A program made the translations under genes and the position numbers. Positions 1 through 64,000 of a DNA stretch of 64,000 bases are shown piece after piece. The notes below the pieces were generated by a model. The model was not told the DNA's origin, did no database searches, and saw nothing but the letters and a program-made list of their open reading frames with translations. Positions within the stretch are counted from its first letter, which is position 1. Every line of letters begins with the position of its first letter. The DNA lies in contig JAKAJV010000048.1 of NCBI GenBank assembly GCA_021813585.1, positions 62,001 to 126,000 on the forward strand. Reading direction: 5' to 3'. The stretch is from Bacteroidota bacterium. GTDB lineage: Bacteria; Bacteroidota; Ignavibacteria; Ignavibacteriales; Ignavibacteriaceae.

Positions 1-10
1 CTATATATAT

Positions 11-125
11 TAGTCCCTGCGGGGCTACAATGATTTAAGTTTATAAGTAAATGCTTTGTCCCTTTGGGGACAATATATTTATAGATGAAACAACAAACCC
101 AAAATATCAGAGGTCCCGTAGAGAC
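11..125. repeat. Three regularly spaced GTCCC hairpins
   Basis: Three short dyads lie at 11-27 (TAGTCCCTGCGGGGCTA), 57-72 (TGTCCCTTTGGGGACA) and 112-125 (GGTCCCGTAGAGAC, imperfect), about 46-53 bases apart in AT-rich sequence. All share a GTCCC/GGGAC core with different loops. They look like a small interspersed repeat cluster or the edge of a larger element beyond the left end of the window. No transposase is seen beside them. A 64-codon minus-strand frame (107-301) overlaps the last hairpin but has no recognisable domain and no clear ribosome binding site, so it is not called as a gene. Confidence 0.5.
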
Positions 126-336
126 GAGATAGAACATTCATTCCGGCAGTTAGTTGAATGATTTGAGATTTTATCGCATTCTATATTTATTTTAAAATGT
201 AGAAATCCATTACTCAAATACTCTTTTTTTCCCTTCAGCTTAGCTGATTGCTTTAAACTGCCAATAGGCTCAGTTCTTCTAATTAAAAGTTCCGTCATCA
301 TTCATCTAAATAAATCCCAGTAACTTCCTTTTCAAA

Positions 337-410
337 ATCTTACTCTTACTCTTTATCTTACTCTTACTCCAAAACTAACAATAGATTAAGATAAAGAGTA
401 AGAGTAAGAT
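337..410. repeat. Perfect 24-bp inverted repeat built from a CTTACT word
   Basis: The arms 337-360 and 387-410 are exact reverse complements of 24 bases, separated by a 26-base loop. Each arm is a stutter of the words CTTACT and CTTTAT. The element lies just downstream of the stop codon of the minus-strand MFS gene. It could fold at that transcript's 3' end and act as a terminator or stabiliser, although no long U tract follows. The rest of 1-432 is AT-rich and holds no convincing gene. Confidence 0.75.
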
Positions 411-432
411 TAAGTAAAAAATTTATAAACAG

Positions 433-1707
433 TCATTCGTTCTTTTCAACAGGCGCAATATTTCTTGCAAAAGTATAAACTGCAATTACTCCAAGCGGAA
501 CGAAGACTGCAATCATCATAAAAATAGGGACGTAAGAAATTTTGGAAATAACGGGTACCAAAAAATTTATCACAATAACTGCAAAAACTCCTACCGTCCC
601 GCCGAGTCCAGCCAGCGAGCCTACAGACTTTCCGCTGAACAAATCGCTGGGAATTGTTTGGACATTTCCAATTGTGAATTGGAACCCGAATAAAACGAAC
701 GCAACAATTATTACAAACTTTAACGCAGTATCGGCTAGAAGGATTGTAGCAATCAGACCTAAGAACATAATTGCCGCACCGATTATTATCGAGGTCTTCC
801 TGGCGCTGTTCAACGTCTTTCCTTTTGAAATTAATTTGCCCGCATAATACCCGCCTGTAAGGCTGCCTATTGCGGCGCCTACGTAAGGAACCCACGCAAA
901 GTATCCGATCTCTTTAACATTGAAGCCGTATACCTCTGCAAGATAAATCGGCATCCAGCCGACGAACAGCCACCAGATCGGCTCGAAGAAGAACCTGGAT
1001 ACAAGCACCGCCCAGGATTCCTTGTAGGACAGAATTTCTTTTATGCTAAGCCCTTTGCGGCTGGCGCCCTTCTTATCAAGCGCGCTTTGACCTTCGAGAA
1101 TATATTCCTTTTCTTCTTCCGAAAGCCACGGATGTTCCGCCGGCAGTTTTTTATTTATTATCAGCCACGGGATAAGCCACATAATACCGAACGAGCCGAC
1201 AATCATAAATGTAACTTTCCATCCGAAGGCTGCCCATAAAGTTGCGACGAGCGGCGGAGCGATAACCGAACCTATCGAAGCCCCGGAGTTGAAAATTCCC
1301 TGCGCAACGGCGCGTTCCTTTATCGGGAACCATTCGGCATTGCTCTTTACCGCACCGGGCCAGTTGCCCGCTTCACCTAAGCCGAGCGTTACTCTTAAAG
1401 CACCGAATGAAAAAATACTTCTTGCAAACGAATGCATAAAGGACGAAACTCCCCAGACAGCAATTGCAATTACGTAACCAATCCTCGTCCCCACTTTATC
1501 AAACAGCTTTCCAGATACCGACTGCCCTATAGCATAAGCAATCATAAATACATTTAATATGATCGCATAGTCTTCCTTATTCATTCCAAGGTCCCTGGAT
1601 ATACTCGGCCACATAAGGCTTAATGTACTCCTGTCAATATAATTAATTATCGTCGCCAGCCCGATCAGTCCAATAATCCACCAGCGCAAGCCCTTTATTT
1701 TTTTCAT
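433..1707 (-). CDS. ExuT-like MFS hexuronate/sugar-acid transporter
   Basis: The 424-residue product is a 12-helix major facilitator of the anion:cation symporter type. Near the N-terminus it has the helix-1 motif NYIDRSTLS, followed by the loop-2/3 signature GKLFDKVGTRIG and GLGEAGNWPGAVKS, which are characteristic of hexuronate and galactonate carriers such as ExuT and DgoT. Family knowledge implies proton-coupled uptake of sugar acids across the inner membrane. It is the last gene of a collinear minus-strand set with KdgF, PL17, SDR, KdgK and Eda, so the likely substrate is an unsaturated monouronate, DEH or a hexuronate from alginate. A paralogue sits at the right end of the window. A gap of 179 bases containing a word repeat separates it from kdgF. 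Exact substrate unknown. Confidence 0.85.
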   Translation of the reverse strand: MKKIKGLRWWIIGLIGLATIINYIDRSTLSLMWPSISRDLGMNKEDYAIILNVFMIAYAIGQSVSGKLFDKVGTRIGYVIAIAVWGVSSFMHSFARSIFSFGALRVTLGLGEAGNWPGAVKSNAEWFPIKERAVAQGIFNSGASIGSVIAPPLVATLWAAFGWKVTFMIVGSFGIMWLIPWLIINKKLPAEHPWLSEEEKEYILEGQSALDKKGASRKGLSIKEILSYKESWAVLVSRFFFEPIWWLFVGWMPIYLAEVYGFNVKEIGYFAWVPYVGAAIGSLTGGYYAGKLISKGKTLNSARKTSIIIGAAIMFLGLIATILLADTALKFVIIVAFVLFGFQFTIGNVQTIPSDLFSGKSVGSLAGLGGTVGVFAVIVINFLVPVISKISYVPIFMMIAVFVPLGVIAVYTFARNIAPVEKNE

Positions 1708-1763
1708 TTGTCATCTCCTTGGAAGAACGGGTTTTAAATTTAAAATTACTAACTCTCTTAATA

Positions 1764-1831
1764 GATGCTGGATACTTGATACTGCATACTGAGCAAGATT
1801 TCATCGAGTAAAATACATGCAGCATCCAGGA
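1764..1831. repeat. Short-word inverted repeat (GATGCTGGATAC family)
   Basis: A run of the degenerate word GATACT(T/G)GATAC at about 1764-1792 is followed at 1813-1830 by the roughly complementary CATGCAGCATCCAGG. It lies between the MFS and kdgF genes and is the same style of stuttering-word hairpin seen at other intergenic sites in the window, with a different word. Confidence 0.45.
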
Positions 1832-1886
1832 AATAATTTATTAGACATACATCTGAACGACTCCAATACTCAAAAGAGTTCAATTA

Positions 1887-2228
1887 TTACTTTAAAAAGT
1901 CCTCTCTCATAGGGCTGAACACGTCTAACAATATCCCGCCTTCAAGGGTAACAACTCCGTGTTCAATATCGGGAGGAATAAAGTAGCAGTCGCCGCCCTT
2001 TAGTATCTTTTTCTCCTCTCCAACCTGTACGTCGAACTTGCCGCTCTCAATGTAAGTTACCTGGCTGTGCGGATGTTTATGAACATATCCTATCCCGCCG
2101 GTCTGGAACTCCACCTTCACCATCATTATATTTTCGTTAAAGCCTAATATTTTTCTCTTTACTTTATCGTCGACTTTCTCCCATGCTATTTTTTCCTCTT
2201 CAATGTGCATATCACTTTGCAGTTTCAT
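1887..2228 (-). CDS. kdgF: KdgF, cupin that opens unsaturated monouronate rings
   Basis: KdgF catalyses conversion of 4,5-unsaturated monouronates from pectin or alginate to the linear ketouronate (DKI or DEH). The 113-residue product is a single cupin. The metal ligands appear as H50, H52 and Q56 in HKHPHSQ and H90 in PDIEHG. D102, F104 and R108 in the C-terminal DVFSPMR match the conserved KdgF active site in both position and spacing. A longer frame begins 15 bases upstream, but 2228 is chosen because AGGAGAAGG then lies just before ATG. It follows PL17 by 21 bases, so the lyase that releases monomers and the enzyme that opens them are probably co-translated. Confidence 0.9.
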   Translation of the reverse strand: MKLQSDMHIEEEKIAWEKVDDKVKRKILGFNENIMMVKVEFQTGGIGYVHKHPHSQVTYIESGKFDVQVGEEKKILKGGDCYFIPPDIEHGVVTLEGGILLDVFSPMREDFLK

Positions 2229-2249
2229 TTTCCTTCTCCTCATTTGAAA

Positions 2250-4454
2250 TTATTTTAAAAGATTTACTGGTCCTGTCCAATCATATTTTTTACCGTCAGC
2301 ATTAATGCTATGAGCCGTATCTTTATCTGACGAATTATTGGCGACCATAAAATGCCAGACTTCGCCGTTAGCTCTTTCAATTTCAACTACCGTACCTTCA
2401 TCATTTGATGCAAGCACTTTTACGGATTTGATCTGACTGAAAGATTTGACCGAGTATTCAGCAGTAGGATTAAACTCGCCGTGCGGCTCTATTACCGAAG
2501 CCGCCGTATAATCTTTAGCATTTTGTCGTATTAAATATCCCGGATCGTTCCTTAAATTAAATTTAGGATCGTTAGCTCCGATCCTGGTTAAGAACAATTC
2601 CGCAGAAGTGTCTGCCGAGCTTGTTATTGAATAATACCTGTCGCCGTTCAGCCAGGTAATGCTTGCAGTGCCGCTTTCAGGCTTTCCTTCCGCTTCTTTC
2701 CAAAGATACTCGTAGCCGTTCTTCTTACCCATCGGCACTTGCTTTGTTGTAAATGCTGTATACTTAAAATTAGCGGCGATAAAATGCCCCATATAATAAA
2801 ACGGTAGATCGTATTGGTGCTCTTTATCCGATGTTACTCTAAAGACGTCGAGTACAATTGGCTTTGAAAGAGAAGTATCGTTTATCATCGCAAGAGTTCT
2901 ATGCATCTTTACACCTTCAAATGAATGCTCGTCGACTGCGCTCGTTACCTGGAAGTCCGGATCGCTGCATGAGAAATAAAAAAGATCGGGATGATATTTC
3001 TCCGATTCCTTTATCTTTCCGTTAAAGTCTGACTTGCCATCAACAGTAATTGTATTGTGCGCAATTGTCTGCTTTGCATAAGAATTATTTTCCGGCAGAT
3101 ATCTTCCTCCTGATTTCTGCTCTACGTTCAAAAACCTTGCGGCTCCGTAATCCTGTATTATCTCTCTGCCCGAATCGTAAAATGAAATGCTCAGCTTGTC
3201 GTAATGCCCGTGGGATAATCCGTGCGAAGTGTACTTGTAAACCAGGCATTCTTCATCCGCAGGTTTGCCGTATCTTAGAATGCTGATACCACCAGACTTA
3301 CCCTCGGGTCCGTCTGAGTAGTTTTCGCTTTTCCAATCAAATGGCTTTATGTTCGTTGCGTTCTCAAGCGCTTTTGCAACCATAAGACCGGCACCGTTAA
3401 GCATCACTTCGTTTTGTTTTTCAGCAATGCTAAGCAGTCTATCATCCGCTCCGTATTCTCTGTATGTAATATCGAGAGCAAATACTATTTCAATGGAAAG
3501 ATAAGTCTTCTCTTTGAGCGCATCGTTTATCGGGAAGAACATACCGTTAGTATACGTAAGCTGCATTGCGGAATAGAACGCCTTTTTTAATACCTGGTTT
3601 TTGAATTGAAATATTTTGAGGTCCGGCTGGTTGTTTTGAATTGCCTGCGCGAAAAGGAAGAACGGCATTAACGCATAGCGGGCATAGTAAGGACCTTCGG
3701 TATAATAGCCATCGGGAGAAAACAGCATTTGAATTTGTTTTAAGAATCCCGCCTTGCCGTCCATCTTCGAGCCGTAAAGAGCCTGCTTTATAAATGTTGA
3801 ATCGTGAAGAACGTATCCCGTCATCCCAACGGCGGCATCCATCCATGTGCCGTGGTTATGTATAAGATCGAACTGCTGTGTCGTTTCATTAACAAAGAAC
3901 TTAACCATCGGTCGGAAGATATTGTTCTCAAAATTTTGTCTGTCCGCAGGAGTAAGCCAATCGTAAATGCAATCGTATGCCTGAATTGTATAGAACAGCC
4001 AGACGGTTTCATTTAAACTTTGCCAGAAGAGTTTTCCCGGTGCTTCGTCTTTTGCAGCCGGGTGAAGAGGTAAACCTGGATACATCTTTGCATACTTCTC
4101 AAGCATGTCGCGTATAAACTCTGCATACTTTACCTCTCCTGTTACCTGGCACATTATTCCCGCAAGGTACATCTCGTTATAGTTCTGCTTATGCTTTTCG
4201 TGAGTATATCCGCCGCCGGGGTCTTTCGGAATGGGAACGATAATCGGCTCAGTTAAAGCTTTATCAATTTCTTTCTTCGCCTTGTTAAAAGTCTTATCGA
4301 ACAATGGAACTTTTCCAAGCCCTGCTTTAATCTCTGCAACATCGTTTTTTGTAAGCACAAGATTTGGATGCACTTCATTCTGCTGGGCAAAGGAATTTAT
4401 AAAAGCTACAAGTACAAAGATGATTAAATTTCTTATCAGCATTTCAGGTTTCAT
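2250..4454 (-). CDS. PL17 oligoalginate lyase (heparinase II/III fold)
   Basis: A 734-residue secreted exo-acting alginate lyase. Residues 1-23 form a signal peptide. An (alpha/alpha) toroid holds N200-H201 in HNHGTW and Y257 in TEGPYYARY. The 56-residue spacing from the His to the Tyr equals that of H202 and Y258 in the characterised PL17 enzyme Alg17c. The C-terminal heparinase II/III beta domain begins near 385 and carries SHGHYDKLS (H415, H417) and Y452, matching the second part of the PL17 site. Family knowledge: it removes monomeric 4-deoxy-erythro-hexenuronate from oligoalginates. There is no T9SS domain, so a periplasmic location is likely. KdgF follows directly and a DEH-reductase-like SDR lies upstream. 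Confidence 0.9.
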   Translation of the reverse strand: MKPEMLIRNLIIFVLVAFINSFAQQNEVHPNLVLTKNDVAEIKAGLGKVPLFDKTFNKAKKEIDKALTEPIIVPIPKDPGGGYTHEKHKQNYNEMYLAGIMCQVTGEVKYAEFIRDMLEKYAKMYPGLPLHPAAKDEAPGKLFWQSLNETVWLFYTIQAYDCIYDWLTPADRQNFENNIFRPMVKFFVNETTQQFDLIHNHGTWMDAAVGMTGYVLHDSTFIKQALYGSKMDGKAGFLKQIQMLFSPDGYYTEGPYYARYALMPFFLFAQAIQNNQPDLKIFQFKNQVLKKAFYSAMQLTYTNGMFFPINDALKEKTYLSIEIVFALDITYREYGADDRLLSIAEKQNEVMLNGAGLMVAKALENATNIKPFDWKSENYSDGPEGKSGGISILRYGKPADEECLVYKYTSHGLSHGHYDKLSISFYDSGREIIQDYGAARFLNVEQKSGGRYLPENNSYAKQTIAHNTITVDGKSDFNGKIKESEKYHPDLFYFSCSDPDFQVTSAVDEHSFEGVKMHRTLAMINDTSLSKPIVLDVFRVTSDKEHQYDLPFYYMGHFIAANFKYTAFTTKQVPMGKKNGYEYLWKEAEGKPESGTASITWLNGDRYYSITSSADTSAELFLTRIGANDPKFNLRNDPGYLIRQNAKDYTAASVIEPHGEFNPTAEYSVKSFSQIKSVKVLASNDEGTVVEIERANGEVWHFMVANNSSDKDTAHSINADGKKYDWTGPVNLLK

Positions 4455-4512
4455 AATTTAGTTCGCGGTTTTTATATTTTTATTTTAATTTTTATATCAT
4501 GTGCATTAAAAA

Positions 4513-4616
4513 GGAATATTGGAGTAATGGAGTAGTGGAGTAATGCACCCGGATATTCCTACTCTCCAATACTCCATCATTCCAATACTCCATCATTCCA
4601 ATACTCCATCACTCCG
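4513..4616. repeat. Short-word inverted repeat (GGAGTAATGGAGT family)
   Basis: The left arm (4513-4545) stutters GGAGTAATGGAGTAGT. The right arm (about 4559-4615) stutters the complement, ATACTCCATCATTCCA. The two can pair into a long imperfect hairpin in the 200-base gap between the SDR and PL17 genes. The same word family recurs at 6395-6532 and 58832-58935. Confidence 0.7.
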
Positions 4617-4654
4617 GTTTTCCAAAACTCAATCGTTTTCTGAAAGACGTCTTA

Positions 4655-5410
4655 TTAAACAAAATAAGTGCCGCCGTTAATTTCAATCGATGCACCGGTA
4701 ATAAACGAAGAATTATCCGACGCAAGGTAAGTTACAAGGTCGGCAACTTCACCTGCTTGCCCTTCTCTTCTAAGCGGTGTGGCTGCAGCAACTTTTTCTC
4801 TTACTTCAGGTTTGGTAAATGTATCATGGAAAGTTGTTGCAATCATTCCTGGCGATACTGCATTTGCTCTAATTTTTTTCGGCCCGAGTTCCTTCGCCAT
4901 TGATTTTGTAAAAGTAAGTACAGCACCTTTGGCAGAGGAATAAGCGGAAGCGCCGGGCCCGCCGCCGTCTCTTGCAGCCTGCGATGAGAAGTTAACTATA
5001 GAACCGCCTTCCGTCATGTACGGTACTACTGCTTTAGTTACTAAAAAAACCGTCTTAGCATTCAAGCTCATTACAAAATCCCAGAACTTTTCATCCATCT
5101 CGCTTAGCTGCTTTCGTGCAACAAGTCCGCCTACTACGTTAACCAGTATATCAATCCTTTTGCCGAATGTATCTATTGATTTTTTTACAAGTGCATCTAT
5201 ATCTTCCTGCTTGGTAAGATCGCCGTAAAGGTTAACCGCCTTTCCGCCGTTCTTAATAATATCGTTTAAAGTCTCTTCTGCTTTTTCAGGTGCATCGAAG
5301 TAATTAAAGCAAACCGCAGCGCCCTGATCAGCTAGCCGTCTTGAAATCTGTCCGCCTATATCCCTGGCGCCGCCGGTTACAATTGCAGTTTTTCCTTTTA
5401 GATCTATCAT
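4655..5410 (-). CDS. SDR oxidoreductase, probable DEH reductase
   Basis: A 251-residue classical short-chain dehydrogenase/reductase. The Rossmann motif TGGARDIG is at 12-19 and the catalytic set is S142/S143, Y157 and K161 (YSSAK). The C-terminus INGGTYFV is typical of the FabG-like subgroup. From sequence alone it is only a FabG-type SDR. Its position between PL17/KdgF and KdgK/Eda makes it the best candidate for reducing 4-deoxy-L-erythro-5-hexoseulose uronate (DEH) to 2-keto-3-deoxygluconate, the step otherwise missing from the alginate route. N36-Y-F after beta-2 lacks the acidic residue typical of NAD-binders, which would fit NADPH but is weak evidence. Confidence 0.8.
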   Translation of the reverse strand: MIDLKGKTAIVTGGARDIGGQISRRLADQGAAVCFNYFDAPEKAEETLNDIIKNGGKAVNLYGDLTKQEDIDALVKKSIDTFGKRIDILVNVVGGLVARKQLSEMDEKFWDFVMSLNAKTVFLVTKAVVPYMTEGGSIVNFSSQAARDGGGPGASAYSSAKGAVLTFTKSMAKELGPKKIRANAVSPGMIATTFHDTFTKPEVREKVAAATPLRREGQAGEVADLVTYLASDNSSFITGASIEINGGTYFV

Positions 5411-5595
5411 TTGTACTCCTTAATATATTTTCTGTATTGTCAAAATATTTTTATTTATTAAAAGTTTAGTCTCTTGTTTTACGAGAAGTTAGTTTTGTTT
5501 ATCATCATGTCTTTTCTTCCTCTACTCAATATTTTCCTTTTTAATTTTCCTTACTAGATTCCCTATCTAACTAAACCTTAATGGTTTGGTAAGAT

Positions 5596-6336
5596 TTATA
5601 GTTTTTCCTTATTAGCAGCAGCCAGCATCATCTCTGCATGTTTCTCCGCTATCTTTAGATGTTCCTGCATGGTCTCTCTTGCCTTCTCCGCATCGCGATC
5701 GATAACCGCATCGATTATTTTTTTGTGCCAGATAACAGCCATCTCTTTAGCTTCTCCAACCGTAGCGTAAACAAACGATTTGAAATCCGGATTAAGCCTG
5801 TGGATCGGTTCGAGCAGCAGCGGCATAACATAATTCCTTGAAGCCTTTGCCAGATGCATATGAAATGAAGTATCCAGCTTTGCCAGTTCCGAATAACCGC
5901 CTTCGCAGTCTTCCAGTCCTTTAATATCATTCCTTAGCTGAACCAGATCTTCATCTGTGTGGTTTAGCGCGGCATAGTAAGCAATACCCGGCTCTATAAT
6001 CTGTCTGGCGTGAACAATATCCAGCACATACTCTCTTTCAAGCTTAAGCGTTAAATATTTGTGAAGCGGATCGACGACACTCTCGATTGAAATGTCGTTC
6101 ACATATATTCCCTTCCCCTTTATAACAGTCAGCAGCCCCTGTGCAGTTAAAGTTTGTATTGCTTCTCTAACAGAAGTTCTGCTTACACTGAACTGCTCGC
6201 ATAATTCAAACTCGGAGGGAATTTTACTGCCGGGCAGAAACTGTTTTGTAAGTATAGCTCTTTCAATTTGAAGCGCTATTACCTTGCTAAGCGGCTCTCT
6301 GTTTTCAACCGGAGAGAACATATTGTTGTCTGACAT
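5596..6336 (-). CDS. GntR/FadR-family transcriptional regulator of the uronate locus
   Basis: A 246-residue regulator with an N-terminal GntR winged helix (about 15-80: PGSKIPSEFELCEQFSVSRTSVREAI, recognition helix near SRTSVREAIQTL) and a C-terminal all-helical FCD domain (about 95-220). Conserved FCD metal/ligand residues are seen in DTSFHMHLA and near WHKKIIDA. FadR-type GntR proteins commonly sense sugar acids, and relatives such as UxuR and ExuR repress uronate genes. It sits inside the alginate set between kdgK and the SDR, suggesting local control by KDG or a uronate. Its own promoter candidate lies at 6362-6389. The operator was not identified. Confidence 0.85.
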   Translation of the reverse strand: MSDNNMFSPVENREPLSKVIALQIERAILTKQFLPGSKIPSEFELCEQFSVSRTSVREAIQTLTAQGLLTVIKGKGIYVNDISIESVVDPLHKYLTLKLEREYVLDIVHARQIIEPGIAYYAALNHTDEDLVQLRNDIKGLEDCEGGYSELAKLDTSFHMHLAKASRNYVMPLLLEPIHRLNPDFKSFVYATVGEAKEMAVIWHKKIIDAVIDRDAEKARETMQEHLKIAEKHAEMMLAAANKEKL

Positions 6337-6361
6337 AAAATTACTTTCGTCTTGTACGATT

Positions 6362-6389
6362 CAAATATTTATTTAAACACATCGATCAA
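6362..6389 (-). promoter_or_regulatory. Candidate Bacteroidetes-type promoter for the GntR gene
   Basis: Read on the minus strand, TTG (6389-6387) is followed after 17 bases by AATATTTG (6369-6362), a 7/8 match to TAnnTTTG. The -7 element ends 26 bases before the ATG of the regulator gene, a sensible leader length. In AT-rich DNA such matches arise by chance. Confidence 0.35.
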
Positions 6390-6394
6390 TCATT

Positions 6395-6532
6395 GGAGTA
6401 GTGGAGTAGTGGAGTAATGGAGTGATGCATCCTGATATTTCAACACTCTAACATTCCATCACTCCAATATTCCATCACTCCAATATTCCATCACTCCAAC
6501 ATTCCATCACTCCAATATTCCATCACTCCAAT
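6395..6532. repeat. Inverted short-word repeat with five tandem 16-bp units
   Basis: Five contiguous 16-base units of ATTCCATCACTCCAAT fill 6453-6532; the third unit ends in C instead of T. Their complement, a stutter of GGAGTAGTGGAGTAATGG, lies at 6395-6427, so the whole can fold as a long hairpin with slipped registers. It occupies the 238-base gap between kdgK and the GntR gene. There are no unique spacers, so it is not a CRISPR array. Confidence 0.8.
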
Positions 6533-6574
6533 ACATCATTACACCTTATTCCAAAACCCTCAGAGCTAATAGAC

Positions 6575-7609
6575 TCACCGATCCACTCTGCCTGATCCGC
6601 TGCCTTTGACTAGCTTCTCAACTTCATCCGAAGAAACAAAATTAAAATCGCCGGGTATTGTCTGCTTCAAGCACGAAGCCGCAACTGCAAATTCGAGTGC
6701 ATCTTTAGAATTTCCTTTCGTCAGCAAGCCGTAAATTAATCCGCCTGCAAATGCATCACCGCCGCCCACTCTGTCAACAATTTGAATGTCATATTTCTTC
6801 GAGCGGTATCCGTCCTTGCAGTCTTTCTTATTCGTCAGCATTGCGCTCCAGCCGTTCCTTGATGCGGAGAAGCTTTCTCTTAACGTTATTGCAACAGATT
6901 CAAAATTATATTTGTTTAAAAGATGAGCTGCCATTTCGTAATAACCCTGCTCGTCAATTTCTGCGGATTCGATTTTTGTTTCGCCGGCTTTTTCGCCCAG
7001 ACTTTTTTCCGCATCTTCCTCGTTGGCTATGCACACATCCACAAACTCCATCAAAGGAATCATAACCGACTGTGCCTCTTTCTCACTCCACATCTTTTTT
7101 CTGAAATTAAGATCGCAGCTTATCTTTACGCCGTCAGCCTTTGCCGATTCGCAGGCAGTCTTTAATACTTCGCGGGCGTTCTTTCCGATTGCTGGAGTAA
7201 TGCCCGTCCAGTGGAACCAGTCTGCGCTCTCGAAAACTTTATCCCAGTCTACATCGCCGGGCTTTATTTCACTGATTGCCGAATAAGCCCTGTCGTAAAT
7301 TACTTTTGATGCTCTCTGGCTTGCACCGCTTTCCAAAAAGTAAATTCCTATCCTCTCGCCGCCTCTTGCGATGTAATCCGTATTTACGCCGAATCTTCTT
7401 AAATGGTTTAGCGCTGACTGCCCGATTTCATGCTTCGGCAAGCTTGTTACAAAGCAGCTTTCCAATCCGTAATTTGCCAGTGAGACTGCAACGTTAGCTT
7501 CGCCTCCGCCGAATGTAGCGTCAAAGCCTTGAGATTGAACGAACCTGCTGAATCCCGGCGTTGAAAGCCTAAGCATTATCTCACCAAAAGTTACAACTCT
7601 TTTTCCCAT
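6575..7609 (-). CDS. kdgK: 2-keto-3-deoxygluconate (KDG) kinase
   Basis: A PfkB/ribokinase-family sugar kinase of 344 residues. It starts with the family opening VVTFGEIMLRLS, has the substrate-side glycine motif FGGGEANVAVSLA (33-45) and the C-terminal ATP/anion-hole motif GGGDAFAGG with catalytic D285. Within PfkB proteins this style of N-terminus, together with the neighbouring KDPG aldolase 11 bases away, indicates KDG kinase: KDG + ATP to KDPG. It acts in the cytoplasm. The pair kdgK-eda is fed by the DEH reductase and could also be fed by mannonate or altronate dehydration, though neither dehydratase is in the window. The last residues (GSGSGRVDR) are low-complexity. Confidence 0.88.
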   Translation of the reverse strand: MGKRVVTFGEIMLRLSTPGFSRFVQSQGFDATFGGGEANVAVSLANYGLESCFVTSLPKHEIGQSALNHLRRFGVNTDYIARGGERIGIYFLESGASQRASKVIYDRAYSAISEIKPGDVDWDKVFESADWFHWTGITPAIGKNAREVLKTACESAKADGVKISCDLNFRKKMWSEKEAQSVMIPLMEFVDVCIANEEDAEKSLGEKAGETKIESAEIDEQGYYEMAAHLLNKYNFESVAITLRESFSASRNGWSAMLTNKKDCKDGYRSKKYDIQIVDRVGGGDAFAGGLIYGLLTKGNSKDALEFAVAASCLKQTIPGDFNFVSSDEVEKLVKGSGSGRVDR

Positions 7610-7620
7610 TATCTTCTCTC

Positions 7621-8277
7621 TTACTTTGCTAATGTTGAACGATAACTTTCTATACTTTTAATTAAAACCTTCGCATTCTCCGTAAGCTTGGAATAGTCTT
7701 CCTCGTCGATTGCTTTTTTATCCAGCAAGGCGCTGCCCACACCAACCGCACATGCACCGGCTTTTAACCAATCGCCTGCATTGGTCAGTGTTACTCCGCC
7801 CGTCGGCATTAGTTTTAAATGCGGCATAGGCGCAAGCACGCCTCTGAAAAACGCCATCCCGACTATATCTGCGGGAAACACTTTTACTATATCCGCCCCG
7901 GCTTCAAATGCATTCTGAATCTCCGTTGGAGTAAAGGCGCCAGGCATAGCGGGAACATTTTTCTTGTGTGCAGCTTCAACTATTTCTTTTTTGAAAATCG
8001 GACTTACCACATAGCCGGCGCCTGCATCTATTGCCCTTACAGCCGTTGCAGCATCCAGCACCGAGCCCACGCCGATCAACATTCTATCGCCTAATTCTCT
8101 TGCAGCCTTCTCTATTATTTTAAAAGCGTCCGGTACGGTCATTGTTATCTCAATTGCCTTTATACCGCCTTCAAAAATTGCTTCCGCAACTTTAATAAGC
8201 TTATCCGGATTCTTCATCCTTAAAACCGCTATAGCACCGGCTTCTATTAATTTATTTACTATCATCTCTCTCGACAT
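7621..8277 (-). CDS. eda: KDPG aldolase
   Basis: A 218-residue class I aldolase of the KDPG/KHG family. It splits 2-keto-3-deoxy-6-phosphogluconate to pyruvate and glyceraldehyde-3-phosphate. E43 (EITM) and Schiff-base K132 (VKVFPA) align with E45 and K133 of the E. coli enzyme. The phosphate-binding loops GVGSVLD and PTGGV are intact. Length is normal for the family. It lies 11 bases upstream of kdgK in the same orientation, so the two are probably translated from one message. A GC-rich hairpin element separates it from the T9SS gene further upstream. Confidence 0.93.
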   Translation of the reverse strand: MSREMIVNKLIEAGAIAVLRMKNPDKLIKVAEAIFEGGIKAIEITMTVPDAFKIIEKAARELGDRMLIGVGSVLDAATAVRAIDAGAGYVVSPIFKKEIVEAAHKKNVPAMPGAFTPTEIQNAFEAGADIVKVFPADIVGMAFFRGVLAPMPHLKLMPTGGVTLTNAGDWLKAGACAVGVGSALLDKKAIDEEDYSKLTENAKVLIKSIESYRSTLAK

Positions 8278-8298
8278 TTTATCCCTCTTAATTTTTTA

Positions 8299-8380
8299 TT
8301 TCCCTTTCCCCTTTCCCTCCTGCCTCTACCTATCGGTAGACATGTGCTGCAGGCAAGTTGGGAAGGGGTAGGGGGTGGGC
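8299..8380. repeat. Nested GC-rich hairpin directly after a T9SS gene
   Basis: Outer arms of C- and G-rich sequence (TTTCCCCTTTCCC, and GGGAAGGGGTAGGGGG on the other side) enclose an inner dyad CCTGCCT...GCAGGC with the core CTACCTATCGGTAG. It abuts the stop codon of the T9SS gene ending at 8382, ending in GGGCTTTATTT. The same boundary string is found beside the stop at 14201. It may act as a 3' stabiliser or terminator, or be an inserted repeat. Confidence 0.65.
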
Positions 8381-8381
8381 T

Positions 8382-10178
8382 TTATTTAAGTAAAATCATT
8401 TTTTTTACAGAGGAATAATTTCCCGCCTGGATTTTATCCGAATGGATCGCTATGCGATAGTAATATATCCCGCTTGGATAATTACTTCCGTTAAATTCAG
8501 CCCGGTAAATTCCTGCAGGCTTTTCTTCGTTTACAAGTGTTTCAATTTCTCTTCCCAAAGCGTCATAAACTTTTAAAGTAACGTGGCTGAAAGCTGACAA
8601 CTGATAGCTGATAGCTGTTGCCGGATTAAACGGGTTCGGATAATTTTGATCGAGCTTATATTCTGAAGGGATGCCCGTACTAATTTCAATCACCTTTGAG
8701 TACGTAAAGCCGCCGGCAAAATCGATTTGTTTTAATCGATAATATAACGCCCGGCTCCTGCTAATGTTCTCATCTATAAACGAATAATTTTTTACAGCCG
8801 TGCTTGTACCTGCACCTTTAACAAAAGCAACTTTTTCAAAGTTAACATTGTCGCTGCTTTTTTGAATTTCAAATCCGGAGTTGTTTGTTTCAGTTGAAGT
8901 ACTCCATAGCAGTGTTACGTTATTTTTATCCAGCTGATATGTAAATGAAGTCAGTTCAACCGGCAGAGGATTATCTGACGTGCCCTGCGCGCGGGCAAGC
9001 GCAACAAAGATACTCGTTCCTGTGCTTACCGAAATTGGGGTGCCCAACGAATCGCTGTCAACTGTATCCGGGGGATTTGTAATATAAGCGAGCGGACCAT
9101 CGGCAATCCAAGTAGCCCGGCTGTCTGTTGAATAAGCAACTCTTAGACTTGTGTTCCCGGCGTATACGCTGTCATCTAATTTATAGGTCGGACTGAATCC
9201 GTACATTCCCATGGCTGTAGCTCCGCTGCTTCCGGCATTATATCCCACTTCATAATACCTGTAAGCGGAAACTTTATCTATCCCTCCGGAGAAAGTGCTG
9301 CTGCCGGTGTTTGCATTACCGGTATGCAGTGTTACCCAGACAAAGTGCCCGGTTGCATTTGAAGGCGCGCTGAACCTTACATTCATTGGTCTATAGATAT
9401 TGGCGTCGCCCGCCGGAAAGTCAAGCCTAGCTGTACCGCCGCTGTTTGTAATTCCGCGCCCAATATTACCGTTAACATAACTTGCACTAGACGCCCCGAC
9501 TATAGCACCGCTGCTTGTTCTTAATGTTACCCAGTAGTTGGAACCGGTTTCGATAACGCCGGAGGTTAGGATTAATGTATCGGCGGAATTTGTAGTATTG
9601 TTGTTCATAAAAAGGTTGCCCGTACCCAGAATAACTTTCGCGCCGCCGGTCTTATTAATTTCTACGGAATTGAATTCCTCCCCGCTTGAATTGTAGTTGG
9701 TAAGAGAGAGGTTAATAGTGCTGTTCGAGCTCCCTGCAAACAGCAGTCTGCCTACCGAAACATTAGCTCCGGAGCCGTAGCGCATATCGAATGTTCCCCC
9801 GGTATTAACCGTAAGATCGCCGTATAGAGTTAAGAATTCAACTCTCGGCGCAGTAGGATTTGCAGAAGCAGTGCGGAACCTGCCGCCTACGGTAACGCTG
9901 CCGTGCACTGTTAATCCGTTATTACTCGAGCCGTTATCATAATACAAATTGCCGGTAACGGTTAAATTATTACACTCTGCATTGGGTACATTAATAGTAA
10001 CCGAGCTGCCCGAAGATATAACTACATTATCTGCGGCGCCGGGAACCACCCCGCCTGTCCAAGTAGCGGCATCACTCCAATTACCCGACTGGGCAGAGGT
10101 TATCTGCGAAAAAGATCGCGAAGAAAAACTTACCAGAAGAATAAGAACAAATGAAACTATGTACAATAAGCGTTTCAT
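8382..10178 (-). CDS. T9SS-sorted surface protein with N-terminal G8-like domain
   Basis: A 598-residue predicted secreted protein. Residues 1-23 form a signal peptide. From about 25 the sequence SGNWSDAATWTGGVVPG introduces a G8-like beta domain followed by serine-, threonine- and glycine-rich beta-helix-like repeats. A fibronectin-like segment lies near 410-500. The C-terminal 80 residues form a T9SS type A sorting domain with QNYPNPFNP and end in KKMILLK. The start at 10178 is chosen because GGGAGGT precedes ATG; a frame opens 48 bases further upstream. It is a paralogue of the protein at 14201-15751. Its sorting-domain DNA is nearly identical to that of the PL6 gene. No catalytic motif was recognised; a polymer-binding or adhesive role at the cell surface fits the context. 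Confidence 0.75.
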   Translation of the reverse strand: MKRLLYIVSFVLILLVSFSSRSFSQITSAQSGNWSDAATWTGGVVPGAADNVVISSGSSVTINVPNAECNNLTVTGNLYYDNGSSNNGLTVHGSVTVGGRFRTASANPTAPRVEFLTLYGDLTVNTGGTFDMRYGSGANVSVGRLLFAGSSNSTINLSLTNYNSSGEEFNSVEINKTGGAKVILGTGNLFMNNNTTNSADTLILTSGVIETGSNYWVTLRTSSGAIVGASSASYVNGNIGRGITNSGGTARLDFPAGDANIYRPMNVRFSAPSNATGHFVWVTLHTGNANTGSSTFSGGIDKVSAYRYYEVGYNAGSSGATAMGMYGFSPTYKLDDSVYAGNTSLRVAYSTDSRATWIADGPLAYITNPPDTVDSDSLGTPISVSTGTSIFVALARAQGTSDNPLPVELTSFTYQLDKNNVTLLWSTSTETNNSGFEIQKSSDNVNFEKVAFVKGAGTSTAVKNYSFIDENISRSRALYYRLKQIDFAGGFTYSKVIEISTGIPSEYKLDQNYPNPFNPATAISYQLSAFSHVTLKVYDALGREIETLVNEEKPAGIYRAEFNGSNYPSGIYYYRIAIHSDKIQAGNYSSVKKMILLK

Positions 10179-10228
10179 AAAGTACCTCCCATTGTATGTT
10201 AAATTAATGTTAATTGATTTTAGCATCG

Positions 10229-12271
10229 TTATTTCGCTAATATCATTTTTCTAGTTTGAATAAAACTTCCGGCTTCAATTCTATAAAAATATATTCCGCT
10301 GGAAAGCTTGCCTGCATTTCCGCCGGAGGCGGATCCGCCTATGGCGGAAAATTCAACCTCATAGCTTCCGGGGCTCTGAATTTTGTTAACAAGAGTTTTA
10401 ACTTCTCTTCCAAGTATATCATAAACTTTAAGCGTTACAACCTCACCCCTTACTCCCCTCTCCCTGCCTGACCGGTAGGCAGGCTTGCTAAGGAGAGGGG
10501 CTGGGAGTGAGGTTGAAATAGTGTACCGTATTGTTGTTGTAGGATTTCCGCCATAGGCGGATCCGCCTCCGGCGGAAAACGGGTTCGGATAATTCTGTTC
10601 AAGCTTATAATTGCCCGGCATTAACTTGGCTTGTGCGTTGTTGATGGCAACGGTTGTTACACCGAGCCGCTCATTCAATTGTTCTATATATAATGACTGC
10701 GGAGTTAAGCCCGGCTGATTGGCGCCTTCGATATAACCTTGAGGCTCATTAAATGGTGCAGGCGGACAAACACCGGTAACGTGCTTGCCGAAGCATCCGA
10801 TGGCGTAGTTCTGTGCAGTCGGCGGTTTCTGGATTATAATATCGCCGTTGTTCTCATCGCAGTTCCAAGCAACCGAATTTGCAGCAGCCCAGCCGTGGCT
10901 GGTGCCGTAATTGCCCCGGTTGTATAATCCAAGTGTTCTGGGATTATATCCCGGTCGAGGACCATCGAGCTCTTTTAAATTATCATAAAGAAGCGCCATA
11001 CTCCACGCTCTGTGTCCTTCACTGCTTGCATAAATACCCTGCGAAGTACAGTCAAGAAAAACGCAGCCGGAGGTCCACGTTGTTCCATTAGATACAAAAT
11101 GATGCCGCCCGTTTGTCGCTAGGCATTTATAAAAAAGAATCTGCTGCGATGCGGTGTAGACGTTAAAATTATACATGCGCTCTCCGGTAATCTGACTAAC
11201 AGGATCTAATCCATTGCAGTACTCAACCGTAATTCTTGTTGCAGTATTTGTTCTAACCGCCGACTGACCGAAATGCAGCATCGTGCAATCCTTTATCCAC
11301 GAGTCTTCAATCTGGTAAAGATCGATCGCCTGCCAGGCGTGGTTCTCATCAGTTCCGCCTGCAGTCTGAATATCAATCCTTAAATTTTCTATGCCGATGT
11401 TCGTTTTAATTCCCGTCCTTGCATACTTATAAATGTAGCACTGCGACCGGCTTTTAATTAAAGTGTTGAATACCGGAACATCAATTGTAATTGTATTGCC
11501 TGAAATTTTAGTGATGTTTCTGTTGAACACAATCGGATAGCTGTTAACTGCCCAGGGAACGTCTACACCCGGCTCAGCTCCGGCATCAGTTGAATGAGTA
11601 CCTCCGTAGTTTATTGCCTGCAGCCATGCATCTGTACATGGATGATAAATTATAATATTGTCTCCCACTTTAAACGGCGATGCATTTTGTACTTCAAAAG
11701 AATTCGTACCGATTAAAACCGTATCGCTAGTAATGTTTGTTTTTGTTCCGCTAACCTGCTCTTTCCATTTAGATGCGCTTCCGCCGCCGGCAACCAGCAC
11801 TGTTCTTTGATGCGGCGAATCTCCAACCGCTAGAAGGATAGAATTTGAATCGGGACTGCTTCCATCGCCGGAACCTCTAAGCACAATGCCGCTTTCATTT
11901 AACTGAATGGTCCCGTCAATTTCATACGTGCCGGGCAAAAGAAGAATAGCTCCGCGTATGCCGTTTGAATTCAAAGGCATATTGGAAACTTCATTTATTG
12001 CATTTTGAATTGAAGAAGTGTTATCTCCCGAAACCGGCGAGATAGTTTTTACAACATCAACGTAAGGTATATCAACCCCGCCGCCTTTGTAGCCTGCATG
12101 ACTAAAATCCGGGACACAATTACCAGCCGTATCTCTTACATAAACAAGCTTGCCGTCGCTTCCGGAATAAACTATATTTGATTGCCAGGCAGACTGTGAG
12201 TGAACTTCCGCAGTATAGAAAATTTCAACTAATAAAAAAACAACTGCAATATTCAATAAACAAATCTTCAT
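10229..12271 (-). CDS. T9SS-sorted right-handed beta-helix protein, putative polysaccharide lyase
   Basis: A 680-residue secreted protein. After a signal peptide (1-25) comes a pectate-lyase-superfamily opening, with NTSSIQNAINEV, GAILLLPGTYEIDGTIQL and GIVLRGSGDG, and then repeated beta-helix coils to about 560. This fold is typical of polysaccharide lyases and GH28, but no known catalytic triad could be assigned. The C-terminus is a T9SS type A domain unusual in carrying three extra segments at about 565-680, each encoded by a palindromic DNA element (see the repeat entries). Its ATG overlaps the TGA of the upstream PL6 gene (ATGA), implying translational coupling. A role in alginate or associated uronan breakdown is inferred from context. 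Confidence 0.72.
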   Translation of the reverse strand: MKICLLNIAVVFLLVEIFYTAEVHSQSAWQSNIVYSGSDGKLVYVRDTAGNCVPDFSHAGYKGGGVDIPYVDVVKTISPVSGDNTSSIQNAINEVSNMPLNSNGIRGAILLLPGTYEIDGTIQLNESGIVLRGSGDGSSPDSNSILLAVGDSPHQRTVLVAGGGSASKWKEQVSGTKTNITSDTVLIGTNSFEVQNASPFKVGDNIIIYHPCTDAWLQAINYGGTHSTDAGAEPGVDVPWAVNSYPIVFNRNITKISGNTITIDVPVFNTLIKSRSQCYIYKYARTGIKTNIGIENLRIDIQTAGGTDENHAWQAIDLYQIEDSWIKDCTMLHFGQSAVRTNTATRITVEYCNGLDPVSQITGERMYNFNVYTASQQILFYKCLATNGRHHFVSNGTTWTSGCVFLDCTSQGIYASSEGHRAWSMALLYDNLKELDGPRPGYNPRTLGLYNRGNYGTSHGWAAANSVAWNCDENNGDIIIQKPPTAQNYAIGCFGKHVTGVCPPAPFNEPQGYIEGANQPGLTPQSLYIEQLNERLGVTTVAINNAQAKLMPGNYKLEQNYPNPFSAGGGSAYGGNPTTTIRYTISTSLPAPLLSKPAYRSGRERGVRGEVVTLKVYDILGREVKTLVNKIQSPGSYEVEFSAIGGSASGGNAGKLSSGIYFYRIEAGSFIQTRKMILAK
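10317..10350. repeat. 34-bp palindromic element inside coding sequence, copy 1
   Basis: The imperfect palindrome starts TTTCCGCC, has the perfect core AGGCGGATCCGCCT and ends GGCGGAAA. It is in frame inside the sorting domain of the 10229-12271 gene and encodes IGGSASGGN, which interrupts the normal run from FSA to GKLSSGIYF. It is the exact reverse complement of copy 2 at 10545-10578. Confidence 0.85.
10440..10514. repeat. Nested GC-rich hairpin element inside coding sequence
   Basis: Outer arms ACCTCAC and CTCCCCTCTCC pair with GGAGAGGGG and GTGAGGT, and an inner dyad CCTGCCT-GACCGGT-AGGCAGG lies between. It is read in frame as about 25 residues (from LPAPLLSKP to GVRGEV) just before LKVYDILGREV. 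Its architecture matches the intergenic elements at 8299-8380 and 14116-14199, including the inner CTGCCT/AGGCAG core of the first. Confidence 0.8.
10545..10578. repeat. 34-bp palindromic element inside coding sequence, copy 2
   Basis: This is the exact reverse complement of copy 1 (10317-10350). It is read in frame as SAGGGSAYGG between PNPF and NPTTTIRY, splitting the PNPFNP motif of the T9SS sorting domain. The net effect is about 10 added residues. Confidence 0.85.
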
Positions 12272-14028
12272 TTGAGTAAAATCATTTTTTTTACGGAGGA
12301 ATAATTTCCTGCCTCAATTTTATCCGAATGGATCGCTATGCGATAGTAATATATTCCACTAGGATATTTGCTTCCGTCGAATTCAGCCCGGTAAACTCCT
12401 GCATGCTTTTCTTCATTTACTAGTGTTTCAATTTCTCTTCCCAAAGCGTCATAAACTTTTAATGAAACAAATGACGAATGACCAATGACAAATGACAGTT
12501 TTGTCGCCGGATTAAACGGGTTTGGATAATTCTGCATCAAAGAAAAATTATTTATGCTTTGGTTTTTAGTACCGCCGACTTTTATTCCGGTTACTGTTAG
12601 ATCCCAATCAATACCGGCATCCGCCGGCTTCAAAGGATGAATAATTACCGGGGCGCTTGAATGCTGATCGCAGCCGATATCTTTTATTGAATCGCGCGGC
12701 TGTCCGTCAAAATCATTTATAACAAATGGAAAATATCCGGAAGCAGAATCAATTGCCGGACTGCTGCTGCCCGGTCTCCAAAGGCTGTCATCAGCAAGGT
12801 GTAGCATTGGATCAATTAATTTAATTCCGACGGGGTTTGTAATTCCCAGAGAAGCTCCATACATAATGTTGCCTTCATAGGTCATGCTGTCCGGCTGATC
12901 GACATAATTAATAATTGGAGAATGACTCGACTCAACTATGTTATCGGCAATTACACAATTAAGCGGCGGCATGTTCTGTGTAGAACTTTTTCCCGAACCG
13001 ATCTCAATTGAATATTTATTGTTGACAATAGTATTAAAAGCAACAACAGCATTCTTCACCTGGAAGTATCCGTTGAGAGGCGAATTTGGAATACCGTCTA
13101 CGATTGAAATCGCAGTACGGAATCCGCTGCCGGTTAGCCCTGTTAAATAATTATTATAAACCTTATGGCTCTCGCCTATTATCCTTATGCCGCCGGTGTT
13201 GCTTACATTCCCGCCGAGGAAAAAATTTCCATAAACATTGCACCTGTTTCCGTGCCTTAGTGTCAGCGTTCCCTGGCATTCATAAAAGGTGTTATAGCGA
13301 TAAACGTTTTCACACGACTTATTAGAAATTATTTCCGTCTCGCCGTTACACTCTTCAAAGTAGTTATATTCAACGGTTGTGTAAGAGTCGTACATAGACC
13401 AATCGCTTGTACCGACTCGGATTGTCTCGGCTCCATTTAAACCATTAAGCGAGGGTCTGTACGCAAAGTAATTAGAATCGATCTGGTGATAGTTAGGCTG
13501 GGCAGAAAGCCAAACAACCAGAGTGGTTCCTAAATGATTTTTACCTTTGAAATAACAGTGGTCTACTCGGTTGTGCGAGCCGTATAACGAAACCCATTTG
13601 TAGTCAGTGTTAATATCCGAAGGATTATAATCCACTATTGCACAGTCGGTAAGCCGGCAGTAATTACTTAAATGACTGGAACCGTTCCTAAACTCAATTA
13701 CATCTCCGGAGCTGCTGTATCCGTCTAGGAAATACAAACCTTTTACCACAAGGTAGTTCCCATTAATCCTAAGAGTAGATGTTCCGTTTAGTATTACCTT
13801 GCCCGGATATTCAGCTATTAAGTAAACCGGATTAGCAGCAGTGCCGTTAGCGGTAAATACAATTTTGGCATTAGTCCATGTACCGCTTTTCATAAGCAAT
13901 GTATCTCCCGGCTGAACTGATACCAGCGCACTATTTATTTCACTTACGTTAGACACTACAATTGTCTTTCCATTTAAATATTGAAATGCTGCCATGCAGA
14001 TTAAACAAAAAATTAAAACCGGTCTCAT
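12268..14028 (-). CDS. PL6 (chondroitinase-B family) alginate lyase with T9SS domain
   Basis: A secreted parallel beta-helix lyase of about 586 residues. After the signal peptide (1-20) the PL6 opening runs VSEINSALVSVQPGDTLLMKSG. The catalytic pair is K237 (ISNKS) and R258 (LRHGNRC). The 21-residue spacing equals K250 and R271 of chondroitinase B, and the preceding NGETE matches the Ca2+-binding acidic patch. Family knowledge: PL6 members cleave alginate (MG or polyG) or dermatan sulfate; PL17 and KdgF nearby favour alginate. A T9SS type A domain (QNYPNPFNP) forms the last 75 residues, so the enzyme is likely surface-attached or released. The ATG at 14028 is preferred, but upstream in-frame GTG (14043) and TTG (14037) are possible. 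A word repeat lies in the sorting-domain linker. Confidence 0.9.
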   Translation of the reverse strand: MRPVLIFCLICMAAFQYLNGKTIVVSNVSEINSALVSVQPGDTLLMKSGTWTNAKIVFTANGTAANPVYLIAEYPGKVILNGTSTLRINGNYLVVKGLYFLDGYSSSGDVIEFRNGSSHLSNYCRLTDCAIVDYNPSDINTDYKWVSLYGSHNRVDHCYFKGKNHLGTTLVVWLSAQPNYHQIDSNYFAYRPSLNGLNGAETIRVGTSDWSMYDSYTTVEYNYFEECNGETEIISNKSCENVYRYNTFYECQGTLTLRHGNRCNVYGNFFLGGNVSNTGGIRIIGESHKVYNNYLTGLTGSGFRTAISIVDGIPNSPLNGYFQVKNAVVAFNTIVNNKYSIEIGSGKSSTQNMPPLNCVIADNIVESSHSPIINYVDQPDSMTYEGNIMYGASLGITNPVGIKLIDPMLHLADDSLWRPGSSSPAIDSASGYFPFVINDFDGQPRDSIKDIGCDQHSSAPVIIHPLKPADAGIDWDLTVTGIKVGGTKNQSINNFSLMQNYPNPFNPATKLSFVIGHSSFVSLKVYDALGREIETLVNEEKHAGVYRAEFDGSKYPSGIYYYRIAIHSDKIEAGNYSSVKKMILLK

Positions 14029-14115
14029 ACTTAACAAAAGCACACCTTTCCCTATAACATTAACTAGAAGCCTTTTTATCCTTTTTTATCCTCAATAAGA
14101 TTGTTTGCATAATCC

Positions 14116-14199
14116 TAACCCCGCAAATGCCCCTTCCCTTCTGGCTGCGGCGAGGCGAGCCTTCGCCAAGACGAGTTGGGAAGGGGTTTGGGGATGGGC
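14116..14199. repeat. Nested GC-rich hairpin directly after a T9SS gene
   Basis: CCCC(N7)CCCCTTCCC on one side pairs with GGGAAGGGGTTTGGGG on the other. An inner GGCTGCGGCGAGGC...GCCTTCGCC dyad lies between them. The right edge GAGTTGGGAAGGGG...GGGCTTTATTT meets the stop codon at 14201 in the same way as the element at 8299-8380 meets the stop at 8382. It occupies most of the 172-base gap to the PL6 gene. Confidence 0.65.
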
Positions 14200-14200
14200 T

Positions 14201-15751
14201 TTATTTCATCAATATCATCTTCATCGTCTTGGAATAACTGCCCGCTCTTACCGTATACAAATAAACCCCGCTGGCTAGTCCTGCAGCGTTAAAGCTTACT
14301 TGCTGTTCACCGGCATTTACATAACCGTCTACCAATGAGGCTACTTCTTTTCCCAGAATATTGTAAACGGATAGCTTAACATATCCCGGCTTTGGTATGC
14401 TGAAGCTGATTGTAGCTGACGGATTAAAAGGATTCGGATAGCTCTGCGAGAGACTATAAGTTAACGGTTTTAAATTATCTTTACCCTCAACTGCAGTTGG
14501 AGTGCCAAGGTCGTTGGAAGTAGTGCCGGATAGACGAGCTAGAGCCAGGTAAATCGGGTCTTCGCCGTTGTTAACCGTAACAGCAGAAGCCAACGTATCG
14601 ATCAATTGTCTCGGAAGAGTATCCGACTTGGTTGTATATTCGTAATTCTGCGGAAATGCTGTCCAGGTAGCTCTGCTGTCTGTAGAAACTGCCAGCCTTA
14701 AATCGGTATTGCCGCCGTTAACCCCGTCGTCTGAATTGTAGCTTACTTTAAAATAGTCGTAGCCCATATTTAACGCTGCTGGCGGAGTGTTTACACCGTT
14801 TACAACATGGTAGCCGACCCGGTAATACCTAACTTGAGAAACTTTATCAATGCCTCCGTTCAAGGTACTGCTTCCGGTGTTCGCATCGCCGCTAATGCAT
14901 CTTACCAAAGCGTAATGCCCTGTCGATCCGCCGGATGAAGTGCCGTGTACGCTAATTATCTCAAAGCTTTTGGAATCGCCGACGGGAAAGTTTTTAGATG
15001 ACGGCCCGCTGTTGGATATGCCTCTGCCCATTGCCCCGACTACATAGCTTGAATCGGAATAGCCTGAAATATTCGCTTCGGTAGTACCCACGTACACTAA
15101 TGCATAGTTCCCGGTTTCAACAATGCCGTTAATAAATACGATGCCGGATTGTGCAAGAGGCGCTGTAGATGAACCGCCGTTTACAAATATATCGCTTCCG
15201 AGGATGACCTTTGCTTTATTGCTCTTGTTGATAAACAATTTGTTAAAATCGCCCTGCGATTGGTATTTTACAGGAGTTGTTAAAGTGCTGTTTGTTGCCC
15301 CGGTAAGAACCAGGTCGCAAACCGCAAGAGTAGAGCCTGCCGATCCGGTTCTAAAATCCATTGTGCCGTTGTTGGTAAGGTCTCCGTAAAGGTAAAGAGT
15401 ATCTACAAGTCCCGGGCTAGATATAGTATTCGTCAATACTTTAAATTCACCGTTTGCAGAAATGGTAATGCTTCCGGAAACAGTTACAACAACAGCAGCT
15501 GAAGAATTAAAACGCAGAGAAGCCGGGTTGCCTTGTCCTACAGTCAGATTTTTTATACTCACGGATTGGGCATCAATAATAACAGTATCGTTATCGGCAA
15601 TTACAACGTCATCATTCGGCCCGGGAACCACGCCGCCTGTCCAGGTAGCCGCATCGCTCCAGTTGCCGCTGGCTGTTGATACGATCTGACCGAATGCGGT
15701 TAGCGACCCGGCTATTATAAAGCCTAATACATAGGGAAAAATTTTCTTCAT
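14201..15751 (-). CDS. T9SS-sorted surface protein with N-terminal G8-like domain (second copy)
   Basis: A 516-residue secreted protein paralogous to the one at 8382-10178. The signal peptide (1-21) is followed by SGNWSDAATWTGGVVPGPNDDVVI, a G8-like domain opening, then repeated beta-rich segments (NLTVGQG, DTLYLYGDLTNNGTMDF, GIVETGNYALVYVG). The last 80 residues are a T9SS type A domain (QSYPNPFNP, ending KTMKMILMK). No catalytic residues were recognised. It lies 97 bases after the OmpP1-like gene and before PL6, so it is probably expressed with the alginate operon. A surface glycan-binding or cell-envelope role is inferred. Confidence 0.75.
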   Translation of the reverse strand: MKKIFPYVLGFIIAGSLTAFGQIVSTASGNWSDAATWTGGVVPGPNDDVVIADNDTVIIDAQSVSIKNLTVGQGNPASLRFNSSAAVVVTVSGSITISANGEFKVLTNTISSPGLVDTLYLYGDLTNNGTMDFRTGSAGSTLAVCDLVLTGATNSTLTTPVKYQSQGDFNKLFINKSNKAKVILGSDIFVNGGSSTAPLAQSGIVFINGIVETGNYALVYVGTTEANISGYSDSSYVVGAMGRGISNSGPSSKNFPVGDSKSFEIISVHGTSSGGSTGHYALVRCISGDANTGSSTLNGGIDKVSQVRYYRVGYHVVNGVNTPPAALNMGYDYFKVSYNSDDGVNGGNTDLRLAVSTDSRATWTAFPQNYEYTTKSDTLPRQLIDTLASAVTVNNGEDPIYLALARLSGTTSNDLGTPTAVEGKDNLKPLTYSLSQSYPNPFNPSATISFSIPKPGYVKLSVYNILGKEVASLVDGYVNAGEQQVSFNAAGLASGVYLYTVRAGSYSKTMKMILMK

Positions 15752-15848
15752 AACTAACGCCTTTCTATTTTATTACTAAATAACAAAAAGAATATTTCAA
15801 TTTTAATCTGCAACCACGGCTGACTTTATTAAACTATAAAATCCGGAT

Positions 15849-17360
15849 TTATAAATTATATGTATAGCCGAAAACCAAATTGTTTAACGACTGGTACTTG
15901 TAATTTGTATTGCTCAGGTACTGGTCGTAATATTTTAAAATTCTAAGTTCGTAAGCCAGATCGAAATGCCCTCCGAAAATATTTAAGCTAAGCCCCGCAG
16001 TATAGCTGTCATAAGACGGGCCCCGGTCGGTAAAGGCAGCGCCGTCCGGGACGAACGGAACGCTAATGCTTCTGTAGCCTGCTAAAACGGAAATCATTTT
16101 TGAAGCCTTGAACTGAACGCCAAAGCGCAGTGCAGTTTGGTTTACCCACTGCCTGAATGTAGTATCGCCGCTTGCCAGATAGAATTTTGCTTTGCTGAAG
16201 GGAGCGGTTTCGTAATCGACGGAGAACAAGAATATATCGCTAGGCATAAAGTGAAGACCGAAGGTAAATACCGCAGGGTATTCAAACTTATCCGTACCTG
16301 CAGCATGCACTGATGAAGCGCCGGTCGTATCGGCATGAGCGGTTGTATAATCCCACTTCCTTTCCAGCGTGTACGGCAGGTCTACATTCACGCCGAAGCT
16401 GAAGCGGTCTAAATTAAGTATTGCACCGAGCGTAAAGTTAACGCCGCTGTAATCGGATGTACCGGAAGTTGAATTATTATCCAGCGCGTACCAGAATTTA
16501 AATCTGTTCTGATCGATCAAATGAAATTCGCCTACCCTGTTTAGATAAAGCTGGTCGTCGGTTTGCCCCCAAATAACTTTAGCCTTTGCACCTATGTTCA
16601 GAAATTCGGTAACTTGATAAGCAAGCGCAACAGACCCGTTATAGATGCTGCCGTTCCTTTCCCTAACGTATTTGTACCACTTTACAACTTCTGTATCTAG
16701 TCCGTTTGCCGGCGGCAGATAGCCGTACAGATAATCTCCTATATTGGGAGCCAGAAAAGAATTATTCCGGTCGTAATTCTGTATGTTGTACTGGATATTA
16801 AAGCCGGCAGAAACAACAAAATCTTCTTTAAATAATTTTACCGGCACAGCCAGAGCTATGTTATTCAGCTTAAAATTATTTCCGGTGCGCTGCCAGTTTG
16901 CTGCGTCTTTGCTGTAGGGGTCCTTACCCATAACGGGCAGGCTTACATTGTACTGCGTTGAGTCGGCTAAAAAATAATCCCACTGTCCATTGTTCTTGGG
17001 ATCGGGCACGTAAAGACCTTCCAGGTAAAAGGGCAGTGTAACAAACATACGGTCGGGTCTGTACTGCTGACTTTCCCTCCAGAGGTCGGAATTATAATTT
17101 GCCGAAGCGGTAATCTGGAAATGATCTATACCGTATAGCCCGGCAGGATTCCAGAACAAGGATGTTACATCGCCGGACATAGAAGTAAATGCACCGCCCA
17201 TTGCCAAAGCCTTAGCTCCCATATCTCCGGGATAATATAAACCCTGGAACGACAGGTTGTCTCCACGATGCTGTGGATACATGCGGCCCTGGAATGCCAG
17301 CAATAATAATATTGTTAGTAAAAGCGATGTTTGATAAAATCTTGTTGTAATTTTTTGCAT
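15849..17360 (-). CDS. OmpP1/FadL-PorV-like outer-membrane beta-barrel protein
   Basis: A 503-residue predicted outer-membrane barrel. It has a signal peptide (about 1-30) and then GDMGAKALAMGGAFTSMSGDVTSLFWNPAGL, the N-terminal hatch-type motif shared by FadL/OmpP1 and PorV proteins. Aromatic amphipathic strands follow, ending in FGYTYNL with alternate hydrophobics. The longer frame opens at 17465 inside the upstream PorV gene; 17360 is preferred because the signal peptide begins there. The gap to the PorV-like gene is 31 bases. The role could be passage of hydrophobic or oligomeric compounds, or T9SS accessory function; the sequence does not decide. It is longer than the three PorV-like proteins (about 320-355 residues). 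Confidence 0.7.
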   Translation of the reverse strand: MQKITTRFYQTSLLLTILLLLAFQGRMYPQHRGDNLSFQGLYYPGDMGAKALAMGGAFTSMSGDVTSLFWNPAGLYGIDHFQITASANYNSDLWRESQQYRPDRMFVTLPFYLEGLYVPDPKNNGQWDYFLADSTQYNVSLPVMGKDPYSKDAANWQRTGNNFKLNNIALAVPVKLFKEDFVVSAGFNIQYNIQNYDRNNSFLAPNIGDYLYGYLPPANGLDTEVVKWYKYVRERNGSIYNGSVALAYQVTEFLNIGAKAKVIWGQTDDQLYLNRVGEFHLIDQNRFKFWYALDNNSTSGTSDYSGVNFTLGAILNLDRFSFGVNVDLPYTLERKWDYTTAHADTTGASSVHAAGTDKFEYPAVFTFGLHFMPSDIFLFSVDYETAPFSKAKFYLASGDTTFRQWVNQTALRFGVQFKASKMISVLAGYRSISVPFVPDGAAFTDRGPSYDSYTAGLSLNIFGGHFDLAYELRILKYYDQYLSNTNYKYQSLNNLVFGYTYNL

Positions 17361-17391
17361 AGCTGTTAAGCTCCCACGTAAAGAATTCTTA

Positions 17392-18360
17392 CTATAAATC
17401 AAAGCCGATTGTAAACCGGTGGATATTTCCCAAATATGCGCCGTAATTAGTATATGAATAATCAACTCTGTACTTGTTATATTTCAACCCAAGGCCTGCG
17501 GTAACGCCCTGCTGGTCTCCGTTGAATTTATATCCGCCTCTCAAGAATACCAGGTCTTCAAAAGAGTATTCCAGACCGATGCTGTTCTGCTGATTAAAAT
17601 CGCGCGGCTGCGTAAGATCGAAAGTAAATAAGAGGCTCTGGCCCGGTATATTCATCAGCAGGGCATCGCCCGGAGAAAATAAATAGCCGGATATTCCGAT
17701 ATTAAAAGTCTGCGGAAGAGGATAGCTTGTATTCACATATTTAATCTGCGGTCCAAAGTTTCTTATTGATGCGGCTAACCGGATTGACCTGTAACCGGTG
17801 TTAAAAGTAAAGCCGCCGTCGAAGCAAATTATCCCTTTGCTCATAACTATCAGGTCTTCCCTGGCATACTTGGCCGTAAGCCCGAAAGCGAACTTATCGG
17901 TTAGATCTTTTGCGTAAGAAATACCGGCAACAAATTGGTACGGGCTTATAACCTGCCCGGTTAAACCCGGGTTGTAGTTATCACCTACAAAACCAAGCGC
18001 ATCAACACTTGTTACTTCTATGTCGCCTATGTTGGTATACATTCCCTGCAAGCCGATAGTGCCCCAATTTCCAACTGAATATGCAGCAGCGAAAGAATAA
18101 TGACTGATTCCGAAAAACCACTGTGTATAGCCGAGTGATAAATCCATATTCATTACCTTGGTTAATGCGGCGGGGTTCCAAAACACGGCTTCGGAATTAT
18201 CTACTACCGCACCGTAGGAGTCTCCCAGCGCGGTGCCGCGCGCACTTGTCATTACTTCTAAAAATTGAAACGAAGTAGTACCGACCTTGTTCTGCGCTAA
18301 GACGGATATATTTATAGAAAAAATTATTAAAGCTGCAATTAAGAATTTCTCTTTTAACAT
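17392..18360 (-). CDS. PorV/PorQ-like outer-membrane protein, module 1
   Basis: A 322-residue outer-membrane barrel. It has a signal peptide (1-22), the PorV-type N-terminus VGTTSFQFLEVMTSARGTALGDSYGAVVDNSEAVFWNPAAL, and a final strand ending GFDL. PorV is the T9SS shuttle that carries cargo proteins from the translocon to the attachment complex, by knowledge of the Porphyromonas and Flavobacterium systems. Here it is 25 bases downstream of a large T9SS-sorted protein and follows a TonB receptor, an arrangement repeated in blocks B and C. The likely meaning is a dedicated shuttle or partner for the neighbouring cargo, rather than the housekeeping PorV. Confidence 0.75.
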   Translation of the reverse strand: MLKEKFLIAALIIFSINISVLAQNKVGTTSFQFLEVMTSARGTALGDSYGAVVDNSEAVFWNPAALTKVMNMDLSLGYTQWFFGISHYSFAAAYSVGNWGTIGLQGMYTNIGDIEVTSVDALGFVGDNYNPGLTGQVISPYQFVAGISYAKDLTDKFAFGLTAKYAREDLIVMSKGIICFDGGFTFNTGYRSIRLAASIRNFGPQIKYVNTSYPLPQTFNIGISGYLFSPGDALLMNIPGQSLLFTFDLTQPRDFNQQNSIGLEYSFEDLVFLRGGYKFNGDQQGVTAGLGLKYNKYRVDYSYTNYGAYLGNIHRFTIGFDL

Positions 18361-18385
18361 GGTATTTGTTCTTCCAAGTTATAAT

Positions 18386-20641
18386 TTATTTAATTACTAT
18401 AAATTTACCCGAAGATGATGTACCATCGGGAGCCGTAACTACAAAGAAGTATATGCCAGATGCCAGCGATTGATTGTTGCTTGTTATCTGGTACCACTCG
18501 GTATCGGAATACGTCGGCGCATTATGCTGGATTGTTTGGACAAGATGCCCGTTGTACGAAAAGATTCTGATGGTGCAGCTCTTAGGTAATCCGTAAAAGC
18601 CGATTACATTGGACGCGTTGGGTATTCCTTTAAAGCCGGAGCTTACAATAAACGGATTGGGCACCACATAAACCTTACCCAATTTGTCTACCGCACCAAG
18701 ATCTTTTTTAATTAAGGTAATATTTGTCCGCCCGCTCATATTTCCGTGCTCATCCACAGAGGTAACACTGTAAAACCTGCTGTCTCCTACTTTGAAAGAA
18801 GTGGTAGTGTCAATGTATTCGTAGTCGCCGTCGCTGTTTATATATTTGGGTTCGTCTTTGTTTATTGATGCGACCAGAGTCCACGGCCCCATTGCGGATG
18901 TACTTCTATAAATATTAAACTTCGCAAGCTGTCCCATTAATCTCGGCGCGCTAAAACTCTCTACATCCTTCGTCCAATTAATTTTAGTATCGGCTTTATC
19001 CGTATTAGAGACTTCAATTGCCGGTGCCGGAAACGGGATAGGAATTTTATAACTGCCGGTTCTGGGATTATTTTCCGGCCAAACCGGTAATGCAGGCTCG
19101 TGCCCTAAATAGGCAGTAAAAGCTTTATCGGCAACCTGCGTTACGTTCTTTACATCGGAGTTAACGTAATCAGGATATCCGAAATCCTTAAGATAATCGT
19201 TGGTAACCTTCTGGCCGTTGATTGTAATAGGAATATTAAAAGAAGGATTAGTAGACCATTCGGCAATAGTCTGCCCGCCTTCAACAGAGTCACCGGGTTG
19301 AGCGCCGTAGCCGACAACTTCGGCTAGAGCGAATTTTAATGTATCTCCCATGTGCAGTGTATAAGGCCCGAAGACAGTATGCTTTTGTCCTGCATCTGCG
19401 CTTTGCCTGTAAGGATAGGCAGCTCTTCCTATCCATGAATATCCATCCGGCGCTTTGGGCGGGTTGGGCCAGGTCGTACTAGTCGGGCTGTAAACGCCGC
19501 TCCATCTCGAAGAAGGATTCATTACGTTAAGCATTTCTTTTTGTGAATTTGTGTTGCCGGTGCTTACCTTGTTAGACCAAGGCTGAAGTATATGGTGGTT
19601 TGCATCCAACTCGTAATACACACCCTGAGAAGACCTCAGTTCCTGTATAGCTTCCGATTCGTTCAACAGGGTATCTGTTGGATCGACATAGGCCAGGTGA
19701 GTTGTATCGTACTGTAGTATGCAATATCCCGGGGCTTGAGGGCTGTTTAATCCGCCGCCGTTTTCACCAGTCTGGGCATTGTGTAAAAAAAGATTCGGAT
19801 CCGGCTCGGGTTTAAACGGCAATGTAGCGTCGCCGTTCGTTCTAAGGTTCATATTATATGTAAGCCAATACCTGGCATCCCAAAAATTATTCTGGTCGCC
19901 CCTGTAAATGCCGCCCTCATATTTCCAGTTGCCGTACTCGCGCTGGTACCCGTACATTGAAGGTGCAAAGCCGTATTGGAAAGCAATCATTACATCCTTC
20001 AGCGTGCCGGTGCGTCCCAGAGCTTCTACAATCCCGGTTGTATCCCCGTCGTATACAAAAGTATATTCATAGATAATCATATCGTCATAATCGGGATAGC
20101 TCCACTGGCGGGATACCCTTGTAACAGTTATTCCAACCGATGAAGCCCACTTTGCGGTTATTATTTGTTCGGCTTCATCCGGGTTGTAATTGGAATTCAA
20201 TTTACCATTCGGCAGAACAGGATAATTATCGATCTTTGTAATTGAGATAGGAAAGCTCCATCTGCCGTAAGCAACTTCGGGCTGGCTGGCGCCTACACCG
20301 CCGCACATTGCAAACAGCCTGTTGCTATAGCCAGGCTTTCCATCGGGGTTTGCAGCAATATAAACTCCGGCTCCTAAAATATTTTGCTGTCCGCTATATT
20401 CGGTACCGTTCAGTATAACATGCGAATTGCCCGGCCATTCAAATAAAGGCACATCGGTTTTTTCCCCCTGCGCGCCGGTCTGCCATGCCCTGCCTATTTC
20501 ACCGGTGTTGAATTCCGTTTCGTGCAGCATACCCCTGTCGTGTACTTCATATTCTCTGGCTTGCTGTGCAAGAACGAAATTCGATATTAAGAACAGAAAC
20601 GAAACCAGAAACGGAACATTAACAAAATATATTTTTTTCAT
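18386..20641 (-). CDS. Large T9SS-sorted surface protein partnered with TonB receptor, module 1
   Basis: A 751-residue secreted protein of unknown function. The signal peptide is at 1-26 (MKKIYFVNVPFL...). A long N-terminal domain (about 30-560) is rich in Trp, Tyr and Gly and has no known catalytic motif. A fibronectin-III-like segment (about 570-665, IYRSTSAMGPWTLVASI...YSVTSVDEHGN) is followed by a C-terminal sorting domain of the VPNPF type (VYVVPNPFIVSSGF to KFIVIK). It has the same layout as the proteins at 28891 and 40026. The start at 20641 is preferred over 20677 because AGAGG lies 7 bases before it. It sits between a TonB receptor (48-base gap) and a PorV-like gene. A SusD-like capture role is only a hypothesis. 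Confidence 0.75.
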   Translation of the reverse strand: MKKIYFVNVPFLVSFLFLISNFVLAQQAREYEVHDRGMLHETEFNTGEIGRAWQTGAQGEKTDVPLFEWPGNSHVILNGTEYSGQQNILGAGVYIAANPDGKPGYSNRLFAMCGGVGASQPEVAYGRWSFPISITKIDNYPVLPNGKLNSNYNPDEAEQIITAKWASSVGITVTRVSRQWSYPDYDDMIIYEYTFVYDGDTTGIVEALGRTGTLKDVMIAFQYGFAPSMYGYQREYGNWKYEGGIYRGDQNNFWDARYWLTYNMNLRTNGDATLPFKPEPDPNLFLHNAQTGENGGGLNSPQAPGYCILQYDTTHLAYVDPTDTLLNESEAIQELRSSQGVYYELDANHHILQPWSNKVSTGNTNSQKEMLNVMNPSSRWSGVYSPTSTTWPNPPKAPDGYSWIGRAAYPYRQSADAGQKHTVFGPYTLHMGDTLKFALAEVVGYGAQPGDSVEGGQTIAEWSTNPSFNIPITINGQKVTNDYLKDFGYPDYVNSDVKNVTQVADKAFTAYLGHEPALPVWPENNPRTGSYKIPIPFPAPAIEVSNTDKADTKINWTKDVESFSAPRLMGQLAKFNIYRSTSAMGPWTLVASINKDEPKYINSDGDYEYIDTTTSFKVGDSRFYSVTSVDEHGNMSGRTNITLIKKDLGAVDKLGKVYVVPNPFIVSSGFKGIPNASNVIGFYGLPKSCTIRIFSYNGHLVQTIQHNAPTYSDTEWYQITSNNQSLASGIYFFVVTAPDGTSSSGKFIVIK

Positions 20642-20689
20642 GATTCGCCTCTTACTGCAATTTCTTAAACTTTTCATATAGCCGCTGTT

Positions 20690-23608
20690 TTAGAATTTGT
20701 AAATTAAGCCAACTCTAAAGTGCATCGGCTCGTTGGAAATTAAATTTGCTGCCTGGCTTAAATAGTACGGCGGATACTGATCGTAAATTAATACGCCCCT
20801 GCCGGACTGCTCATAGTTTTGGAGATTGGCCTGGTTATTAAAACTTGTGGCGCTATATGCAAAAATTCTAGAATAACTATAGGTAAATTGATTTAATAGG
20901 TTATAACCTTCTAGATAAACCGTAAGATTGCTGGAATTGAACGAGAAGCTTTTCTGTACCCTAGCTCTCAGGTCTCTCTCCGTGGGAGTTCTCATGGAAA
21001 ATAATTCTCCGGCTGCGCCTGCAACTACCGGAGTATATGGTCGCCCAGAATAGATTTTAAAGGTTAAACTGAAATTCATATTTTCAAGCGGATGGACACC
21101 CAAGATTTTAACCCCGCCTTTGTTAAATATTTTGTAAGTTAAATTAAGCACCGCCGAATGTGTTCTGTCGTAATCAAGATAAACATCCTGCGGAGAAGGA
21201 AGAACCACCGAGTCCGCACCGGAACCGGCAGTTCTTTCAATATAAGTTACAGGCGCATTTAGATCGTTACTGCTTTTACCGGTTGAAGAGCCGTAGTTGT
21301 AATTTATATAACCCTGCAGCGGTCCATCCGATTTTTCGATATTAACATGAAAGCCTTTTATATCCGCATAATCCCTGTTGGCATAAGTTTGATACGCTGC
21401 TTTATTAGCATCAACATAAAAAGCCGACTCAACCAGATCCACAACATTTTTATAATAAGCGCTTACATCCAGCCTTATGCCGAACGGCAGAGCAGTTTCC
21501 ACACCCACATCGTATGCCTGGGTATTTTCCGGCCTTAAGCGGGGATTGCCGAGAATGTTGATTGCGTTTTGTCTGTCGATCTGATTGTAAAAAACTTCGT
21601 CAAAGCTCGGCCTCTGTGTAAAGGTTCCATAGTTCAAGTGGAAAACCGCAGAGGTGGAAAGAGGAAACGATATGCCAATTCTCGGCTGAAGTCTCGTATA
21701 TAATTTTGTTTTCGATTTTGCCGCCAGAGCAGGGTTATAATACTGGCTGCCCTGGGCCGATGGATCAAAATCGGGATTCCTTAACGGAGAAAAAATATCG
21801 GAATAATAGCTGGTATTGAAGTTATAGAAATCGTACCTTAAACCGATATTGGCTATAAATCCTTCGAACTCCATTTTATCCTGAATGTATAAAGCACCTT
21901 CATAAGGGAAAGCATCGAATGCCAGCTTTCTATACGATCCCGGATCGGAAACATTAACGTCTTGGTCCACGTTAAGATCGTAATAAGAAAACTGAATTCC
22001 CGATTTAAGCAAATTCCATTTGTTAATTTGAGAAGTTAAGTTCCCGTCTACGTTGTATGTAGTAGTTATTGTGGTGCCGTAGTCGTTGTTTATTCTGCCT
22101 GCCTGCTGGTTCGCCGGATCGGTATAGTTAACCCAGTTAAGATATAAATTTGAATAATCGTTTGTAAACTGACCGGGTAGAAGCAAATCGACATTGGTTC
22201 TGGAATAAACATAGAACAGGTTAGCTTTAAAATTTAGTATTGTAGCCTGATTAAAAATATGCGTCCAATCCAGTCCGTATTGACTTGTAGTCTGCAGCTG
22301 CTGAGAGACGCTTAAAGTTCTGTCCCACAGCCATTGGTACCAGTTGCTGCTGAAGTAGTTATCGAGCTGGTTGTCGTAGGTAAACCTAAAAGTAAATTTA
22401 TCTTCGGTACTTTTTTGGAAAGTTAATGTTCCTATGGCTTGTCTTTCAACATCGGGATGGGTAGTGGGTACATCTGGATTGGTAACCTCCTGCCTGGCAG
22501 CCACAAACATTTTAACATACTTAGTAAGAGGTCCCCCAACGGAAAAATCCAAGCGGTAATCAACCGTATTGTTATACTGAAGGCCAACGCTTCTCATTGC
22601 TTCCAGCCAGGACATCTGTCCAAGCCTTGCAATTCTTAAAGAATCTTGCGCAGTATAGATATATCCATTTTTTGGCGCCGGCAGATAAACTCCGCCAAAG
22701 CCGTAGCCGGCATCCCAAAGAGGGCGCCCCGGCTGAGTGGGATTTTCTGCCAGCCATGAATTAAGATTAATTAATGTATTGTAGTAATAAACATTGCCGG
22801 GGGAATACGGGCTGCCGTACCAGGTCTTATAATACGGGAGTGAACCCGAAACCTGGGCCGAAGTTTCCCATTTATTTCCTCCTTCTTTTGGAATCATATT
22901 TACTACACCAGACTGAGCATTGCCGTATTCGGCGCTAAAGCCGCTGGTATAAACTTCTACTTCCTGCAAGCCTGTGGTGATGGGACTGAATGCGCGGGAA
23001 TTATCTAAAGGATTATTTATTGGTGCGCCGCCGATAAGATAAAGTGATTCGCCGATACGTCCGCCCCGGAAATGGTCATCAACTACATCTGCCTGAAGTT
23101 CAAGTATGTCTGTTAAGTTTGCTACTCCTGCCATGGTCTGCAAATTTTCAGTATTATAAACTTGTTTTGTAGCAGTCAAATCTTCTTCAAGCTTTTGCGG
23201 GCTGTATGCAGTAACCACTACGCTCTCGGCTTGGTATGCTTTGGAGCTTAATTTAAAATCGAGCCGGGTAGTCTTATCAACTTCTACCTGAACTTGTTTA
23301 ATAATTTCAGTATTATATCCTACGTACGATACTTGTACCACATACAAACCGGGAGAAATATTTAAGATAAAATAATCACCGTTAAAATCCGTAGCAGCAC
23401 CCATCAGGTGAGAAAGTTTTTGTTCGCTTCCTTCAACAATTCTGGCAGTTATAACAACATTAGCCCCTATCAACGCTTCCCCGGTTTGTTTGTCGATTAC
23501 TCTACCGGCAATTTTTCCTGTCTCCCCGCCGTAAATTATACTGGAGACAAAACCAAAGAATATTAATAGAACTAAAAAAAAAGATTTTCTTATAGATGAG
23601 TGATTCAT
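20690..23608 (-). CDS. TonB-dependent receptor with carboxypeptidase-D-like N-domain, module 1
   Basis: A 972-residue outer-membrane receptor. Signal peptide about 1-27; CarboxypepD_reg-like domain 31-115 (GKIAGRVIDKQTGEALIGAN...GDYFILNISPGLY); plug about 140-250 (GFSAEYGNAQSGVVNMIPKEGG); then a 22-strand-type barrel ending MHFRVGLIYKF. By family knowledge it imports oligosaccharides or other large ligands using TonB energy. It resembles SusC in its N-terminal extension but there is no SusD gene. It heads a collinear minus-strand set that runs into the PL6, PL17 and KdgF genes, so an alginate oligomer is the likely substrate. A promoter candidate lies about 340 bases upstream. Confidence 0.88.
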   Translation of the reverse strand: MNHSSIRKSFFLVLLIFFGFVSSIIYGGETGKIAGRVIDKQTGEALIGANVVITARIVEGSEQKLSHLMGAATDFNGDYFILNISPGLYVVQVSYVGYNTEIIKQVQVEVDKTTRLDFKLSSKAYQAESVVVTAYSPQKLEEDLTATKQVYNTENLQTMAGVANLTDILELQADVVDDHFRGGRIGESLYLIGGAPINNPLDNSRAFSPITTGLQEVEVYTSGFSAEYGNAQSGVVNMIPKEGGNKWETSAQVSGSLPYYKTWYGSPYSPGNVYYYNTLINLNSWLAENPTQPGRPLWDAGYGFGGVYLPAPKNGYIYTAQDSLRIARLGQMSWLEAMRSVGLQYNNTVDYRLDFSVGGPLTKYVKMFVAARQEVTNPDVPTTHPDVERQAIGTLTFQKSTEDKFTFRFTYDNQLDNYFSSNWYQWLWDRTLSVSQQLQTTSQYGLDWTHIFNQATILNFKANLFYVYSRTNVDLLLPGQFTNDYSNLYLNWVNYTDPANQQAGRINNDYGTTITTTYNVDGNLTSQINKWNLLKSGIQFSYYDLNVDQDVNVSDPGSYRKLAFDAFPYEGALYIQDKMEFEGFIANIGLRYDFYNFNTSYYSDIFSPLRNPDFDPSAQGSQYYNPALAAKSKTKLYTRLQPRIGISFPLSTSAVFHLNYGTFTQRPSFDEVFYNQIDRQNAINILGNPRLRPENTQAYDVGVETALPFGIRLDVSAYYKNVVDLVESAFYVDANKAAYQTYANRDYADIKGFHVNIEKSDGPLQGYINYNYGSSTGKSSNDLNAPVTYIERTAGSGADSVVLPSPQDVYLDYDRTHSAVLNLTYKIFNKGGVKILGVHPLENMNFSLTFKIYSGRPYTPVVAGAAGELFSMRTPTERDLRARVQKSFSFNSSNLTVYLEGYNLLNQFTYSYSRIFAYSATSFNNQANLQNYEQSGRGVLIYDQYPPYYLSQAANLISNEPMHFRVGLIYKF

Positions 23609-23943
23609 AAATTAACTCCATACCGGTAAATAATTACTGTACGAAAGCAGCTTATTAGAGGAAGTAAATTATTAGTATAAATTTGTCTTAAGCCTTTGTA
23701 AAAAGTTAGATACTGAAATGATAATTTTTTTTGCTTCATTTTTGATGCTTTTAATTATTAAATATTCCCAAACTCCCATTTCCTTTAATCTCTTCAGCAT
23801 CCAATCAATAATTCCTATCCCGATTTAATTATTACTCCTGTTTGTATCAAATCAAATCTGATGCAAGGAATACGGAAGTAAAATAAGTACCAAAGAAATT
23901 TGTTCACAATTTTTAGCAGCGAACAAATTATTACGGAGGTAAC

Positions 23944-23973
23944 AAAATTATTTCAAAAAACTTGTATGACAAC
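23944..23973 (-). promoter_or_regulatory. Candidate Bacteroidetes-type promoter for the module 1 operon
   Basis: On the minus strand, TTG (23973-23971), 19 bases, then TAATTTTG (23951-23944), a full match to TAnnTTTG with standard spacing. It would leave an untranslated leader of about 330 bases before the TonB receptor gene. Confidence 0.4.
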
Positions 23974-24192
23974 TGACATAATATATATTTTTTACTCAGA
24001 GATGTCAAGAAAAAATTTTGAAAAAGGAAGACAAATAGATCGAATTATTACATTAACTCATTTATAATAGTGTAAATATAGAATTCACCAGAGCTAAAAA
24101 TTTTTTAATTAATCAAAGTAAACAACTGCCGGGCGTCAAAAGTATTCGTTTGAGAATGAAGTTAGGGCACGGATAAATTAAATTTGTTTAGC

Positions 24193-24222
24193 TTGACAAG
24201 ATAACTTAAGTGTATTAATTTG
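24193..24222 (+). promoter_or_regulatory. Candidate promoter for the module 2 operon
   Basis: TTGACA at 24193-24198 is followed by TTAATTTG at 24215-24222, with 19 bases between TTG and the -7 element. The latter matches TAnnTTTG at 7 of 8 positions. It lies about 460 bases before the PorV-like gene. Confidence 0.3.
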
Positions 24223-24682
24223 CCCCTTGTATTTTATTAGAGTAAAAATCTTTAAATGGGAATATGCTTTTATATATCAGCAACAAATCTAAAATATATT
24301 ATTACCTGAACCGATTAAAGTTTCCCCTGCAATTACTGAAAAGCTTATTCTTAATTGAAAATTTTTCCTAAGATGATTCATGATGTCTTTTAATTGACAT
24401 TTTTGCCAGGTTGTTCGAACTAACTGTAGTTAGATTTTTAAAAAAAAGTTAATTATTAAAATCAGTATTAAAAGGGCGAGTCGTGTTTCTGCATCCTGAA
24501 TTCATAATGCGGTATGGTTATACGCCATGCTCGAGAGATAATCGAACCGATTACGGCATGCATAGAATTTCCATTAGACACCGGCAAATAATAGAATTTA
24601 TAGCCCGCACATTATTTTTTGAACTTTCCACTCTATCTACTATTAAGAATAAAAAGAAATGAAAGGAGAAGCAGTATCTCTT

Positions 24683-25744
24683 ATGATAAAAATTAATACC
24701 ACTGATCTAATTTCAAAACGATTCCTACCGGTTCTCTTATTATTGATTATCGTTCAGATCATTTGCGTACCGTCATCATATTCTCAAGTAAAGCTTGCAC
24801 AGACAGGATTCGGCTTTCTTGATGTAAGTACCGATGCCCGGGCAACGGGAATGGGTGAGGCAGTAACAACAATCGGCGGCATTACTACCTCTATGTTTTA
24901 CAATCCGGCCGGAATTGCCGGGATGAACTCAATGGTTGAGGCGGCAGTAAGCCAGATGAAATGGATCGCCGATATAAATTATTATTCCGGTTCAGTAGCC
25001 TATTCCCCATTCGACGGGAAATATGGAGTACTTGGCCTCGATTTTATCAGGGTCAACTACGGACATTTCAATTTTACAAGTGTTGCAAACAATGAGCAGG
25101 GATTTGTCGATATCTCCGGATATCCCGAACCATATGCTTTTGCCGTGCAGTTAGTTTACGGCAAGGCGCTGTCAGAGGAATTTTCCGTGGGCGGCAGAAT
25201 AAAATACGCGAACCAAAATCTCGGTAACAGTCAAGTTCCGGTATATAACCAGGTAATTAAAGATTCAGTACTTACTACCGATACTTCCTACGTAATTAAA
25301 AACTATTCATTGAATGTCTTGGCATTTGATTTCGGAACAATATATAAGACCGGACTGAAAAGCCTGGCTTTCGGAATGTCTATAAGTAATTTCTCAAGGG
25401 AAATTGCATATGAGCGTGAGAGCTTCCAGCTCCCTCTCACTTTCCGGTTCGGTATATCAATGAATGTTATGGATTTTGTACCGAGTATGTCCGAAAATAA
25501 TTCTCTGCTCCTATCCATAGATGCTGTTCATCCGCGTTCATATTCGGAGTTTCTCAATATAGGCGGCGAGTATATTTTTATGAATACCTTTGCTCTTCGT
25601 GCCGGTTACGTAACCAAACAGGACGACTATGGCTTAACCCTAGGCTTAGGTATTACTAAATTCGGCTTCGCTTTCAATTATTCCTATACGCCGCATAAGG
25701 TCTTTAATAATATTCAAAGATTCTCATTTAGTTTCTCGTTATAA
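24683..25744 (+). CDS. PorV/PorQ-like outer-membrane protein, module 2
   Basis: A 353-residue barrel. The signal peptide spans about 1-35 and ends SSYSQ. The PorV-like motif FGFLDVSTDARATGMGEAVTTIGGITTSMFYNPAGIAGM follows, and the final strand is RFSFSFSL. The frame opens at 24659, but 24683 gives a normal signal peptide and has AAGGAG upstream (14-base spacing, a little long), so it is preferred. Unlike modules 1 and 3, here the PorV-like gene comes first and the TonB receptor follows after about 60 bases. Likely partner of the T9SS protein two genes downstream. Confidence 0.75.
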   Translation: MIKINTTDLISKRFLPVLLLLIIVQIICVPSSYSQVKLAQTGFGFLDVSTDARATGMGEAVTTIGGITTSMFYNPAGIAGMNSMVEAAVSQMKWIADINYYSGSVAYSPFDGKYGVLGLDFIRVNYGHFNFTSVANNEQGFVDISGYPEPYAFAVQLVYGKALSEEFSVGGRIKYANQNLGNSQVPVYNQVIKDSVLTTDTSYVIKNYSLNVLAFDFGTIYKTGLKSLAFGMSISNFSREIAYERESFQLPLTFRFGISMNVMDFVPSMSENNSLLLSIDAVHPRSYSEFLNIGGEYIFMNTFALRAGYVTKQDDYGLTLGLGITKFGFAFNYSYTPHKVFNNIQRFSFSFSL

Positions 25745-25804
25745 TCACTGTTCCAACATAAGGAACATGTTTTTTGAGTGCTATACATTAAGAGGAGATT
25801 AAAA

Positions 25805-28800
25805 ATGAAATTTGTGCACATATTGTTAGCTACATTAATTTTCGGCCTTTCCGTTTTGTTAAAAGCCGGTACCACAGGAAAGATTGCCGGAAAGGTAACC
25901 GATGCTGAGAACGGTCAGCCGCTTCCAGGCGTCAACGTTATTATCGAAGGAACTTCCATGGGTGCGGCAACTAACGCAGACGGTTCATATGCAATCTTAA
26001 ATGTACCGCCCGGTAATTACAATATCAGGTTTAGCATGGTAGGCTACGAGAAAACAATTGTAACCGGGGTTAGGGTAGAAATAGATTTAACCAGTATTGT
26101 TAACGCACAGCTTAGTACCAGTGCCGTAACGGTTGGAGAAGTAGTTGTTACAGCACGTCATCCTGTAGTAATTAAGGATGTATCTAACAGCGTTATAAAC
26201 ATACAGACACAGAATATCGAAACACTCCCGGTTCAGACCCTTGCCGAGGTTCTATACCTTCAGGCCGGTATTGAACAGGGAAGCAGCGGCATTATAGTTA
26301 GGGGCGGAAGCTCAAACCAAACCGTCTATATGGTAGACGGCTTCAGGCTGAATGACGAGCGCTCGAATATTCCCTATGCTGCCGTAAGCCTGGCCTCGGC
26401 AAAAGATATTCAAGTACAGACCGGCGGCTTTAATGCCGAATACGGCAACGTGAGATCGGGCATTGTTAATGTTATTACCAAAGACGGCGATAGGAATAAA
26501 TATTCCGCTACGTTAAATGTAAACTATGCACCGCCTCAGCAAAAGCATTTCGGGCTGTCGCCGTACGACCCGAACTCTTATTTCAACCGCCCCTTTACCG
26601 ATCCCGCTGTTTGCTGGACGGGTACTAAAAACGGAGCGTGGGATTTAAACACACAGGAAAGCTATCCTACTTTCCAGGGATGGAATGCCATCGCCTTAAA
26701 GACTCTTCAGGACAACGATCCTTCTAATGACCTTACACCGTTAGGTGCAAAAAAATTGTGGGAATGGCAGAGGCGGCGCACCGGCGACATAAATAAACCG
26801 GATTATACTATTGACGCCGGCTTCGGGGGTCCAGTGCCCATCATCGGACAGCAGCTCGGAGATTTACGCTTCTACGTATCTTATTTTGCAGAGCGCGACA
26901 TGTTCGTCATTCCGCTTTCCAGGGACTCTTACACCGACAGCCATGTTGAATTGAAACTCAATTCGAACATAACACCGGATATTAAGCTTACCTTAATGGG
27001 CATATACGGAGAAGACAATTCGGTTTCTCCATACGAGTGGACAACTGCACCTACCGGATATTTAATGAGGAGCCAGTCCGAAGTTGCAAGCCTTCTTACC
27101 ACCACCGACGGTATGAATGCACTGTACATGCCGGATAGGTACAGCCCCAGCTCTGTTTACCGGAACGTTTTCGGAATTACCCTTACCCATGTATTAAGCC
27201 CTACTACATTTTACGATATATCTATACAGCGGAACGAAAGCCGTTACAATACATTTCAGACTGCTACGCGCGATACCTCAAAAATCTATCAGCCGCTTCC
27301 CGGTTATTACGTTGATGAATCCCCTTTCGGCTACTGGGGCTACAGCACCGGATCGATTGACGGAGTTATGAGTATGGGCGGATGGATGAACCTGGGCCGC
27401 GATAAAAGCATAAACTCCACTACTTCCCTGCTGTTCAGTATTACAAGTCAGTTTGATAAGTATAACCAGCTTAAAGGCGGATTCCAATTTTATTACAATG
27501 ACTATGATATTAATTCCGGAACTTACAGCCCATCTATGTCAACATGGACAAGAAATTTACAATATCATATTTTCCCGTACAGGCTTGGCGTTTATGCGCA
27601 GGATAAGCTTGAGTTCCAGGGCTTCATTGCAAATCTCGGCGTTAGACTAGACTATTCGAATCCCAACACTGACTATTTGAATCTCGATGCGTATAATAAC
27701 TTGTTTAGTGCAGGCGCAGGAAATCAAATAGAGCAGAACGCACCTAAGCAGAAGGCGAATTCGGAAATGTACATTAGCCCGCGCTTGGGTATCTCCCATC
27801 CGATTACCGAGAATTCGAAATTATATTTTAATTACGGGCATTTCGTTTCCGAGCCGTCATCTTCTTACAGATTCCTTATTCAGCAGGAAGCCAACGGCCA
27901 GGTTGATTACATGGGCAACCCGAATATGAGCTTTGAGAAGACAATTGCCTACGAGCTTGGCTACGAGCAGAATATTTACAATACCGTGCTTCTGCATCTG
28001 GCCGCCTACTACAAGGATGTAACCAACCAGCCCGGATGGATCCTTTACCAGAGCATAAACACATCTGTTAATTACCGCCGGGCCGCAAGCAACAACTATG
28101 CAGATATCCGCGGCTTCGAATTGACTCTGTCAAAAGTAAGCGGTGGATGGTTCAGAGGATTTATTAATTATACTTATGATGTGGTAACATCAGGCTACTT
28201 CGACGTAACTCAATATTACCAGGATATAAACAAGCAGCGTGCTTATCTGCTTCTTAATCCGCAGCAGTCAAGGCCTGTGCCCCAGCCGTACGCAAGGGCA
28301 AATGTAGAATTTGTTACGCCGGATAATTTCGGACCCGAATTTATGGGAGCCAATCCGCTCGGAGGATGGAGCTTAAGCATTCTGGCCAATTGGCAGGCAG
28401 GTGCTCACGCTACATACAATCCCAACAATGTCCCGGGCATCTCAAACAATGTTCAATGGGTGGACTATTACGGTGTTGATATGCGGCTGGCAAAAGATTT
28501 CCGAGGTACAATTCCCGGCGTAAACTTCCAGCTTTATATCGATATTACTAATGTATTCAATTTTAAATTCCTTAACATGGCAGGCTTTGTTGATTCGTAT
28601 GACTATCAAGACTACCTGACATCGCTTTGCTTCCCGTGGGAAACCGGCGACCAAAACGGTAACGACAAGATAGGCGATTACCGCCCGGGTAATGTTGCCT
28701 ACGATCCGCTGCAGCCGAATCCGAATAACGATCCGGTAATTACAGCGGCAAACAATAAGAGAAAAGAAACTAAAGCTTATATCAACATGCCTAACGATGA

Positions 28801-28858
28801 TTCAATGGCGTTTCTTAATCCGCGTCATATCAGCTTCGGCATCAGGGTAAATCTCTGA
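25805..28858 (+). CDS. TonB-dependent receptor with carboxypeptidase-D-like N-domain, module 2
   Basis: A 1017-residue outer-membrane receptor. Signal peptide 1-22; CarboxypepD_reg-like domain about 26-105 (GKIAGKVTDAENGQPLPGVNVIIEG); plug about 130-225 (IVRGGSSNQTVYMVDGFRLND, GGFNAEYGNVRSGIVNVITKDG); large barrel ending HISFGIRVNL. The start at 25805 has AGGAG in front; an upstream in-frame ATG at 25778 would spoil the signal peptide. It is the largest of the three TonB receptors here and closest in style to SusC, but is followed by a T9SS-sorted protein rather than SusD. The substrate is unknown because no enzyme is in this operon; divergence from the alginate block makes a related uronan possible. 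Confidence 0.88.
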   Translation: MKFVHILLATLIFGLSVLLKAGTTGKIAGKVTDAENGQPLPGVNVIIEGTSMGAATNADGSYAILNVPPGNYNIRFSMVGYEKTIVTGVRVEIDLTSIVNAQLSTSAVTVGEVVVTARHPVVIKDVSNSVINIQTQNIETLPVQTLAEVLYLQAGIEQGSSGIIVRGGSSNQTVYMVDGFRLNDERSNIPYAAVSLASAKDIQVQTGGFNAEYGNVRSGIVNVITKDGDRNKYSATLNVNYAPPQQKHFGLSPYDPNSYFNRPFTDPAVCWTGTKNGAWDLNTQESYPTFQGWNAIALKTLQDNDPSNDLTPLGAKKLWEWQRRRTGDINKPDYTIDAGFGGPVPIIGQQLGDLRFYVSYFAERDMFVIPLSRDSYTDSHVELKLNSNITPDIKLTLMGIYGEDNSVSPYEWTTAPTGYLMRSQSEVASLLTTTDGMNALYMPDRYSPSSVYRNVFGITLTHVLSPTTFYDISIQRNESRYNTFQTATRDTSKIYQPLPGYYVDESPFGYWGYSTGSIDGVMSMGGWMNLGRDKSINSTTSLLFSITSQFDKYNQLKGGFQFYYNDYDINSGTYSPSMSTWTRNLQYHIFPYRLGVYAQDKLEFQGFIANLGVRLDYSNPNTDYLNLDAYNNLFSAGAGNQIEQNAPKQKANSEMYISPRLGISHPITENSKLYFNYGHFVSEPSSSYRFLIQQEANGQVDYMGNPNMSFEKTIAYELGYEQNIYNTVLLHLAAYYKDVTNQPGWILYQSINTSVNYRRAASNNYADIRGFELTLSKVSGGWFRGFINYTYDVVTSGYFDVTQYYQDINKQRAYLLLNPQQSRPVPQPYARANVEFVTPDNFGPEFMGANPLGGWSLSILANWQAGAHATYNPNNVPGISNNVQWVDYYGVDMRLAKDFRGTIPGVNFQLYIDITNVFNFKFLNMAGFVDSYDYQDYLTSLCFPWETGDQNGNDKIGDYRPGNVAYDPLQPNPNNDPVITAANNKRKETKAYINMPNDDSMAFLNPRHISFGIRVNL

Positions 28859-28890
28859 TATTAATTTTAGGTTTAATAAAAAGGAAAAAC

Positions 28891-31050
28891 ATGATGACTC
28901 GTGTAAATAAATACTTAATACTTCTTACAGCAGCAGTTTGTATAATTTCAATTACGCCGGGGCTGCTTGCTCAGGTTTCAGAAACTCAAACACGCTACAT
29001 CCGGGTCGGGTCGCTTCAGAGCAAATTTACTGCCGTAGGTGCCGAGCGGGCCTGGAACAATGTTTATTACGAAGGACTCACCTGGCCGTCGGATTTTCTT
29101 TACCAGGATAACGCGGTTATAGAGCGTACATACATCGGCTGCAAAGATTTTACCGATTCCAAAGGCCAGCACTGGGATAACTATTGCAACGGCATCTCAA
29201 CCGCATATGCCAATGTAACTACTTTCCCGATGCAATTATATGAAACTGCAAAGTTCCCTAATCCTACGGTATACGTGGACGGCGTTAACGTAAGCATGCC
29301 GTACCTGGGAGATGTAGATAGTATTAACGCAGACCAAATTGCCGACAGAATAGTAACAAACGTTGTAAATACGTCTATGGGCATAACCATGACAAGGCGC
29401 GTGCTTGCTTTTAGTCAGCAATACCACGACAATTACTTTATAATAGAATACACTTTTAAGAATACCGGATATGCCGGTCAGGATAATAAGAAGGTTTTAA
29501 ATTCGGTTGTTAAAGGCTTCCGCTTCGGATTTTTAAACCGGTACAGCGTATGCAGGGAGGGAGCCGATAAGATGGGTTACGACCAGGAATACGGCAAGCA
29601 CAGCTGGACTACCAGGAGAGGTGAGGACTATCCTCAGCATGCAAGCGAAGCTGCCGGGCTTACGGAATCCAGCCCCATCCCGCAGTGGCTACGCGCCGGG
29701 TTTGAATGGACAGGTCAAAGAGCTGAAAATAACTACGACAACATAGGCTCACCCGACGTTATTACCGGAAGCGGTCGCTTAAGCTCTCCTCAGTTTGCCG
29801 GAATAGTAACTCTTCATGTAGATAAATCGGGCTCAGACAAATCGGACGATGTAAACCAGCCTGCAGTACTGGGATGGCACGCAGGCGATACATACCCCAG
29901 CCTGGGTGATATGTCGCTATCTACTGCACCCCAGCAGGCAGATATGTACAACTTCCTAAGCGGTGTTCCTTATAAAGGCCTCGGCAATCCCAAAGAACGC
30001 TTCGATGAAGTGTACATGGCAAAATATCCCGATCCGTGGAAGGTACACAACGACGGCGGAGGAACGGGGCTATGGATTTCTTACGGGCCATGGGACATAA
30101 ACCCCGGCGATAGCGTGGTTGTTGTGCTGGCAGTTGGAGTAAGCGGGCTTGACCGGCAGACTTGCTGGCAGATTGGAAGAAGATGGATGCAGGCTTATAA
30201 AAATGCAAGCGACAAAGGACCTTTTACACTGCCTGACGGATCTACAACTACGGATAAAGATGTTTTCAAAGATACATGGGTCTATACAGGAAAAGATTCT
30301 ATCATGAAAACTTTCAGCCGTGCGGTAAGGAACTACGAGCTAGGTTACAATATTCCCCAGCCGCCTTTGCCCCCTCCGCTATTTGATGTAAAATCCGGCG
30401 GTGATAGAATTACTCTAACATGGGACCGCAGTTCTTCGGAAAGCAAACCTGGCTTCGGAGGCTATAAGATATTCCGTGCAGTAGGCAAACCGGATACAAC
30501 CTTTGATGAAATTGCTACATTATCTCCCGGTACTACTCAATTTGCAGATGTAACTGCTCAAAGAGGATTCTCTTATTATTATTATATCTGTGCATTCAGT
30601 AACGGAAGCGATAATACTACCGGCGGCGCTAATCCGGCAGGCCAATTGCTCAGCAGCAGGTTCTATACTAAAACAAACATAGCTGCATACCTAAGGCGGC
30701 AGGCCGGCGGAGCTCTATCGGACATAAGGATTGTTCCCAATCCGTATAACATCAGGTCTGCACAGTTAAATTATCCCGGCGAGCCGGACAAGATTATGTT
30801 CCTAAATATTCCCGGGCATTGCACAATTAGGATTTACACTGAGAACGGCAACCTTATAAATACAATATACCACGAAGACGGAAGCGGAGACGAAAGATGG
30901 AACTCGAATACTTCTTCCGGACAGGTGGTTGTAAGCGGAATTTATATAGTTCATTTCACCGTAACAGAAGATTATAATGACCCTGTAACCGGTGAACCGA
31001 AATACCGTAAAGGCGATACTGCCTATCAGAAATGTATAATCATCCGGTAA
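28891..31050 (+). CDS. Large T9SS-sorted surface protein partnered with TonB receptor, module 2
   Basis: A 719-residue secreted protein with the same plan as those at 18386 and 40026. Signal peptide about 1-28; long N-terminal domain (30-500) with no known motif; fibronectin-III-like segment about 500-590 (RITLTWDRSSSESKPGFGGYKIFRAVG); C-terminal sorting domain of the VPNPY type (IRIVPNPYNIRSAQ to QKCIIIR). It follows the TonB receptor by 32 bases and precedes an IPT/TIG lipoprotein. No catalytic residues were recognised. It probably sits on the cell surface over the receptor; that is an inference from repeated co-occurrence only. Confidence 0.75.
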   Translation: MMTRVNKYLILLTAAVCIISITPGLLAQVSETQTRYIRVGSLQSKFTAVGAERAWNNVYYEGLTWPSDFLYQDNAVIERTYIGCKDFTDSKGQHWDNYCNGISTAYANVTTFPMQLYETAKFPNPTVYVDGVNVSMPYLGDVDSINADQIADRIVTNVVNTSMGITMTRRVLAFSQQYHDNYFIIEYTFKNTGYAGQDNKKVLNSVVKGFRFGFLNRYSVCREGADKMGYDQEYGKHSWTTRRGEDYPQHASEAAGLTESSPIPQWLRAGFEWTGQRAENNYDNIGSPDVITGSGRLSSPQFAGIVTLHVDKSGSDKSDDVNQPAVLGWHAGDTYPSLGDMSLSTAPQQADMYNFLSGVPYKGLGNPKERFDEVYMAKYPDPWKVHNDGGGTGLWISYGPWDINPGDSVVVVLAVGVSGLDRQTCWQIGRRWMQAYKNASDKGPFTLPDGSTTTDKDVFKDTWVYTGKDSIMKTFSRAVRNYELGYNIPQPPLPPPLFDVKSGGDRITLTWDRSSSESKPGFGGYKIFRAVGKPDTTFDEIATLSPGTTQFADVTAQRGFSYYYYICAFSNGSDNTTGGANPAGQLLSSRFYTKTNIAAYLRRQAGGALSDIRIVPNPYNIRSAQLNYPGEPDKIMFLNIPGHCTIRIYTENGNLINTIYHEDGSGDERWNSNTSSGQVVVSGIYIVHFTVTEDYNDPVTGEPKYRKGDTAYQKCIIIR

Positions 31051-31103
31051 TTAAGAAAATAAATTTGAATTGTATTCATGAAAGAAAAAATTCTGGAGAA
31101 AGC

Positions 31104-32345
31104 ATGAAACTAAAATCAATTAAAAAATTTCTATTCAAAATAATTCCGTTGGTGGTAGCCATCATTTTTGCGGGATGTACGGAGAAAACAACCGATAGTC
31201 TTTACTCGGGCAATCCTTCTGGTCCCACTGGCGCCACGCCGGAAATATCAACCGTTAATCCCCCGAACGAGGCTCTGGCGGGAGTAACCGCTATAACAAT
31301 TACCGGAAAAAACTTTCTGTCCGATACTTCAGCAGTAGAAGTATATTTCGGAAGTCTGGCCGGGAAAATAATCTCCGCTTCGCCTACGCAGCTAACCGTA
31401 ATTCCTCCTAATATTGAAGGCGCGGTAAATATAAAGATAAGCACCAATGTTGCAGAGCTCTTCAGCAATATTTATACGTATTCGCTGGCAAAGGCTGTAA
31501 AAGATTTTTATCCGGATGCGAAAGATAAAACAAATGTGCCGGCATCTATTATTGTGGATAATGCAGGCAACATATACTCTTCAAATTCATCATACGGACT
31601 CGTGCAGATTACCCCCGACAGCGTATCGACGGTTTATTCTGCTAAAGGAGGAGAAACTTACTGGACTACTATGAGGTTCGGCCCGGCAGGAGTTCTATAC
31701 GCAGCCAGAGGCAATCAGGCTGTGTTTACTATTCCGGCAGGCGGCGGAAAAAATTCCGCATGGGTTGTGCTTACCCCCAGCTCATTAAAAATTTCCCAGA
31801 TAGAATTCGATCCGATGGGCAACCTTTGGGCAGCAGGAAAGAATTCCGCTATTTACCGGATTAAACCGGACAAGAGCACCAAGTCCTACCCATTCAGTAA
31901 TTTTGTTACGGCTATGAGAATTTTTGTATCGGGAGGTACTACGTATTTGTACGCGGCTGTTCAGCAAAGTTCGAATATAGTTATAATGAGAATGCCGATA
32001 GATGCGAACGGAGACCTTGGAACTCCGGAAAATTATTTTGACTTTACAGGGAATTACGGCGCTAACTATGTAGTCAACGATATTACATTTGCAGCAGACG
32101 GTGAGATGTTTCTTGCAACCGACTTACCTTCGCCAATTGTTTATGTAAATCCCGATAAAACTTCGGGTCTATTGTATCCTGATCTTTTGCTAAAATCACC
32201 GGCTTTGTCTTTAGCGTGGGGAACGGGAAATATTCTTTACTACGTAAGACGCCAGATTAATGACGCCACCGGTGCCTTGTTAATCCCGCAGTCAATAGTA
32301 AAGGTGAACGTAGAGAAGCCAGGCGCACCGTATTACGGAATGTAA
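31104..32345 (+). CDS. IPT/TIG-domain surface lipoprotein with beta-propeller-like C-terminus
   Basis: A 413-residue lipoprotein. The N-terminal hydrophobic stretch ends in the lipobox FAGC (Cys25). An IPT/TIG immunoglobulin-like domain follows at about 45-125 (PEISTVNPPNEALAGVTAITITGKNF...AVEVYFG), then NHL/SMP-30-like repeats to the end (IIVDNAGNIYSSNSS, QIEFDPMGNLWAAG, ITFAADGEMFLATD), consistent with a propeller. Lipoproteins with TIG domains next to TonB receptors in Bacteroidota are often surface glycan-binding proteins, which is the likely role. The frame extends upstream to 31032 and overlaps the previous gene, but 31104 has a good GGAG and restores the lipoprotein signal. Last gene of the operon, followed by a terminator. 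Confidence 0.75.
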   Translation: MKLKSIKKFLFKIIPLVVAIIFAGCTEKTTDSLYSGNPSGPTGATPEISTVNPPNEALAGVTAITITGKNFLSDTSAVEVYFGSLAGKIISASPTQLTVIPPNIEGAVNIKISTNVAELFSNIYTYSLAKAVKDFYPDAKDKTNVPASIIVDNAGNIYSSNSSYGLVQITPDSVSTVYSAKGGETYWTTMRFGPAGVLYAARGNQAVFTIPAGGGKNSAWVVLTPSSLKISQIEFDPMGNLWAAGKNSAIYRIKPDKSTKSYPFSNFVTAMRIFVSGGTTYLYAAVQQSSNIVIMRMPIDANGDLGTPENYFDFTGNYGANYVVNDITFAADGEMFLATDLPSPIVYVNPDKTSGLLYPDLLLKSPALSLAWGTGNILYYVRRQINDATGALLIPQSIVKVNVEKPGAPYYGM

Positions 32346-32364
32346 TATTAATGTCGTTTCAAAA

Positions 32365-32391
32365 AAAACCACCGCATCAGACGGTGGTTTT
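32365..32391. terminator. Bidirectional terminator between convergent operons
   Basis: AAAACCACCG (32365-32374) and CGGTGGTTTT (32382-32391) form a perfect 10-bp stem with a 7-base loop, flanked by A and T runs on both sides. It lies between the convergent lipoprotein and GH66 genes and touches the GH66 stop codon, so it can serve both strands. Confidence 0.9.
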
Positions 32392-34463
32392 TATTTTAAA
32401 AGGCACATTTTTTTAGTTTGAATAAAGCCCGGGGCTTTGAGTCTGTAAAAATAAATTCCGCTTTCCAATTCGGAACCGTTAAACAAAAAAGTATTATCTC
32501 CTTCTCCTGCCGATAAAGTTTTATCGAAGATAGCCTTGCCCAAAATATTAAAAACCGTAAACCGGGCATTGCCTGTCATTTTCATTTTAAATGGAATTAT
32601 CGTCTCGGGATTAAAAGGATTCGGATAGTTCTGTCCGAGCGAATAATTGAAAACCGTACTATTGCCATTCGGTTTATTCTCAATAGAAGAAGTTCCGTGG
32701 GAATATTCAATTACAACCATGTCCCAGTATTTTAACTTGGGCAGGGAAAAAGTAACAGTACCGTTATCTTGGGTAAATGAAATGTCTGAAGGCGCGCAGT
32801 CATCAAAATCCGGAGATGCAAGCCATACATTTTTAACTTCCGAATTAACAGGCACGGTTAATGAGATATCCGACAGAGTGCCGGGTTCCTTTTGCGTCCC
32901 GTCCGCATCTCGCCATTGCATGGAGTTGGCGTTAACGAAATTAATAAAATTAATAATCTGCATGCTGCCTTTTTCTTTTGGAAAATACCAGACGGTTCCT
33001 TGAGCGGGCGGCCAGATTGAAAGCTTAATAGCTGAATTAGATTTTATATCTATTTGTTTTAAAGTCAGGCTGTCGCGAAGCAGGTTTTCGTAGGCCGTCA
33101 TAAAATCATAATAATGAACGAGCTGGCTCTTCAGATCTTCAGTCATAGCCAGATTATTATTTGGGAAATATTCTTTCCCCAGCATATGCTCGCCTAATTC
33201 AATATGAGAGGCGCCGGAGGAAAATATAACCGCATCCAGCAGCAGTACTCCGGGCGTGTTAAAGTATCCGCTATGGTCTGCCAAATTATAATTTACATAA
33301 GCAGCCAGTACCATACTCAGTTTATTATTGCTGAGAAGCGAGTTGCGCGAAATTTGATAAACCAGATCGGAAAAAGAATTGTTCGGGTCCCATACTTCTG
33401 TATAAAGAAAATCTACGGGCGATGCTGCAATGCCCGGCTGGCCATATTGATTTACCGCGTTCATAACGAGGTCGACTTTTAAGGAATCCTTTGCAGCTTG
33501 AAGAAATCCGTAAAACGTATCTTTTAAGTAAACCTGCTGACCTTGATAATTATACATGACGCCGTTATCCCCTACCTGGTCAACATGCCATCCGTCGAAG
33601 GGCAAAGCCTGAAAGACTTTTTTCTCCTGGTTGATGATATACGCCTGCCATTGTTTATTCGAGGGATCCATAAAATACAAATTGCTTGCCCACCCGGAAG
33701 GCAGAGTATACATAAACCTAGTTTGATGATCCGGATCTTTGTACAAGCCCCACGCATCCAGGTTTACGCCGTCTTGATACGCATTGCTGTAAGCGCCGTA
33801 TAACAGGTTATAGTTCATGGCCTTCATATTGTAATGGTGAGCTTCATCTATGTAATTCTTCACCGTGGAAAAATAAACAGTACGGTTTGCTATGTCATTC
33901 CAGTAAGTAGCCGGGTTATCCGGAGTGCCCTTCAAAGGCATGTTATGCTTATACTGCCAGTCGTAAAACTGAAGCCCGTTGATATGGTATCTGTTCAATG
34001 CTGCAATAACAGACTTTATGCTATCGCTGCTTAACTGCGGATAACTTGATAAGAAGCCGTATCTCGGAAAATATTTCCAGTCGGAGGAAACATCCACAGC
34101 TATTGTTTCTTTATCCAGCAATTGATTGTTCTGAACTAATAATATAACAACAAGGTATCCTTGATAATCCTTTGAAGGCACAACCCAGTTCCAAGCAAAG
34201 GTTAAAGAACTCGCCGGCTCAACTGTCTGCTCATAAATATCATCATTAAGATGATAATATTTTATTTGTAATATGGCGTTAGACGGAATAGAGTTTAACG
34301 CAGTTGTAAATTTAACCGTATCGCCGGGCGAATAGCGCGCCCGGTTTGTTTCGACCTTTATAAAATAATTCGACTGAGTATCAACAATCTCAGCCCTGCT
34401 CTCTTCCGATGCAGAGAATGCCACAAAACATATTGCAAGCAAAAGACAAAATAGATTTTTCAT
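32391..34463 (-). CDS. GH66 dextranase/cyclodextran-forming-type glycoside hydrolase with T9SS domain
   Basis: A 690-residue secreted enzyme. Signal peptide about 1-24; N-terminal Ig-like domain 28-125; (beta/alpha)8 GH66 catalytic domain about 130-460. The predicted nucleophile is D295 in FDGWHVDQVGD and the acid/base E356 in LYTEVWD. A beta-sandwich follows, then a T9SS type A domain in the last 75-80 residues (QNYPNPFNP, ending KKMCLLK). Family knowledge: GH66 contains dextranases and cycloisomaltooligosaccharide glucanotransferases acting on alpha-1,6-glucan. No CBM35 insertion, typical of the glucanotransferases, was noticed, which leans to dextranase. It follows the six-hairpin glycosidase gene by 13 bases and ends at the terminator. 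Confidence 0.87.
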   Translation of the reverse strand: MKNLFCLLLAICFVAFSASEESRAEIVDTQSNYFIKVETNRARYSPGDTVKFTTALNSIPSNAILQIKYYHLNDDIYEQTVEPASSLTFAWNWVVPSKDYQGYLVVILLVQNNQLLDKETIAVDVSSDWKYFPRYGFLSSYPQLSSDSIKSVIAALNRYHINGLQFYDWQYKHNMPLKGTPDNPATYWNDIANRTVYFSTVKNYIDEAHHYNMKAMNYNLLYGAYSNAYQDGVNLDAWGLYKDPDHQTRFMYTLPSGWASNLYFMDPSNKQWQAYIINQEKKVFQALPFDGWHVDQVGDNGVMYNYQGQQVYLKDTFYGFLQAAKDSLKVDLVMNAVNQYGQPGIAASPVDFLYTEVWDPNNSFSDLVYQISRNSLLSNNKLSMVLAAYVNYNLADHSGYFNTPGVLLLDAVIFSSGASHIELGEHMLGKEYFPNNNLAMTEDLKSQLVHYYDFMTAYENLLRDSLTLKQIDIKSNSAIKLSIWPPAQGTVWYFPKEKGSMQIINFINFVNANSMQWRDADGTQKEPGTLSDISLTVPVNSEVKNVWLASPDFDDCAPSDISFTQDNGTVTFSLPKLKYWDMVVIEYSHGTSSIENKPNGNSTVFNYSLGQNYPNPFNPETIIPFKMKMTGNARFTVFNILGKAIFDKTLSAGEGDNTFLFNGSELESGIYFYRLKAPGFIQTKKMCLLK

Positions 34464-34476
34464 TATCCACCGGTAA

Positions 34477-37164
34477 TTATTTTATTCTTATTAGCCTCAT
34501 ATAATCCAGCAATGCATTATTGGTTTCAATATTCATGTTATTATCCTGGGGCAAAAAAGATATTGAAAAAGTATGGTGACCTTTTGCCAAATACGTTAAA
34601 ATCGAATTACTGAATCCCCAGTCCGTCCAGGCATCAACTCCCCTTTGGGGCAGGATTACCGGAGACAAAATTTTGTTGTCCAGACTTAAAGTACGAACCG
34701 CGCATTTATTATCTGTGTTTATCGGGCCTTCTCCGTTGGCATATCTAAAATCAATACTGTAATTACCCGATGCAGGAATATCCACATCAAATTTTACAAC
34801 TTGATTAGGAAATTTATTTTTATCAAGCAGTACGTAGCCGGAGCCTGTATACCCAGCGTACTTATCCTGCACATCATTGCCGGACTCAGCCTTTATTGTA
34901 ATTATATCCTTCGAAGGCACTACCGTAACCGGTTCGCTTAAAAATGACTGCAGCCCGTTCTTGTCAACAGCTAAGACCTGGTAGTCCCCCAAATTATCCT
35001 CTTCCTGTATTTTAAAATTATTTCCAGTCGTGGAAGAAATTTTTTCTCCGTTTTTAAATACAAGATATTTAACTGCGCCTTCTGCCGGCAGCCAGGTTAA
35101 TTCCTTATTGTTAATCTTAACAACCGGCGTTTCAGGCGCAAACAAGTCCTCAGCCAAGTTGATGTGAGAGCCGGGATCGATCTGATTGTTCATTTCAATT
35201 TTGATTTTATGCCGCCCTGTTAAATTGCCCGGTACGGAAGATCCGTTCAGCGGTTTTCCATCCATTGTAATAGACTTAATTTTATTTCCGAAACCTTTAA
35301 TGATAATATCCAGAGCCGCATTTCGGTATTTAAAATTGTTTAACTCCCTTTCGCCCGAATAAGACTCCGGAATGAAAGGATCAAAAGATAATGAATTCTG
35401 ATGCAGTGAAATACCGAACAATACCCGGTAGACTAAAGATAGATTTCCCGCCACGCTCCACAACTGCCTGTCGGAATTTATTTCCGTCCCAAGGTAATCG
35501 CCGGTGCTTGCAACCATGTTTTCCTTATTCGTCATAAACAGAGCAGCTGCGCGGTATACCGATGCAAGCGCATGCTCGACTGAAACTATATTGCCGGTCT
35601 TGGCAGATGCCCACGCCCAAAAAGATTCCACAAACGGCCAGACCGCATTATTATGATAGGGCGGAATGCCGGGAGTCTGCGGGTAAATACACGTCGCCCC
35701 GAATTTTGTTACCGGAGAATTTTCAATAATCCGTTTCTGCTGTTCCGCTCCGGGAACACCAAACAGAACGCTTAATGCTTCGCCTAAAGATTCGGCCCGT
35801 GTAGATAAAGAAAGAAAATTTCTGCCGTATCTGTACTGGCCGTAATAATCCTTACCGGGCAGCCACAGCAGCTTGTTCATTCCTTCTTTTACCTGCTGCG
35901 CCGTTTTTAAATATTGTTCCGAAGGATAGCCCAAAATTTTTGCCATCTTTGCCAGGATAACAAAAGCCTGATAATGAACTGCATTCGTTCCCAAACATTC
36001 AGAAGTGTAAATGTCTTTTGGATCCATCCAGCGCGGGTATGTCTGTTCCCGCCAATCTAGAAAAGACGATTCACCTCTAAACAGCCCGGTCGATTTATCG
36101 AAGACGGTGCTCAAATCATCTTCGGCGGAATTTTTTATAATGTTGTAGCTTTCTTTCAGCCAATCCATATCTCCGGTCGATTTGTATACTTCCCACGCGG
36201 CAATTGCCCAAACAAATCTGTCGGATGAAACCGGCCACGCTCCGCCGGTACCGGTGTCCTGGATTATTCTTTCGTTTTTAACTTTTGCCATCAAGCTTGT
36301 TTTTGCGGCATCGGGGTTTACCATTGCCAGAGACAGGAATATGCTGTAGCTTATATCTCTCGTCCAGACGCCGGGCCATTTAGCGCCCGCCATAAATGCG
36401 CCGTCGGGACGAGTATCGAGTATCATTTCTTCCAGGGCTTTATTGTATAAAGCGTCGATTAAAACATCCGGCGAATGATATGAAGGATAGCTAGAAATAT
36501 CTTTGCTTAATTTCCAATGGATCCATTTATCTTTTCTTTCGCCCGGCATTTGTATTTTTTTAATGTCTATTTTTATTTCGTAAATACCGTCCCCGTCCGG
36601 GTCCGCCAGTTTGAATTGCGGTTCATCCGGCAGCGAGCTAAAATCCCACGACAGCGGAGGCACACCGCCTGCAACATAAACTCCCTTAAAATCCTTTTCA
36701 TATATTTTATCCCCGTTGTAAGTCAGGTAATAACCTTTCGTCTTAAAAGAATTCAGCACATCCCTCATATCAACTCTTAGAAGAAGCTCGGTATCTTCAG
36801 ACAAATAATTCGATTTTAAATTTGTATTTTCTTCTTTTGGATTTTGCCGGCCAAACACATATAAAGGAGAAGTAAATTTCCCGTTGTCCGGATTCAAAAT
36901 TAAATGATGGTCCTGTCCCGGCTCCCGTTCGTTATCCAAACCGTTTATGCTGAATTTAAAATTAATTTCACTCGGTGTATTCAGCTTATAGCTGCTCTGG
37001 TAAGAAGATTGAATCTCTTCTCTAGATTCGGCAACAGCTTTATATTTGCCTTCAATTACTTTATCCAAAGTAACTATAAATTCTTTAGACTTATATAAAA
37101 CATTTTGTGCAGCCAACTGAAAACCGGTTATAATCATCAGCAATATAATCAGGAAAAATTTCAT
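34477..37164 (-). CDS. Secreted (alpha/alpha)6 glycosidase with C-terminal CBM6/35-like module
   Basis: An 895-residue secreted enzyme. Signal peptide 1-19; N-terminal beta domains to about 230, with an acidic DPDGDGIYEIKI loop; six-hairpin catalytic domain about 235-620 with AKWPGVWTRDISYSIFLSLA and PQTPGIPPYHNNAVWPFVESFWAWA, typical of the glycogen-debranching/MGH1-like/GH15-GH63 clan; fibronectin-like segment about 680-750; and a CBM6/35-like jelly roll in the last 135 residues (AESGN...ALLDYMRLIRI). The exact GH family could not be fixed. With GH66 directly downstream, an exo-alpha-glucosidase acting on isomaltooligosaccharides is the best guess. There is no T9SS domain, so a periplasmic location is likely. 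Confidence 0.72.
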   Translation of the reverse strand: MKFFLIILLMIITGFQLAAQNVLYKSKEFIVTLDKVIEGKYKAVAESREEIQSSYQSSYKLNTPSEINFKFSINGLDNEREPGQDHHLILNPDNGKFTSPLYVFGRQNPKEENTNLKSNYLSEDTELLLRVDMRDVLNSFKTKGYYLTYNGDKIYEKDFKGVYVAGGVPPLSWDFSSLPDEPQFKLADPDGDGIYEIKIDIKKIQMPGERKDKWIHWKLSKDISSYPSYHSPDVLIDALYNKALEEMILDTRPDGAFMAGAKWPGVWTRDISYSIFLSLAMVNPDAAKTSLMAKVKNERIIQDTGTGGAWPVSSDRFVWAIAAWEVYKSTGDMDWLKESYNIIKNSAEDDLSTVFDKSTGLFRGESSFLDWREQTYPRWMDPKDIYTSECLGTNAVHYQAFVILAKMAKILGYPSEQYLKTAQQVKEGMNKLLWLPGKDYYGQYRYGRNFLSLSTRAESLGEALSVLFGVPGAEQQKRIIENSPVTKFGATCIYPQTPGIPPYHNNAVWPFVESFWAWASAKTGNIVSVEHALASVYRAAALFMTNKENMVASTGDYLGTEINSDRQLWSVAGNLSLVYRVLFGISLHQNSLSFDPFIPESYSGERELNNFKYRNAALDIIIKGFGNKIKSITMDGKPLNGSSVPGNLTGRHKIKIEMNNQIDPGSHINLAEDLFAPETPVVKINNKELTWLPAEGAVKYLVFKNGEKISSTTGNNFKIQEEDNLGDYQVLAVDKNGLQSFLSEPVTVVPSKDIITIKAESGNDVQDKYAGYTGSGYVLLDKNKFPNQVVKFDVDIPASGNYSIDFRYANGEGPINTDNKCAVRTLSLDNKILSPVILPQRGVDAWTDWGFSNSILTYLAKGHHTFSISFLPQDNNMNIETNNALLDYMRLIRIK

Positions 37165-37259
37165 TTCGCTCCCTTAATATATCTTATTTTATTTTATCAT
37201 TTATGGATGTGTAAAAATATAACGTTCATTCCGAAACTATCAACAGCATTTTTAATAAA

Positions 37260-37290
37260 AGTTGACCGGCCGTGTTGCAGCCGGTCAACT
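37260..37290 (-). terminator. Terminator after the module 3 operon
   Basis: AGTTGACCGG (37260-37269) pairs perfectly with CCGGTCAACT (37281-37290). On the minus strand the stem is followed by TTTTATTAAAAATG, a U-rich tail. It lies 115 bases after the stop of the starch-binding-like gene (37405) and before the glycosidase gene, so it separates the uptake operon from the two hydrolase genes, fully or in part. Confidence 0.8.
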
Positions 37291-37404
37291 TTGTCTCTTA
37301 TCATTTATACGAGCAGCATTGTTAACACACTTACTAAATCTTTTTCTGTTCCCTCCCTGCTAAATTAGGTCCTGCCGGAACGGTTTGCCTAAATTGCATG
37401 ATCG

Positions 37405-38934
37405 TTATTTTATCAGCATCATCTTTTTAGAGGAAGTAAAATTACCTGCCGTGATGCTGTAAATATAAACTCCGCTGGACAGTTTTGAAGCGTCGAAAGT
37501 TACTTCATAATTGCCGGCACTTTGTTCTTTATTAATTAATGTTTCTACTACCTGTCCTAAAATATTGTAGACTTTCATTATAACCAATCCGTTCTGCGGC
37601 AGGCTGTATTTTATAACCGTACTCGGATTAAAAGGATTAGGATAATTCTGTTGCAGAGCAAAGCGTACCGGAGTTTGATTATCCGATTTCTTTATTCCGG
37701 TTACACTTTTGTGCGCGGCATTTCCGAATACATCGCTGATTACAGTCATGGGTCCCACCTTAACATTCAGGTAATGATTAACGGAACCGTCTGTGAATTC
37801 ATTATCCATAGGGTGATAGCCTGCATTAACGGTATCTTCATTCGCATAGAACATGCCGTACTTATATAAGCTAGGTCCGCCGTCATTACCGGCAGGGAAT
37901 GTAATTATAGCGGACCATATGCCGTCGCCGGCAACTTTATCACCGTTTAACCCTTTATCATTTAAAACTTTTAATGTGCCCGCAGAAGTATCCGATGGCA
38001 GCCAGTCGCCGCCCCAGGCACCGAGCACAGAATTTTGTCCTTTAATGCCAATGAATAATATTTTTTTCGCATCTATTTTTTCGCTTGTATAACGGTTTAC
38101 TGCATTGTTCATATCCACCTGGAATAAAACCTTCACGTCTGTGGTTAATGCCGGCTGATACGGAAAAACGTCCGGCACAAAGGAAGGAATAGTAATAACG
38201 GAGCTGTCCGGCCCTATCTTCGTCCATTTATCGTTTGAAACTTCCCAGCCCCAGTTAAAGAAATCGCCGTCCGGGTATGCTTTTAATTTCCACTTGGTCG
38301 AGTCTCCTTGATTACCTTTGATTACCATAGAAGTAGAATAAATCCAGGGTTGAAACGGATCGGCAGTCATTCTTCTGTTACCGCCCATTACCCTTGCACC
38401 AACCCAATCTAATCCCATCAGCAAAACCGAATCCCTGTCCGGGTCAAAAAATCCTGCGCCGGTACCGTAGATTGAGGATAAGTCCGCCGTAAAATTAATT
38501 GTATTAACTACCGGCAAAATCACCACGGTTTCGTCGCTATAATAAGCCAGCGGAAGATTCATTGCCGAACTCGCTAAAACTAACCTTCTGTTGCCATCCG
38601 GATATGTAGCGTTTGTAGGAAGATTTTCCCAGCCGCCGTCGTTAATAACAAATTTATATTCAAAAGTTTTTCCGACGAGACTGTCCGGGAAGTTTATTGT
38701 TAAGGAATAAATTGAATCGTTAGTTGTAGTGGCAGTAAAAGTTGATCCGCCCCAATCAATAGTATCGCCTACTGCTTTTTGAAAATTTCCCCGGATATAA
38801 ATATGATCGGACTGGGGATTAAAATTACCTTCTTTCGTTTGAACTGCCATATTAACCGAAAAATTGACAGGAACCTGGGCAAAAGCAGTGCTGCCCACAA
38901 AACAAAAGACAACAAATAGAAAGAGTTTTTTCAT
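37405..38934 (-). CDS. T9SS-sorted surface protein with starch-binding-like (CBM20/E-set) domains
   Basis: A 509-residue secreted protein. After the signal peptide (1-19) come what appear to be three beta-sandwich domains (about 22-130, 150-255 and 260-395). The first reads VNFSVNMAVQ...HIYIRGNFQ...GKTFEYKFVINDGGWENLP...NRRLVL, the pattern of starch-binding/CBM20-like domains; the others share the NFTADLSS/LFQVDMNN opening. The C-terminal 83 residues are a T9SS type A domain (QNYPNPFNP, ending KKMMLIK). It resembles SusE/SusF in role, a surface alpha-glucan binder, but is exported by a different route. It is the last gene before the operon terminator and is preceded by a PorV-like gene (41 bases). 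Confidence 0.75.
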   Translation of the reverse strand: MKKLFLFVVFCFVGSTAFAQVPVNFSVNMAVQTKEGNFNPQSDHIYIRGNFQKAVGDTIDWGGSTFTATTTNDSIYSLTINFPDSLVGKTFEYKFVINDGGWENLPTNATYPDGNRRLVLASSAMNLPLAYYSDETVVILPVVNTINFTADLSSIYGTGAGFFDPDRDSVLLMGLDWVGARVMGGNRRMTADPFQPWIYSTSMVIKGNQGDSTKWKLKAYPDGDFFNWGWEVSNDKWTKIGPDSSVITIPSFVPDVFPYQPALTTDVKVLFQVDMNNAVNRYTSEKIDAKKILFIGIKGQNSVLGAWGGDWLPSDTSAGTLKVLNDKGLNGDKVAGDGIWSAIITFPAGNDGGPSLYKYGMFYANEDTVNAGYHPMDNEFTDGSVNHYLNVKVGPMTVISDVFGNAAHKSVTGIKKSDNQTPVRFALQQNYPNPFNPSTVIKYSLPQNGLVIMKVYNILGQVVETLINKEQSAGNYEVTFDASKLSSGVYIYSITAGNFTSSKKMMLIK

Positions 38935-38975
38935 TTAAGGCCTCGTTTTTTTTGATGTTATTATTTAATTAACCA

Positions 38976-39983
38976 CTAGAACATTATAGATAAAGAATAT
39001 CTGGATATCTGGGAAAAAATTCCGAATTTCATATAGCTGTAATCAAACCTTGCAGTAAAAGGCCCGATATCATATTGCACTCCAATACCCCCGGTAAGGC
39101 TCTGTTCGGCATCTTCCTTAAACAACGAATTATAACCGCATCTTAGAGAAAGAATGTTATTCCACATCAGCTCTGTACCTAGATTCAAATAAGCAGTTTG
39201 ATTATTTGGATAGACCGCATCGGCTGCCAGGGTTAACTTCCAATCGCTTGAAGATATCGGATCCATGCCCAGGCCGACGGTAAACATTAAAGGCAGCGGC
39301 CAGGAGCCGGTCTGTAAATCGGCGGCAATTGTTTTATTGTTGCCGGTATGCGAAGGGTCTACATCTGCCGGAATCAATAAATCTTCGCCGGCTAATTTTA
39401 ACTCCGTGCCGAAGTTTGCAATGTTCATCCCGATTCTTAGCCCGTTATATTGCGTTGTAAAAAGAAGTCCAAGGTCTAATGCAAAGCTGTTTGCGGTCTC
39501 CATCCAGATTCTCTGCTGTATGTATTTAAATGTACCGCCAATCGAAAACCTGTCCGTCAGGTTACGCGCATAGGTCAGTCCGATCGAAATATCCTGAGCA
39601 TCCCATTGCTCGCCTGTACCCATAGGCTGCAATGCTGTAGTTATATCTTCAGTTCCGTAATAAAGCTGATTAACGCTTACCGCTACTGCATTATCACCGT
39701 CAATCTTGTAAACGAACCCCAGCCAGTTTAAGCTTGTGCCTACCAGCCAGCCTGCATGACTAACATTAAATTCATTATAGTTTAGGCGGGACAGTCCGCC
39801 GGGATTCCAGTAAGCAGCAGTTACGTCGTTGGCAACAGCCACAAACGCACCGCCCATTCCAGAGGCACGCGGGCCTTCCGGTATTGTTAGAAAATTTGCA
39901 GCGGTTGTTCCAACCTTGGATTGTGCCGGGACAAAACTAATCAGAATTATTACTGCAGATAATACTTGTAATATCAATTTCAT
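38976..39983 (-). CDS. PorV/PorQ-like outer-membrane protein, module 3
   Basis: A 335-residue barrel with signal peptide 1-20, the PorV motif VGTTAANFLTIPEGPRASGMGGAFVAVANDVTAAYWNPGGL and a final strand ending YSLSIMF. The N-terminal block is clearly homologous to those at 17392 and 24683. It lies between the 1192-residue T9SS protein (42-base gap) and the starch-binding-like T9SS protein (41 bases), so it may handle one or both as cargo. Confident as a PorV/PorQ-type barrel; the specific partner is inferred. Confidence 0.78.
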   Translation of the reverse strand: MKLILQVLSAVIILISFVPAQSKVGTTAANFLTIPEGPRASGMGGAFVAVANDVTAAYWNPGGLSRLNYNEFNVSHAGWLVGTSLNWLGFVYKIDGDNAVAVSVNQLYYGTEDITTALQPMGTGEQWDAQDISIGLTYARNLTDRFSIGGTFKYIQQRIWMETANSFALDLGLLFTTQYNGLRIGMNIANFGTELKLAGEDLLIPADVDPSHTGNNKTIAADLQTGSWPLPLMFTVGLGMDPISSSDWKLTLAADAVYPNNQTAYLNLGTELMWNNILSLRCGYNSLFKEDAEQSLTGGIGVQYDIGPFTARFDYSYMKFGIFSQISRYSLSIMF

Positions 39984-40025
39984 ATTTTTATCCTTTAAGC
40001 CATATGCTTTTAAAAGCTGAGTAGC

Positions 40026-43000
40026 TTACTTAATTATTGCCAGCTTGCCGAATTTTTTTTCTTTTATCCCCGGAGCTTCCACAACGTAAAAGTATACACC
40101 GAATGCAACATCTAATCCTTCCTTGCTTCTTAAATCCCAGGTGGCGCTGCCGGTCTGATAATTACCGTCATGATAAATCGTTCTTACCAGTTCACCGGAA
40201 GAAGTGTAGATGGAAATTTTACTGTTCGGCGGCAAGTTGATAAAATCAATCACCCGCTCACCGCGACCTCTCTCCTGAGCCGGCAAGGGCCTTTCAAACA
40301 TATTAGAGACAACATATGGATTCGGCACGGCACGTATCATATTCATTTGCTTGCCAGCGGCATCGGCATTAAAGCCCGTGCCTGTCGATCTATAAATAAA
40401 TTTATCCCTGCTGGAAAACGGTTTCTGGAACGTTAATAACAGTGAATCGCTTTCTGCGGGAATTCTTGCACTGTCTCCCTGGAAAGTAATTCCCCAGGCT
40501 AGTTTGGTGCCGTTCGAGTTAGATAAATAAACCACATCAAAATTAGATAGCGTGTCTTGTAGTGCACCGGGCCGGTCTATAAAGGCATATTGTATTTTTA
40601 CCGGATGAGATCTATCCGTTACGTCGTAAACAGAAAAATTAGTCGGTTTTGCCTGCAGCTTTGAACTGCTGCCGAATATTCCTGTAAGCGTTGAAGATGT
40701 GTCGCTGAAATTATTATGAAATACAAAAAGATAATCGTAAGGATACCTAATCCCGGAAATATCCCCGTAATGGAATTGAGAAATAGTATACTTAAGATTG
40801 TTAGAGTACTGATTGTTCCATCCGCTCTTTGTTGTATCCAGGCGAAGACTGTCTGGCACTTGATATGTGGTATTAATTGAAAGGCTCATTCCGTCGAACA
40901 CATCTCCGTTAGTATTCAGCATTGCCTTATCATTTGCAAGCAGCGTGTCGCCGGAAGTTGAGTCCACTACATTATATGAATATGCAATAGGAATTCCCTG
41001 AACAAGAGAATCGTTGAAGGTTACAAAATATGTTGTAGTCTTCACTTTTGTAGGGTCTATTACTTGAACACCGGGAGTTAAAGTTGAAGCGCCTGCAACC
41101 CTTGATAGCGGAACTCCGCTGGCCGGGGGAACATAACCTGCAATGGGGGCATTAGGCGTAACCATAGCAGTGTTAATGTCGAGTGATACTTTTCCCGAAG
41201 CGTCGAGCGAAACTAATTTTGTGTTTTCAGAAGGATAGATTGATCTAGCCGCATCACCGGTATTGTATGCGCACACTGCGTAGTAATACGTCTTTCCGTT
41301 TATTACATCGTAATCCACATAAGAATTTTTTATGCCCGTATCCTCACCGAAATAAAACGGCTTGCCGCTGCTTAACTGGTACAACAGCGGATCGGAATAA
41401 AAAAAACCGGTTATTCCGTCTGCAACATCAAACTGTGCAAGCGGCTTATAATCAACAAGCTGGCCGTAGCCGTCGGAAATAGTTTTAATGTCGGAAAAAT
41501 CAGGGTCGGTGCTTTTATAAATTTTATAGCCTTCAAAGTCTCTTTTTTGCAGTACTTTGTCAAAAGTTTTTTCGGCAATTTTATCCCAATATAAAGTTAC
41601 TTTATGATCACCGGGAACTGCTGTTAAAGTCGGCTTATCGGGCGGCTTAGGAAAATTATAATTAGCATCGTAAATTATCTGCGCAATCTTTTTATTTCTA
41701 AACACGCCAGAAAAATCGTCTCCGAAGACCAGGGCAAGCGAAAATCTTTCGGTTTCACCGGGAAGCAAAGGGAAGTAGCCGGAACCGAAAATAAAATCGC
41801 CGTCTTCTCCCCTAATGGTTCTGTTATTAACAACAGCCTCCGGAACATCGAACCTGCCCGGCTGAAGCCTGCGCCACATATCGTTTTGATTGCTCATATC
41901 TATGTCGCTGGAAGGGACAAAGTAATAAAAGCTAGTCATACCAATTTGGTCCGACTCGTGCACATCAGTTTTGTCGATATTGGGCTCACCCGGTTCATCC
42001 GAATCCACAAGCCCGAAAATGTTTTGTTTGTTCGCAGGGTCGGTCGGCAGCACACCGGGCTTCTGCCAGCCGGAGGTAGGCTTTCCGTCTCCTTCGCCGA
42101 AATCATATGTATCCATTACTCCGTCAATTCCTATATCGTCGTAGGTAAGATCCCAGCTTCTATCGTTATCAATACCATCGTCCCTGGCTTCGTCAATCAT
42201 AGGATCGGTTAAGCCTTTGCCGTGAATAAAATCCTTATGCTGAATAGGATTTAAAGAATCGATAAGAACCAACCCCTTCGAAGTCTGTTTAAATAACCTG
42301 TAATCCAGTTGATAATTTTCATCTATTATACCGTTAAGATTGTTGTCAATCCCGTCATAAGCATTCGGATTAACCGTGCTGGTTCCCGGTTTCAAATCCC
42401 CTTCGGATAATACGGTTGAATCCGGAACAAGATTGAATGTTACTCCCATGGATACAACAGAAGTATCGTGAGCCGGCATGGTGAATACTTTCCTTTTATA
42501 AGTATACTTATCAATAACAACGAGCTTATCTCCTGCTTTTACGGTATGAGGATCGAAATCCGAGGCAGTATAATAAGGCGCATCAACTGTGTAACTGCTG
42601 TTGTCGCCGTCGTTATCTATCCCGTCGTACGGGTTGCCGGGCGATTCTAGAAAGGCATAGCCGAGATAGCCAACAGCACTTGGATTCGGCATCCACTTGG
42701 GATTTGCAGTCGGCCTGATATAATGATCAAAATCCCACGAGTAAGTCATTGACTGGCGGATATCGAAGTAAGAAGCATCATCATTCCATTCGTCGCCCGC
42801 ACCGCCTACATATGTTCCTACAACAAGTCCGAATGCAGTCTGATCATAAATTGAAGTACCGACATTTTTAACATCATACAGCCAGAATATTACGTCCTGC
42901 GCCCGAAAGTTTGCCCACTGCAGCGCCCTAGCCGAGACCTGCAGTGCCTGCCCTTTTCTGGATGGATCGGTTGAATCCGGTAAAAACCCGTGAAGCATAT

Positions 43001-43604
43001 ACATTTTTTCATCGGCCTGGTCATCCATCATAAAATAAGTTTCCTGGTCGGCGTTCAATTCTCCTCTTCCAAAATATCCGTTCCATTGCACGTTGCCGTT
43101 TTTATCCAGCCAGTCCGGGTGATCCGGCCAATACTTCGGCCAGGTTTCCGGCTGGTTGCTTATTGCAACTCCCTTTCCAAGCTCGCGAAGATTGGGATTA
43201 AAAAAACCTGGTATCGGCTCGAATGTCCAGTCGGTACTGCCGTCAGGCGATTTGTTTGCGCCGCCCGGTCGATCTATAGGACAAGTGATTACTTGAAAAA
43301 GCGTATCCGGCTTGCCGTCTTTAAACCCGTTAACCAGATAATCTTTAATTGGTAATCTAACTCCCACAATCGGCGAGATATCCCCGACGTAGCCGTTGTT
43401 ATCATACTTCCATGCAACCATGGGGCCCTGGCTGCCGGGCTGACCTATTGCGCCGTAATTTGTAAATACGGTTCTAACCTGGTTGCCTCTCATTACTCCT
43501 ACACGGCGGGCAGTGTGTGTGCCTCTTTGTATCTGGGGAAATATATCGCTTGAAAAAGCTGCAGCGGCAAATAATATTATAAATAGTATTTTAAGAAATT
43601 TCAT
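40026..43604 (-). CDS. Large T9SS-sorted surface protein with DGIDND calcium-type loops, module 3
   Basis: A 1192-residue secreted protein. Signal peptide 1-24; long N-terminal domain; three acidic loops near residues 323-335 (DGIDNDGDN), 415-430 (DGIDNNLNGIIDEN) and 472-505 (DGIDNDRSW, DIGIDGVMD), resembling calcium-binding DGxDND loops; fibronectin-like region about 655-770; C-terminal VPNPY-type sorting domain (IRAVPNPYVVSN, RGRGERVIDF, ending KLAIIK). The plan matches the 751- and 719-residue proteins of modules 1 and 2 but with insertions. It follows the TonB receptor by 19 bases. No catalytic site was recognised. It is predicted to be a cell-surface partner of the receptor in alpha-glucan uptake. 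Confidence 0.75.
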   Translation of the reverse strand: MKFLKILFIILFAAAAFSSDIFPQIQRGTHTARRVGVMRGNQVRTVFTNYGAIGQPGSQGPMVAWKYDNNGYVGDISPIVGVRLPIKDYLVNGFKDGKPDTLFQVITCPIDRPGGANKSPDGSTDWTFEPIPGFFNPNLRELGKGVAISNQPETWPKYWPDHPDWLDKNGNVQWNGYFGRGELNADQETYFMMDDQADEKMYMLHGFLPDSTDPSRKGQALQVSARALQWANFRAQDVIFWLYDVKNVGTSIYDQTAFGLVVGTYVGGAGDEWNDDASYFDIRQSMTYSWDFDHYIRPTANPKWMPNPSAVGYLGYAFLESPGNPYDGIDNDGDNSSYTVDAPYYTASDFDPHTVKAGDKLVVIDKYTYKRKVFTMPAHDTSVVSMGVTFNLVPDSTVLSEGDLKPGTSTVNPNAYDGIDNNLNGIIDENYQLDYRLFKQTSKGLVLIDSLNPIQHKDFIHGKGLTDPMIDEARDDGIDNDRSWDLTYDDIGIDGVMDTYDFGEGDGKPTSGWQKPGVLPTDPANKQNIFGLVDSDEPGEPNIDKTDVHESDQIGMTSFYYFVPSSDIDMSNQNDMWRRLQPGRFDVPEAVVNNRTIRGEDGDFIFGSGYFPLLPGETERFSLALVFGDDFSGVFRNKKIAQIIYDANYNFPKPPDKPTLTAVPGDHKVTLYWDKIAEKTFDKVLQKRDFEGYKIYKSTDPDFSDIKTISDGYGQLVDYKPLAQFDVADGITGFFYSDPLLYQLSSGKPFYFGEDTGIKNSYVDYDVINGKTYYYAVCAYNTGDAARSIYPSENTKLVSLDASGKVSLDINTAMVTPNAPIAGYVPPASGVPLSRVAGASTLTPGVQVIDPTKVKTTTYFVTFNDSLVQGIPIAYSYNVVDSTSGDTLLANDKAMLNTNGDVFDGMSLSINTTYQVPDSLRLDTTKSGWNNQYSNNLKYTISQFHYGDISGIRYPYDYLFVFHNNFSDTSSTLTGIFGSSSKLQAKPTNFSVYDVTDRSHPVKIQYAFIDRPGALQDTLSNFDVVYLSNSNGTKLAWGITFQGDSARIPAESDSLLLTFQKPFSSRDKFIYRSTGTGFNADAAGKQMNMIRAVPNPYVVSNMFERPLPAQERGRGERVIDFINLPPNSKISIYTSSGELVRTIYHDGNYQTGSATWDLRSKEGLDVAFGVYFYVVEAPGIKEKKFGKLAIIK

Positions 43605-43623
43605 TTTAAATCCATCCGTATTT

Positions 43624-46404
43624 TTATCGGTTTGTCAGTTCATTGAAATACAGGGAAACCCCTACCTCAATCCTTCGCGGTTGAGAATAATAGGTTGGGT
43701 TTGTATAGTAATCCTGAACGGAATTTACAAGAGCGGGCAGTCCTCTCTGCCTGTCAATAAATTCTTCCATTGTAAAATCAGCACGACCGCTGTCGTTATA
43801 AACATTTAACTGATTCTCTATATCGAACAAGTTATAAACTCTAGCAAAGAGCATCATTCTGAATTTATTGAAGTAGAAATCCCAGTATGCTTTCAGGTCT
43901 ACATTATAGGTTGCAGGCTTAACCTCACTGTTTGTAAGGAGTGTAGAAATGTTTAGCGATTGAAGCGGAGTATAAGGGAAACCGCTCCCGTACTGGCAGA
44001 TTATACTGATACCCCAATTGTCCTGCGATGCATATGAAAATGTAACGTTAAGCGTATGGGTCTGATCCGAATTAAGCCTGACCAATTGCTGTTCGGGTCT
44101 CTCGCCGCTTACCAGTTGGTTCCTAATTTGTGCCGGATCGGAAGCATCGCCTTTTGCCGACTGAAGAGTGTAATCTACCGAGGCAGTCCAGTTGTTCGAA
44201 AGCCTTTTTGTAAGTGTAAGGACAATTCCTTTAACAAATCCGAAATCACTGTTCTGGTATTGGCTGTAACTTTCGGTGCCGTCAAAAAAGAAGATCTCAT
44301 CGGCTCTGGTGCCGGTTAAATTCCTAATGTCCCTAAAGTAACCGGTAAGATCGATTGATATATCATCGGATAAGGCCTGCTGAACGCCAACTTCGCCGTT
44401 AACTGTTTGCTCTGGTTTCAAATCCGGATTGCCTACAATACCCAGGTTGCCGGTTCCTGCACCGAACTTATACTCCTGGTTTTGATACAAGTATTCAAAG
44501 TTCGGTATCTGGAAAAAATACCCGTACGAAAAATGGATTACTCCTTTATCGGTTATAGGGAATGCAACCCCCAGCCTAGGGCTTAATTGATATTTGTTAG
44601 AAGGCTTCTTGTACCAGTAGGTCCTTCTTTCCGCAAGTGTCTTCTCAAGGTTCTCAATTTTTCTAGGCCTGTAAATATCCGGGTCGGAAGGATCGGTTAA
44701 AATTTGTCCGTCCGGGTGAAAAAAGTCGTACCGCAGGCCGATATTAATTATCAAGTCCTTTAATTCTATTTTATCCTGCAGGTAAGCCGAAAATTCTACG
44801 GGCCGTCTATAGTAACTGTCTATCGCAATATTTTCGTTCGCATCGTTTATGTCCGGAATCCGCATTTTAACAAAAGGCTGCAAGGTAACCTGCGGATCGG
44901 AAAGATTGTTGGGCTGAAGCAGATTTACGTTGTCGTAAGTAAGCCTGTGCATATTAAAATCAAAACCCGTTTTAATTTGGTGGCTTTCGGAAATCTGCGA
45001 AGTAAAATCGATCTTAAATCCGGCGGTACCGGTTGTCCTTCTAAAAATTTGATTCTGAGTTCCGCCCGTTCTAAAACTCGGCACATCGGCAGGCTGCTGT
45101 GTTAAAAGCCTGTAGTCGGTCCATCTGGGATCGTTGGGATCTTGGTATACGAACTGCTTGTATTCTTTAAAGAAATATGAGCCGCTAGCCTGGTAAAAAG
45201 TGCTGCTGCTAAGTATGTGAGTTAACGAAATTATATTTGCATTGCCCGTTTGGAACTTTTTAAAATCGCCGTCCGGATTTAGTACAAACGACTGGTCGTA
45301 GTCCTTATACCTGTCTTTATCGATAAGGTAATCATAATTTATTTTTACTGAGCCGGAAGGCTTAAACGTCAACTTGCCCTGGAAATATATTTTCTCATGG
45401 TAGTTCAAAGATACGATTGAGCCGTCCCCGGTCTTCTGAATCAAGTACCTGGTTTCAATGGGCTCGCTTGAGCCTTTATTTACCGTTATATCCCAGGGGT
45501 TATACACCTTTTGTCCTTTAAGCCAGCCGTCATAATAATTGTACCGCCCGTTTAGATAAAAGGAAAGTAAATTCTTTATTACCGGTCCGCTCAGGTTACC
45601 TTCCAAATCTCTAGTAGCCAGGGCATCAAAATGGTTTATGGCTTTAAAAATTCCTGTGTGGCTGCTTAAGTTATCACCAAGGTATGAAGTAATGCTTCCC
45701 TGATACCTGTCTTCTCCTTCCTTTGTAGCAATATTTACATAGCCTGAAAGCGCCTTGCCGTACTCAGCATTAAATGCCCCGCTTACAAACTGTAATTCGG
45801 AAATAGCATCCGTATTTACGTCAACAACCGTAGAACCGTCGTAAACATCGGTAACCGGTACGCCGTCAATTGCATAAACAACCTCACCCTGCCTGCCTCC
45901 TCTTACATTTCCTCCTACAATACCGGCCTTCAAATTCAACACTTCCTGAAACTCAGTGACGGGCAAAGAAGAAATTTCTTTCGAATTAATTATTGCCGTA
46001 GATGCGGTCAGGTCTTTGGTAACAAGCGGTTTGGCAGCTACAATTACAATTTCCTTTTTTAATTCAATGCTTGTTTCAGTAAGTCTAAAATCAATTCTTG
46101 TTGTAAGGTCTATAGAAACATTAACATTCTTAACCAGCTCCGGATGAAAACCTACCGCAGATGCTTTAACCGAATAAGTTCCCGGCGAAATGCCTATTAT
46201 ATTATAATATCCGTCTATGTTCGAAGCCGCGCCAAGTGAAGTGCCTTCAATAATAACATTTACAAAAGGCAACGGCTCGCCGGTTTGGGCATCAACAATT
46301 TTCCCAGAAATCTTTCCAGTATTTCCTCCGAAAGAAGCTGAAGCGAACAATAAGATGAAGAAAGTTGAAATATAAAAGCCAAAAGTAATATTGGATGATT
46401 TCAT
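43624..46404 (-). CDS. TonB-dependent receptor with carboxypeptidase-D-like N-domain, module 3
   Basis: A 926-residue outer-membrane receptor. Signal peptide about 1-26; CarboxypepD_reg-like domain 30-110 (GKISGKIVDAQTGEPLPFVNVIIEGTSLGAA...); plug about 130-235 (NVRGGRQGEVVYAIDGVPVTDVYDG, SGAFNAEYGKALSGYVNIATKEG); barrel ending RRIEVGVSLYFNELTNR. Only 3 bases separate it from the SGLT-like symporter gene upstream, so outer- and inner-membrane uptake are co-expressed. Downstream are the large T9SS partner and a PorV-like protein, and GH66 follows further on; an isomaltooligosaccharide or related alpha-glucan is the likely ligand. There is no SusD neighbour. Confidence 0.88.
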   Translation of the reverse strand: MKSSNITFGFYISTFFILLFASASFGGNTGKISGKIVDAQTGEPLPFVNVIIEGTSLGAASNIDGYYNIIGISPGTYSVKASAVGFHPELVKNVNVSIDLTTRIDFRLTETSIELKKEIVIVAAKPLVTKDLTASTAIINSKEISSLPVTEFQEVLNLKAGIVGGNVRGGRQGEVVYAIDGVPVTDVYDGSTVVDVNTDAISELQFVSGAFNAEYGKALSGYVNIATKEGEDRYQGSITSYLGDNLSSHTGIFKAINHFDALATRDLEGNLSGPVIKNLLSFYLNGRYNYYDGWLKGQKVYNPWDITVNKGSSEPIETRYLIQKTGDGSIVSLNYHEKIYFQGKLTFKPSGSVKINYDYLIDKDRYKDYDQSFVLNPDGDFKKFQTGNANIISLTHILSSSTFYQASGSYFFKEYKQFVYQDPNDPRWTDYRLLTQQPADVPSFRTGGTQNQIFRRTTGTAGFKIDFTSQISESHQIKTGFDFNMHRLTYDNVNLLQPNNLSDPQVTLQPFVKMRIPDINDANENIAIDSYYRRPVEFSAYLQDKIELKDLIINIGLRYDFFHPDGQILTDPSDPDIYRPRKIENLEKTLAERRTYWYKKPSNKYQLSPRLGVAFPITDKGVIHFSYGYFFQIPNFEYLYQNQEYKFGAGTGNLGIVGNPDLKPEQTVNGEVGVQQALSDDISIDLTGYFRDIRNLTGTRADEIFFFDGTESYSQYQNSDFGFVKGIVLTLTKRLSNNWTASVDYTLQSAKGDASDPAQIRNQLVSGERPEQQLVRLNSDQTHTLNVTFSYASQDNWGISIICQYGSGFPYTPLQSLNISTLLTNSEVKPATYNVDLKAYWDFYFNKFRMMLFARVYNLFDIENQLNVYNDSGRADFTMEEFIDRQRGLPALVNSVQDYYTNPTYYSQPRRIEVGVSLYFNELTNR

Positions 46405-46407
46405 GCA

Positions 46408-47901
46408 CTAAACCTTTTTGTAATCAACAGAATTATAAATAGGCACCGAGAAAAGATGACTTACCAGCAGCATTGTAAAAGAAGATATTCCGAAGAGTAA
46501 AACCGCAAAGTGAAGGTAATTTATACCGGCGAACCAGGAAATTATTGAGTTGTTTATATATCCGTTTTTAACCATCATTTCCAATATCAGGCGCATCATA
46601 CCGAATACGCCTCCGACTGCCAGTCCCCATATTGCACCCGAAGAATTTATTTTTTTAATTGTTAATCCCAGGATAAAGACTGCAGCAATAGGCGGACCTA
46701 TATAAGCCTGCACACTTTGCAGATAGATATAAATTTCGGAACTAATGAATTTTATTAATGGAACCCAAAGTATGGCGCTTACAACCATAATAGTTGTTGC
46801 AAGGCGGCCCACCAAAACAAGCTTTCTTTCAGAAGCCGAAGGATTAATCAACTTGTAATAATCCATTGTAAATAACGCAGAGGTACTGTTAAATACGCTT
46901 GCAAGCGAAGACATAATTGCGGCAAAGATTCCTGCAATTACCAATCCTTTTATTCCTACAGGTAAAAGATGACTGGTTAAAAGGAACGGAAAAGCCTGAT
47001 CTCCTTTAGCGCCGGGAAATAATGCAACTGCAATTAACCCGGGAAGGACAAAGATAAAAACCGGTGATATTTTTAATACCGCAGTAAGTATAGTACCTTT
47101 GCGAGCATCCGTTAGGCTTCGGGCAGCAAAAATCCGTTGCACTATGTATTGGTCGGTGCACCAGTACCAGAAACCGATTATAGGAGCGCCGAACAATATC
47201 CCGGTCCAGGGAAAATCAGGGTCGGAAGAGGGCTTAAACATTGTAAAATAATCTGCCGGGAGCTTTGATGTAAGGCCGTGTAGCCCGCCGACTTGGTGAA
47301 GGCCGAAAAATGTTACCAGCAATGCGCCGCTTAAAACAAGAACCGTCTGAAAAATTTGTGCATGCACTACCGCCCTTAAACCGCCGGCTACCGTATAAAT
47401 GCCGGTTAATAATACCATAATTAAGGTTGATGTGTAAATATCCCAGTCTAATATTTCATGCAGAATTAGCCCACCTGCAAAGAGTGTTATTGAAACTTTG
47501 GTAATTATATATGCCAGAATGGAAACTGATGTAAGATATAATCTGCTTTTTCTATCGAATCTTTTTTCCAGGAATTCGGGGACAGTATAAACACCGGATT
47601 TAATGTACATCGGGGCAAGAAAATATCCCAGTAGAAAAAGGATAAAAACAGCCATCCATTCAAATTGTCCTACAGCTATACCTCTTTTAGCACCAGAGCC
47701 GGCAAGGCCTACAAAATGCTCGCTCGAAATATTAGTTGCAAATATTGATATCCCAATTGTAAACCAACCCAAATTTCTTCCTGCAAGAAAGTAATCTTTC
47801 GTATCCTGGTCCTTCTTAATGGAATAATAGAGTCCTATCCCTAGCACTAGAAGGAAATAGACCAAGATTATACCGTTATCTAAAAAGCTTAATTCGCCCA
47901 A
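46408..47901 (-). CDS. Sodium:solute symporter (SGLT-like), probable sugar importer
   Basis: A 497-residue SSS-family transporter with about 13-14 membrane helices. It has the family features DYFLAGRNLGWFTIGISIFATNISSEHFVGLAGSG (unwound first core helix), GLRAVVHAQIFQTVLV and GFWYWCTDQYIVQRIFAARS, the last being the galactose/glucose-type signature known from vSGLT. By family knowledge it couples Na+ to sugar uptake across the inner membrane. As first gene of the module 3 operon it would bring in glucose or isomaltose released from dextran. Its upstream region has a sigma-54-like element and a dyad next to a sigma-54-type regulator gene. Confidence 0.87.
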   Translation of the reverse strand: MGELSFLDNGIILVYFLLVLGIGLYYSIKKDQDTKDYFLAGRNLGWFTIGISIFATNISSEHFVGLAGSGAKRGIAVGQFEWMAVFILFLLGYFLAPMYIKSGVYTVPEFLEKRFDRKSRLYLTSVSILAYIITKVSITLFAGGLILHEILDWDIYTSTLIMVLLTGIYTVAGGLRAVVHAQIFQTVLVLSGALLVTFFGLHQVGGLHGLTSKLPADYFTMFKPSSDPDFPWTGILFGAPIIGFWYWCTDQYIVQRIFAARSLTDARKGTILTAVLKISPVFIFVLPGLIAVALFPGAKGDQAFPFLLTSHLLPVGIKGLVIAGIFAAIMSSLASVFNSTSALFTMDYYKLINPSASERKLVLVGRLATTIMVVSAILWVPLIKFISSEIYIYLQSVQAYIGPPIAAVFILGLTIKKINSSGAIWGLAVGGVFGMMRLILEMMVKNGYINNSIISWFAGINYLHFAVLLFGISSFTMLLVSHLFSVPIYNSVDYKKV

Positions 47902-47938
47902 AGCCGTTTTAAAATTTTAATTAATCGGAATGGATTTG

Positions 47939-47977
47939 TCACAAATAGTGCCACAGCAATATTTATTGTGGCCTATT
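47939..47977 (-). promoter_or_regulatory. Dyad and weak sigma-54-like element upstream of the symporter operon
   Basis: On the minus strand TGGCAC (47953-47948) is followed after 5 bases by GTGA (47942-47939). This has GG at -24 and correct spacing, but GA rather than GC at -12. The predicted start lies about 27 bases before the symporter ATG. Overlapping it is an 11-bp dyad with one bulge, AATAG-T-GCCACA...TGTGGC-CTATT (47944-47977), which could be an activator site or a terminator of the regulator gene. No TAnnTTTG element was found in this gap. Confidence 0.35.
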
Positions 47978-48132
47978 ATTTTTCTGTTAAGAAAATTTTG
48001 GGACGAAATGAATTGAGTATAGAAAGGTTATTGAAATAATAACGAAAGTTATTATAATAATAATCGGAAGGGAGGTAAATGAAATGTGTGTTAGAACGCC
48101 GGCATCAAGAAAATAGACGCTGATGCAGTCCT

Positions 48133-49590
48133 TTATTTTAATCCGAGTTCTTTACACATCCTATGATAGTTGGGAGGAGCCAGGCCGAGTTTTTTAGCAG
48201 CTTCGGCGTCGGATTCCGACTGGTCGCGTACAAAAGTAAAGTAGCTTCCCTTTAAAATACTTTCCATCTCCCGCCAGCTAAGGATTTCACTTGAGTTAAA
48301 AAACTCCATTATCCTAGTGCCGAATTTCCTGTTTGTTCCCGGAAGATAAATTAGCGAGTTGTTAACATCAGCGGCGGTTATTTTATTTTCCGTATTAAAG
48401 GAAAGCCTCTGTATTACATTCATAAGCTCTCTTACGTTGCCCGGCCAATCATAATGCATAAGCGCTTCCATCGCCTTTTCTTCTACCGCAGGTTTGGCTT
48501 TACTTACATCGGAACAGAACTTATTTAGAAAATGTTCTACAAGAAGTGGGATATCCTCTCCTCTGTTCTTTAATGAAGGAACCTTTATAGGTACTACGTT
48601 CAGCCTGTAAAATAAGTCTTCTCTGAATTTTTTATCGACAACTTCCTGCCCGAGGTTTTTATTTGTCGCGGCTATAATCCTAACATCGACTTTAATTTTC
48701 TCCGTTCTTCCAATTTTTTCAATCTCTCCTTCCTGGATAACGCGCAGTAATTTTACCTGCGCGTGCATCGGCAGGTCAGCTATCTCGTCTAGAAAGATTG
48801 TACCGTGGCTCGCAATTTCAAACAGGCCCGGCTTTTTAGAACCCGCGCCGGTAAAGGCGCCTTTCTCATATCCGAAGAGCTCGCTTTCAATCAAATCAGT
48901 AGGAATGCTTCCGCAGTTTATTGCAACAAAATTTTCAAACTTGCGGGAACTTTTATAGTGAATATTTACCGCAACCAGTTCCTTGCCGGTACCAGAATCA
49001 CCCGTAATTAAGATATTGGCATTATTCTGTGCACACTTTTCTATTTGTATTTTTAACTCTTCAATTTGTTTTGATTTACCGATGATAGTTTTATTTTCAA
49101 GTATGTTTTCAATATTCTTGGAAAGCTTCTTGTTTGATTTCAGCCTTTCCTGTTCGAGCAGTTTCTTTTCGAAAGCATTAAATATGCTCAGGATAAAATC
49201 AGTCGGCTGGTAAATAAAATCCTCTATATCACCCGGATATTTTGTACAGTACCAGAATGCACCGGCTTTAATTAATTTATTGGCAAAATTAAAATCGGTT
49301 ATATTAACCGTCATTTTTGTAATTACAACTATTTGAATGGCCGGTGAAATCTCCTTTATTTTTTTAATTAAATTTTCCCCCATAAGGCCGCCGGCTATCT
49401 GGTAGTCCATTATAACCACATCATAATTGTTCTCATTCTTTGCCAGCAGCCCCAGTGCGTGGGTTCCGGTAGAAACCACGTCCTGTATATGGATCGAATC
49501 CTCGAACAATTTTAGGGTATTCCTTACTCTTCTAACGTCATAGCCCTCATCTTCTACAAGCAAAATTTGAATTATTTTATTATAGATCAT
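48133..49590 (-). CDS. Sigma-54-dependent NtrC-type response regulator
   Basis: A 485-residue regulator with complete domains: receiver 7-125 (acidic pocket VEDE, phospho-acceptor D62 in VIMDYQ, K117); AAA+ domain about 170-400 with Walker A GDSGTGKE (197-204), the sigma-54 contact loop GAFTGA (244-249) and DEIADLP Walker B; and a C-terminal Fis-type helix-turn-helix (SDAEAAKKLGLAPPNYHRMCKELG). By family knowledge it activates transcription with RpoN when phosphorylated. It lies 12 bases after the histidine kinase and is the gene nearest the symporter/TonB operon, the most likely target. The 230-base gap downstream carries the sigma-54-like element described above. Confidence 0.92.
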   Translation of the reverse strand: MIYNKIIQILLVEDEGYDVRRVRNTLKLFEDSIHIQDVVSTGTHALGLLAKNENNYDVVIMDYQIAGGLMGENLIKKIKEISPAIQIVVITKMTVNITDFNFANKLIKAGAFWYCTKYPGDIEDFIYQPTDFILSIFNAFEKKLLEQERLKSNKKLSKNIENILENKTIIGKSKQIEELKIQIEKCAQNNANILITGDSGTGKELVAVNIHYKSSRKFENFVAINCGSIPTDLIESELFGYEKGAFTGAGSKKPGLFEIASHGTIFLDEIADLPMHAQVKLLRVIQEGEIEKIGRTEKIKVDVRIIAATNKNLGQEVVDKKFREDLFYRLNVVPIKVPSLKNRGEDIPLLVEHFLNKFCSDVSKAKPAVEEKAMEALMHYDWPGNVRELMNVIQRLSFNTENKITAADVNNSLIYLPGTNRKFGTRIMEFFNSSEILSWREMESILKGSYFTFVRDQSESDAEAAKKLGLAPPNYHRMCKELGLK

Positions 49591-49602
49591 CTTAATACCT
49601 TC

Positions 49603-51075
49603 TTAAGGATTATTTATTGTTATAACAAACCTGCAGCCTTCCGGGAGATTTTCAGCATCAAGTTTCCAGCCGCAGCGGGACTGTGCTACCTCGTAAGCAA
49701 GATAACATCCGTAGCCGCTGGTTTGCCCGTTTACCTTTTTAGTAGATATATTCTCCTGGAAAATTCTTTTTATGCCCTGTGCATTTTTATCAAGCAAATC
49801 GCTCCTTATGCCGGTGCCGTTATCTGCTATTATAATTGTTGTTTGTCTTTCTTGAGGGTTGTAGCCGGTTTTAATAGTAATTATAAGATTATCGGTGCCG
49901 CCGTGTTCAACACTGTTCTGAATGAGCGGCTCAATTATTTCCCAAACTACAAATTCATTTATGTTAACTTCGGGAACTTTATCGTCAAGCTCAAGATGGA
50001 AAGTATATAAGTCTGCAATGTTTGAAATTCTCTGAAAGATATTCAAAACAATAAACTTTATAACCTCATTTAAATTCGTCTTAAACAGAGAGCCGCGTAT
50101 TGTATGAATCGGCGGATCGTACCACTTCATATCATAAATTACGCGGGAGATGAAATTGGAATATTTTGAAACCCTGTATTTTATTTCTTCAATGTTTTTT
50201 TCGGACAGCTCACGCAGGTCTTCCTTAATAAAGCCCATTATTTTTTCGGCTTTATGATGTGTATGGTATATTCTTTTGGTAAACAGCGATTCCTTTTCGT
50301 GAATAATCTGTTCTTTAATGTACTGCTGGTGTTCGTCGAATAAAAGCTTCTGAGTATCGTCCCTTTCTTTAACGGTGTATGAAGAGATATAATACATTGC
50401 CAACAGACCGAGCAGAATAAGAGAAGAATAGATTAACGTAGTTTCATCGTAATTTGAAATTATTTCTTTTGTTATAAAACCGAAGTCGGGAGTGTTTTTC
50501 ATATAAACCGCTCCTACATATTCACCGCGCGGTACAAACGGCACGAACAAATTGAATGTGGCTTTGTTTTCGAGAATGCTTCTTACTTCCTCCTTGCTTT
50601 GAAGCTCGGCCTTTATTTTTTTATATAACCGTATCGCTTCGATGTGCGGCTTTTCGGACGATGGAATGCTGGTTGTATCATTACTTAGGTATTGGTAGAG
50701 CACCTTACCGTCGTCAATAGCATATACTTTGTTGTTCCTTGTAACCAAGATGCAAATTTCTTCTACGTTTTTTTCAAGAAGCTGCTGGCTTAAAATAATA
50801 TCGAAAGCTTGAATTATCTTCCTTACCTCAGGCTCGGTAAGCTTGGTTCTGGACCTGATGGTCTCGTAAAGTAATTCGAATGAAGTTGATGTAATATTAG
50901 CCAGCCTTTCAGCCGAATCCTTCTGGTACCATTCCTGCGTGCTTATTAAAAGCTTTTGAAGAGATGCTTTATGAATGAAGGATAGGATTACCTGGAATGC
51001 AATTAAAATTGCAAATAAAACAGTAAGATGTCTGATTTCAAACCTATACTTCTTTATCTTATCAAATAGTTTCAT
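49603..51075 (-). CDS. Membrane-bound sensor histidine kinase
   Basis: A 490-residue sensor. TM1 is about 15-34, a periplasmic domain about 35-212 (an LFVPFVPRGEYVGAVYMK segment is reminiscent of a dCache/PAS-like fold), TM2 213-233, then a coiled coil with the dimerisation region near 265-325 and a HATPase_c domain about 375-488 (N box EIIEPLIQNSVEHGG, G1 DNGTGI, G2 SGYGCYLA). The phospho-acceptor is not in a classical HExxTP box; H271, H273 or H274 in YHTHHKAEKI are candidates, so the H-box is atypical. It lies between the solute-binding protein (16 bases) and the response regulator (12 bases), so the three are almost certainly one signalling unit. Confidence 0.88.
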   Translation of the reverse strand: MKLFDKIKKYRFEIRHLTVLFAILIAFQVILSFIHKASLQKLLISTQEWYQKDSAERLANITSTSFELLYETIRSRTKLTEPEVRKIIQAFDIILSQQLLEKNVEEICILVTRNNKVYAIDDGKVLYQYLSNDTTSIPSSEKPHIEAIRLYKKIKAELQSKEEVRSILENKATFNLFVPFVPRGEYVGAVYMKNTPDFGFITKEIISNYDETTLIYSSLILLGLLAMYYISSYTVKERDDTQKLLFDEHQQYIKEQIIHEKESLFTKRIYHTHHKAEKIMGFIKEDLRELSEKNIEEIKYRVSKYSNFISRVIYDMKWYDPPIHTIRGSLFKTNLNEVIKFIVLNIFQRISNIADLYTFHLELDDKVPEVNINEFVVWEIIEPLIQNSVEHGGTDNLIITIKTGYNPQERQTTIIIADNGTGIRSDLLDKNAQGIKRIFQENISTKKVNGQTSGYGCYLAYEVAQSRCGWKLDAENLPEGCRFVITINNP

Positions 51076-51091
51076 AAGGTTAACTGAAAAA

Positions 51092-52420
51092 TTAATTTAA
51101 ATAAAATCGCTCGTTGTTTATCATATCGGTAGCCTTTTGAAGTGCCTCTTTAACACCGATTTCTTTCTTTATGGCCAACTGAATATAATGTGTAATAATA
51201 TCCGATATACGCGTATACTCCACCATATATGGCCGGTGAACTCCGCTATTCATATAATTCTTAAAAAAAAGCAGATTTGGATGCCGTGCAATATACGAGG
51301 TGTCGTTGTATATTAAATTATTAGTAGGAAGGTATCCGCCCTCTTCATACATTATTTTCTGTGCCTCTTCACTCATTAAAAATCTTACAAACTCCAGCGC
51401 TTCCGGTTTTCTCTTTGAGTACTTCGAAATCATCAGGTTCCAGCCGCCGGTAATTGCAACAGGCTTATAGCCTTTAAAATGCGGCAGAGGAACTTTTACA
51501 AGATTATTTATTTTAGGCTCGCTGCCGTACTCCGAGATATAATCCCTAGGGAAATTAGGCCACGCTCTTACAAAGAGACCGTTGTGCAGGATAAAATATC
51601 GGTAGCTGCCGTTCTCTTTGAATTCGGTTACCTTCTTAGGAGAAAGCTTGTATTTGTTTACTAGATCTACCAGAAGCTTAAGTGCCCGAACGGATTCGGG
51701 CGAATTTAATTGCACAGTATCATTTACAAATAATGATTTGTTCTGGCTTTCGAGAAGCTCTATATAGCTGCACATTAAACCTTCATAATTGTCCGCCTGG
51801 AACAAATAAAAATTATTGATGTGCTTTTTTAGTCTTTCACCCAGCTTAATAAAATCATTCCAAGTTATCGACCGATTTAATTCCATTTCTAGCGCCTTAT
51901 AGTCGGGCAATTTTTCAAGCAAGTCTTTCCGGTAATACATTACCGCAATATCCGTAAAGAAGGGTACCCCGACCATTTGATCTTTGTAAATGCACGATTG
52001 CAAAGCATATTTTAGTATTGTCTTTTTATCATCATCCGTAAAGTATTTATCCATCGGTTCAGCCCACCTGGCAAAACGGTGCGCCCATATCTGATCGGCG
52101 GTGAATATATCAATTTTATCATTCTTGCTTCTCAAATACCTGGCAAGCAGCTCTTTCCGTTCATTAGTGGAGAATTTTTCAAAAGATAAATTAATAACTT
52201 CAACTTTGATCTTGCCTTTATTCAGCTTGTTAAATCTTTCAATTACATGCCTGTGTGCAATGGAAATGTTATCTACAAAATATATTTTCCTCTCATCATT
52301 AACCGAATAACTATTCCACCGATTAATAACAAGAAAAGAAATAAATGCTATAAGAATTATAACTATGGATGTGATTATAAAGGAGAAAGGGCTGTTGAAT
52401 TTTTTAAATAGATTATTCAT
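51092..52420 (-). CDS. Membrane-anchored extracellular solute-binding protein (SBP family 1)
   Basis: A 442-residue periplasmic sugar-binding-type protein. An N-terminal helix (about 11-31) has no lipobox or clear cleavage site, so it may stay anchored. The SBP_bac_1 fold is marked by ISIAHRHVIERFNKLNKGKIKVEVI, VGVPFFTDIAVMYYRKDLLEKL and AITGGWNLMISKYSKRKPEALEFVRFLMSEEAQ. Such proteins normally feed ABC importers, but no permease or ATPase gene is present. Instead it is fused in order with a histidine kinase gene 16 bases downstream. The likely role is ligand delivery to the sensor. The ligand is probably a sugar or oligosaccharide from the alpha-glucan pathway. Confidence 0.85.
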   Translation of the reverse strand: MNNLFKKFNSPFSFIITSIVIILIAFISFLVINRWNSYSVNDERKIYFVDNISIAHRHVIERFNKLNKGKIKVEVINLSFEKFSTNERKELLARYLRSKNDKIDIFTADQIWAHRFARWAEPMDKYFTDDDKKTILKYALQSCIYKDQMVGVPFFTDIAVMYYRKDLLEKLPDYKALEMELNRSITWNDFIKLGERLKKHINNFYLFQADNYEGLMCSYIELLESQNKSLFVNDTVQLNSPESVRALKLLVDLVNKYKLSPKKVTEFKENGSYRYFILHNGLFVRAWPNFPRDYISEYGSEPKINNLVKVPLPHFKGYKPVAITGGWNLMISKYSKRKPEALEFVRFLMSEEAQKIMYEEGGYLPTNNLIYNDTSYIARHPNLLFFKNYMNSGVHRPYMVEYTRISDIITHYIQLAIKKEIGVKEALQKATDMINNERFYLN

Positions 52421-52448
52421 GTGTTTAATCTTTTAATAATAAAAAATT

Positions 52449-54299
52449 TTATGGTGCAATATTTAAGCTTTTTAAGTAAGGTTCAACCCAATCAACATCC
52501 GGGGCTATTAACGGCGCTGCGGTAATTTTTCCGCCAAAACCTAAAAAACGGTATCCGAACATATTTATGTTTGTAACTTTTATCCTTTCGAGCAGAGGCA
52601 AATTAATATCAACTCCGAATTTTTGTGCCAGGCTGACCGTGTACCTGTTGATTGCATCTTGCTCTTTTTTTATTGCCAGGTAATGTTTCAATTCTTCTTT
52701 TACTTTTATGAATGTCTGCACCGAATCGACTTTAGCTGCCCTTTTGCCAATCAATTTAAAAACCGAATAGCCTTCCCTTACTCTTAACGGGCCGTAAATT
52801 TCTCCTACTTCCATCCGGGCGGCAATTTTCCCGATCTTGCCAAAACTTGTAACAGGGAAATAGCCGAACTCCCCGCCGTTTTTTCTTGCCCAATTGCGTA
52901 TGCTGTACTTTAATGCCAAGTCCCGTATGTCAACACCCTTATTCAGTTCCCGCATTACTTTCGAAACAGTATCCGGACTGTTGGTTAACACTTCAACAAT
53001 ATTAACTTCTTCAGGATAGTTCTCATTTTTATTGTATTTCAGGTAATAATTATACGCTTGCTCATCACTTATCTTTGCCGAATCGGCAAAATTATTTTTA
53101 AGCATTTGCGCCAGGTAATTTTCACTCCACATTTTAAGATCTTTTTGAACTTGAGGCAGATAATTCAATCCTTCCTTAATTCCTTCTCTAGCCAGCAGTT
53201 CTTCTTCAATTATTTTCCTTGTTTCCGAATCAAGCAGACGGGCAATCGAATTCAAATCATATTTAATCGTATTTAAATTTTTGAACGCAAGAATACTGAT
53301 AAATTTTTCAAGGCTAATAGGATATTCTTCGAATTCTATATAATTCATTCGAAGACTATCAGGGCTGAATTCTTTTTCAATTTTTATTACGTCTTCCGGC
53401 TCTAAATATATCGGCTGGTCTTCCTTAAGCCGGTATTCAAATTTTTTCTCTTCAAAATCTGCTGAAATTCTTCTGGCAAGACTTTGAAACAAATGAGTAT
53501 TTGCATCAATCTTTTTATCTTTAAAGAAATTAAAATAGTACCGATTGAAAAGCACTTGTTCCTTACGTTCTTCAATTATTTTCCGAACCGTGCCGGAAGC
53601 ATTATCTTTATCCGATTGGGATTTAAAGACCATGTTTAGCTTGTTTGTCAGTTTAAAAATGTACCACCCATCGGGTGTAAAAATCGGAAAGGTATAGCCT
53701 CCAATTTTTAAAGCGTATAAAGAATCTTCGATATCCTCTGCCATTTGGCCATAAACAATTTCTTCAGGCTCGGCTTGTTCTTTCCGTTCGGGCCGTTCTG
53801 CTAATACCGAATCGAACGGTACGCCGCTATTAAGCATATTATAAAGATTCCAAATTTCATTTTTATCTTCCGAAAATAGAAAATTAACCAGAAGCTTCTT
53901 ACTGTTTCTTATGTATCCTTTTATCAAATCTTCATCGGTAATTTTAATTTTATCTTTTACTTCCCGCTTATACAACACGTCCCTTACAAACATCTTTTCA
54001 AATTCATCGTTAACAAATTTCATAATTTTTGCAGTATCATAACCCAAAGCTTCGGACTGCTGTGCCCAAAGCTTTTCGGCAATCAAGGAATATAAAAACT
54101 CGAGCTTTAACGACGGTGTTATCCTTTTGATTTGCTTCCTGAAAAAGGGAGTCATCTCATATCTTTCTAAAAACTCACCGGCGGTAATTGTTGAGTTCCC
54201 TACAGTCGCAACTATGCTGTCTGGATTAACCTGCCCATATGCAAAACCTGTAATGTTAAGTAAGCTTAAAGAGATAAAAATAAAAGTAAAATATTTCAT
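52449..54299 (-). CDS. Periplasmic parvulin-type peptidyl-prolyl isomerase
   Basis: A 616-residue SurA/PpiC-like chaperone. Signal peptide 1-22; N-terminal helical SurA-like region with IVATVGNSTITAGEFLERYE; a C-terminal parvulin domain about 425-520 (VNIVEVLTNSPDTVSKVMRELNKGVDIRDLALKYSI...NGGEFGYFPVTSFGKIGKIAARMEVGEIYGPLRVREGYSVFKLIG). A second rotamase-like but degenerate stretch lies near 140-220 (GQMAEDIEDSLYALKIGGYTFPIFTPDGWYIFKL). It acts in outer-membrane protein folding in the periplasm. It precedes the solute-binding protein by 28 bases, so it may be co-transcribed with the sensor genes, perhaps to help the barrels of this locus fold. Confidence 0.85.
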   Translation of the reverse strand: MKYFTFIFISLSLLNITGFAYGQVNPDSIVATVGNSTITAGEFLERYEMTPFFRKQIKRITPSLKLEFLYSLIAEKLWAQQSEALGYDTAKIMKFVNDEFEKMFVRDVLYKREVKDKIKITDEDLIKGYIRNSKKLLVNFLFSEDKNEIWNLYNMLNSGVPFDSVLAERPERKEQAEPEEIVYGQMAEDIEDSLYALKIGGYTFPIFTPDGWYIFKLTNKLNMVFKSQSDKDNASGTVRKIIEERKEQVLFNRYYFNFFKDKKIDANTHLFQSLARRISADFEEKKFEYRLKEDQPIYLEPEDVIKIEKEFSPDSLRMNYIEFEEYPISLEKFISILAFKNLNTIKYDLNSIARLLDSETRKIIEEELLAREGIKEGLNYLPQVQKDLKMWSENYLAQMLKNNFADSAKISDEQAYNYYLKYNKNENYPEEVNIVEVLTNSPDTVSKVMRELNKGVDIRDLALKYSIRNWARKNGGEFGYFPVTSFGKIGKIAARMEVGEIYGPLRVREGYSVFKLIGKRAAKVDSVQTFIKVKEELKHYLAIKKEQDAINRYTVSLAQKFGVDINLPLLERIKVTNINMFGYRFLGFGGKITAAPLIAPDVDWVEPYLKSLNIAP

Positions 54300-54650
54300 A
54301 TCGAATTATTCAAAAGAATCTATTAAGTTATATTCCGGCAGTGGTCTTAACCATAAACTTACTCCAAATATCGTCAAAAAAAATTAAGGAATGATTAAAT
54401 ACCTTCTGCACTTTAATTATTTTTTAATTATCTGCTACAATAATTATTCCATCGCCATGGAAATCTCCAAGCCATAAAGAGCGTTAGCTGAATTTGCATT
54501 TTGCCACGGTTGAAAATAATGGAGAAACGCTTTCATATTTTAACAAATAAAAAACCCCGGGCAAAAATTTCGATTTCTGCTCGGGGTTTAATATTAACAT
54601 CCTATCTGTTCTTTTATCCAGATAAGATTACTTAAAAATTAATATCTCTT
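54300..54650. other. Intergenic region with a doubtful 30-codon frame
   Basis: This 351-base gap holds the terminator described next and a 30-codon minus-strand frame at 54444-54536 (starts MKAFLHYFQPW, ends SMAMEstop). The frame has no clear ribosome binding site and no recognised family; it may be a remnant of a longer gene. Nothing else coding was seen. Confidence 0.3.
54552..54589 (-). terminator. Terminator after gnd
   Basis: AAACCCCGGGC (54552-54562) pairs with GCTCGGGGTTT (54579-54589), one mismatch, with A/T-rich flanks on both sides. It lies about 60 bases beyond the gnd stop codon on the minus strand. It could also act in the other direction. Confidence 0.85.
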
Positions 54651-56063
54651 TTATTCCCAATGTGTATGGAAGAACTGCTTTCTCGGTTTATCAATTCTTT
54701 CATAGGTATGCGCGCCAAAAAAGTCTCTTTGAGCCTGAAGAAGATTCGCCGGAAGCCTCTCGCTGCGGTAGCCGTCATAGTAAGAAAGCGCGCTGCTGAA
54801 TGCAGGCACCGGGACGCCGAATTCAACCGAAGCCGCCACAGCTTTTCTCCACGCTGCTTGTGCTTTATCTATTGCGTTTTTAAAATATGAATCTAGCATG
54901 AGATTCGGAAGATTAGGATTCTTATCGTAGGCTGCTTTAATGTTATCGAGGAACTGCGCCCGGATAATGCATCCGCCGCGCCACATTAAAGCTATCCCGC
55001 CGAAGTTCAAATTCATTTTATATTCTTCACTCGCCGCACGAAGAAGCTGGAAGCCCTGTGCATACGAACAAATCTTGGAGGCATATAAAGCCTGTCTTAT
55101 ATTTTCAATAAATTCTTTTTTATCGCCTTTAAATTCTGCTTTAGGTCCGGTTAATACTTTAGAGGCAGCAACACGTTCTTCCTTAATTGCGCTTACCGTC
55201 CTGGCGAATACTGCTTCGGCAATAGTAACCGCCGGTATTCCCAAATCCAATGCAACCTGGCTTGTCCACTTGCCGGTTCCTTTTTGTCCGGCGGTATCTA
55301 AGATAACATCAACCATCGGCTTGCCGGTTTCATCATCATTCTTTGCCATAATCTTGCCAGTTATTTCGATAAGGTAGCTGTTAAGTTCTCCTTTGTTCCA
55401 TTCGGAAAAAACATCGTGCATCTCTGCTGGAGTCAGCCCAAGGACACGGTGCATTAGATAATAAGCTTCGCAGATCATCTGCATATCGCCGTACTCAATT
55501 CCGTTATGAACCATTTTAACAAAATGTCCCGCGCCTCCGCTGCCTACCCAATCGCAGCACGGAGTTCCATCTTCAACCTTTGCCGCAATAGCCTGGAAAA
55601 TAGGTTTTACCAATTGCCAGGCTTCGGTATTTCCGCCGGGCATAATTGAGGGTCCCCACAAAGCGCCTTCCTCGCCGCCGCTTACGCCTGTGCCGATGTA
55701 GAGTATGCCGGTATCTTTAAGTTCATTTATTCTGCGGTTGGTATCCTCAAAGTACGAGTTGCCGCCGTCAATCAGCAAATCGCCTTTTGTTAGATTAGGT
55801 TTCATCTCATTTATAACCGCATCAACAGGCTTGCCTGCAGGCACCATCATTAGTATTTTCTTTGGTGATTCAAGACTTTCAATAAATTCTTTTAACGATG
55901 TGGTTGCAATAATATCTTTACCTGAAAAAATCTTCTTTACATTATTTACTTTTCCGGCATCGGAGTCCAGACCGGCAACTGAATAACCGTTACGCTCAAC
56001 ATTCAGCGCAAGGTTCTGCCCCATTACTCCAAGACCTACAATTCCAAATTTTTGTTTCTTCAT
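54651..56063 (-). CDS. gnd: 6-phosphogluconate dehydrogenase, decarboxylating
   Basis: A 470-residue full-length 6PGDH: oxidative decarboxylation of 6-phosphogluconate to ribulose-5-phosphate. The Rossmann motif GLGVMG is at 10-15, the substrate motif [11 protein letters not shown] at 124-134, and catalytic K183 and E190 in [13 protein letters not shown] are at the same positions as in E. coli. The C-terminal [15 protein letters not shown] is intact. An odd point is that the end of beta-2, which reads NRS or NRT in NADP-specific enzymes, is D33-S-D35 here, suggesting NAD use. It is the last gene of the hexuronate block, separated from the HAD gene by a broken toxin gene. Confidence 0.94.
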
Positions 56064-56163
56064 TTGATATTCCTTCTGACGATTATTAAGACTATTTTGA
56101 AATCGGTTAAAGATAATTAATAAAAAAATAAATGGTTGTGTTTAAGCTTTATATTATAGCAAA

Positions 56164-56460
56164 TTATTCTGTACGAGATTGCCAATACCAAGGCTTTCTA
56201 TGTAAATGCGCAATCGCCCCAATAACTAAAATATTATTTCTTTCTATGGTGTAAATAATTTTAAAAGGAAATCTTGGTATGTATGCTTTATAAATATTTC
56301 CTTCTTCAATCAAAAACCATTCGGGATTCTTTTCGATTTTTTTTATTTGCTTGATAACCGATTTTTTTAACCGGTTACCTAACCCTCTTGATTGGAATTC
56401 GTACCACTAAATCGCTTCTTTAAACTCTTTATCTGCCAACTCATGTATCTTAATCTGCAT
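56164..56460 (-). pseudogene. RelE/ParE-type toxin gene with internal stop
   Basis: A 98-codon frame starting MQIKIHELADKEFKEAI is interrupted by TAG at codon 18 (56409-56407) and then continues WYEFQSRGLGNRLKK...YIPRFPFKIIYTIE...IAHLHRKPWYWQSRTE to TAA at 56164. This is the layout of ParE/RelE plasmid-stabilisation toxins. The stop falls where the family usually has a codon before WYE, so one substitution from GAG or CAG would explain it. Overlapping its ATG is the end of another frame (56450 up to about 56541, LPDGIKIVQSKLLDFEALYNAD) that has no start codon and hits an in-frame stop upstream, probably a truncated antitoxin. Either an inactive relic or a sequence error. Confidence 0.7.
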
Positions 56461-56520
56461 TATACAAGGCTTCAAAATCTAATAGCTTAGATTGTACTAT
56501 TTTAATGCCATCCGGCAAGT

Positions 56521-56539
56521 CTCCCTTTAACGAAGGGAG
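56521..56539. repeat. Small perfect dyad after the HAD gene
   Basis: CTCCCTT-TAACG-AAGGGAG, a 7-bp perfect stem five bases beyond the HAD stop codon, inside the antitoxin remnant frame. It lacks a U tract. The stretch 56064-56543 otherwise holds only the toxin-antitoxin remnant. Confidence 0.55.
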
Positions 56540-56543
56540 GCAG

Positions 56544-57452
56544 TCACGACTTCGTTGTTACAGAGGGATTCTTCCACCACGGAACTTCCGGAAGCAGTTT
56601 ATCAAACTCTTCGATTAGCTTCGCTTCATACTCGGCAGAATAATTTCCGCCGGCAAATTTATCCGCAGCTTCATTAAAGAACAACTCCCACGAGTCTTCT
56701 TCATGACCGGGATTTACCGGGAAGAATTTTGCGTTATTAGCTCTCGCAGCCTTCATATCTCCGGGCGCATCGCCAATCATCAGTACATGGTCTTTTGCGT
56801 ACCTGCCGTCAGATGCAAGCTGTATATGTTCCTTCTTGCTGCCCATTTCCTGACCTGCTATAATTCTTACGTACTGCGCTATGTCATGCTCTTCCCACTC
56901 TCTCTTCAATGCTTCAAAAGGAGTAGCTGAGCAAACGATAATGTCCGCCCATTCCGAAATCTTTTTCAAGCTTTCCCTAACAAACGGAAACGGAGGAACG
57001 CCTTCGACTACATCTGCAATCATTGCGTTAACCGCCTCGCTCCATGCAAGCGCTTGAACTAATTCTGGGTCTTTTGTTTTTTCAACCTCAGCTTTTAAAG
57101 TAGGATTGCCGAGCTTGGTTTCCCGATCCATCCAGCTTCGTAAAGATTTTGCATCCGGGATTAATACGTTTCGCTTCTTAACTTCCGTCCAATCCTTTAA
57201 CAGATCAAAAACCATTACGAGCGCGGGGAACCTGTTTATGCCTCTCCACTTGGAATAGAGATTAACAAACTCCGCCGCCGAGCGCGTATACTTTGAAACC
57301 GGCTGAAGCTTATAGTACTTAATAATATTGGGGATGAAACATTCCTTGTGCTTTATTTCCATGCTGTCGAATGCGCAGCCGTCGGAATCTATTGCAACTA
57401 AGAATTCATGCCTGGGTTTTAATTCTTTTAAATCTTTCTGCGGATCACTCAT
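56544..57452 (-). CDS. HAD-superfamily hydrolase
   Basis: A 302-residue phosphatase-like protein. Motif I is D22-S-D24 in VAIDSDGCAFDSM (nucleophile and acid/base Asp), motif II is ICSATPFEAL, the motif III lysine is in GSKKEHI and motif IV is MIGDAPGDMKAA. A large helical cap lies between about 45 and 170. It is probably a sugar-phosphate or sugar-acid phosphatase, but the substrate cannot be read from sequence. It lies 29 bases after the phosphofructokinase gene in the hexuronate block and is likely co-transcribed. Confidence 0.8.
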   Translation of the reverse strand: MSDPQKDLKELKPRHEFLVAIDSDGCAFDSMEIKHKECFIPNIIKYYKLQPVSKYTRSAAEFVNLYSKWRGINRFPALVMVFDLLKDWTEVKKRNVLIPDAKSLRSWMDRETKLGNPTLKAEVEKTKDPELVQALAWSEAVNAMIADVVEGVPPFPFVRESLKKISEWADIIVCSATPFEALKREWEEHDIAQYVRIIAGQEMGSKKEHIQLASDGRYAKDHVLMIGDAPGDMKAARANNAKFFPVNPGHEEDSWELFFNEAADKFAGGNYSAEYEAKLIEEFDKLLPEVPWWKNPSVTTKS

Positions 57453-57481
57453 TTTCTGTTTTCCCTTTAATTAATTTGAAA

Positions 57482-58768
57482 TTATTTTTTATATGCCTGA
57501 GGCGCGTAGGATGGCAGCATTGTTTCTGCAAATATTTTCTTGAACCGTGCAAACCTCTGAAGTCCGTTAATTACCGGAACTGTTACCCAGTCTTCACCGA
57601 TCAGCGGACGCGCGTACTTTACAAATTCATCCGTTACATCTATTTTATTTTCAGCAATCCATTCTTTAGGAAACTCGCGCTCTGAGTTTGCAACTTTCTC
57701 AAGAGAGACTTTATCATAATCAACATTGTAAATGATACCCGGACGGAGCAGCAGCGTAGACATATAACCTGAGCCATGCTCAACTGCAATTACAACTGCA
57801 TTCTGCCCGATCTTATAAGCTTCCTCAAGATCGACGGTGGATGCATAAATTATTGTATCTCTCTGATCGGTACCTGAAACCTGACCGCGTGCGGCTCCCC
57901 GCGCCTTTATTCCAGATTTATTTAAATGATTAACAATTACCTGCTGAGCGGTAAACATACTGGAGCTAAATGTAGTATGACCGAAAGAATCCTTCAACTC
58001 ACCTAAATCGCCTACATCAAAGCCTTCGCTTACGACAATGATAACGCGCCCGCTTCTTACCAATTCATCGTTTACTTTGTCTGTAAGCTCTGCAAGACTA
58101 ACACCAGCTTCTGGCAAATAAATTTGAAGCGGCATTTCGCGCTTCAGATCAGCCAGCCGTGCCGATGCAGGGATGTATCCTATCTTTCTGCCCATCGCCT
58201 GAAGTACAATTACAGGGTCCGCCGGCGACGAGCCCATGTTCTCTTCATTTATATTTTGAACTATGTTCGCCCAGTACCTTGCAACGCTGCCGTAGCCGGG
58301 CGTATGGTCAATCAATTTGAATTCGGAATCGCCGACATCGTTATCGATAGTTTTAGACACACCTACTCCAACGAGTTCCAATCCCTGCTCTAGCGAAAGC
58401 TTTGCAACTTTATTTGCGGTATCCATCGAATCGTTCCCGCCGATGTAAAAGAAGTAGCCGACTTTATGCGCCTTGAAAACTTCAATTACTCTTTTAAAAT
58501 CTTCCTGCTGGTTGGCTTTAAGCTTGTACCTGCACGTGCCAATTGAGCCTGCAGCCGGTGTGGTTCTCAGCAGTGAAATTTCCTCTTCATCCTGCGCAGA
58601 AAGGTCTATCAGTTCTTCCTTCAGTACGCCTTCAATTCCGTGGAAGCCGCCGTAAATTTTATCGAACTTAGCTGGGAACATTCTGCATGTTTCTATAATT
58701 CCTCTCAGTGAATTGTTTATTACAGGCGACGGTCCGCCCGACTGAGCAATTACGACATTTTTGTTCAT
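57482..58768 (-). CDS. Phosphofructokinase, predicted PPi-dependent
   Basis: A 428-residue PfkA-superfamily enzyme that interconverts fructose-6-phosphate and fructose-1,6-bisphosphate. It has QSGGPSPVIN at the N-terminus, GGND at 110-113 and KTIDND at 139-144, plus MGRKIGYI. ATP-dependent enzymes have GGDG; an acidic residue at the Gly position, as here (GGN-D), is the hallmark of PPi-using enzymes. The preceding Asp is replaced by Asn, as in a distinct long subgroup. It is placed between the LarA-like gene and the HAD gene and gives the block a link to glycolysis or gluconeogenesis. Confidence 0.85.
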   Translation of the reverse strand: MNKNVVIAQSGGPSPVINNSLRGIIETCRMFPAKFDKIYGGFHGIEGVLKEELIDLSAQDEEEISLLRTTPAAGSIGTCRYKLKANQQEDFKRVIEVFKAHKVGYFFYIGGNDSMDTANKVAKLSLEQGLELVGVGVSKTIDNDVGDSEFKLIDHTPGYGSVARYWANIVQNINEENMGSSPADPVIVLQAMGRKIGYIPASARLADLKREMPLQIYLPEAGVSLAELTDKVNDELVRSGRVIIVVSEGFDVGDLGELKDSFGHTTFSSSMFTAQQVIVNHLNKSGIKARGAARGQVSGTDQRDTIIYASTVDLEEAYKIGQNAVVIAVEHGSGYMSTLLLRPGIIYNVDYDKVSLEKVANSEREFPKEWIAENKIDVTDEFVKYARPLIGEDWVTVPVINGLQRFARFKKIFAETMLPSYAPQAYKK

Positions 58769-58831
58769 CTGTTATTTTCTCCTCTTATAATTTAGATCCT
58801 ACCTCAATAATTTTCTTATAGAACGAAATGT

Positions 58832-58935
58832 AATAGTGGAGTGTTGGAATAATGGAGTGAGTTCTATATATCGGTTTCATAATTCCATCATTCCAATACT
58901 CCATTACTCCACAATTCCAACTCCATCATTCATTT
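58832..58935. repeat. Short-word inverted repeat (GGAGTAATGGAGT family)
   Basis: AATAGTGGAGTGTTGGAATAATGGAGT on the left is complementary, with slips, to ATTCCATCATTCCAATACTCCATTACTCC and further copies on the right. It fills the 200-base gap between the phosphofructokinase and LarA-like genes. The word family is the same as at 4513-4616 and 6395-6532, about 52 kb away. Confidence 0.7.
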
Positions 58936-58968
58936 CACCCGGCATGAACAATATTGGAAATAGTTTAT

Positions 58969-60240
58969 TTATACGAATCTACCTTTAAACGCCCACAAGC
59001 CGAGTGCCGGATTTGAGATGTAAAAAATCTCTTCGCCGTCCGGCATAATGTTTATCCCGTCTTTCAATTTCTCCGGATCGTATTTCTTAATCATTTGGTT
59101 AAGACCGGCATAGTTAAAATTTACGCCTTCCATTTCTTCTTTTGTTATACCGCCAGGACAATATGTAATAGAAAACCTTTCCTCGGATGAGCCGTGAATT
59201 AAATGAGCTGCGGCGCTTAAACTGTTTTGAAGGTCTTCGTTCTCTTTTACTAACTTCAGAATCTTCGGAGTGTTTACGTAGCCGTACTTCCTTATCAGCT
59301 TATCTATGCCTTTATCTTCACCGAAGTTTTTCAATCCGGGTGCAAGCACTAACAGTTCTCCGCCGTCGTCAATTGCCATGCGTGTACGGTAGACTGATTT
59401 ATTACCGAGCCACGTTGTCTTAAACTCGGAAGGATCCAGATACACTACTACTTTTTTAAGCGGCTTATCAAGCATTACAAAATTAACTTCGAGCGAAAGC
59501 TTTGCCGCAAGGTTAAAGCATTCAATGTCGTCTCCGGCAAATAATCCTTTAACTGCAAGATTGCCTTTATCATCTTTACCAACGACAGTAAGCACATAAA
59601 CAATCGGCAGGTGGTTTGCAAAATGATCGGAACCATAATTCAGCACGCGCTTAACCGGAGTATCCGCACGCCCCATAATTTTTTCCATGCCGTAAGCGGC
59701 GCCGAGGAAATGACTCTTGTTTATTCCTTCCGAACCGCCGGTACCGATAAAAATATTTTTGTTGTGGTTTGCCATACCTATTACTTCGTGAGGCACAACC
59801 TGTCCGATTGACAGTATGAGATCATAATCCCCTTCAACTAAAAGCTTATCAACCTGAATCGGTATCGGGTAGTCAACCGCATTGCCGGAAATTTCTTTCA
59901 CGTAATCCGAGGGCACTTCGCCTAATGTTGAAAGACCGGTTCTCCAGTCGTGAACGCGGAAAAGACTTTTGGGAGTCTTACCGTACATCGTCTCAATTTC
60001 TTTTTCCGTCATCGGATAATGAGTGCCGATAGCCGGGAGTATATCGGTTAATTTTTCTTTATAGTATTCCCAGGTGTACTCGGTTAAAGGTCCCGCGAAT
60101 GAATGGAACCGTGTTATGTCCGGCGGAACGGCTATAACTTTTTTTCTGCTGCCCAGTTTATCCAGCACTTCGTACAACCCTGTACGCAATTCTTCCTTTG
60201 TTAGATTCGCATCAACCGAGCCTCTGCTGTAATATAACAT
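58969..60240 (-). CDS. LarA-family nickel-dependent racemase/epimerase
   Basis: A 423-residue protein of the lactate racemase (DUF2088) family. The NPN-cofactor and catalytic residues of LarA are recognisable: DxTR at D41-R44, H74 in GTHYPMT, H151 in VPHE, K161, and H177 in NKSHFLG. H151, K161 and H177 have exactly the spacing of H174, K184 and H200 in LarA. Family members act on several 2-hydroxy acids, including lactate, malate and gluconate-type sugar acids. Here it follows UxaE and a fructuronate reductase, so a C2-epimerisation of mannonate or altronate is the natural hypothesis. The cofactor genes larB, larC and larE are not in the window. Confidence 0.85.
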   Translation of the reverse strand: MLYYSRGSVDANLTKEELRTGLYEVLDKLGSRKKVIAVPPDITRFHSFAGPLTEYTWEYYKEKLTDILPAIGTHYPMTEKEIETMYGKTPKSLFRVHDWRTGLSTLGEVPSDYVKEISGNAVDYPIPIQVDKLLVEGDYDLILSIGQVVPHEVIGMANHNKNIFIGTGGSEGINKSHFLGAAYGMEKIMGRADTPVKRVLNYGSDHFANHLPIVYVLTVVGKDDKGNLAVKGLFAGDDIECFNLAAKLSLEVNFVMLDKPLKKVVVYLDPSEFKTTWLGNKSVYRTRMAIDDGGELLVLAPGLKNFGEDKGIDKLIRKYGYVNTPKILKLVKENEDLQNSLSAAAHLIHGSSEERFSITYCPGGITKEEMEGVNFNYAGLNQMIKKYDPEKLKDGINIMPDGEEIFYISNPALGLWAFKGRFV

Positions 60241-60264
60241 CGCACACCCTTAATTTAAATTCTT

Positions 60265-60385
60265 CATCTTACTCTTGCTCTTACCTTACTCTTGCTCTTA
60301 CTCTTACTCTTATTCCCTTCTTGAACTTACACCTGAACTTAAACTTCGATGTAGTTCAAGTTCAAGTTCAAGATCAAGTTTAAGA
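60265..60385. repeat. Short-word repeats (CTTACTCTTGCTC and AAGTTCAAG families)
   Basis: A stutter of CTTACTCTTGCTC (60267-60312) is followed by TTGAACTTACACCTGAACTTAAACTT and its imperfect complement GTTCAAGTTCAAG...AAGTTTAAG (60321-60384), able to form a hairpin. The first word is the one seen in the perfect inverted repeat at 337-410. It lies between the LarA-like and SDR genes. Confidence 0.65.
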
Positions 60386-60419
60386 AAGCTGCAAGTTCAC
60401 GTTAAATGATTTATTTTTT

Positions 60420-61271
60420 TTACACACCGGAATATACGTTAAACCCGCCGTCAATCGGGATTACAACTCCGGTTACAAATTTAGAAAGATCGGACAAAAG
60501 ATAAAGCACAGTTCCCTGCAGGTCTTCCGCCTCGCCGAATTTGCCCATCGGTGTGGCGGCAATAATTTTGTTGCCGCGGGATGTAAGGCTTCCCGTCTTT
60601 TCATCGATCAGCAAAAATCTGTTCTGGTTAGTTAAAAAGAATCCAGGCGCAATGGCATTTACACGTATATTCATTTTTGCCAGATGGACTGCAAGCCACT
60701 CGGTGAAATTATTTATCGAAGCCTTTGCTGCGGAGTAGGCGGGAATCTTCGTTAGCGGTCTGAAAGAGTTCATCGAAGAAACATTCAATACAACGCCGCC
60801 GTTATTTTCAATCATGTCTTTCGTAAGTATTATCGTTGGAAGCAGCGTTCCCATAAAATTCAAATCAAAGACCTTTCTAAAGCCGTCTATGTTCAATCCG
60901 TAAAAAGTCTTTTCAAGCTCGCTTAAATTTTCTTTCTCCATAAACTCAACCTGGGTTGTTGCCTGGGGCGAGTTGCCGCCTGCACAATTAATCAGGATGT
61001 CTATCTTGCCGAAAGACTTATTTATTTCTTCCTTCGCCTTGTTCAGCGATTCTTTGTCGAGCACATTGGCTTCAACTCCAATTGCCGCCGTGCCATACTT
61101 TTCAGTTAAAGCCCTGGCGGTCTTATCTGCAAATTCTTTAACTAGATCCAGAACCGCAACCTTTATCCCAACGGCTGAAAGGCATTCGGCTATTGCATTG
61201 CCGATTACGCCGCCGCCGCCTGTAATTGCACATACTTTGTTTTTTAAATGATCGAACGAAAATGTATTCAT
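60420..61271 (-). CDS. uxuB: SDR-type D-mannonate oxidoreductase / fructuronate reductase
   Basis: A 283-residue short-chain dehydrogenase. TGGGGVIG is at 17-24, D42 follows beta-2 (VAVLDL), suggesting NAD(H), and the catalytic residues are S165/S166, Y179 and K183 (YSAAK). The long insertion about 100-135 (GGNSPQATTQ...KTFYGLNIDGFRKVFDLNF) is typical of SDR fructuronate reductases like Bacillus UxuB/YjmF rather than FabG. Reaction: D-fructuronate + NADH to D-mannonate. It lies downstream of uxaE and an ExuT-like transporter, in line with that role. Upstream gap of 261 bases. The symbol is given by family resemblance and context. Confidence 0.8.
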   Translation of the reverse strand: MNTFSFDHLKNKVCAITGGGGVIGNAIAECLSAVGIKVAVLDLVKEFADKTARALTEKYGTAAIGVEANVLDKESLNKAKEEINKSFGKIDILINCAGGNSPQATTQVEFMEKENLSELEKTFYGLNIDGFRKVFDLNFMGTLLPTIILTKDMIENNGGVVLNVSSMNSFRPLTKIPAYSAAKASINNFTEWLAVHLAKMNIRVNAIAPGFFLTNQNRFLLIDEKTGSLTSRGNKIIAATPMGKFGEAEDLQGTVLYLLSDLSKFVTGVVIPIDGGFNVYSGV

Positions 61272-61312
61272 GGGTCAACTCCGCTAGTTTAAACTAATAA
61301 TAATATTTTCTA

Positions 61313-61341
61313 TAATTGGTGTAATTAGTGTAATTCGTGGC
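61313..61341. repeat. Short-word repeat (GTGTAATTAGTG family)
   Basis: AATTGGTGTAATTAGTGTAATTCGTGG: three near-copies of (G/A/C)GTG(T)AATT in the gap between uxaE and the SDR gene. Same stuttering style as the other short-word repeats, with a new word; no inverted partner was found. Confidence 0.45.
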
Positions 61342-61419
61342 TTGTTTTAATTAAGCGCTCGAATTAACAAATTTAATATGCAAAAGAAAAATTATCTAAT
61401 ATAAATCTTGCTCCAAATC

Positions 61420-61518
61420 TTACAGCCAGTACGAATTGCAAAATTTATTTCTGTAAAATATTTTTTTCGCAATATCGATAAGCAGCAAATCAAGACATCT
61501 TAAAATTTTTTTCCTCAT
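61420..61518 (-). CDS. Possible 32-residue small protein after uxaE
   Basis: The frame starts at 61518, 14 bases beyond the uxaE stop, with AGAGGA about 10 bases before ATG, and ends at TAA 61420-61422. The product (MRKKILRCLDLLLIDIAKKIF... ending NSYWL) is basic with one hydrophobic stretch and no known family. The ribosome binding site and position favour translation, but a chance frame cannot be excluded. Confidence 0.25.
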   Translation of the reverse strand: MRKKILRCLDLLLIDIAKKIFYRNKFCNSYWL

Positions 61519-61532
61519 CGTTTTATTTCCTC

Positions 61533-63095
61533 TTAATTCTTAAACGGATCCAAATGCTTACGGAAGTGGGCGATTAGGAACTTATAGTGCAGGTCCTCGT
61601 TTGCATTCAGACACTTGTATATTCTTTCCCTGAATAAATATTTCCCTTCAGTATCTTTTTCGGTTAATACTCTTCCGTAAGTTACATGAAGCACCTGCCG
61701 CACATCATTGGAATTAAACAAGCCTTCAAGCTCCGCGTCCTTATATTCTTTTGCAGGCTTAATTCTCTTTAGATCGGCGGATACATGATAAGTTTTTTTC
61801 TCATCCTCATAAAGTCCGGCTGCAAAATCCAGAATCTGCCTGAATAAAGCCGGGTCTTTAGCCGCAACAACTTTCAGCGCTTCAAGGTAGCTTGTACCGG
61901 CGGTCTTTACATGCGTCTTGCAAAGATTAAGCGAGCCGATAACCCGGTATGCACCAAACTTATCGCTGCCTGAGTGAAGGCTTATTTTATAGAATCCGAA
62001 ATGACTGGCTATCTTTGCATGTTTCTCATACTCTCTTTTGAATACATCCAGGTCGCCCTTATAATCTATGCCTTTTTCAAAGTCGCCTATAAACCTAGGC
62101 GCCAGACTAATAAACTTTACGCCAAGCCTCGTCAGTTCATTTACAATAAAGAAGTGCTCGAACGGCGAAGTAACAGTATCGGTCTCGTCAATCGAGACTT
62201 CTATTTCATAATCCGTATCAGGATATTTAGCGCGCATGTACTCAAACAGATTTTTAATATTAGCCAAAGCTTTGCCGTACTTCAAAACTGCGTAAAGTAC
62301 CTCAAGCTCGGAAGCTTCAATTACAAAAGTGTCGTCAACTTTAAGCTTTTGATCTTTGTATCTTTTCAAAAGTGAATCCGACCTGTCGTTTAATTCATTC
62401 CACGGCAGAGCTTCAATCCTCTCCAGAACTTCATCTTTAGATAAAGCATCAACGCCGTTCACTACGTAATCGCTCGGATCGAAAGTGAATGTCTTAAAAC
62501 CAGCATTAATTAATCTGTCAATGTCTCCGGAAGTTTTTAAATGATCTGCATCTGCGCCAAAGCCTTCTTTAAATCCTTCCTGAAAGACTGCCCAAACTGC
62601 AGCGTCCATTACCTCTCCGGGAGTTCTATTGGTTCTAGTTAATTCTCTAATCGACTGCTGCGCAAACACCGGTCTGAACTTGTATCCCCTCAATGCCCGG
62701 ATATGTCCGGCGTTTGCAAGCCCAAGCCTGTCGCCGAATCCAAACGAGTCGTTTAATCCCATCGGCACTGCGCGGGTGAATGGAAACATTTCCTGAATAG
62801 CCAGTGAGTTATGATGGCTCAACGGGCATCTTTTAATAACTGCGTTTTTGCCGCGGTTTTTTGAATCGATAATTTCACCTTCGAATTTTTTTAAAGCATC
62901 TTTGTCCCCGGCATCCGCAGCCGCAAAAAGATACTTTATCCCATCTTCATGCCCGATAAAAAGAACCAGGCTGTAAGATTCCGTTACCGAAGCAGGATAG
63001 TAATCGGTATTTTCAAATCCGTTTAACTTAGCTAACTCGTTATCGCCTTCAACGTAATCTTTAAATAGATAGGATTTTATAGTTTCACTTTTCAT
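61533..63095 (-). CDS. uxaE: Tagaturonate epimerase
   Basis: A 520-residue protein of the UxaE family, which interconverts D-tagaturonate and D-fructuronate so that galacturonate can enter the mannonate branch. Long conserved stretches are seen: MFPFTRAVPMGLNDSFGFGDRLGLANAGHI, FAQQSIRELTRTNRTPGEVMDAA, FGADADHLKT and YKISLHSGSDKFGAYRV, with His and Asp residues suited to metal binding. Length is typical. It follows the ExuT-like transporter by 50 bases and is upstream of the fructuronate reductase. Uronate isomerase (UxaC), needed before it, is not in the window. Confidence 0.88.
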   Translation of the reverse strand: MKSETIKSYLFKDYVEGDNELAKLNGFENTDYYPASVTESYSLVLFIGHEDGIKYLFAAADAGDKDALKKFEGEIIDSKNRGKNAVIKRCPLSHHNSLAIQEMFPFTRAVPMGLNDSFGFGDRLGLANAGHIRALRGYKFRPVFAQQSIRELTRTNRTPGEVMDAAVWAVFQEGFKEGFGADADHLKTSGDIDRLINAGFKTFTFDPSDYVVNGVDALSKDEVLERIEALPWNELNDRSDSLLKRYKDQKLKVDDTFVIEASELEVLYAVLKYGKALANIKNLFEYMRAKYPDTDYEIEVSIDETDTVTSPFEHFFIVNELTRLGVKFISLAPRFIGDFEKGIDYKGDLDVFKREYEKHAKIASHFGFYKISLHSGSDKFGAYRVIGSLNLCKTHVKTAGTSYLEALKVVAAKDPALFRQILDFAAGLYEDEKKTYHVSADLKRIKPAKEYKDAELEGLFNSNDVRQVLHVTYGRVLTEKDTEGKYLFRERIYKCLNANEDLHYKFLIAHFRKHLDPFKN

Positions 63096-63145
63096 ATAAA
63101 CACCTTAGTTTAAAACATTTACCCTTTTTGTTAAATGATAATTAA

Positions 63146-64000
63146 TTAAATTTTCGCAGGTTCCATTTTAGGAACAAGCAAATGGAAGATTAAAAGAGCA
63201 ACCAGGTAAGCGGACCCGCAAACAATAAATAATACTATATATTGCCCGCCGGTAATTTGTAGAATTAAACCGGCAAGCAGTGCTATAAGCATACCGCCTA
63301 TTGAGCCAGCCATTCCGCCTAAACCGACTACTGAGCCGACTGCTTTTTTGGGGAACATATCCGATGCCGTAGTAAATATATTTGCGGACCAGCCCTGATG
63401 CGCTGCCGCAGCCAGCCCTATCAGCAATACCGCCCACCATTCCGGAACTACCGACGCAAAAACAATAGGAACTACCAGCAGAGCACAAACAAGCATTACT
63501 ATCTTTCTTCCTTTGTTTATCGTCCATCCTTTCTTTATAAAAAGACCGGACAGCCAGCCGCCTCCTATACTGCCCACACTCGTCATCGTATAAATTACAA
63601 CCAGCGGCAAGCCCAGCTGCGCAAGATCGAGCCCGTACCTTTCGTTTAAGAACTTGGGGAGCCAGTAAAGATAGAACCACCAGATGGGATCCGTTAAAAA
63701 CTTTCCTATAATAAAAGCCCACGTCTGTTTATATTTTAGAAGACTAAGCCACGGAATTTTAACTATCTCTTCTTCGGTAGGATCGCTGTTTATATATGCA
63801 AGCTCCTCCTTGGAAACTTTCTTATGCCTCTCCGGGATTTCGTACATCCATATCCACAGAGCTACCCAGATAAAACCGAGCAAGCCCGTAAAAATAAAAG
63901 CCTCCTGCCAGCCCCAGGTTAATGTAAGCCAGGGTACAACAATAGGCGCTACTACTGCACCTATGTTCGCACCTGAATTAAAAATTCCCGTAGCCAGCGC
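63146..64000 (-). CDS. ExuT-like MFS hexuronate transporter, N-terminus outside the window
   Basis: 285 residues of a major facilitator are visible; the frame runs open to the window edge (first visible residues ALATGIFNSGANIGAVVAPIVVPWLTL), so the first four or so helices and the start codon are missing. The remainder has DPIWWFYLYWLPKFLNERYGLDL and PKKAVGSVVGLGGMAGSIGG, as in ExuT/anion:cation symporters, and aligns with the carrier at 433-1707. Placed before uxaE, it is the probable importer for galacturonate or glucuronate. A TTG inside the frame at 63883 is not a likely start because homology continues upstream of it. Confidence 0.88.
   Translation of the reverse strand, partial: ALATGIFNSGANIGAVVAPIVVPWLTLTWGWQEAFIFTGLLGFIWVALWIWMYEIPERHKKVSKEELAYINSDPTEEEIVKIPWLSLLKYKQTWAFIIGKFLTDPIWWFYLYWLPKFLNERYGLDLAQLGLPLVVIYTMTSVGSIGGGWLSGLFIKKGWTINKGRKIVMLVCALLVVPIVFASVVPEWWAVLLIGLAAAAHQGWSANIFTTASDMFPKKAVGSVVGLGGMAGSIGGMLIALLAGLILQITGGQYIVLFIVCGSAYLVALLIFHLLVPKMEPAKI

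Follow-up and report, generated by a model that had tools for sequence, protein, structure and literature searches.

The double-hairpin elements of fungal mitochondrial DNA, like the GC clusters of yeast, are formed by two adjacent hairpins that make up the mobile unit and show compensatory change. In bacteria, protein-coding palindromes have so far been regarded as a peculiarity of Rickettsia and Wolbachia, apart from a few REP dimers found elsewhere. The Rickettsia palindromic elements (RPE), known from the work of Ogata, Claverie and colleagues (reviewed in PMC2229807), have a length of 105–146 bp. Other short repeats are the GTAG- or CGTC-tagged REPs and REPINs (PMC3733652) and the MITEs, which end in inverted repeats and are bordered by target duplications of TA or longer (PMC2229807).

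We have analyzed a stretch of 64,000 nucleotides (the window) from a genome of the Ignavibacteriaceae, in which the gene of a secreted protein carries several palindromic inserts in frame. Judging from the sequence comparisons described below, two of them are likely to be copies of a non-autonomous mobile element of 30 bp, a twin hairpin formed by two abutting hairpins of 15 bp and moved in trans, whose insertions in genes would be neutral and then filtered by selection.

Palindromic inserts in a T9SS sorting domain

The host gene (10229–12271, minus strand) codes for 680 aa and ends in a C-terminal T9SS sorting domain (10229–10606, minus strand), supported by alignment and an AlphaFold2 model. 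The initial annotation had pointed out that 10317–10350 is the exact reverse complement of 10545–10578, which a direct comparison confirmed, and that the frame is kept in both orientations, as is indeed the case in this ORF. Each of these stretches is in itself a near-palindrome, but the inserted unit is not the 34 bp then proposed. It has 30 bp (copy A, 10547–10576; copy B, 10319–10348, in the opposite orientation), since ten residues are added with respect to the insert-free sorting domains of the same window and since the empty sites of NuoL (see below) delimit the same block; the outer TT and AA are target sequence. Copy A is found in phase 0 between the TTT and AAT codons of the NPF^NP motif, with TT/AA flanks, and reads SAGGGSAYGG. 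The splitting of this motif had been recognized correctly, but the second split, given before as FSA/GKL, is actually at VEF^NAGKLSSGIYF, where copy B, also in phase 0, adds SAIGGSASGG.

To these two copies, both of them present as described, a third palindromic insert in frame that had been missed has to be added, 72 bp long and of another family (CCTCACCCC..CCCCTCTCC / GGAGAGGGG..GTGAGG, 10441–10512), located between TIS(TS) and VVTLKVYD. Nested in it is the hairpin CCTGCCTGACCGGTAGGCAGG (10463–10483), of the CCTGCC..GGCAGG type; hairpins of this type flank a Y1/RAYT-type transposase gene in one member of the family (L248) and are also found near a Y1 transposase gene in L236. The window contains besides, at 4537–4632, 6419–6546 and 58864–58927, arrays of 8 bp tandem repeats (ATTCCATCACTCCA-like), several of them with inverted counterparts nearby.

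The genus yielded a single orthologue (congener G011, 57% identity to the focal protein), whose sorting domain is an ordinary one that lacks all three inserts; this supports the initial view of the two copies as insertions and not as an ancestral feature of all orthologues. This domain matches Por_Secre_tail (PF18962) with 47 bits, and the 680 aa focal protein gave no match in Pfam, i.e., the inserts make a sorting domain invisible to it. In the AlphaFold2 model of the focal domain (mean pLDDT 68, from a shallow alignment) the seven beta-strands are kept, and the residues of the inserts lie for the most part between them, in loops modelled with low confidence. Rfam gave no credible match over the focal region.

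The twin hairpin has the form of two TCnGCC-NNN-GGCnGA hairpins placed head to tail, each with a 6 bp stem and a 3 nt loop; the focal version is TCCGCC-NNN-GGCGGA-TCCGCC-NNN-GGCGGA. A 19-base core of the element has 4 matches in the window against 0.01 expected from dinucleotide shuffles of the same window. When copies with two stem changes relative to the TCCGCC form were gathered by a search blind to pairing, 29 out of 37 were exactly compensated within the small hairpin (0.54 expected), while compensation across the long 30 bp palindrome was seen in none of the same 37. It is the two small hairpins, and not the 30 bp palindrome, that compensatory changes conserve as the sequence diverges. 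Twins outnumber lone hairpins by 123 to 13, and the mobile unit is the twin rather than the lone hairpin. The predicted reading in phase 0, on either strand, is Ser-Ala-x-Gly-Gly-Ser-Ala-x-Gly-Gly (SAxGGSAxGG), ten residues.

The genome-wide count suggested in the initial annotation, carried out with a sequence pattern and with a covariance model built for the twin hairpin, gave about 21 places for the genome of the window, 3 of them in T9SS sorting domains; further copies appeared in other genomes, with up to about 27 places in congeners. The element is therefore multi-copy and, as had been supposed, not confined to the focal gene. Outside the focal gene, examples from the window genome are another sorting-domain gene (C18, likewise at NPF^NP), NuoL, a PIG-L family deacetylase, intergenic sites and partial tRNA copies. 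The TCCGCC form is present in 26 of the 80 family genomes, and the reversed-pattern control had no matches across all 80.

Partial, decayed copies of tRNA genes (Ser, Gly and Val), located directly upstream of the intact tRNA, have the twin hairpin located exactly at their D-loop (L074, G000:C78:65453-65833; L045, G005:C189; L112, G063:C26), and those of tRNA-Ser form at least four tandem units of 107 bp. Insertion in working tRNA genes was rejected, since the D-loop copies belong to these decayed remnants. The window genome has also a RAYT-like gene located between TGTCAYGGACCATTCCRTGACA hairpins (L042, G000:C112:6936), which is a separate REP family.

Insertion sites and copies inside genes

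The insertion sites are of the form (R)nnTTY^RAAnn(Y), i.e., TT^AA-like, and the logo of the flanks has, on both sides, a purine at -6, T at -3, T at -2 (about 80%) and T or C at -1. In NuoL, ATT-(30 bp)-AAA is found where 7 aligned congeners have an empty ATT^AAA, exactly 30 bp shorter, and no base has been duplicated or lost in the insertion. The logo is identical for the copies located within and outside ORFs, and the F^N junctions of the sorting domains (TTT^AAY) match it. The proposal that the linkers of a secretion signal are targeted as such found no support, given this common preference and the fact that housekeeping genes of every kind are hit in Patescibacteria and other phyla. The element has no specificity for secretion signals; in the Ignavibacteriaceae, sorting domains simply offer frequent TTT^AAY sites that tolerate it. 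At two NPF^NP sites of congener G006 (L084 and L087) the insert is a TCAGCC variant with a TGA in frame, and these stop-bearing copies therefore indicate that it is the element that chooses the site, with coding tolerance acting as a filter afterwards. Both sorting-domain genes are cut by the variant and are possibly recent pseudogenes.

An exact scan of the GTDB species genomes detected at least 118 stretches with the element. The matches listed belong to many candidate phyla, among them lineages of Patescibacteria and Omnitrophota, and to Kiritimatiellota, Lentisphaerota, Ignavibacteriota, Chloroflexota, Auribacterota, Margulisiibacteriota and others, and include no locus of the Rickettsiales. 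Some MAGs of Kiritimatiellota, Lentisphaerota and Chloroflexota contain 71–89 copies; nearly all the genomes compared are MAGs. A search of 2.9 million viral contigs gave a single match, indicating that the element is not phage-borne, and a phage origin was therefore rejected.

The matches listed in the GTDB scan provided a cross-phylum sample of 123 unique exact copies, 83 of which are located in ORFs of at least 150 aa. In 75 of these 83 the insertion is in phase 0, compared to 54–60% of the target-like sites of the same ORFs (P about 7e-13 to 1e-9), a strong excess of phase 0. The ORFs were called mechanically, with Pfam backing those examined: the 30 phase-0 proteins given to Pfam had genuine domain matches in all cases (30/30), and in many of them the domain runs across the insert (UvrD, HsdR, CysS, AtpD, TsaD, RsmH, SpoU methylase, PPDK and peptidase M50). 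The SAxGGSAxGG insert is found in TsaD, RsmH, RpoB, AtpD, CysS, a GyrB-like protein, DnaG and DnaJ, and the PDB homologues of TsaD and RsmH have a gap of exactly 10 residues at this point. Inserts of ten residues appear to be tolerated even by essential proteins. Copies out of phase tend to be located at gene ends or domain borders. Long ORFs hold 73% of the copies versus 82% of the target-like sites, so there is little depletion from genes. The general pattern is that of tens of copies per genome, inserted as an exact 30 bp block without target-site duplication and, when inside genes, almost only between codons.

The PheT of a Candidatus Campbellbacteria (L119, 5095–6624) contains the element twice, and next to one of these copies an NlpC/P60 domain is inserted in the B5 region. 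In the DnaJ of two candidate-phylum bacteria (L205 and L223) the element is found in the Gly/Phe linker, twice in L205.

Mobilisation and alternative explanations

We propose that an enzyme causing no duplication would move the element in trans, in the form of a folded hairpin. The candidate would be, most plausibly, a HUH-type single-strand transposase or a functional analogue, which acting in trans would fit the lack of duplication, the hairpins and the short target. Insertions in genes would start as neutral noise and then face selection: copies in phase 0 would survive, as they provide surface loops with a linker that is soluble and flexible, and those in other phases, in core positions or with stop-bearing stems (TCAGCC, TGA) would be mostly lost. 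The many paralogous T9SS sorting domains of the Ignavibacteriaceae, with conserved TTT^AAY codons (NPF^NP, EF^NA) and tolerant loops, would collect insertions in this way. Among the genomes compared, no presence/absence polymorphism was seen within one species. More tentatively, the twin hairpin may represent a phylum-crossing class of minimal mobile DNA not described before, inserted bluntly as a hairpin at TT^AA, with no duplication, by an enzyme other than Y1. It would then be a selfish element whose sequence has come to code for a Gly/Ser linker in either orientation, as an adaptation to the essential genes of gene-dense bacteria.

The alternative that survives best, although we find it rather improbable, is that of an ordinary member of the RAYT-REP system, i.e., a REP/REPIN doublet moved by a dedicated RAYT (a Y1 HUH transposase). 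Its size, short GC-rich stems, loops of 2–3 nt, doublets and intragenic copies in frame do resemble the REP dimers (PMC3733652), Y1 genes are present in 72 of the 80 family genomes and other hairpin families flank Y1 genes in some of them (L245, L248 and L249). However, none of the 48 Y1 transposase loci (22 from Ignavibacteriaceae and 26 from element-rich genomes of other phyla) was flanked by TCnGCC hairpins, neither of the REP tags is present, the presence of Y1 does not track that of the element over the family genomes, and MAG G086, which may be incomplete, has 17 copies and no Y1 match.

We consider it highly unlikely that the Gly/Ser inserts are selected linkers, that is, an element domesticated in T9SS sorting domains that alters or tunes secretion. 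In many genera the insertions recur at two to three positions of the sorting domain, and these domains, about 1% of the genome, are enriched in the element (3 of about 21 copies), even if the numbers are small. But only 3 insertions were found among the at least 150 sorting domains of the window genome (about 2%), the focal domain is no longer recognized by Pfam, the stop-bearing copies of L084 and L087 occupy the same site, unrelated enzymes carry the element outside the T9SS-bearing groups, and the position is accounted for by the target preference.

Even more doubtful is that the inserts are an ancestral or paralogous feature of sorting domains, spread by gene duplication or conversion. Paralogues of one genome can have the insertion at the same site (e.g., in G048), but the insert-free orthologue of G011 and the empty sites of NuoL contradict this explanation for the two genes concerned, and carriers are no closer to one another than to non-carriers. 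The sorting domains of C18 and C19 share the NPF^NP insertion and are only 47% identical, each being closer to some insert-free domains, so the common insertion does not come from a recent duplication. Besides, loop and stem sequences differ from copy to copy, and the same element is found in NuoL, ValRS, HsdR, RadC and intergenic DNA. Finally, chance or an assembly artefact has nothing in its favor other than the reliance on MAGs and can be practically discarded, with the shuffle expectation of 0.01, the empty reversed-pattern control and the presence of the element in independent assemblies and in different genes. We keep the reading of a mobile twin hairpin, moved in trans and filtered by selection, as the likely one.

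Comparison with known palindromic elements

No match was obtained for six representative hairpin sequences in the literature outside the subscription journals, where an earlier notice is possible, and a search for palindromes lying in frame in Parcubacteria or Ignavibacteria turned up no pertinent work. What we describe is a single tag-less element of 30 bp found across many bacterial phyla, mostly intragenic and located in core machinery such as RNA polymerase, tRNA synthetases, rRNA and tRNA modification and replication. It accounts for the odd SAxGGSAxGG loops of deposited candidate-phylum proteins, and its copies amount to many natural linker-insertion experiments, from which the tolerance of protein loops could be learned.

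The likeness to RPE seen in the initial annotation holds for the behavior, since both are palindromic repeats in frame within conserved protein genes, absent from orthologues in our case, that leave the host frame open. RPE are inserted in RNA genes as well, as the twin hairpin is in decayed tRNA copies. The likeness does not hold for the length, as 30 bp falls outside the range of the RPE. Those of the small RPE-4/RPE-6 type add 20–30 residues or more, whereas the twin hairpin adds ten residues of Gly, Ser and Ala in both orientations. RPE have been found in Rickettsia, and repeats resembling them in Wolbachia; the twin hairpin appears in many phyla at TT^AA-like sites. The MITEs (ERIC, Correia/NEMIS, RUP) are, like our element, short non-autonomous inverted repeats at times fused in frame to ORFs, but the twin hairpin has neither terminal inverted repeats nor target-site duplication.

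The REP dimers and REPINs share with it the short GC-rich hairpins with loops of 2–3 nt, compensated stems, the arrangement in doublets and some copies in frame, and the CGTC REPs are likewise without a known transposase (PMC3733652). Unlike them, the twin hairpin lacks the GTAG or CGTC tag and any spacer between the hairpins, the doublet is itself the unit, no association with RAYT was seen and about 73% of the copies are in ORFs. With respect to RPE and intragenic REP dimers taken together, the twin hairpin is the smaller element and has by far the wider distribution. Closest in architecture are the mitochondrial double-hairpin elements, the twin hairpin being too short for homology to be inferred, and from these it differs by its location in bacterial chromosomes, its fixed 15+15 bp and its coding of a Gly/Ser linker. 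The best reading is that of a new tag-less mobile double-hairpin element.
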